Shown piece after piece: positions 1-32,460 of a stretch of 32,460 nt of DNA (its first letter is position 1; each line of letters begins with the position of its first letter). Origin of the DNA: Desulfuromonas sp. (GTDB taxonomy: Bacteria > Desulfobacterota > Desulfuromonadia > Desulfuromonadales > Desulfuromonadaceae); assembly GCA_028685815.1 (NCBI GenBank), contig JAQUDG010000016.1, positions 1 through 32,460 of the forward strand, written 5' to 3'. The notes beneath the pieces were generated by a model. The model did no database searches, had not been told where the DNA came from, and saw nothing but the letters and a program-made list of their open reading frames with translations. A program made the position numbers and the translations under genes.

Positions 1-2
1 AT

Positions 3-398
3 ATTGATTATAGGGTGCGTATAAGCGACATCAACTACGGTGGCCATGTGGCAAATTCAGTTGTGTTGAATTTTTTCCAGGATGCACGCATCGCTTTTCT
101 GGCGTATCTGGGCCCTTTTAGTGAAATGGATATCGGCGATTGTGGTCTGATACAACCCGAAGCGCATGTCAAATATAAGGCAGAAATGTTCCATAATGAT
201 ATCTTGAAGATCTGGGTTGCCGTCACCGAAATAAGGCGCTCTTCTTTTGAACTCAAGTATTGTATCGAGCGTGACACCGCGATTACCGCCGAAGGGACCA
301 CCCCGTTGCTGGCTTACAGCTACGCACGCAAAAAACCTTGCCGCCTGCCGGAAGATTTCCGCGCCGCCCTTGAAAAAGTACTGGTATCCCCAGAATGA
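3..398 (+). CDS. acyl-CoA thioesterase (4HBT/hotdog family), 5' truncated by the window edge
   Basis: Motif (IDYR)VRISDINYGGHVANSVVLNFFQDAR matches the hotdog thioesterase 'D.(N/D)..GHV.N' signature. The frame stays open to the window start. Confidence 0.8.
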   Translation: MDYRVRISDINYGGHVANSVVLNFFQDARIAFLAYLGPFSEMDIGDCGLIQPEAHVKYKAEMFHNDILKIWVAVTEIRRSSFELKYCIERDTAITAEGTTPLLAYSYARKKPCRLPEDFRAALEKVLVSPE

Positions 399-565
399 AA
401 CCCCTCAGCGATATCAAGCGCAAATAACATTACTGAACATGGGCACTTATTTCTTGACGCGCGTGATTGCGCGCGGTAGTTTGTCGGCATTTATTATGCT
501 TCGCATAGAGTAGAGCTTTGCGAGGGTACAGCCCTAGAAATAATAGCAATAGAGTCAACACATAT

Positions 566-599
566 CCTTTTAAGCTGATCCAGAGAGGTCTGCAAGGGG
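566..599 (+). promoter_or_regulatory. candidate PyrR-binding RNA stem-loop (pyr attenuator anti-antiterminator)
   Basis: CCTTTTAAGCTGATCCAGAGAGGTCTGCAAGGGG contains (G)ATCCAGAGAGGT(C), close to the Bacillus PyrR binding-loop consensus ARUCCNGNGAGGYU, with a CCUU/AAGG basal stem. It lies upstream of pyrR. Confidence 0.75.
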
Positions 600-694
600 T
601 TAAAATGCCCGAACCATTCATCAAGTTCATGTCAGCAGTATTCTTGCCTCTGCAAGATATTTTCGCCTATTATTCAGTTCCTGAAAATATAAAT

Positions 695-734
695 AAAACC
701 TGCCTGACCTGCGTAGTGCTGGCCGGGTTTTTTT
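695..734 (+). terminator. intrinsic terminator in the pyrR leader (attenuator)
   Basis: AAAACCTG-CC ... GGCCGGGTTTT pairs as about 10 bp with one bulge, followed by a run of seven T (728-734), upstream of the pyrR start. Confidence 0.7.
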
Positions 735-827
735 GTACCTGTTTTTTGCATTTTCTGCATTTATCTACATGCAGGGTGCAGATGTATCCGTTGTAGTTAA
801 ATCGTGGAAGACATTATAGGAGGTTCT

Positions 828-1367
828 ATGCCCGGACTCTGCACCATACTCCTGGATAACGAGTCGATTCGCCGTGCGGTCACTCGTATCAGTCATCAGT
901 TGCTGGAAAAAAACAAAGGTTGTGAAAATATGGTGCTGATTGGAATCCGCACCGGCGGAGATCACCTTGCACGCATGATTCAGCACCGCATTGTAGAAAT
1001 TGAAGGAATTGAAGTCCCGCTGGGAATTGTCGATGTCACCATGTATCGCGATGATGTTGGCAGCTCCCGTGAACTGCGCCCCGTGGGTAAGACTGAAATC
1101 CCCTTTAAGCTCGGCAAGCGCAACGTGATTCTGGTAGATGAGGTGCTGCAAACAGGTAGAACCATTCGTGCCGCCATGGACGCCATTATGGATATAGGCC
1201 GTCCGGCCAGCATACAGCTCGCGGTTCTGATAGACCGGGGACATCGAGAGCTGCCCATTCGGGCTGACTACGTTGGACGCAATGTCCCCACCGCCAGTGA
1301 AGAACAGATAGAGGTTGAGTTTGACTCAAGCGGACAGGCCCATGAGGTAAGACTGCTGAAACCTTGA
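828..1367 (+). CDS. pyrR: bifunctional pyr operon transcriptional regulator / uracil phosphoribosyltransferase PyrR
   Basis: PRPP-binding motif VILVDEVLQTGRTIRAAMDAI and IGIRTGGDHLA. TAGGAGG Shine-Dalgarno lies just before ATG 828; the ORF track begins at GTG 804. Confidence 0.95.
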   Translation: MPGLCTILLDNESIRRAVTRISHQLLEKNKGCENMVLIGIRTGGDHLARMIQHRIVEIEGIEVPLGIVDVTMYRDDVGSSRELRPVGKTEIPFKLGKRNVILVDEVLQTGRTIRAAMDAIMDIGRPASIQLAVLIDRGHRELPIRADYVGRNVPTASEEQIEVEFDSSGQAHEVRLLKP

Positions 1368-1403
1368 AAAGGTGCATTACACCTGAGCATGGAGAAAACA
1401 CCT

Positions 1404-2336
1404 ATGGCATTTGCACACAAACATTTTATTAGCACCAAGGTATTGTCACGTGAAGACATCGACCTCATTCTCACGACAGCGCAGAGTTTCAAGGAGATCA
1501 ATCAGCGCGACATTAAAAAAGTGCCCACGTTGCGGGGTAAGAGCATCATCAATCTTTTTTACGAAAACAGTACCAGAACCCGAACCTCATTCGAGTTGGC
1601 TGGCAAGAGGATGTCTGCTGACACCATCAACATAACTTCCGCTTCTTCATCAGTCACCAAGGGGGAAACCCTTGAAGATACAGCCAAAAACATCGAAGCG
1701 ATGGACGCCGATATCATCGTGATGCGCCACCCTGCATCGGGCGCACCGGACTACCTCGCAAAGCGCTTAAGTCGTTGCGCGGTTATCAATGCGGGCGATG
1801 GCGCGCACGAGCACCCGAGCCAGGCCATGCTTGATCTTATGACCATTAAAGAACATAAGGGGACGCTGGAAGGATTGACCGTTGCGATCATCGGCGATAT
1901 CGCCCGTAGCCGGGTCGCGCGTTCAGACCTGTATGCACTCCGGACTATGGGAGCCACGGTGCGACTGGCGGGACCTGCCACCATGTTGCCACCAGGCTTG
2001 GATAAGCTCGGCGCGGAGGTGTATACCGATATTAATGCCGCGATCAAAGACGCCGATGTAATTATTATGCTCAGGATTCAGCTGGAACGCGAAGGGGGGA
2101 GCAAGCTGCTGCCTACCAAGCGTGAATATGCCCAGTTTTTTGCGCTCAATCCAGGAAACCTGAAGCTAGCCAAACCGGATGCCATCATTATGCATCCCGG
2201 ACCGCTGAATCGCGGGGTGGAGATCTCATCCTATGTAGCCGATGGAAAACAGAGCGTTATCCTGGAACAGGTAGAAAACGGTGTGGCGGTCAGAATGGCA
2301 CTCTTGTACCTGTTGGCAGGCGGAAATGATGCTTGA
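1404..2336 (+). CDS. pyrB: aspartate carbamoyltransferase catalytic subunit
   Basis: [26 protein letters not shown] and [12 protein letters not shown] motifs. Start 1404 (MAFAHKHF) or 1389. Confidence 0.96.
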
Positions 2337-2369
2337 TAAGCTATTTTTTATGCATAAAAGGTAGGTGCC

Positions 2370-3647
2370 ATGAAAACCATTATAAAAAACGGAAGAGTAA
2401 TAGATCCAGCGCAGAATATTGACGCTATCTTGGATGTAGTGATCAGTGCCGGATGTATTGAAAGCATCGCCGCGCAGGTGCAGCCAGCAGCAGATGACCA
2501 GGTGATAGATGCTACCGGCTTACTGATAACTCCTGGGTTGGTGGATATACACGTGCATTTGCGCGATCCGGGGTATGAGTACAAAGAAGATATCGTCTCC
2601 GGAACTAGGGCCGCCGCCGCCGGAGGCTTTACCTCTGTTGCCTGTATGCCCAATACCAACCCAAGTAACGACAATAAAGCCATTACGCGGTATATGATCC
2701 AAAAAGCCGAACTTGAAGGTTACGCCAATGTATTTCCTATCTGCAGCATCACCAAAGGACAACAAGGGGATTCGCTGGTGGAGATGGGCGACCTCAAGCT
2801 GGCCGGCTGCGTTGGTTTTTCCGATGACGGCCTGAATGTGGAAGATGGGGCGATGTTGCGCCACGCCATGGAGTATGCGCAGGGATTTGATATGCCTATC
2901 ATCGCCCACTCCGAGGACGAATCTATCAAAGACGGGGGGGTTATGAACGAAGGCCCGCTTTCCACCGAACTCGGATTGACTGGAAACCCGTGGGTGTCTG
3001 AGGCGGCGAGTGTCGCTCGCGATATTATGCTGGCAGAGCTTACCGGCGCCCGTCTGCACATATGTCATATCTCCTCCAAACGCACCGTTGAGCTGGTCCG
3101 GGAAGCCAAACAGCGTGGGGTCCGAGTCACTTGTGAGGTTACTCCCCACCATTTTACTCTGACCGAAGAAGCTGTGCGTGGTTACGAAGTAAATGCCAAG
3201 GTTGGTCCACCGCTGCGTACTGCCGCCGATGTTGCTGCCATGAAAGAGGGTCTGCGAGATGGCACCATCGATGCTATTGCGACCGACCACGCTCCGCATC
3301 ATATCGATGATAAAAACATGGAATTTGTTTACGCCGCATTCGGCATGATCGGGCTGGAAACTGCGCTTCCGCTGTCTCTGCGCTTGGTCGATGAGGGGGT
3401 GCTTTCGCTCAATGAGGTTATTGCGTGCCTGAGTTGTAAGCCCGCGAATGTACTCAGAATCCCACGCGGAACCCTGATCGCTGGCGCTGTAGCTGATATC
3501 GCCCTGATCAACCTCGAGCACACGTGGGAAGTGACGCGCCAGAGTATACGCTCGCGCTCGTTTAACACCCCGTTTGAGCAACAGAGCATGAAAGGGAAGG
3601 CTGTTATGACCCTGCGGGCTGGAAGAGTGGTCCACAAAGAGATATAA
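2370..3647 (+). CDS. pyrC: dihydroorotase
   Basis: DIHVHLRDPGYEYKEDI metal-binding motif, CMPNTNP, IATDHAPHH. Confidence 0.96.
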   Translation: MKTIIKNGRVIDPAQNIDAILDVVISAGCIESIAAQVQPAADDQVIDATGLLITPGLVDIHVHLRDPGYEYKEDIVSGTRAAAAGGFTSVACMPNTNPSNDNKAITRYMIQKAELEGYANVFPICSITKGQQGDSLVEMGDLKLAGCVGFSDDGLNVEDGAMLRHAMEYAQGFDMPIIAHSEDESIKDGGVMNEGPLSTELGLTGNPWVSEAASVARDIMLAELTGARLHICHISSKRTVELVREAKQRGVRVTCEVTPHHFTLTEEAVRGYEVNAKVGPPLRTAADVAAMKEGLRDGTIDAIATDHAPHHIDDKNMEFVYAAFGMIGLETALPLSLRLVDEGVLSLNEVIACLSCKPANVLRIPRGTLIAGAVADIALINLEHTWEVTRQSIRSRSFNTPFEQQSMKGKAVMTLRAGRVVHKEI

Positions 3648-3665
3648 AAAAGACGCTTGTAGAGC

Positions 3666-3694
3666 TTGACGTTCGTCACAAGCGTGGGTATAAT
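3666..3694 (+). promoter_or_regulatory. sigma70-type promoter, TTGACG-17 bp-TATAAT
   Basis: -35 TTGACG (3666-3671), 17-bp spacer, -10 TATAAT (3689-3694), upstream of greA. Confidence 0.75.
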
Positions 3695-3721
3695 TCTTAC
3701 CCTTAGATTAGGAAAATAGAA

Positions 3722-3789
3722 GCGTTTTTGGGGAATTAAGCGAGGTACACTCGAAGTAATTATGTCCTGAGCACTTCATGCAAAAACGC
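3722..3789 (+). ncRNA. candidate structured leader RNA closed by a 9-bp stem
   Basis: GCGTTTTTG (3722-3730) is the exact reverse complement of CAAAAACGC (3781-3789). Nested pairs AATTA 3734-3738/TAATT 3757-3761 and CGAG 3741-3744/CTCG 3750-3753. Confidence 0.45.
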
Positions 3790-3822
3790 CAACGTTAGCA
3801 TATAAAATTGGACTGAAGAGTT

Positions 3823-3859
3823 AAAGTTACGGGTGGGCCATGAGCCTGCCCGTAACTTT
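3823..3859 (+). terminator. strong hairpin in the greA leader (terminator or expression-platform candidate)
   Basis: AAAGTTACGGGTGGGC-CATGA-GCCTGCCCGTAACTTT: 16-bp stem with two G-U pairs, then an imperfect U-rich stretch (ATTGCTTTAAT). Confidence 0.55.
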
Positions 3860-3901
3860 ATTGCTTTAATACACAAAATAGAGAAAATAAAGGAATTTGC
3901 C

Positions 3902-4378
3902 ATGTCAGACTCAATTCCCATGACCCCTGTGTCGTACGATAAACTCCGCCAGGAACTGAAGCAGCGTATGCGCGTTGATCGCCCCAAGGTGGTGGAGGAT
4001 ATCGCCGAAGCCAGATCACATGGCGATCTGTCAGAAAATGCCGAGTACGATGCTGCCAAGGATCGGCAGGGGTATATTGAAGCCCGCATCAAGGATCTCA
4101 ACGATAAAATTGCGCGCGCTGAAGTGATTGACCCCACAAAGATTGAATCGGACAAAATTGTTTTTGGGGCCACTGTCACTCTGTATGATGTGGATAACGA
4201 GACAGAGGTGGTGTATCAGATTGTTGGAGAGGATGAGGCTGACATCAAAGAGGCAAAAATTTCTGTTACTTCTCCTGTTGGCAGAGCCCTTATTGGCCAT
4301 GTCGTAGATGATGAAGTTCGAATTAAAGTGCCCGCCGGGCTCAAAGTGTATGAAGTTACTGATATCGAGTATAAATAA
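3902..4378 (+). CDS. greA: transcription elongation factor GreA
   Basis: EDIAEARSHGDLSENAEYDAAKDRQG and ISVTSPVGRALIGHVVDDEV are GreA signatures. Start placed at ATG 3902 (MSDSIPMTP) after AAAGGAAT. Confidence 0.96.
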   Translation: MSDSIPMTPVSYDKLRQELKQRMRVDRPKVVEDIAEARSHGDLSENAEYDAAKDRQGYIEARIKDLNDKIARAEVIDPTKIESDKIVFGATVTLYDVDNETEVVYQIVGEDEADIKEAKISVTSPVGRALIGHVVDDEVRIKVPAGLKVYEVTDIEYK

Positions 4379-4587
4379 TGAGTATGCCACGTATAGATTT
4401 AAACACTAAAATGGTTGATATCCTTCGTCTCTATCCCGAGGCTCAAGTAGTGCTTGGCGAGTTTGGCCTGCATTGTTCGAGTTGCTCTGGGGCTAAACAT
4501 GAGTCGCTGCGCCACGGGGCTATAAATCATGGGCTTGATCCAGAAGAACTGCTTGCCCGTCTGATCGCTCTGACAGAGCACCCCTGA
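4378..4587 (+). CDS. DUF1858-like small protein with CSSC motif
   Basis: IDLNTKMVDILRLYPEAQVVLGEFGLHCSSCSGAKHESL resembles DUF1858 proteins. The start codon overlaps the greA stop (TAATG). Confidence 0.8.
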   Translation: MSMPRIDLNTKMVDILRLYPEAQVVLGEFGLHCSSCSGAKHESLRHGAINHGLDPEELLARLIALTEHP

Positions 4588-4617
4588 GCTGAACAGCGCT
4601 GACTGTCTAGATATAGG

Positions 4618-6729
4618 ATGACGCGTTCTAATTATGCAGAAAGCGAGCTTTTATCCCCTCTTACGAAGCTCAAAGGGGTTGGTGACCGCCTGCGTGAAAA
4701 ACTTGCACGTCTGAACTTGCACACCATTGAAGATCTACTTTATCATCTCCCCGCTCGCTATGAAGATCGACGCCACCTAACGACCGTAAGCAATCTTGGT
4801 GCTGGGCAGAGCGCCCCTTTTCGTGCGCGGGTAATTAGTGCTGCCGAAATTAAGCGTGGAGGTAGAGGGCCCAAAGCTGTTTTTGAGGCTCTAGTGGGGG
4901 ATGAAACTGGGACGATCGCACTTAAGTGGTTCCACTACCAGCGCAACTGGATGGAGCGCTCCTACCGTCCCGGACGCGAAATTTTAGGCTTTGGTGAGGT
5001 ACGTACCTTCGGCCCCAATCGCGAAATTCTCCACCCTGAGGTTGAATTTGATCCGGACGCGCAACTGGACGCGCGCATCCTGCCCATCTATCCACTCACT
5101 GAAGGAATAAGCCAGCAGAGGATGCGCTCTTTGGTGCATGCAGCGGTGGCAACATATGCTGGCTTGCTGCGATCAGAAATTCCCAAATATCTACGTACCA
5201 GGCATTCCTTGTTGGACCTGAATGAAGCGATTTATCAGGTCCATAATCCGGACAATAACGTCGCTATAGAGAAATTACAGGATCGTACTTCGATGGCGCA
5301 CCGGAGTTTGATCTACGCCGACTTCTTTTATTTGCAGTTAGGTCTGGCTTTACGCCAGGATCGACAGAACAAACAAAGCGGGCGCGCATTCGCAGTCTCC
5401 CATCGCTACACGCGTCCACTCCTAGAACAACTTCCGTTTCAACTCACCCCAGCGCAAAAGCGTGTTTTAAGTGAAATCAAGCACGATATGATGGCGCCAG
5501 CTCCCATGCACCGTCTGCTGCAGGGGGACGTCGGCAGCGGCAAGACCATTGTAGCTCTCCTGAGTGCGCTGATCGCTGTAGAGAACGGCGCACAAGTGGG
5601 GATAATTGCCCCTACAGAAATTCTGGCGGAACAGCACTACCGTTTTTTTGCTACCTGGCTGCCAAATCTGCAGTTGAACATCGCACTTCTGACCGGCTCC
5701 ACCCCAGGGCGCAGGCGTAAAGAGCTTTTGCATCAATTGGCCACGGGTGAGCTGCATACCATAGTGGGAACCCATGCGTTGCTCCAAGACGATGTACGGT
5801 TTAACGATCTCGGTTTGGGGATTATCGACGAACAGCATCGCTTCGGAGTTAAACAGCGCAATTCGTTGCGTAAAAAAGGGAGTAACCCCGATATTCTGGT
5901 TATGACCGCGACCCCCATCCCGCGAACCCTGTCGATGACCCTGTATGGTGAATTGCGAATCTCGATTATTGATCAATTGCCTCAGGGGCGTATCCCCGTT
6001 GTGACTAGGGTTCTGTCTGAGGCCAAGCGCGCTGGACTGTATAATTTCATCAAAGAGCAGACTCAGGCCGGATTCCAGAGTTATTTTATTTATCCACTAG
6101 TGGAAGAATCCGAAACCTTGGAACTTAAAGCAGCACAAGATGCGTTTATTCAACTAAATGATGACCTTGGTGATGTTTGCCGCGTAGGGCTCCTGCACGG
6201 ACGTATGCGCAGTGCGGATAAAGATGCGGTTATGACCAGCTTCAAACAGGGTGAGCTAGATGTGCTTGTGGCCACGACGGTTATTGAAGTTGGAATTGAT
6301 GTACCCAATGCAAGCGTTATGGTTATCGAACATGCGGAGCGCTTCGGTTTGGCACAATTGCATCAGTTACGCGGTCGGGTAGGGCGCGGTGCGCAGAAGA
6401 GTTACTGCTTTTTGTTCCATTCCCACAATTGTTCCGCCCAAGGGAGGGAGCGTCTGCATATTATGGAGAGATACCGCGACGGCTTTAACATCGCCGAAGC
6501 TGACTTGCAGTTGCGCGGTCCGGGTGAGTTCCTGGGCACCCAGCAATCAGGGTTGCCTGAATTCAGGGTGGCGGATCTGCTCGCTGATCGAGAAATCCTC
6601 GAATACGCGCGGGCAGATGCCTTTGAATGCATAGCTGCAGATGCATTACAGCGGGCGGAATTGGCCCCCATGCTGGAAACCATGGAACGCCGGTGGGGAG
6701 AAAAGCTAGAGCTTGCCGATGTTGGCTAG
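4618..6729 (+). CDS. recG: ATP-dependent DNA helicase RecG
   Basis: LKGVGDRLREKLARL, LLQGDVGSGKTIVALL, IIDEQHRFGVKQR, VMTATPIPRTLSMTLYG, QLRGRVGRG. Confidence 0.97.
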   Translation: MTRSNYAESELLSPLTKLKGVGDRLREKLARLNLHTIEDLLYHLPARYEDRRHLTTVSNLGAGQSAPFRARVISAAEIKRGGRGPKAVFEALVGDETGTIALKWFHYQRNWMERSYRPGREILGFGEVRTFGPNREILHPEVEFDPDAQLDARILPIYPLTEGISQQRMRSLVHAAVATYAGLLRSEIPKYLRTRHSLLDLNEAIYQVHNPDNNVAIEKLQDRTSMAHRSLIYADFFYLQLGLALRQDRQNKQSGRAFAVSHRYTRPLLEQLPFQLTPAQKRVLSEIKHDMMAPAPMHRLLQGDVGSGKTIVALLSALIAVENGAQVGIIAPTEILAEQHYRFFATWLPNLQLNIALLTGSTPGRRRKELLHQLATGELHTIVGTHALLQDDVRFNDLGLGIIDEQHRFGVKQRNSLRKKGSNPDILVMTATPIPRTLSMTLYGELRISIIDQLPQGRIPVVTRVLSEAKRAGLYNFIKEQTQAGFQSYFIYPLVEESETLELKAAQDAFIQLNDDLGDVCRVGLLHGRMRSADKDAVMTSFKQGELDVLVATTVIEVGIDVPNASVMVIEHAERFGLAQLHQLRGRVGRGAQKSYCFLFHSHNCSAQGRERLHIMERYRDGFNIAEADLQLRGPGEFLGTQQSGLPEFRVADLLADREILEYARADAFECIAADALQRAELAPMLETMERRWGEKLELADVG

Positions 6730-6763
6730 AAAGTGGTTTTGTATGCAGGTCAGCTTCATTAGG

Positions 6764-7687
6764 TTAATCCTTGCTGTGTAGCAGACTAGTGGAGAAAAAT
6801 TCCACCATATTGCGCTCGAATTGTTCTGGCATGTCGATATGGAATGCAACATGGGTCAATTCGGGTTCAAACCAGAGTCTGGTTGTTTCGCCTCCGGCTC
6901 GGAACAATTGCTCCGCTCCTTGCGGTTCAACCACCATGTCCGCTCCCCCCATCATGATTAGCACCGATTTTCCCTTGAGCGCCGGCATCATAGCTAACGG
7001 AGATATGCGCGGGTTATCCAGATCTACATATGGAAGGCTGAACATGCGAATTAAGGGGACAAAGGGGAAGGGGGGCAAGCCGGTAAAATGTTTTATCCCC
7101 TGCTTGAGACTATGGCGCACACTTGCATAGGGCGACTGCGCAGCAACTGCTTGGATGCGATCATCTTGGGCGGCGTAGCACAGAGACAGGGCTCCACCCA
7201 TGGAGTTGCCTAGGATTCCAAAGGTATTGTCCGGTTCGCGGTTTGCGATATAATCTGCTGCGGCTTTAACGTCCAGTAACTCATGCTGTCCAAAGGTGAT
7301 CAATTCCCCTTCGCTGTCACCGTGAGCGCGCAGATCTGGTGCAATGAAGCCAAAACCATGCCGTACTAGCATGGCTGCAATGGAGGCCATCTCTCCACTG
7401 TCCATCTTGTAGCCATGCAGCAGGATTATTGTAGCACCTGCAGTGGACGGGACATACCACGCCTTGAGTTTTACGCCGTCTTCTGTTTGAAGGTTGAGCG
7501 TACTCGGAGCGACTCCATGCTGGTTAAAGCGCTGGTGCGGGAGTTTTTCCGGTTCCGCCTGATAGCGTGCTTGGCGCGTCTCTTCCGGATTGAACAGCAG
7601 TTGGCGGGAGTTTTTGAAAGAAACGCCGAGGACAAACAATGCTGCGGCAACGATGATGGCTGTACCTACCCAGAAGGATGTGGACAT
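6764..7687 (-). CDS. alpha/beta hydrolase, membrane-anchored or exported
   Basis: GNSMGGALSLCYAA nucleophile elbow, LRAHGDSEG, late ELTHVAFHID; N-terminal hydrophobic segment. Confidence 0.85.
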   Translation of the reverse strand: MSTSFWVGTAIIVAAALFVLGVSFKNSRQLLFNPEETRQARYQAEPEKLPHQRFNQHGVAPSTLNLQTEDGVKLKAWYVPSTAGATIILLHGYKMDSGEMASIAAMLVRHGFGFIAPDLRAHGDSEGELITFGQHELLDVKAAADYIANREPDNTFGILGNSMGGALSLCYAAQDDRIQAVAAQSPYASVRHSLKQGIKHFTGLPPFPFVPLIRMFSLPYVDLDNPRISPLAMMPALKGKSVLIMMGGADMVVEPQGAEQLFRAGGETTRLWFEPELTHVAFHIDMPEQFERNMVEFFSTSLLHSKD

Positions 7688-7824
7688 ATGTTCCTCTGTT
7701 CTCTATGGTGCATGTTTCGCCCTAAAAACAGGTAGTTTCATGCTTTAAAGTGTTGGTTAATACTTATGTCAGGATACTGGCTCGGATGCGCCGCATTGAG
7801 CTGATGTTGTTAGTTGGTGAGTTA

Positions 7825-7842
7825 GTTGACGCATGTGTCAAC
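7825..7842. promoter_or_regulatory. 18-bp near-perfect palindrome, operator candidate
   Basis: GTTGACGCATGTGTCAAC in the divergent region between the hydrolase and ettA genes. Confidence 0.4.
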
Positions 7843-7874
7843 GTATAACTTCGATTCTTGCAGGAGAATAGCAC

Positions 7875-9560
7875 ATGAGTGAAGACAGTAAAAAAATAAT
7901 CTACTCCATGATGAGGGTGAGTAAGTTCTATAATAAACAGCCCGTCATCAAGGATATATCCCTGTCGTATTTTTATGGCGCCAAAATTGGGGTGCTAGGG
8001 CTCAACGGTTCCGGTAAGAGTACCTTGCTGCGCATCATGGCCGGAGTGGATAAGGAATTTAACGGCGAAGCAGTTTTATCTCCAGGGTACAGCGTAGGTT
8101 ATCTTGAGCAGGAACCGCAACTAGACGCGACTAAAACCGTGCGTGAGTGCGTAGAAGAAGCGGTACAGGAAACAGTAGACCTGCTTAAAGAGTTTGAAGA
8201 GATCAACATGAAGTTTGCAGAACCCATGGATGATGACGCCATGACGGCGCTGTGTGAGCGTCAGGCTGTCGTACAGGGGCGTCTAGATGATTTAGATGCG
8301 TGGGATCTGGATTCACGCCTGGAATTAGCTATGGATGCGCTGCGCTGCCCCCCTTCAGATATGCAGGTCAAGGTACTCTCTGGGGGAGAAAAACGACGCG
8401 TGGCCTTGTGCCGTCTGCTACTGCAAAAACCGGATATCCTCCTGCTGGATGAGCCCACCAACCATCTCGATGCTGAAACTGTGGGATGGTTGGAGCAGCA
8501 TCTGCAGCGCTACCAAGGAACGGTCATTGCCGTAACCCATGATCGCTATTTTTTGGACAATGTAGCCGGATGGATTCTCGAACTAGATCGCGGTGAGGGG
8601 ATTCCGTGGAAGGGGAATTACTCCTCTTGGCTGGAGCAGAAGAACAAGCGTCTGCAGCAGGAAGAAAAGGCAGAATCCGCGCGTCAACGTACCTTACAGC
8701 GCGAGCTGGAGTGGATCCAGATGTCACCTAAAGGGCGCCACAGCAAAAGCAAGGCACGCATATCTTCATATGAAGAATTACTCGGCGCTGAGGCGAAGGA
8801 ACGGCAGAAAGATCTGGAGATTTTTATCCCCTCCGGCCCGCGCTTAGGTGATGTTGTAATCGAAGCTGAGCATGTCAGCAAGGGTTACACTGATCGCCTT
8901 TTGATCGATGATATGAACTTTATATTGCCTCGTGGTGGCATTGTGGGGGTGGTCGGCCCCAACGGCGCGGGGAAGACCACCTTATTTCGCATGATAATCG
9001 GACAAGAACAGCCCGATAGCGGTGATCTCAACACAGGCTCCACCGTCAAGCTTGCATATGTAGATCAAAGCCGGGACAGCCTTAACAGCGAGAACACTAT
9101 CTGGGAAGAGATCAGTGGCGGACAGGAACTAATGCAGCTCGGGGAGCGTGAAGTAAATTCACGTGCCTATGTGAGTCATTTTAACTTTTCCGGTAGCGAT
9201 CAGCAGAAAAAAGTGGGTAATCTTTCCGGTGGGGAGCGCAATCGCGTGCATCTGGCTAAAACCTTGAGCTCCGGGGCTAATGTTCTTCTACTTGACGAGC
9301 CCACCAACGATCTGGATATCAACACCATGCGAGCACTAGAAACGGCGCTGGAAAATTTTGCTGGTTGCGCCATGATTATAAGCCATGACCGCTGGTTTCT
9401 CGACCGGATAGTCACCCACATCCTTGCCTTTGAGGGGGATAGTCAGGTCTCTTGGTTTGAAGGAAATTATACTGAATATGAAGAGGACAGAAAAAAACGC
9501 CTGGGGCGTGATGCAGAGCAGCCGCACCGCATCCGCTATCGTCAATTGACGCGCCAGTAA
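7875..9560 (+). CDS. ettA: energy-dependent translational throttle protein EttA (ABC-F ATPase)
   Basis: Two ABC domains ([68 protein letters not shown]). [19 protein letters not shown] is EttA-like. Confidence 0.93.
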
Positions 9561-9612
9561 TACCGCGGCGCGAAGAAACCGCGTAGGCTAGTGTTCTTCT
9601 TTAAAGATTGAT

Positions 9613-9646
9613 CTCGAATCCCCCTTTGTAAAGAGGGGGATTCGAG
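9613..9646. terminator. perfect 12-bp inverted repeat between convergent genes (bidirectional terminator candidate)
   Basis: CTCGAATCCCCC (9613-9624) / GGGGGATTCGAG (9635-9646). Confidence 0.6.
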
Positions 9647-9667
9647 TACCGATTGGATTGTCACAGA

Positions 9668-10165
9668 CTAGCGTGAATGGTTGCGGCGGCGCTTGAATGG
9701 TCGCGGCCATCTGGCGATGCGGTAGGATTTTAATAATGGCACCATGCGCAGCACCACTGCATAGGATATTGCAGCTGCTAGCACCGCGTAGATAAGGCTG
9801 CCCAGACACAGAGGAACAACCAGGTTGGAGCCGAGTTGAAATATTGTTTCAATGCTGAGTTCCTTGGGAAACAAAACATACGGAGTATCCAGGAGGAAAC
9901 GTCCTGTTTTATATTCCGCCATATATATAAATGGGGCTGTAATTGGATTGCTGATCCATACTGCCAAGGCTGCAGCTATCTTGTCTTGGCCCAACAATAC
10001 CGCCATAAAAATCGCTACTGGGGTCTGCAGACCAATAGTCGGGGTCATGCCGATAAAAATGCCCAAGGCGAAACCTTTTGCAATTTCATCAGGTTTGGCC
10101 TTGATACGTAAAAATCGGAGTAAAAAAAGCTTCGACTGCCTGCTTATCCACCCCTGTCGCCACAT
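9668..10165 (-). CDS. DUF2062-like membrane protein
   Basis: AKGFALGIFIGMTPTIGLQTPVAIFMA and WISNPITAPFIYMAEYKTGR match the DUF2062 pattern. Confidence 0.85.
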   Translation of the reverse strand: MWRQGWISRQSKLFLLRFLRIKAKPDEIAKGFALGIFIGMTPTIGLQTPVAIFMAVLLGQDKIAAALAVWISNPITAPFIYMAEYKTGRFLLDTPYVLFPKELSIETIFQLGSNLVVPLCLGSLIYAVLAAAISYAVVLRMVPLLKSYRIARWPRPFKRRRNHSR

Positions 10166-10176
10166 GAATCTGTAAT

Positions 10177-11223
10177 TTATCCCCCAATATTCTTCGTCTC
10201 AGGTTGCAAATCCAGCATTTCTGCGCCGGCCTGTTCTAGAGGCCAAGTGCTGCAGGCATTCAGATCCAGGTCTGAAGTTATGCCCTGATTAAGATAGTAT
10301 TCGCCTGCTACCGCAAGCATAGCGGCGTTGTCCGCGCACAATTTAGCCGATGGAAAGAAAACCTCCGTCGCACCGCTTTTCGTAAAGACCTGACGCAGAC
10401 CGCTGTTACATGCTACTCCTCCAGCAACTACAATACGTTTAAGCTTATATTCCTGTGCCGCGCGTAAGGTCTTTTTATATAGAACCTCCACCACCGCCGC
10501 CTGGAACGAAGCCGCTAACCCCGCAAGGACATCCGCTTCAAGCGGAGATTCCATCTTTTTTAGTTGGGTCATAACGGCGGTTTTTATGCCGCTGAAACTG
10601 AAGTTGTAACCTTTGTGTTGCAGCATTGGGCGTGGGAAGTTAAACATTTTAGCATCACCCACGGCAGCCAGTTGATCTATTTGTGCTCCACCTGGATAAC
10701 TGAGGCCGCACATCTTCGCTACCTTGTCAAAAGCCTCGCCTGCAGCATCATCCAAGGTATGGCCAATCAATTCGTAAGCACCTATGTGCCTGACAATATA
10801 CAGATGCGTATGCCCTCCGGATACGGCCAGAGCCAGATAGGGGAACTCTATGTCGTTTTCCAGCAGGGGAGCAAGAATATGCCCTTCTATATGATGAACC
10901 CCAACCAGCGGGATATCGCATGCAAAGGCTAGTGCTTTTGCGGCCGATACTCCGACGAGTAGGGCGCCGATTAGCCCCGGGCCTCTAGTCACACAAATTC
11001 CGTCTATCTGCTCCAGAGTAACCCCAGCCTTACGCAAAGCCTGATCAATTACCACTGGACAGGACTGTAAATGGTGCCGCGCTGCTAGCTCAGGGACGAC
11101 ACCGCCATATTCAGCATGTATATCGATCTGGGAAGCAACGATATTGCTCAACACGGTCTTACCGTCGCGCACTACAGCGGCAGAGGTTTCATCACAAGAA
11201 GATTCTAGGGTCAACAGAAGCAT
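10177..11223 (-). CDS. tsaD: tRNA N6-adenosine threonylcarbamoyltransferase TsaD
   Basis: TLESSCDETSAAVV, VHHIEGHILA, ALAVSGGHTHLY, VVAGGVACNSGLR. Confidence 0.97.
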   Translation of the reverse strand: MLLLTLESSCDETSAAVVRDGKTVLSNIVASQIDIHAEYGGVVPELAARHHLQSCPVVIDQALRKAGVTLEQIDGICVTRGPGLIGALLVGVSAAKALAFACDIPLVGVHHIEGHILAPLLENDIEFPYLALAVSGGHTHLYIVRHIGAYELIGHTLDDAAGEAFDKVAKMCGLSYPGGAQIDQLAAVGDAKMFNFPRPMLQHKGYNFSFSGIKTAVMTQLKKMESPLEADVLAGLAASFQAAVVEVLYKKTLRAAQEYKLKRIVVAGGVACNSGLRQVFTKSGATEVFFPSAKLCADNAAMLAVAGEYYLNQGITSDLDLNACSTWPLEQAGAEMLDLQPETKNIGG

Positions 11224-11250
11224 GCTGAGTCCATACGCAAAAGTAACATG

Positions 11251-12588
11251 TTATAACAAGTTGGCTGCAAGTTCAGCCAGCCCCGAGCGTTCTCCTTGAG
11301 TCAAAGTGATATGCCCGGCGGCAGCCTCTCCTTTGAATTTTTCAACCACATAAGCAAGTCCGTTACTCGCTGAATCTACATATGGGTTATCAATTTGGTA
11401 AGGGTCGCCAGTCAACACAATTTTGGTTCCTTCGCCAGCGCGGGTAATAATGGTTTTAATTTCGTGTGGCGTCAAGTTTTGTGCTTCATCAACGATCATG
11501 TACTGGTTTGGGATAGAGCGACCGCGGATGTATGTCAGTGGTTCTATCTCCATGATTCCCATATCCACTAACTCACGGTAACCGCGTTTGCGTTTACCAC
11601 GATCCTCCACAGAATTGAGGAGCAGATCGACGTTATCGAAGATAGGCTGCATCCAAGGTGCGAGTTTTTGTTCTACATCACCGGGTAGAAAGCCCAAATC
11701 ACGCCCCATGGGGAATACTGGACGCGAAATAAGTAAACGGCTGTATCGGTTGTCATCGGCAACAAGTTGCAGCCCCGCAGCAATGGCAAGCAAGGTTTTA
11801 CCGGTACCAGCTTTACCCACTAGAGTAACCAGTTGGATATCGGTATCTAAAAGAATATCCAACACAAAGTGCTGTTCTCTGTTGCGTGCTTGAATGCCCC
11901 AGATTCCCTCTTTGCTCGGCTTGTACAGAGGCAGCAGACGTTTCTTCGCGGCGTGATATCTGCACAAGGCGGTGTGAGATGGGTTCCCAGCATCGATCAG
12001 AGTGACACACTCATTGGGATATAGGCTGCGCTTGGTTTCATTAGCCTCATTTTCAAAATCAAGGTAACCCTGTCCGTAAAAACGATCAACTTCTGTCGCA
12101 GGGACCTCCAACTCGGTAGTGCCTGAGTAGAGCTCGTCGATGGAGACCTTGTCTGATTCATAGTCCTGAGCAATGAGCCCCATAGCATCGGCTTTAATGC
12201 GCAAGTTGGTGTCTTTAGTGACAAAAATCACCGGATCGGTACTGTTTTCCATTTCGGCTGCGGCAATAGCAAGAATACGGTTGTCTGCACGCTCGATCCT
12301 TAATCCGGGGGGGAGTTTGTCTGCGTAGTCTTTTGCAAACAAAACAACCCTTACACTGCCACCATTTTCCAGCGGCACTCCCTTAATGAGGCTGTTGGTC
12401 TGGCGCAGTTTATCCAACTGACGTGAAACCTGGCGCGCGTTACGCCCAATTTCATTGAGATCCTTTTTGAAAGTATCAATTTCTTCAATGACAGTGATGG
12501 GGATAACAACCTCGTTATCGGTAAACTTATACATGGCGCGCGCGTCATGTAGGAGGACGTTGGTATCAAGAATGAATTTTTTTGGCAT
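11251..12588 (-). CDS. PIN domain - PhoH ATPase fusion (PhoH2-type)
   Basis: N-terminal PIN (FILDTNVLLHDARAMY, EEIDTFKKD, VTKDTNLRIKA) plus PhoH P-loop GKAGTGKTLLAIAAGLQ and IVDEAQNLTPHEIKTIITRAGEGTKIVLTGDPYQID. Confidence 0.93.
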   Translation of the reverse strand: MPKKFILDTNVLLHDARAMYKFTDNEVVIPITVIEEIDTFKKDLNEIGRNARQVSRQLDKLRQTNSLIKGVPLENGGSVRVVLFAKDYADKLPPGLRIERADNRILAIAAAEMENSTDPVIFVTKDTNLRIKADAMGLIAQDYESDKVSIDELYSGTTELEVPATEVDRFYGQGYLDFENEANETKRSLYPNECVTLIDAGNPSHTALCRYHAAKKRLLPLYKPSKEGIWGIQARNREQHFVLDILLDTDIQLVTLVGKAGTGKTLLAIAAGLQLVADDNRYSRLLISRPVFPMGRDLGFLPGDVEQKLAPWMQPIFDNVDLLLNSVEDRGKRKRGYRELVDMGIMEIEPLTYIRGRSIPNQYMIVDEAQNLTPHEIKTIITRAGEGTKIVLTGDPYQIDNPYVDSASNGLAYVVEKFKGEAAAGHITLTQGERSGLAELAANLL

Positions 12589-12609
12589 GTTTTCTCCGCT
12601 CTTCGGTGG

Positions 12610-13761
12610 TTAAAATGGCTGTGAGGTGATGCTCTTAATCGCTTGAATAAATGTGTGTATATGCTGTTCGGTATTGAAACATCCAGGGCTGACTCGCACT
12701 GTCCCGCCGGGGAATGTACCGATAGTTTTATGCGCATCTGGCGCACAATGCAGACCGGTGCGTACCGCTATATCAAAGTTCTGGTCGAGAAAAAAACCTG
12801 TCTCGACTGTAGACTGATTATTCAAAGTAAAAGACACCAAGCCGGAATGTGTGGGGCCTGGTTCCGGCCCGTAGCAGCATACTCCGGGGATTCCTCCTAG
12901 CCCATCCCAGAGTAATTGGAGTAGGCGCTGTTCATGCGCATGGATGTTATCCATGCCCTGATGAAGGATGTACTTCATTCCTGCACCTAGCCCCGCCAGT
13001 GCAGCAGTGTTAAGGGTACCACTTTCCAGTAATTCTGGCATCTCAAGAGGCTGTTGCGCCTGGCTAGATAGGTTCCCGGTGCCGCCACGAATGAGGGGTT
13101 TAATCTTTAATCCGTCTCTTACATAGATAAAGCCGGTTCCCTGCGGTCCCAGTAGGCCCTTATGTCCCGGAGCGACAAGGATGTCTATATGCATAGCATC
13201 AACATCTATGGGAAGTACTCCGGCACTTTGCGCCGCATCCAGCATAAATATAATGTCGTGCTCATGGCAGAATTTGCCAATTTTCGCAACGGGCTGCACC
13301 GCACCGGTAACGTTGGAGCAGTGGGTCATTACCACCAGTTTGGTGGTGGCGTCCCCGCAGGCGCGATAAACGTCTTCAGAAGTGACCCGCCCCTGGGCAT
13401 CAGCTAAAACCTTGAAGACTTCGACCCCTTCCTGCTGAAGTTGGTGCAGAGGCCTGACTACGGCATTATGTTCTACGCTCGTGGTGACCACTCTATGTCC
13501 TGGCTCGAGTATGCCCGACAGGGCGGTATTGATTCCCTGGGTAGCGTTAAAAGTAAAAGCGATACGTGAACTGGACGAAATATTGAAGAAATCAGCGACC
13601 ATCTCGCGTGTTGCCGCCATGGTCTGGGCGGCAATTCGGGCCATTTTGTAGCTTCCACGACCTGGGTTGGCCCCATAGTTTCTAGCCACGTAATCCTGCT
13701 GTGTATACACAGATTCAGGTTTGGGGAACGAGGTAGCGGCATTGTCAAGATAGATGGACAA
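12610..13761 (-). CDS. cysteine desulfurase-like class V aminotransferase (TIGR01977-like)
   Basis: MSIYLDNAATSFPKPESVY, PLP lysine context VAPGHKGLLGPQGTGFIYV, TGLHCAPDAHKTIGTFPGGTVRVSPGCFNT. Confidence 0.88.
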   Translation of the reverse strand: MSIYLDNAATSFPKPESVYTQQDYVARNYGANPGRGSYKMARIAAQTMAATREMVADFFNISSSSRIAFTFNATQGINTALSGILEPGHRVVTTSVEHNAVVRPLHQLQQEGVEVFKVLADAQGRVTSEDVYRACGDATTKLVVMTHCSNVTGAVQPVAKIGKFCHEHDIIFMLDAAQSAGVLPIDVDAMHIDILVAPGHKGLLGPQGTGFIYVRDGLKIKPLIRGGTGNLSSQAQQPLEMPELLESGTLNTAALAGLGAGMKYILHQGMDNIHAHEQRLLQLLWDGLGGIPGVCCYGPEPGPTHSGLVSFTLNNQSTVETGFFLDQNFDIAVRTGLHCAPDAHKTIGTFPGGTVRVSPGCFNTEQHIHTFIQAIKSITSQPF

Positions 13762-13997
13762 GGGCGATCCTGGAGGTTGAGTTTAATAATAAATTGAGGG
13801 AAAATATTGGGATGTTGCTACTTAGCATGGAATTAGAGCCACGGAGCCTAAAGCTCGCGCCAAAATATCATCCCACCTGCTACAAAGGCAATGGGAAATA
13901 AAACCGCCTATGGTTGCCCAAGAGTAGCCCAAAAGTGGTCGACATCAGCCAACATCAATCCTGCGCCAGTTTTACGTATATAAGTAAGGAATGTTGG

Positions 13998-14026
13998 TTG
14001 ACACCACGACATGTTGTGGTTAGAAT
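13998..14026 (+). promoter_or_regulatory. sigma70-type promoter for nrdJ, TTGACA-17 bp-TAGAAT
   Basis: -35 TTGACA 13998-14003, -10 TAGAAT 14021-14026, 17-bp spacer. Confidence 0.7.
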
Positions 14027-14052
14027 TCGTTTCTTCCACCGTATGTGGTGTT
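14003..14052 (+). promoter_or_regulatory. tandem NrdR-box-like operators
   Basis: ACCACGACATGTTGTGGT (14003-14020) and TCCACCGTATGTGGTGTT (14035-14052): 12 of 18 identical, centres 32 bp apart, over the nrdJ promoter. Confidence 0.6.
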
Positions 14053-14186
14053 CGTTCAGTATTGACCCATGTTGAGCGCATCCTGAGTAATGGTGTTTAC
14101 CTGCGTTTCGCGCACATCAATTATCAGTATCGCCCGCTTCACTTCAACCGTTCGAATTCGAATATAAAATCAAAGGAACAGGCGCA

Positions 14187-16406
14187 ATGACAGAGTACCG
14201 CAGTTCAGATGCTATTTCACTGACCAAAAACGCACTCACCGTCCTTGAACGACGCTATCTCAAGCGCGATGAAGAGGGGAGGTCTCTGGAAACACCGGCC
14301 AATATGTTTCAACGTGTGGCTGATGCCATAGCGCAGGCGGAAGCAAAGTATGCCGAAGAGGATGTAGCGGAGATCAGCGCCAAGTTTTACTCTATGATGA
14401 CCAATCTGGAGTTTTTGCCCAACTCTCCGACCTTGATGAACGCCGGACGTGAATTGGGGCAACTGTCCGCCTGTTTCGTCCTGCCGGTGGAAGATTCCAT
14501 GGAGAGTATCTTTGAGGCAGTCAAGAATACAGCGCTGATTCATAAAAGCGGTGGCGGTACGGGTTTTTCCTTTTCCCGCATCCGACCGGCTAACGATGTC
14601 GTCCTGTCCACCAAAGGAGTTTCATCGGGGCCGCTGTCATTTATGAACGTATTTGACACCGCAACAGAAACCATCAAACAGGGGGGGACCAGACGCGGTG
14701 CCAACATGGGAATACTGCGGGTTGATCATCCGGATATCATGGATTTCATCATGAGCAAGCGAGATCAGAATGTCTTGACCAACTTCAACATCTCCGTCGG
14801 GATTACCGAAGAGTTTATGGAGGCGGTGAAGTCCAACCAAGACTACGCCATCATTAATCCTCGAACAGGAGCTGAAGTAGATCGGATGTCGGCGCCGAAG
14901 GTTTTCGACCATATCGTTGATCTGGCGTGGAACAATGGTGAGCCCGGTATTATTTTCCTCGACCGCCTCAACCGCGACAACCCAACTCCGCATATTGGGG
15001 AGATTGAAAGTACCAACCCTTGCGGAGAGCAGCCTTTGCTGCCCTATGAATCATGTAACCTTGGGTCTATTAATTTGAGCAAGATGGTAACCAAAGAGGG
15101 TGAGGTTAACTGGGACAAACTCGAACAGACCATAGCATTGGCTACCCGTTTTCTTGACAACGTCATTGATGTCAATAACTACCCCATCGAACAGATACGC
15201 GACATGTCCCTCGCCAACCGTAAAATTGGGCTGGGCATCATGGGCTGGGCCGACCTGCTAATCCTGCTGCAAATCCCCTACAACAGCACCGAAGCTATCG
15301 CTCTGGGAAACAGGATAATGGGCTTTATAAACGAAAAATCCCATGCTACGTCAAAACAGTTAGCCGCCGAACGAGGTGCGTTTCCAAATTTTAAGGGGAG
15401 CACCTATGATCAGCGCGGGATGGGAGAGATCCGCAACGCTACCTGCACCACCATTGCCCCTACCGGAACAATTTCTATTATTGCCAATAGTTCCAGTGGC
15501 GTGGAGCCCCTGTTCGCGGTGTCTTATATCCGCCAGGTTATGGACAATGATATTCTAGTCGAGGTAAACCCCCTGTTTGAACGTATCGCGCGTGAACGTG
15601 GGTTTTATTCTTTGGAGTTGATGAAGCTGATCGCTGAAAAGGGCAGCATCAAAGATTTTGAACAGATCCCCGAGGATATCCGTCGAATTTTTGTTACCGC
15701 CCACGACATCACCCCTGAAGATCACATCAAAATGCAGGCAGTGTTTCAGAAACACACGGACAATGCGGTGTCAAAGACGGTAAACTTCTGTAATTCCGCC
15801 ACCCGTGATGATGTTTCCAGTGTGTACCAAATGGCTTATGAAAATGGATGTAAAGGAGTAACAATCTACCGCGATGGATCACGGGATAATCAGGTATTGT
15901 CTCTAAAAAAAGAAGATTCCGAAGGGATTAATATCCCTGTGGAGAGCGGCAAACAGAGCCGTAAGCGCAACCGCCCACGGAAATTGTCTGGCGCAACGTA
16001 TCAAATGGAAACCGGCTGCGGTCCCCTCTACGTAACCATCAATGAAGATCAACATGGACTGTTTGAGGTTTTCACCACCATGGGCAAAGCCGGTGGCTGT
16101 GCGGCATCGCAGTGCGAAGCCCTAGGACGCCTAGTCTCTTTAGCGTGGCGCAGTGGGGTCCAGGCGCGTCAGGCGGTAAAACAACTGATCGGGATCTCAT
16201 GCCATAAACACGCTGGATTTGGCGCAAACAAAATCACCTCCTGCGCCGATGCTCTGGCTAAGGCCATCCATCAGCATGTTCAATATGAAGAGGAGGTGGT
16301 GGGTCAAAATGTCCAAGGAGGTGCCTGTCCGGAATGTGGCGGCCCAGTGGAGCATGAAGGTGGTTGCTGTGTATGTCATGCCTGTGGTTTCTCGGAATGC
16401 GCATAA
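14187..16406 (+). CDS. nrdJ: vitamin B12-dependent (class II) ribonucleoside-diphosphate reductase
   Basis: NSPTLMNAG, GGGTGFSFSRIRP, NPCGEQPLLPYESCNLGSINL, ATCTTIAPTGTISIIA; TSCPD-like C-terminus and terminal zinc-ribbon cysteines. Confidence 0.96.
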   Translation: MTEYRSSDAISLTKNALTVLERRYLKRDEEGRSLETPANMFQRVADAIAQAEAKYAEEDVAEISAKFYSMMTNLEFLPNSPTLMNAGRELGQLSACFVLPVEDSMESIFEAVKNTALIHKSGGGTGFSFSRIRPANDVVLSTKGVSSGPLSFMNVFDTATETIKQGGTRRGANMGILRVDHPDIMDFIMSKRDQNVLTNFNISVGITEEFMEAVKSNQDYAIINPRTGAEVDRMSAPKVFDHIVDLAWNNGEPGIIFLDRLNRDNPTPHIGEIESTNPCGEQPLLPYESCNLGSINLSKMVTKEGEVNWDKLEQTIALATRFLDNVIDVNNYPIEQIRDMSLANRKIGLGIMGWADLLILLQIPYNSTEAIALGNRIMGFINEKSHATSKQLAAERGAFPNFKGSTYDQRGMGEIRNATCTTIAPTGTISIIANSSSGVEPLFAVSYIRQVMDNDILVEVNPLFERIARERGFYSLELMKLIAEKGSIKDFEQIPEDIRRIFVTAHDITPEDHIKMQAVFQKHTDNAVSKTVNFCNSATRDDVSSVYQMAYENGCKGVTIYRDGSRDNQVLSLKKEDSEGINIPVESGKQSRKRNRPRKLSGATYQMETGCGPLYVTINEDQHGLFEVFTTMGKAGGCAASQCEALGRLVSLAWRSGVQARQAVKQLIGISCHKHAGFGANKITSCADALAKAIHQHVQYEEEVVGQNVQGGACPECGGPVEHEGGCCVCHACGFSECA

Positions 16407-16450
16407 GTACGAGCATTTCCCCATTTCCATTTCTTTACTTATAAACCAAG

Positions 16451-17446
16451 ATGAATAGGCAAATAGGGCCCTGTATGGACTACAACTGTTTCCACCAAGT
16501 ATATCTGGATCAGCCGAATCTGGAAGGGTTTCGCAACTTCATCAACGCCTGGATTTACGCTGATACCACGACAAGTTTTGTGCTCGATCCGGGCCCGCTC
16601 TCAAGTATCCCCGTACTGCTGCAAGCTTTGCAGCAGTACGGGGTTGAGCACCTTGACTATATTTTACTCACCCACACCCATATTGATCACGCCGGAGGAA
16701 CGGGGGAGTTGTTGCGCCATTTCCCCAATGCACAGGTGATTTGTCACCCCGTCGGGATTAAACACATGCTTGCCCCGCAAGCCCTGTGGGAAGGTTCACT
16801 CAAGGTGTTGGGTAAGGTAGCGTTAGAATATGGGGAAATTATCCCGATTCCGGAGAAAAACATCCATTATCGTCCTGTCCTTGAAGATATCGGAATTACA
16901 GCGTTGCAGACTCCAGGACATGCCGCACATCACTTGAGTTTTATGTATGGTGAATTGCTTATGGCCGGTGAGGTCGCTGGTGTGTGCCTTGATACTCCCA
17001 ATGGGGTCTATATGCGCCCCGCAACACCGCCGCGTTTTGATCTGGACATTGCCCTTGAATCCCTCCAATGCGTAATGACACATAAACCGCAAAAAATGAT
17101 TTTTGCCCATAGCACCATGCAAGACAAGGCCATGGAACTTTTAAACGTGGCTGAAAAGCAACTGCATCTGTGGGTAAAGCGGATAGTAGAGTTAACAGAG
17201 AATAATGGTGCAGGGATTGAATCTAGTTTAGAGGGGGAGGGCAAAGAGCAGCTTCACGCAGAAATGTACCCCTGGCTGTTGCACCATGATTCTTACTTTG
17301 CCAAGATCGAATCTTTACCCGATGACATAAAAAAGCGTGAGCGCTATTTTCTCGGTAACAGCATCAATGGTATGCTTGGGTTTGTGACTCTGCTAGATAA
17401 AACCCGGCGCCGGGATATTTTAAACCGGGCCGGGGCTAGTATCTAA
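16451..17446 (+). CDS. MBL-fold metallo-hydrolase
   Basis: LLTHTHIDHAGGTGELL (HxHxDH) and TPGHAAHHLSF. Alternative start near 16484 (MDYNCFHQ). Confidence 0.85.
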   Translation: MNRQIGPCMDYNCFHQVYLDQPNLEGFRNFINAWIYADTTTSFVLDPGPLSSIPVLLQALQQYGVEHLDYILLTHTHIDHAGGTGELLRHFPNAQVICHPVGIKHMLAPQALWEGSLKVLGKVALEYGEIIPIPEKNIHYRPVLEDIGITALQTPGHAAHHLSFMYGELLMAGEVAGVCLDTPNGVYMRPATPPRFDLDIALESLQCVMTHKPQKMIFAHSTMQDKAMELLNVAEKQLHLWVKRIVELTENNGAGIESSLEGEGKEQLHAEMYPWLLHHDSYFAKIESLPDDIKKRERYFLGNSINGMLGFVTLLDKTRRRDILNRAGASI

Positions 17447-17475
17447 GTTAAGAGGATTTTTGCGTAGAATTAAAC

Positions 17476-18048
17476 TTAGCCGGGGCTGTTGGACTCCGCC
17501 CAGTTGTTGAGCTTCTCCAAAACTGCTTCCCTGGTTTTGTAGGATATCTCCGGTAGGGTGCCACCGAAGGCTTTTTCTGCTTCGGCAAAGCCTTTCTCTA
17601 CCCCTTTAAGGATGGCATCAAGACGAGTCGCATCACCCCCAGCAATGCCAATAGCTCCTTTGAATATCCTTTCTGACGTCTGTTCTACGCCAAAATATCC
17701 ATCTTCAGCTACCAACTCCTGCGCCTGTCCTGGTGTCAGGCTCTTAATATCTATACTTGTGTCACCCATAGATAGTTTTGTCGCCAGACCTTGCTCTTCA
17801 AAGATTTGCAGCACCAGACTGCGCAAGAGGGTGAGTTGAGGGTCTTCAGTGGTGCTCATATCTGCTCGATACAGGCCAGCAGGTGAGGCTGGTTCCCCCA
17901 AAGTGACATTATCCGCATATTGTTTTGTTGATTCGACAGCAGGTTTGTCTACTGCGGCACCAGCCTGATGCTGCCGGTTTTGCTGCATCACGCGCTGGCT
18001 TTCAGCCCGAAATTGATCAAGATTAGTGTTATTGATTGTCTGTGCCAT
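17476..18048 (-). CDS. DUF5610-like protein
   Basis: C-terminal GVEKGFAEAEKAFGGTLPEISYKTREAVLEKLNNWA resembles DUF5610 proteins. Confidence 0.6.
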   Translation of the reverse strand: MAQTINNTNLDQFRAESQRVMQQNRQHQAGAAVDKPAVESTKQYADNVTLGEPASPAGLYRADMSTTEDPQLTLLRSLVLQIFEEQGLATKLSMGDTSIDIKSLTPGQAQELVAEDGYFGVEQTSERIFKGAIGIAGGDATRLDAILKGVEKGFAEAEKAFGGTLPEISYKTREAVLEKLNNWAESNSPG

Positions 18049-18140
18049 GTCTATGCTCCCTTCCGTGGGTTGGCTTTGGATATATTGGATACTCTACAAG
18101 AGATATCGGCATAACGGAGATGAGACTTTAGGTAGAAAAA

Positions 18141-19712
18141 TCAACGTCCAAACCACTTTTTCTTGCTGCTGTAGATAGAGACGGTGTTACGACCTTTCTT
18201 TTTAGATTCGTACAGGGCGTTGTCTGCCTGTGAAATAAGTTCATTTTTGCCAAAATTGTCAGCGGCAGGCTTGATAGAAGCAACTCCAAAGCTTGCAGTT
18301 ATATGGTAGCTCGCATGCTCGTACGTAAAGGTGTGTCCAGCTATCATGGCGCGCAGTTTTTCTGCAACCTCACCAGCTTGATTTAATTCAGTATCTGGCA
18401 AAATCAAAATAAATTCCTCGCCGCCGTAGCGTGCAAACAGATCATATTCGCGGATCGATTCACGAAACAGCCGGGAAAACTGAATAAGGATCTGGTCGCC
18501 GATCTGATGTCCATATTTGTCGTTAAATGGTTTAAAGAGGTCGATATCTATCATAATTACGCTGACATTACTTTCATTGCGATCTGCGCGCTTGATCTCT
18601 TTATCTAGAAAAATCTGAAAATAACGATGATTATAAGCTTCGGTCAACCCATCAATGTGAGCGAGTTTTTCCAGAAATAAGTTTTTCTTTTCCAATTCTT
18701 TAGTCAACAGTTCTAGTTTTACAGTTTTTTCTACCAAGGAACGGTTCATCTGTTCGTAGCTTAAATTTAGAACGCTCAGTTCGGCGTTGGCGATCTGTAA
18801 GATCTCAGCGATGGATTTTTGAGGCTCAATTTTAAGGTTGAAAAATTGAGCGTTCTTCTCAACTTCGGTATGAACCCTATCCAGCAGATTCGCAAGTACA
18901 GCGTCATTGAGTCCAAGTCTCTGCTTAGCAAGGTGTCGAAATTCAACTACATGTTCTTCGGGGTTTTTTGACTGGCGTGCCTTAGATAACATGTCGGACA
19001 AGTGAACTACCTGGCACAAAAGTCTGATTTTCTGTGATTCGCCGGGGTATTCATGTGGAGAATGATGGTAGGCAATAGGGGCGACTAGGGTTTCGGGGAA
19101 GCCCCATTTTTTTACAATTTCGCTGCCGATATAGGTATGATCTGCGCCGATTATCTGTTTCTCCAGATCTGTGCACTTTACCGCGGAATCAGAAGATACC
19201 AGCATTTTAGCTACCTTGGGGTATTGATCCGGATACGCACGCGCCAATATCATAATACCTAGATTTTGGAGTAAGCTGGCGACAAATCCTTCCTCCGAAT
19301 CTTCGGCTTTCATGGCCGTCATAAGCATACGCGCAGTAACAGCTTTAAACAGAGAGTTTTCCCAGAAGCGTGCGTAGTCAAAGGTGGTGGAATTTGTCTG
19401 TTCCGGTTTCAGGAATGAAAAAGACAGAACTAGACTGCGCACCGCATTAGTGCCAAGAATTGAGGCTGCTTGGTGAATAGTGCCTATTGGTTGCGGGAAA
19501 CTATAAAAAGCTGAATTGACCACACGCAGAAGTTTGGTTGACAACGACACATCCTTGGAGATGAGAGAGGCAATGTCATTGATAGTCGTTTCTTCCTGTG
19601 ACGTTATGGTAATCAGACGTGATGCCACATTGGACAACGTTGGGAGCTGTGCTGATTGCAAGACAGCATTTAAAACTTCTTCTTGAGTCTGCACAGCCAA
19701 TAAAACCTCCAT
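18141..19712 (-). CDS. HDOD domain - GGDEF diguanylate cyclase
   Basis: N-terminal HDOD-like region (AQLPTLSNVASRLITIT...), GADHTYIGSEIVKKWGFP; GGDEF domain with RYGGEEFILILPD and upstream REYD. Confidence 0.92.
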   Translation of the reverse strand: MEVLLAVQTQEEVLNAVLQSAQLPTLSNVASRLITITSQEETTINDIASLISKDVSLSTKLLRVVNSAFYSFPQPIGTIHQAASILGTNAVRSLVLSFSFLKPEQTNSTTFDYARFWENSLFKAVTARMLMTAMKAEDSEEGFVASLLQNLGIMILARAYPDQYPKVAKMLVSSDSAVKCTDLEKQIIGADHTYIGSEIVKKWGFPETLVAPIAYHHSPHEYPGESQKIRLLCQVVHLSDMLSKARQSKNPEEHVVEFRHLAKQRLGLNDAVLANLLDRVHTEVEKNAQFFNLKIEPQKSIAEILQIANAELSVLNLSYEQMNRSLVEKTVKLELLTKELEKKNLFLEKLAHIDGLTEAYNHRYFQIFLDKEIKRADRNESNVSVIMIDIDLFKPFNDKYGHQIGDQILIQFSRLFRESIREYDLFARYGGEEFILILPDTELNQAGEVAEKLRAMIAGHTFTYEHASYHITASFGVASIKPAADNFGKNELISQADNALYESKKKGRNTVSIYSSKKKWFGR

Positions 19713-19778
19713 AGTTTCTGCATAATTCAGCGACAGAGTATAAATATAAGGGTTCTAGGATTTAAGTCCATGCAATAA

Positions 19779-19798
19779 ATTACGCAACGTCGCGTAAT
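19779..19798. promoter_or_regulatory. 20-bp palindrome upstream of the HDOD-GGDEF gene
   Basis: ATTACGCAACGTCGCGTAAT: 9 of 10 position pairs complementary. Confidence 0.35.
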
Positions 19799-19870
19799 AT
19801 GTATTATGTAAACTTTAGTCACACCTCAAATATGCACGGCAATCTTGTGGAATTTGCCGAGCTCTGGGAA

Positions 19871-21250
19871 TCAGAGACCGCCTATCATTATTTTGGCGAT
19901 CGTAAAGTAAATCATTAGTCCAGTGATATCTACAATGGTAGTCAGAGCTGGGCTGGCGACAACTGCTGGATCCAATTTTAACTTTGACGCTCCTAGAGGG
20001 AGTAAAGCACCTATTAAGGTGGATGTGATTACCTGCAACCCCAATGCCAGTGAAATGGCGCTGGCGATTCGCAGCAAAGAAAAACCGTCCGGCATGGACG
20101 ACCCACCGCCAAAAAAGAATACCCGGCCAAAAGCAATCACCCCGAGGAGTAATGCCAGCAGCAGTGCAACCTGGAACTCCTTGCCTAGAATACGCATGAC
20201 ATCTTTGGACGTAATCTCCTTGAGAGCCAATGCTCGAACTACCAGGGTGGCAGATTGACTGCCGGTATTGCCACCGGTATCAGCCAGCATAGGCATAAAC
20301 ATTGCCAGAATTGCAAATTGGAGCAACAAACCCTCAAAATGCTGCACAATAAAGCCGGACACCAAACCCAATATTGCCAGCGCGACCACCCATGGATATC
20401 TATTTTTGAAATGCCCCCATACGCTCGTTTTGATATAGGCTGCATCCTCATGGGAACCAACGATCCCCATGAATTTTTCCATATCCTCGGTGTGTTCCTG
20501 AGTGATGATATCAAAAGCGTCGTCATGGGTGACTATTCCTACAAGGGCATTCTGCGCGTTGATAACCGGCAAAGCGAGTAAATCATATTTTTGGATTTTA
20601 CGTGCCACCTCTTCTTGGTCATCCTCAACCCGAGCAAATAAAACCCGCTTGTGCATGATTTCATCTATCCGTGCAGCACGGTGCGCCAAAATAAGCTTTT
20701 TAAGGGATACAAAGCCTAGTAACTGCCGCTGATCGCCCAGCACATACGCATAGTAGATAGTTTCGCTGTCGGGAGCGACTTCTCGGAGACGTTCGATGGC
20801 CTGAGCTGTAGTCAACTCCGGGGATAATGTCGCATAGGCGGAGGTCATGACTGCGCCAGCCGTACCCTCCTCGTGCGCCGACAGGGTCCTGATGTCCTCA
20901 CGCTCAGCCTGCGCCAAAGCCGGCAGCACTAATTCCTGCAGGGTTTCGGGCAGTTCCTTAAACAAGTCAGTGCGTTTATCCGGAGGCATGTCGGTCATAA
21001 GGCTCGCAACATCCTTGGATTTTAAGGATCCAACTATCTTGACTTGCAAGTCTTCATCGAGATGGCTAAAAATTTCTGCACGCAGAGGTTTATCTGCATG
21101 TTGGATTAACGGCCAAATATCCTCTTCCGCTAAGCCTGAAATTAACTCTGAAATAATCGCAGGATGCCTAGACTCGTAGAAGTCCCGCAAGGTTGCCGAA
21201 TCCGCGGAGGTGAGAAGTTTTGGGTTTGCGTAGAGCTTTTCGTTTTTCAT
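19871..21250 (-). CDS. mgtE: magnesium transporter MgtE
   Basis: MgtE N-domain repeats, CBS pair, and DTGGNTGSQSATLVVRALAL in the transmembrane domain. Confidence 0.95.
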   Translation of the reverse strand: MKNEKLYANPKLLTSADSATLRDFYESRHPAIISELISGLAEEDIWPLIQHADKPLRAEIFSHLDEDLQVKIVGSLKSKDVASLMTDMPPDKRTDLFKELPETLQELVLPALAQAEREDIRTLSAHEEGTAGAVMTSAYATLSPELTTAQAIERLREVAPDSETIYYAYVLGDQRQLLGFVSLKKLILAHRAARIDEIMHKRVLFARVEDDQEEVARKIQKYDLLALPVINAQNALVGIVTHDDAFDIITQEHTEDMEKFMGIVGSHEDAAYIKTSVWGHFKNRYPWVVALAILGLVSGFIVQHFEGLLLQFAILAMFMPMLADTGGNTGSQSATLVVRALALKEITSKDVMRILGKEFQVALLLALLLGVIAFGRVFFFGGGSSMPDGFSLLRIASAISLALGLQVITSTLIGALLPLGASKLKLDPAVVASPALTTIVDITGLMIYFTIAKIMIGGL

Positions 21251-21316
21251 ATACTATCCTCGTGGCAGTTGCGAATGCTAAACGGGGCAGAGGTAAAGTC
21301 GCTACCTGAGCTGGTG

Positions 21317-22540
21317 TTATGCTGCAGTCAAATCCTGTACGCAGGCATAAAGCAGCTCTACCCCTTTTGCTATCGCCTCAAAAGAGCTTTGTTCTTTTAT
21401 GTTATGGCTTATCCCATCGATGCTTGGGATAAACAACAATGCAGTGGGTGTTATGGCGGCAAAGTGCATGGCATCGTGCCCTGCCCCGCTGGACATCTCC
21501 ATGGTAGATATATCCATGCTTCTGGCCAGATGTTGTATGTGTTTGCGCAGTGCCGAATCCAGAATTGTCGGCTCATCGTTGCACAGAGTTTTGATATTGA
21601 AACCAAGGTTACGCGTCTGTGCAATATATTTAATTCTACGCTGCAATTCTGTAACTGCTTGGTTTTTAGCGTTCATGTTGGTGTCACGTATATCAATTTG
21701 CAGATGAACTCTACCTGGTACCACATTCATGGCGCCGGGCTCAACCTTTAGCACACCAACGGTACCTACACCAGAAGCTCCAGCATTGCGTGCAATCTCC
21801 TCTACTGCCAAGACAACTTCCGCCGCACCAACTAAGGCATCACGGCGCAAATGCATGGGAGTATTACCGGAGTGATCACTGCGGCCGGTAAGAGTGAGGC
21901 CAAATCTACTTGGGGCGGCGATAGCTGTTACTAAGCCGATATCGATATCTTTTTGCTCTAGAATCCGTCCTTGTTCTATATGGAGTTCTAAAAATGCGTG
22001 AATATCACCCGTACCAATTACCTCCTGCGCAAGTGCATCTATGTTGCAGCCACTTTGCTTTAGTGCGGTGTAAAAACTCGTACCTTCACTGTCGGTGATC
22101 TGTTTAAGTTCGTCGGTACTTATTTTGCCAGTAATAGCCTTGCTTCCTAGGGTCGCCACCCCAAAACGACTGGATTCCTCAGCGCAGAAGTTAATGATTA
22201 TCAAAGACCGTAGCGGACGTTGCCCGGCTGAGTTAAGGCGTCTGACTACCTCAATGCCAGCCAGAACCCCAATCACGCCGTCGTAGTGCCCCCCTTGGGG
22301 AACAGAATCCAGATGAGAGCCGATAACTACCGCAGCGAGCTCCGGCGCTCTCCCTTCCAACAAGCCGTGGATATTCCCCGCCGCATCAATATGTACCTTG
22401 AGCCCCTCTTGCTGCATTATTTTAATGAGGTGCGCGCGAGCTTCCTGATCTGGTGGACTTAAAGCAAGGCGGGTAAGCCCACCGCTAGCCAGAATCCCAC
22501 ACTGGGCAATGGTATTGAAATTGTGTCTAAACTTATCCAT
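21317..22540 (-). CDS. M20-family Zn-dependent hydrolase (N-carbamoyl-L-amino acid hydrolase / allantoate amidohydrolase type)
   Basis: VVIGSHLDSVPQGGHYDGVIGVLAG, FLELHIEQGRILE, MEMSSGAGHDAMHFA. Confidence 0.9.
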   Translation of the reverse strand: MDKFRHNFNTIAQCGILASGGLTRLALSPPDQEARAHLIKIMQQEGLKVHIDAAGNIHGLLEGRAPELAAVVIGSHLDSVPQGGHYDGVIGVLAGIEVVRRLNSAGQRPLRSLIIINFCAEESSRFGVATLGSKAITGKISTDELKQITDSEGTSFYTALKQSGCNIDALAQEVIGTGDIHAFLELHIEQGRILEQKDIDIGLVTAIAAPSRFGLTLTGRSDHSGNTPMHLRRDALVGAAEVVLAVEEIARNAGASGVGTVGVLKVEPGAMNVVPGRVHLQIDIRDTNMNAKNQAVTELQRRIKYIAQTRNLGFNIKTLCNDEPTILDSALRKHIQHLARSMDISTMEMSSGAGHDAMHFAAITPTALLFIPSIDGISHNIKEQSSFEAIAKGVELLYACVQDLTAA

Positions 22541-22767
22541 ACTGTTAAATTGTCCATTACCCGCTATAGTTAAAGGCGGGTCGTTGTCTGAAACGTTATT
22601 GACCTGCTACGGTAAACATCCGGGGCGATAATACCGATACAGGTTGAATAAAGGCAAGGGTGTGAGGCATACAAACATTTCATGCCATGGTGTTGGTATG
22701 GAGCTACTGCTGGCATGAACCAAATAGACCATATAAAAGAGAGATTATTAGCGACATGGAGAAACTA

Positions 22768-23286
22768 ATGGCGAAAAAGACAGTATTTGTAACGGTATTT
22801 GCGGCTATTTTGTGCATTGCAGGCATGGTAACCCACGTACAGGCAGATGTCGCACCCTTTCAGCTCAGCCTGACCCCAGATATTGCTATCCATTCCAGTA
22901 CAACTCGGATAGACGGTGTAGCCCTCAATATCTGGGGGGAAAATCCGCAACGTGCCCTAGTTCTAGGCCTTATAAACGGCTCTAGCGGAACGAGTTCAGG
23001 GGTGAGTCTAGGGCTGCTGGCCAACTATTCCGAGAATTTCACCGGTGTTAAGGTTGCAGGCTTTGCCAATTACTGTTCGGGGCGCATGTCTGGGGTTGAG
23101 CTGGCTTGGTTTAACCATGCCTATGAACTGCATGGGGTGCAACTGGGTCTGATAAATTTTGCTGAAAAAGCAGACAAGGGTCTTCAGATCGGGCTGATAA
23201 ATGTCATTAAGAACAATATCTACTGGTTTGGCGGCCTGCCAGAACAGTTAGCTCCCATGATGCTTCTGGTAAACTGGCGTTATTGA
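22768..23286 (+). CDS. exported LA_2272-like surface repeat protein
   Basis: Signal peptide MAKKTVFVTVFAAILCIAGMVTHVQA; repeats of the form GVxLGLxxN (GVSLGLLANYS, GVQLGLINFAEKADKGLQIGLINV). Confidence 0.65.
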   Translation: MAKKTVFVTVFAAILCIAGMVTHVQADVAPFQLSLTPDIAIHSSTTRIDGVALNIWGENPQRALVLGLINGSSGTSSGVSLGLLANYSENFTGVKVAGFANYCSGRMSGVELAWFNHAYELHGVQLGLINFAEKADKGLQIGLINVIKNNIYWFGGLPEQLAPMMLLVNWRY

Positions 23287-23295
23287 AAAACCATC

Positions 23296-23350
23296 TAGGA
23301 GTCAGTCGGAGTTCGCAGGAATTAACTGCGGCTATTCCGACTGACTCCTA
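23296..23350. terminator. bidirectional terminator between convergent genes
   Basis: Perfect 15-bp inverted repeat TAGGAGTCAGTCGGA / TCCGACTGACTCCTA with an inner CGCAG/CTGCG pair. Confidence 0.75.
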
Positions 23351-23388
23351 TTTTCAACGTAAACAGCTATGGTGCAATCGATGCTCCC

Positions 23389-25515
23389 CTACCCCTTTTT
23401 AAGTGATAGTGCTATGCGTTTACGCTTTTCATCTACATCAAGTACACGCGCAATAACCTTTTGCCCCACCTTTACTACCTCTGCTGGATCTTTAACGAAC
23501 CCATCTGCCAGTTGGCTGATATGGGCTAGCCCGTCCTGATGCACGCCAATATCGATAAAAGCACCAAAGTTGGTCACATTGGTTATGATTCCAGGCAAAC
23601 TTAGTCCGGCATGCAAATCTCCGATTTTTTCGATCCCTTCTGCGAACGCGAACACCTCAAACTGTGCGCGAGGATCCCGCCCTGGCTTGGCGAGTTCATC
23701 CATAATATCGGTGAGCGTTGGCAGGCCAATATCACTGTTGCAATATTGTTTCAGATCTATGGAACTGCGCTTCTCCTTGCTCTGCATAAGTTCTGCCACG
23801 CTCGTGGCATTATCGGCACATATCTGTTTTACCAGATTATAGCGCTCAGGATGGACGGCAGAGCAGTCGAGGGGGTTTGGAGCATTGTAAATACGCAAAA
23901 ACCCTGCAGCCTGCTCAAATGCCTTTGGCCCCAGACGTTTTACTTTTTTTAACTGAGCTTTGCTTGCAAAAGGGCCATTTTCTTCTCGATAAGTGACTAT
24001 GTTTTGGGCTAGTTGTGGCCCCAACCCTGACACATAGGTAAGCAATGCTGCGCTGGCGGTGTTCAATTCAACCCCCACCCTATTTACGCAAGAAACAACG
24101 GTATCGTCCAGACTGTTTTTCAGCGCGGACTGATCTACATCATGCTGATACTGCCCTACTCCGATTGATTTGGGATCAAGCTTAACCAGTTCGGCGAGAG
24201 GATCGGCCAGACGTCTCCCGATAGAGACCGCACCGCGCACCGTGATGTCATGCTCGGGGAATTCCTGGCGTGCGATGTCGGACGCTGAATAGATAGAAGC
24301 GCCACTCTCATTTACCTGCACAATAATCGGTGCCGGTGTCAGAGCACAGTCAGCAATAAAACTCTGGGTTTCCCGCCCAGCTGTTCCGTTACCAATGGCA
24401 ATGGCCTCTATCTTGAAATGCTTGACCAGGTCCTGAATGGTTTTCTGCGCTTGTGCCGCTTTCCCCTCCCCAGTGAAGGGATAAATCACATCGTGGTGGA
24501 TCAGTTTACCCTGCTGATCAAGGCAAACCACCTTACACCCGGTGCGAAAACCAGGATCGATTGCAAGGATCGTTTTTTGCCCCAGAGGTGCTGCCATTAG
24601 AAGTTCGCGCACATTTTCACGAAACACGTGTATGGCTTCGGTATCAGCCTGTTGTTTAAGTTGGGTGCGCAGTTCTGTTTCCATTGACGGTGCGAGGAGA
24701 CGCTTATAGCAGTCCTCAATGGCGGCGCACAGCTGAGCCATGTTTTTGTCTTTGGTGCCAATGTGACGTTGTAGTGCCGCGATGGCTTCATCCTGAGGAG
24801 GACGCAGTGCAACCTTCAGAAAGCCTTCCGCCTCGCCGCGCAGGATAGCGAGAAGCCGGTGAGATGGAGCGACGGCGGCTTTTTCAGACCAGTCGAAATA
24901 ATCGCTGAATTTCTGTGCTTGCTCTATGTTCTTTTTGACTACGCTGCTTTCAAGCAGCCCTTTTTTCATAAAAAGATTACGCATGAAAACTCGCGTGGCA
25001 GGGTCTTCATTTATGTGCTCGGCCACAATATCCCGCGCTCCAGCGAGGGCATCGTCTACACTGTTGACATCGACATCCGGCTTGATGAATTTTACTGCCG
25101 CCTGGCTTGCATCCGCGGTTCCAGTCAGAATTAGCTGCGCTAGAGGTTCAAGTCCCCTCTCACGCGCAGCGGTGGCACGGGTGCGGCGTTTAATCCGATG
25201 CGGCAGATAAATATCTTCAAGGTCTTTGAGCGTAGTTGCTGCATCTATCTGCTGTTTGAGCTCACCCGCATAAAGGTCACGTTCACTTAACGACGTGATC
25301 ACAGACTCACGGCGCTTTTCCAATTCTTCTATACGAATTCTGGCATCCCTGATCGCAGCGATATCCAACTCATCCATACTGCCGGTGTTTTCTTTACGAT
25401 AGCGCGCAATAAACGGAAGTGTTGCGCCCCCATCGAGCAATTCAATAACTGCGCTAACTCTATTTAGGGTCAGGTTCAGATCGGTTGCAATGGTGCTAGC
25501 TACTTCATGTTGCAT
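23389..25515 (-). CDS. tex: RNA-binding transcriptional accessory protein Tex
   Basis: LPFIARYRKENTGSMDE, ILAIDPGFRTGCKVVCLD, C-terminal S1 domain GIITNVTNFGAFIDIGVHQDGLAHISQL. Confidence 0.96.
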   Translation of the reverse strand: MQHEVASTIATDLNLTLNRVSAVIELLDGGATLPFIARYRKENTGSMDELDIAAIRDARIRIEELEKRRESVITSLSERDLYAGELKQQIDAATTLKDLEDIYLPHRIKRRTRATAARERGLEPLAQLILTGTADASQAAVKFIKPDVDVNSVDDALAGARDIVAEHINEDPATRVFMRNLFMKKGLLESSVVKKNIEQAQKFSDYFDWSEKAAVAPSHRLLAILRGEAEGFLKVALRPPQDEAIAALQRHIGTKDKNMAQLCAAIEDCYKRLLAPSMETELRTQLKQQADTEAIHVFRENVRELLMAAPLGQKTILAIDPGFRTGCKVVCLDQQGKLIHHDVIYPFTGEGKAAQAQKTIQDLVKHFKIEAIAIGNGTAGRETQSFIADCALTPAPIIVQVNESGASIYSASDIARQEFPEHDITVRGAVSIGRRLADPLAELVKLDPKSIGVGQYQHDVDQSALKNSLDDTVVSCVNRVGVELNTASAALLTYVSGLGPQLAQNIVTYREENGPFASKAQLKKVKRLGPKAFEQAAGFLRIYNAPNPLDCSAVHPERYNLVKQICADNATSVAELMQSKEKRSSIDLKQYCNSDIGLPTLTDIMDELAKPGRDPRAQFEVFAFAEGIEKIGDLHAGLSLPGIITNVTNFGAFIDIGVHQDGLAHISQLADGFVKDPAEVVKVGQKVIARVLDVDEKRKRIALSLKKG

Positions 25516-25681
25516 AAAATATATTTTTCACAGGAAACCTATGAAATCCTTTATGGTTGCTTGACGATGAATAACATTGCTGCAGACAAGTTTAACAGGT
25601 ACACTTCGTGGGTTTTTCTCTACTAACCAGACTGCCCTTCGCTGGCTCCGATTTTCCTACCTTGGTTCGAGGGTTACTTTC

Positions 25682-26515
25682 ATGAGTAAGGTTCAAAAAT
25701 CAAGTTGTCTTTTTCTAGCCATCGTACTTCTTCTGGCGCTGCCGGTCTTTGCAGAAACTGAAAACACGGAAACCGAGAACGCAGAAAAACGCCAGCGGTT
25801 AATTGAACAGCGTGTGTTTAGAAATTACCGAGAAAACCCCTTTTCCATGCATAAACCGAATTACGCCATCATCGGCAGCAATGATCTCAAACTTCAGTAT
25901 AGTTTCAAGTATCGTTTCTTCACCAAGGCTGATCTATACGGAGCGTTCACCAATCTCATACTCTGGGATATTTATAAAGACCAAAACCCAGCCTACGATA
26001 ACAACTATCAACCCGAGCTCTTTTACCGCTTTGTAAAAGAGAACAAGTGGTTTCTGTCTGCGGATGTAGGATATTGGCACCTTTCCAACGGGACGTCAGG
26101 GGAGAATGCCCGTTCATGGGACCGTTTATTTGTCCGGTTTCTGCAGACTGATAAAATATTTGATATGGATTTATTCTGGTACGCACACATCTGGCCAGTA
26201 ACTCTCTATGAAGGCAGAGAAAATAAAGACATTGGCGATTATCTCGGCTGGTGGGATTACGGGTTTTGGCTGAAGAATATTCTCAAACATCAATCGGGCG
26301 ATGGGCTAGATTTTCAATTCAATTTCCGCTCCGGCAAGCATGGAATTCCTTTTAATAAAGGCAATGTAACTGCTGGATTACAATACCGAATCCAGCGCTG
26401 GACAACGTTTAACCCTACTCTTTTTCTGCAGTATTTCTACGGTTACGGCGAGGTTATTCGAGATTACAATGTAAGAAGCGATGAGTTAAGAATGGGAATA
26501 TCCTGGTTTTATTGA
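25682..26515 (+). CDS. pldA: outer-membrane phospholipase A
   Basis: NPFSMHKPNYAI and GYWHLSNGTSGENARSWDRLFVR match the OMPLA active-site region. Signal peptide from ATG 25682 (MSKVQKSSCLFLAIVLLLALPVFA). Confidence 0.88.
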   Translation: MSKVQKSSCLFLAIVLLLALPVFAETENTETENAEKRQRLIEQRVFRNYRENPFSMHKPNYAIIGSNDLKLQYSFKYRFFTKADLYGAFTNLILWDIYKDQNPAYDNNYQPELFYRFVKENKWFLSADVGYWHLSNGTSGENARSWDRLFVRFLQTDKIFDMDLFWYAHIWPVTLYEGRENKDIGDYLGWWDYGFWLKNILKHQSGDGLDFQFNFRSGKHGIPFNKGNVTAGLQYRIQRWTTFNPTLFLQYFYGYGEVIRDYNVRSDELRMGISWFY

Positions 26516-26554
26516 GATAGAGAGGGCGTGAAGGAGCGACTCCCCCTCTATCTC
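26514..26554. terminator. terminator between convergent pldA and the CsgG-like gene
   Basis: GAGATAGAG (26514-26522) / CTCTATCTC (26546-26554), overlapping the pldA stop codon. Confidence 0.55.
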
Positions 26555-26687
26555 ATGATTTTGGGCTAGGTCGAAAAACACCTTACTTTGTCCACTTCAA
26601 CTCCATAAGTTCGGGACATCCGGTAGGCTATCCGCAGCAAGATATGAGTCTTTCTTGTATCCAGACTGCGCGCGACAAACAATTCTT

Positions 26688-28022
26688 CTAGTCAAAGGGC
26701 AACTTAACCCCTTTGTTCATACCGGTAGTATTGGGGGCATGGACTGATCTTTGCTCCATTTCTGTTGTGTTTTTCCTACAGATGCTACCATCTGTCAGAT
26801 TTGAGGGATCGCCTTCAATGAGTTGAGCATATGTGAGTTTTGGCGTTACCCGAATCACTTCAAGCAGGGCTATCCAGTCCTCGGTATAACCAAGAGATTC
26901 TTTTGTATAAGGATCTATGATTTTTTTACCGTGGGCAAACACATCAAACAGCTCACCAATTTTAATCCCAGCCCCCCCCTGATTAAGTACGTACGTTCCA
27001 TTCCCCAAGCTAGAAACAACTAGAACTGGGTAAATATTGCTAAGCGTCTCTTCAGCGATCTTTTGTGCAACTTTTTCGAAGAGCGCATCGCGCACCTGCT
27101 GTGGATCACCATATTGGCCGAGTTCGGGTGTGTCTTGTGAACTCATTTCAATCCGTACAGTATTCGCCCACTTCACTTGGCGCGTTGCCATCAGGATGAT
27201 TCGATAGTCTACCGTTGCATGCGTATACCACCCAGGCTGAATCTGACCTGTCAGCTTTAGTTCGCCGACATAGCGCTCGTAACCGGCGTCATTGACCGTA
27301 CCAACCACCATGTAGTCAACCCCGAGCACATTACCAAGTTTTGCTTGCTCCTCAATCGGTGCATCTGGAGAAATAATAATATTTTTCTCAGCCATGAACT
27401 CCTCGACAAACTCTCGGTCAAGCACCGCAAAGCGACGCGACTGGGTAAACTGTGTCACCAGTCCCTGTGTTACCTTTCTAGAAGCTTCATTTGGCGATAC
27501 TAGGATGTCCTCGAAAATATACGTCTGACCATTAGTACGAAAAGGCATGACGGCGAGTCTTCGACGGTTTTCTGGCGAAAGGCCGACCATTTCGTAGTCT
27601 GGAATTTTAACTTCTAAATGAGCTTCGTGCCCTAATCCTTCCGAGCTTTTATGAACGCTAAGCACTTTATAAGACGAAATCGCGCCGTTGGTTTTAGAAA
27701 AGATGTCACTTGATTGTTGCTCTTTTAGGACAAGCCTATCTTCTCTTACCCCATCATTAGAATTGGTAGTTTCAGAAAAATTTGATTTCAATTTCTCTTC
27801 TACTTCTACTTCTACACCTTTGACTTGCCTAATTGCCTCAATAAGACCATTTAATACAGCTTCTTTTGGGGTTATACCGTAACCGGAAACATTTCTAAAT
27901 TCTCCAAAACCCTGGTTCACAATAGCTAAAACTAAGGCTATTGCGACCAGTAGAATTTTTTTATGTGGTAGTTCTGCCATGTGTTTTCGCATAATTGCCT
28001 TGTTGAAGAAGATGTTTAACAT
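26688..28022 (-). CDS. exported CsgG/FlgT-like protein
   Basis: CsgG-like core RLAVMPFRTNGQTYIF...TQFTQSRRFAVLDREFVEEFMAE...LGNVLGVDYMVVGTV; N-terminal part and C-terminal SH3-like segment resemble FlgT architecture. Likely internal start near 27980 (MAELPHKKILL). Confidence 0.7.
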   Translation of the reverse strand: MLNIFFNKAIMRKHMAELPHKKILLVAIALVLAIVNQGFGEFRNVSGYGITPKEAVLNGLIEAIRQVKGVEVEVEEKLKSNFSETTNSNDGVREDRLVLKEQQSSDIFSKTNGAISSYKVLSVHKSSEGLGHEAHLEVKIPDYEMVGLSPENRRRLAVMPFRTNGQTYIFEDILVSPNEASRKVTQGLVTQFTQSRRFAVLDREFVEEFMAEKNIIISPDAPIEEQAKLGNVLGVDYMVVGTVNDAGYERYVGELKLTGQIQPGWYTHATVDYRIILMATRQVKWANTVRIEMSSQDTPELGQYGDPQQVRDALFEKVAQKIAEETLSNIYPVLVVSSLGNGTYVLNQGGAGIKIGELFDVFAHGKKIIDPYTKESLGYTEDWIALLEVIRVTPKLTYAQLIEGDPSNLTDGSICRKNTTEMEQRSVHAPNTTGMNKGVKLPFD

Positions 28023-28113
28023 ATCATCTGGTAAAATTAAACCATGCTTCTCGATGTCAGAAAATTAGATACCACTAAACCGGATGGTCTTTGTACTTTA
28101 TGGATAACACAAA

Positions 28114-28887
28114 TTAGAAATCATCTGCGGTTGAAATGAAAGGGCGCCTAACTGCCTCACTTTGATCAGAGCCCTGCACTTGACCCACGCTCTTTCCAAC
28201 TGATTTATGCATCTTTGCTTTTTGATTGTTGAGTGTTTCTGCATCAGCTGCAAAATTTGCACTGCTTGGAGACCATTTAAACACCTTAACGGCTAACATT
28301 TCATTATACTCTAGCCCTGAATGCGAACCAAAGATAGTCATGCCTCGAATCATTTGGTTAGTTTTTTGACGTACCTCTAAACCTGAGACTGATTGAACTG
28401 AAGAAGAAGACTTTATGTAAGTTATGACTTGTCCAAGTACTGCCTGGATTATGATAGCCCTATCTTCGGGAAGAAGTTCCTTAGCTAATTCTTCGTTTTG
28501 AGTGACTTGTTTCATCTTATCCATAATGTCATCTATGTTCATCGATGAATCAGTTATTGTATCAGTAACATCAAGACAAGCATCCACATTTTTCTGTACA
28601 AACTCAGCAAAAGCCTTGTTTGCGGAAGCTTCAGCTATGCGAAGCGCGTGGGCCTCGGCTTTCAATTTGCTTATTTTAACAAGACTCTCTGTTGCTGAAC
28701 CACGTCCACCAATGTAAACCGTGATAGCACCGTTAACATCTCTATAGACGTCTATAATACCGTCGGCTATTGTTAGTTTTTGTATATCTTGTGCAAGCTT
28801 ATTTTCCTTCTCTGACTTATTGGCGGCAATGGAATTTGTTCCAAAAGCAATGAGGCATGTTAATACAAGAAATAGTGTTTTTTTCAT
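28114..28887 (-). CDS. exported protein, DUF6844/LPP20-like
   Basis: Signal peptide MKKTLFLVLTCLIAFGTNSIAA; helical KLKAEAHALRIAEASANKAFAEFVQ segment; position in the cluster. Confidence 0.55.
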   Translation of the reverse strand: MKKTLFLVLTCLIAFGTNSIAANKSEKENKLAQDIQKLTIADGIIDVYRDVNGAITVYIGGRGSATESLVKISKLKAEAHALRIAEASANKAFAEFVQKNVDACLDVTDTITDSSMNIDDIMDKMKQVTQNEELAKELLPEDRAIIIQAVLGQVITYIKSSSSVQSVSGLEVRQKTNQMIRGMTIFGSHSGLEYNEMLAVKVFKWSPSSANFAADAETLNNQKAKMHKSVGKSVGQVQGSDQSEAVRRPFISTADDF

Positions 28888-28971
28888 ACGTTTCTCCTTT
28901 TATTGTTGGTCAAATGGCTTAGTTAATAGCTATGTAATACAAACCTAGCAACAGATTTGGTTGAAAAATTG

Positions 28972-29589
28972 TCACCACGACACCGATTTGCTACTACCAC
29001 GCTTAACAATAGGTTTCTCATCTTCCCACCATGCCAATCCAGTCGCAATATCGGTCATTGTCATTTGGAAGTAGTAATCAACCTGTTGGCGACGTTTATC
29101 GATCCTATTATTGCGCTGGATTATTTTTCCAGACAAACTCAGTTCAGGCTTAATCAGTTGCCCTTTAACTGTGCCTCGGCTTTGATCGAATTCATCCGAA
29201 TGGCGCAAATCTCTAGCTGCCATCACCATTTGATCCTCCGGTCCATCAAGACCAACAGCTGTGGTTGTAACCACCTTGCCGCTGCGTAACAGTTCCACGC
29301 GGATTTTCTTGACCAATTGGTCCGTATCAATTCGCTGCATGGTGTCGTTGGTGATTCTCGAAATAACCATGACATAACGTCCACCATCCGGTTTATTAAC
29401 CGCTCCGGAGCTGAGCATTGACTCAACCATGTCGCTGGCAGCATTTTCAAAGTCGCGATAGTCCAGTCCCATGACTGCCTTGCCTTTGTCATAACTCGTG
29501 TCCACAGTTTCAGTGGGTATGGCACATCCAGAAAGTAGCAGGCATGCTCCCAAACAAGCAAAAATGACATATTGCATAAAACGTGACAT
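28972..29589 (-). CDS. LpoB-like penicillin-binding protein activator lipoprotein
   Basis: Lipobox LLLSGC; LDYRDFENAASDMVESML...YVMVISRITNDTMQRIDTDQL...WWEDEKPIVKRG matches the LpoB family. Confidence 0.82.
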   Translation of the reverse strand: MSRFMQYVIFACLGACLLLSGCAIPTETVDTSYDKGKAVMGLDYRDFENAASDMVESMLSSGAVNKPDGGRYVMVISRITNDTMQRIDTDQLVKKIRVELLRSGKVVTTTAVGLDGPEDQMVMAARDLRHSDEFDQSRGTVKGQLIKPELSLSGKIIQRNNRIDKRRQQVDYYFQMTMTDIATGLAWWEDEKPIVKRGSSKSVSW

Positions 29590-29662
29590 CAGTATTAACT
29601 CCCCATTGAATATTAAAATAGACTGCTCAACAAATCATTGCACGGCAAAGGGTGGGTACTGC

Positions 29663-30070
29663 TCAAGAACCGCTACTATCATCTCGTATGATTAGAATTT
29701 TGAAGGATGAGATGTCGGCTTTTGGAGAAATAGCATGTATTTGAAACGGCATGTTGTTGACTAGCGTTTTCTTATTCCAGCGCGACAAAATAGACTTGAT
29801 CTCCATTCCGCGTGAATCAAACCAATCAATCTTATATTCTATCTTTTGGACATTATTCGAAATATTGCGCCCACTCAATTGAACCTCAGTGAATCCTCCA
29901 TTATTGACATTCTCGATGAGAGATTCAAATAAAACTCCAGAATTAAGGTTGCTATGCACAAGGAGTCTCTGATCCTCCGACAGTGCCCGAGTAGATGTTG
30001 AAGCGCATCCAGACAGTACAATCAGCGCTAGAGATATAAATAAAACAGCCAGTTTGAAATGCTTTGCCAT
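29663..30070 (-). CDS. YcfL-like (DUF1425) lipoprotein
   Basis: Lipobox IVLSGC; VQLSGRNISNNVQKIEYKIDWFDSRGMEI. Start at MAKHFK (30070) after GGAGGA. Confidence 0.78.
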   Translation of the reverse strand: MAKHFKLAVLFISLALIVLSGCASTSTRALSEDQRLLVHSNLNSGVLFESLIENVNNGGFTEVQLSGRNISNNVQKIEYKIDWFDSRGMEIKSILSRWNKKTLVNNMPFQIHAISPKADISSFKILIIRDDSSGS

Positions 30071-30107
30071 CGGTATATCCTCCAAGATAGCTTTAATGGT
30101 CAACAGA

Positions 30108-31577
30108 TTAATTGCTTATATCGCCCTTATCAACATGAACAAACATCTCCCTACCAAAAGAGATGACATGACCAACGGCTGGAGCCATTGCAGAAGGTAC
30201 CTTTACATAGACGATGGCAAATTGTGCATTAGGTAGATTAACTGAGAGGATTTCACTTGTTCCTGCTTCGGGCGCTCTGAAACTAAGAATTCCATTTGCA
30301 GGACGTTCAAACCGTGCAAGCTGGAATTCCTTCGGTAAGGCTGTCCAATTGCGAACATCAGCTTGAGTTGTCGCCACCTGATAAAGGCCAGCAACTAAAG
30401 AGCCAAGATCTCCATACTCACGACCAGCTTCATATTGAACATATGATTTCAAAGCTGTAGACAAAACTGCACGTGTAACAATACCAGAAAATTCTTTTTT
30501 AAATTCGCTCTGAACAACCCTATCCATACTCGCCAGAGTTCGGGTTGCGGATAATGTATTTATCCCATCACTTACGTGGAGCGTACTAAATGCGGAATCC
30601 CTGAAACACAATGACGGTAGGGCAATCCCGACATATTTGATTTTTTCAAAAAACATCGGGATATCAATACGGCGTTCATCCTTAACCGGACCAAGTCCAT
30701 TTTCGAAAACAACCCAAACAGTAGCGGGCAGAGCATCCCTAGATATTTTTGCAGCCAAAACTGAATCTAAAACGGCGAGATCCTCTCCAACAAACGGATT
30801 CCTTGTCATACCTACAACTCTGCGAAATGAATCACGTGCCTTGCTAAGATCTTGTAGGTCTTCGCCCCCAAGGAAGAGAAAAAGTCCCTGCATGTATGTT
30901 GTAAATGGATTTACGAAATCTGGATAAGTTTCCCACTGCTCAAGCTCGGGATATTTATTGGTTATGCTGGTCTGGAGATCGGGGTTTGTAAGAGCTTTTT
31001 CAAGAAAAACTCCTCTTTTTTCGTTTTCTTCCTTCTTTTTTTCAACGGCTTCATTTCTAGACTGAATTTCTTTAGCAAAGTATTCAACAGCTCGGCGCTG
31101 TCTATCATCTGCGCGGTTCATTTCTATCCGAACATAGTCTGGTTGCCCCGTGGACATGAAGTTTAAAGCTTTGTAGGTGTTTACCATAACGCCGTCGTAA
31201 ACTTGCCCACGGTAATCCAGCACTGCGTCGTTAACCGCTATTTGAGCAGCGTAATTAGTCGCCTCTTTAAGGGTACCCTCCTCATCGTACTTCTTCATAA
31301 TCGCTTCACACTGGTCGAATAACTCAGAGCTAATCTCATAATCCGAGGCGGCACGAGAGGAGGCAGCAGCCTGAAGGGTCCAGAGAAGATTCCCTGAACC
31401 TTGTTTCCCAAGTAGGCTCTTCTGTTTTTCAAGAGCAAGTTGGGTTGATTCAGCGTAGAGACCATTTACATATTTAGCATCAAATTGACCCAAAGACTTC
31501 TTATGTCCAGCGCAACCGCTTAAGATGCTCACAATTATGAGGCACAGAAGGAATGCAATTGTTTTTTGTTTTTTCAT
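30108..31577 (-). CDS. COG3014-like lipoprotein
   Basis: Lipobox SILSGC; LLWTLQAAASSRAASDYEISSELFDQCE and DYVRIEMNRADDRQRRAVEYF. Confidence 0.72.
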   Translation of the reverse strand: MKKQKTIAFLLCLIIVSILSGCAGHKKSLGQFDAKYVNGLYAESTQLALEKQKSLLGKQGSGNLLWTLQAAASSRAASDYEISSELFDQCEAIMKKYDEEGTLKEATNYAAQIAVNDAVLDYRGQVYDGVMVNTYKALNFMSTGQPDYVRIEMNRADDRQRRAVEYFAKEIQSRNEAVEKKKEENEKRGVFLEKALTNPDLQTSITNKYPELEQWETYPDFVNPFTTYMQGLFLFLGGEDLQDLSKARDSFRRVVGMTRNPFVGEDLAVLDSVLAAKISRDALPATVWVVFENGLGPVKDERRIDIPMFFEKIKYVGIALPSLCFRDSAFSTLHVSDGINTLSATRTLASMDRVVQSEFKKEFSGIVTRAVLSTALKSYVQYEAGREYGDLGSLVAGLYQVATTQADVRNWTALPKEFQLARFERPANGILSFRAPEAGTSEILSVNLPNAQFAIVYVKVPSAMAPAVGHVISFGREMFVHVDKGDISN

Positions 31578-31681
31578 TAATCTAAAACCTTTTTGAATTC
31601 ACCTTAGATAAAACCTAATTGCAGACTATGGCGGTCATCAAACGGATGATTAAAATGGATAGAAACCATTTCTTCGGAAAA

Positions 31682-32257
31682 CTATTTTTTAAAGGTCAGA
31701 GTCCTCTGCCTACCTTTTTCGTAAAAAGTAGCTGTTGAGTGGCTGTATACCTTTTCTGAGACAGTTTTATAGTGGGTTTCCACGGTACATGTCTTTACTG
31801 AATTGCGCCGGTCTTGGTAGATCTGATGTCCGACATTACTGCCGATGAATGCACCCGCTGTCGTTGCTGCATTTCTCCCCCAACCTCTGCCGAATTGATG
31901 CCCGATGATTCCGCCAGCGGCAGCCCCGCTAATTGCCGCGAGTTCTCCCCTAAGTGCGGATGTAGGCCCATAAAAAATCCCCTCATTTCGCGAATAAACA
32001 GGGGTTTCACTACATACTTTGACTTGATAGGGGATTTTTTTAGTTACGGTTTTATAGTGGTCGGTGATGGCACCGTTAATATAGCCTTGGGAGAAGGCGT
32101 TACAGGCCATTAGAATTAGGACGATAAAAATCGATATAATTTTAAGCATAGCTATTCTTCCTGTTTTCCCCAACCGCATGCGCGAATTAAACTCAAAGTG
32201 ACATTGACAGGTATTTTCTGCATCCAGCTTTAGACTAGCTCGTAGGCTTGACTCCAT
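31682..32257 (-). CDS. glycine-zipper (2TM) envelope protein
   Basis: AAISGAAAGGIIGHQFGRGWGRNAATTAGAFIGSNVGHQ glycine zipper. The probable start is internal, at MLKIISIFIVLILMAC. Confidence 0.75.
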   Translation of the reverse strand: MESSLRASLKLDAENTCQCHFEFNSRMRLGKTGRIAMLKIISIFIVLILMACNAFSQGYINGAITDHYKTVTKKIPYQVKVCSETPVYSRNEGIFYGPTSALRGELAAISGAAAGGIIGHQFGRGWGRNAATTAGAFIGSNVGHQIYQDRRNSVKTCTVETHYKTVSEKVYSHSTATFYEKGRQRTLTFKK

Positions 32258-32335
32258 CTATAAGTTTTAGTTTCACAAATATACTTATAGCGCATTGCGG
32301 TAATCTAATTATTTTTATCGCACGGAGCAATCCCG

Positions 32336-32460
32336 GATAAAGCAACAACTGTTCTGTAAATTCAAAACTTCTCTTTGGAGCGATTGTTGATCCTTAAAAA
32401 GTCAAGTAAACTCGGCCAGTTTCCCACTCTTCCGATATCTCCATCAGCACGGCGCTGACG
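32336..32460 (-). mobile_element. terminal fragment of an IS256-family insertion sequence
   Basis: Terminal-repeat-like GATAAAGCAACAACTGTTCTGTAAATTC resembles IS256-family ends (GATAAAG...TGTAAA) and lies just past the stop of a transposase-like reading frame. Confidence 0.72.
32394..32460 (-). CDS. IS256-family transposase, C-terminal fragment
   Basis: Minus-strand translation VSAVLMEISEEWETGRVYLTF* matches the 'EEW.TG..Y' C-terminus of Mutator/IS256 transposases. Truncated by the window edge. Confidence 0.72.
   Translation of the reverse strand, partial: VSAVLMEISEEWETGRVYLTF

Follow-up and report, generated by a model that had tools for sequence, protein, structure and literature searches.

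In E. coli, a terminator in the greA leader (GraL) stops about two-thirds of the transcripts, and catalytically active GreA lowers greA expression through this leader; the leader terminator is needed for the GreA effect, which was not reproduced in vitro (PMC6829880). Attenuators of greA have been predicted from Proteobacteria to Clostridia, and the figure models of Naville and Gautheret (2010) cover enterobacteria and bacilli, with a clear antiterminator reported in each; the main text of that paper contains none of the terms 'Geobacter', 'delta-proteobacteria', and 'deltaproteobacteria' (PMC2965389). Our literature search found no greA transcript data for Geobacter-type bacteria or the organisms considered here. 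The present analysis started from a 32,460-nt stretch of Desulfuromonas sp. (contig JAQUDG010000016.1, referred to as the window), and the greA leader found there and in all examined relatives of the order Desulfuromonadales is a lineage-wide addition to the known greA-leader attenuators. We consider it likely that this leader functions as an intrinsic-terminator transcription attenuator.

The initial annotation had likened the leader to GraL, and the comparison is apt in layout and position: a promoter, a short leader, and an intrinsic-terminator hairpin with a T-run make up the greA 5' UTR in both. The GreA protein of the window is 51% identical to that of E. coli over 155 residues, and its GDLxENAEY tip retains the catalytic D and E. 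The stem and leader sequences are different. In E. coli, greA has dacB and yhbY as neighbours and is served by two overlapping promoters, whereas the Desulfuromonadales loci have one recognisable promoter, usually inside carB, and either carB or pyrC upstream. Only in E. coli have feedback by GreA and an action in trans been demonstrated.

The genes of the window are ordered pyrR (from approximately 804), pyrB, pyrC, greA, a small gene (4378-4587) that resembles DUF1858 as judged by eye, and recG. The host genome comprises 2.6 Mb in 166 contigs, and no second copy of the greA leader was found in it. A GreA search supplied the relatives, which belong to the same genus, family, and order. The features of the leader are listed in Table 1.

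Table 1. Features of the greA leader and gene in the window.
Feature	Positions	Strand	Basis or remark
Probable relic of the carB 3' end, holding the promoter hexamers	3665..3706	+	reads LDVRHKRGYNSYP*; frame comparison with G001 LDVSPLQAYNMASN
Sigma70-type greA promoter: TTGACG (3666-3671), 17-nt spacer, TATAAT (3689-3694)	3666..3694	+	
5' leader part holding the junction-like domain; without conserved structure	3701..3821	+	
5' arm of the 9-bp complementarity (partner 3781-3789)	3722..3730	+	not conserved
3' arm of the 9-bp complementarity	3781..3789	+	
17-bp terminator-like hairpin TAAAGTTACGGGTGGGC-CATGA-GCCTGCCCGTAACTTTA	3822..3860	+	fold, conservation, covariation
T-rich tail TTGCTTTAAT, an interrupted U-tract	3861..3870	+	
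AAGGA, likely ribosome-binding site of greA	3890..3894	+	sequence
greA (GreA, 158 aa)	3902..4378	+	Pfam PF03449 and PF01272

A TTGACG-17-TATAAT promoter about 200 nt before the greA start had been claimed in the initial annotation, and both the promoter, whose hexamers match the consensus at 11 of 12 positions, and its distance from the ATG were borne out. All 55 order genomes read have a TTGAC-type -35 and a TA-rich -10 at the equivalent position. In 50 of these, carB lies directly upstream of greA and the promoter falls within the last carB codons, inside the C-terminus of the LDV..LQEYY type. The Leu codon holding the -35 was CTT in 50/50 carB-upstream genomes, which are related and do not represent 50 independent events, while CTT accounted for 11.6% of the Leu codons in the carB stretches read; the sister order mostly used CTG at this codon.

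In the window, carB is missing upstream of greA. The short reading frame across the window promoter is probably the degraded end of carB, with the promoter hexamers preserved in it, as suggested by its short similarity to the frame of the sister species G001. The promoter and hairpin were also retained in genus g4 (L124, L127, and L131), where a gene other than carB is upstream, and in G054 (L119), where the promoter is located beyond the carB stop. Because promoter and hairpin persist without carB (the window and g4) or past the carB stop (G054), the module belongs to greA. The host carB was found on another contig, away from greA (G000:C7:3816-7016, L143), and its C-terminus, ending in ...EVRSLQEYHKNIL, differs from the LDV..LQEYY type found in the order relatives read; its origin may possibly be the replacement of the resident gene by a foreign carB. 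A perfect 8-bp inverted repeat (ACGCTTGT / ACAAGCGT at 3653-3660 / 3678-3685) flanks the greA -35 hexamer and was not seen in G001; it is possibly an operator or a leftover of rearrangement.

An intrinsic-terminator-like hairpin with a T-tract lies between the promoter and the greA start in the window. A 16-bp hairpin at 3823-3859 had been described earlier; the hairpin is present, and its stem is slightly longer than claimed (17 bp at 3822-3860). Its pairs had probabilities of 0.80-1.00. The whole leader folded with z = -4.0, none of 200 shuffles being as stable, and this stability is due to the hairpin, as the 5' part alone (3705-3800) gave z = -0.5 with 58/200 shuffles as stable. The interrupted U-tract suggests incomplete termination in the window, where termination may be weak; many relatives have longer, uninterrupted T-runs.

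A G+C-rich hairpin was identified in 55/55 order genomes read, its end lying 19-92 nt upstream of the greA ATG (median 30), with predicted energies of -14 to -28 kcal/mol. Under a uniform terminator rule (at least 7 consecutive pairs, at least 5 G-C, and a T-rich tail), 54/55 loci passed; the shuffles yielded 0.17, and a control stretch taken at -420 to -300 in these loci gave 0/55. The core GGGCGGG/CCCGCCC occurs in most lineages of the order, and the leader hairpin of a Geoalkalibacter record (L032) closely matches those of family f15, a resemblance that points to the Desulfuromonadales as the order concerned.

Compensatory changes were scored in a MAFFT alignment of 48 hairpins. Stem cells were paired in 81%, compared with 39-50% when the partner was slid by 1-3 columns, 90 compensated cells were observed versus 40 +/- 4 in shuffles, and the covariation score was 0.345 versus 0.168 +/- 0.012; these cells count sequences and not independent events, the stretches were cut around the hairpin, and the figures serve as supporting evidence and not as probabilities. 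The covariation points to selection for pairing in the hairpin. A covariance model with a search for compensatory changes in relatives had been proposed as a check of the stem, and on both counts the hairpin proved conserved. The model matched the window, whose sequence was in the training set, at 3816-3878 (E 7.3e-5) as the sole match in the host genome. When it was run on 22 order genomes held out of model building, 17 had a match directly upstream of greA that was the best in its genome, although for most of these 17 the check covered the hairpin match only. The same promoter and hairpin were recognised by eye in the remaining five, four of which are from one genus in which the stem occurs in G-C, G-U, and A-U versions, changing from CAGTGGGCGG/CCGCCCACTG to CAGTGGACGG/CCGTCCACTG by way of a G-U intermediate.

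The promoter, the hairpin, the T-rich tail, and their order-wide conservation with covariation thus strongly support the earlier claim of a greA leader with a terminator-like hairpin behind a strong promoter. In the proposed mechanism, RNA polymerase would start at TTGACG-17-TATAAT, make a short leader, and then run into the intrinsic terminator, whose hairpin lies a few dozen bases ahead of greA. The hairpin probably aborts many greA transcripts: part of the polymerases would end transcription at this point, releasing a short RNA of the GraL kind (predicted at approximately 170 nt in the window and a median of approximately 80 nt in the relatives), and the rest would read through into greA and perhaps into the small gene behind it and recG. 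We infer that termination occurs and is partial. The stopped fraction would probably set the amount of GreA and, by analogy with E. coli, might be altered by GreA itself in a feedback or by another factor. We think it rather doubtful, though worth stating, that the hairpin does more than terminate, with its order-wide conserved core sequence being recognised by GreA-bound polymerase or another factor, or with the released RNA acting in trans, as an equivalent of the E. coli GreA/GraL loop that is embedded in carB. A covarying, lineage-wide module with very different leaders offers a natural set of variants with which the important part of the hairpin, in the control of greA by its own product, could be sought. 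The conservation suggests that early stopping of many greA transcripts is a widespread way to set GreA dosage.

The attenuators of Naville and Gautheret (PMC2965389) share with these loci a premature terminator upstream of greA and differ in their antiterminator. Across the 55 leaders, pairing of the upstream leader with the 5' arm of the terminator showed no excess and was lower than in shuffled leaders (0.45 observed versus 0.53 shuffled), and 16/55 leaders were above their own shuffles. The analysis detected neither an antiterminator nor a conserved sensor, and the attenuator may work at a fixed read-through ratio and not be regulated.

The initial annotation had also seen a junction-like domain in the 5' part of the leader, a 9-bp closing stem with nested short stems, in a layout that it compared with riboswitches and attenuators. 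In a riboswitch, this domain would bind a ligand and switch the downstream terminator. The nested short stems are present in the sequence, and the 9-bp complementarity is indeed perfect and precedes a terminator-like hairpin, and a perfect stem of at least 9 bp arose in only 4/300 shuffles of the region, which is uncommon by chance. However, the stem is not the preferred fold: it was missing from the minimum-energy fold of 3705-3800, and its pairing probability was approximately 0.09 when the domain was folded alone and 0.01 within the full leader, against the background of the unremarkable stability of this part given above. It also failed the proposed check for conservation in relatives, as it was seen in no other genome read. 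The domain is absent even from G001, despite a nearly identical terminator hairpin there; G001 has only 55 nt from the predicted start to the hairpin and a different short hairpin in that interval. The interval is approximately 121 nt in the window versus 27-79 nt in all other order genomes read. The general layout of leader and terminator is like that of the riboswitches and attenuators of Rfam 15, but no Rfam 15 family matched the window at the gathering threshold, and a search of the leader at E <= 10 gave nothing beyond a chance-level PtaRNA1 match. Together with the lack of excess antiterminator pairing, these results make a ligand-binding switch highly improbable. The junction domain is probably not real as a structure, and the 5' domain is best seen as species-specific sequence.

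Two other explanations concern the hairpin itself. It might simply terminate the upstream operon (carB or pyrC) and lie in the greA leader incidentally, given that carB is directly upstream in most relatives, that read-through transcripts also meet the hairpin, and that a related hairpin occurs in the sister order where the carB-embedded promoter is mostly missing. We regard this as unlikely, since the greA promoter is upstream of the hairpin, and a greA transcript starting there must pass it, and since the hairpin is kept where carB is gone, in the window and in genus g4. Its closeness to the ribosome-binding site, its long stable stem, and the interruption of the U-tract in the window could alternatively indicate a structure at the end of the greA mRNA, acting in stability, RNase processing, or translation control and not in termination. 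Such a role is similarly improbable: nearly all relatives (54/55) have a T-rich tail behind the stem, a feature that neither stability nor translation control would require, and the hairpin does not overlap the ribosome-binding site.

As a separate observation, the 5' region from promoter to terminator is well folded (z < -2) in 13 of the 55 greA leaders, including L003, L019, L020, L024, L026, L028, L031, L117, and L122; the window gave z = -0.4 in this survey. A structured 5' domain was rejected as a conserved feature, as the 13 sequences look unrelated between lineages.

In 20 genomes of the sister order (Geobacterales-like), the covariance model had no match at greA, 4/20 passed the uniform terminator rule, and visual inspection revealed a related GGGGCGGCC...GGCTGCCCC hairpin in several others, for the most part with no embedded promoter. 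The carB-embedded -35 was mostly missing there, and with 4/20 passing, the module is not universal in the class. Terminator-like hairpins before greA also occur among 77 loci from more distant bacteria, chiefly beta- and gammaproteobacteria, of which 17 passed the terminator rule versus 0.7 expected.

The core pattern GGGCGGG-N3-6-CCCGCCC was also counted genome-wide and was present in 0-6 copies in most genomes and in 11, 26, and 89 copies in G032, G007, and G009, respectively. It was rejected as a genome-wide repeat; the listed G007 and G009 copies mostly share GGGCGGGACGGTGCCCGCCC, unlike the greA hairpin. The 26 and 89 copies of these two genomes, mostly with GGGCGGGACGGTGCCCGCCC or its complement, are possibly a dispersed repeat element.

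Elsewhere in the window, a PyrR-binding-site-like attenuator was noted upstream of pyrR (563-741), which matched Rfam RF00515 with 35.5 bits (E 0.0017), below the gathering score of 54 bits. This pyrR leader has a terminator-like stem at 724-741, which is followed by TTTTTTGCAT.
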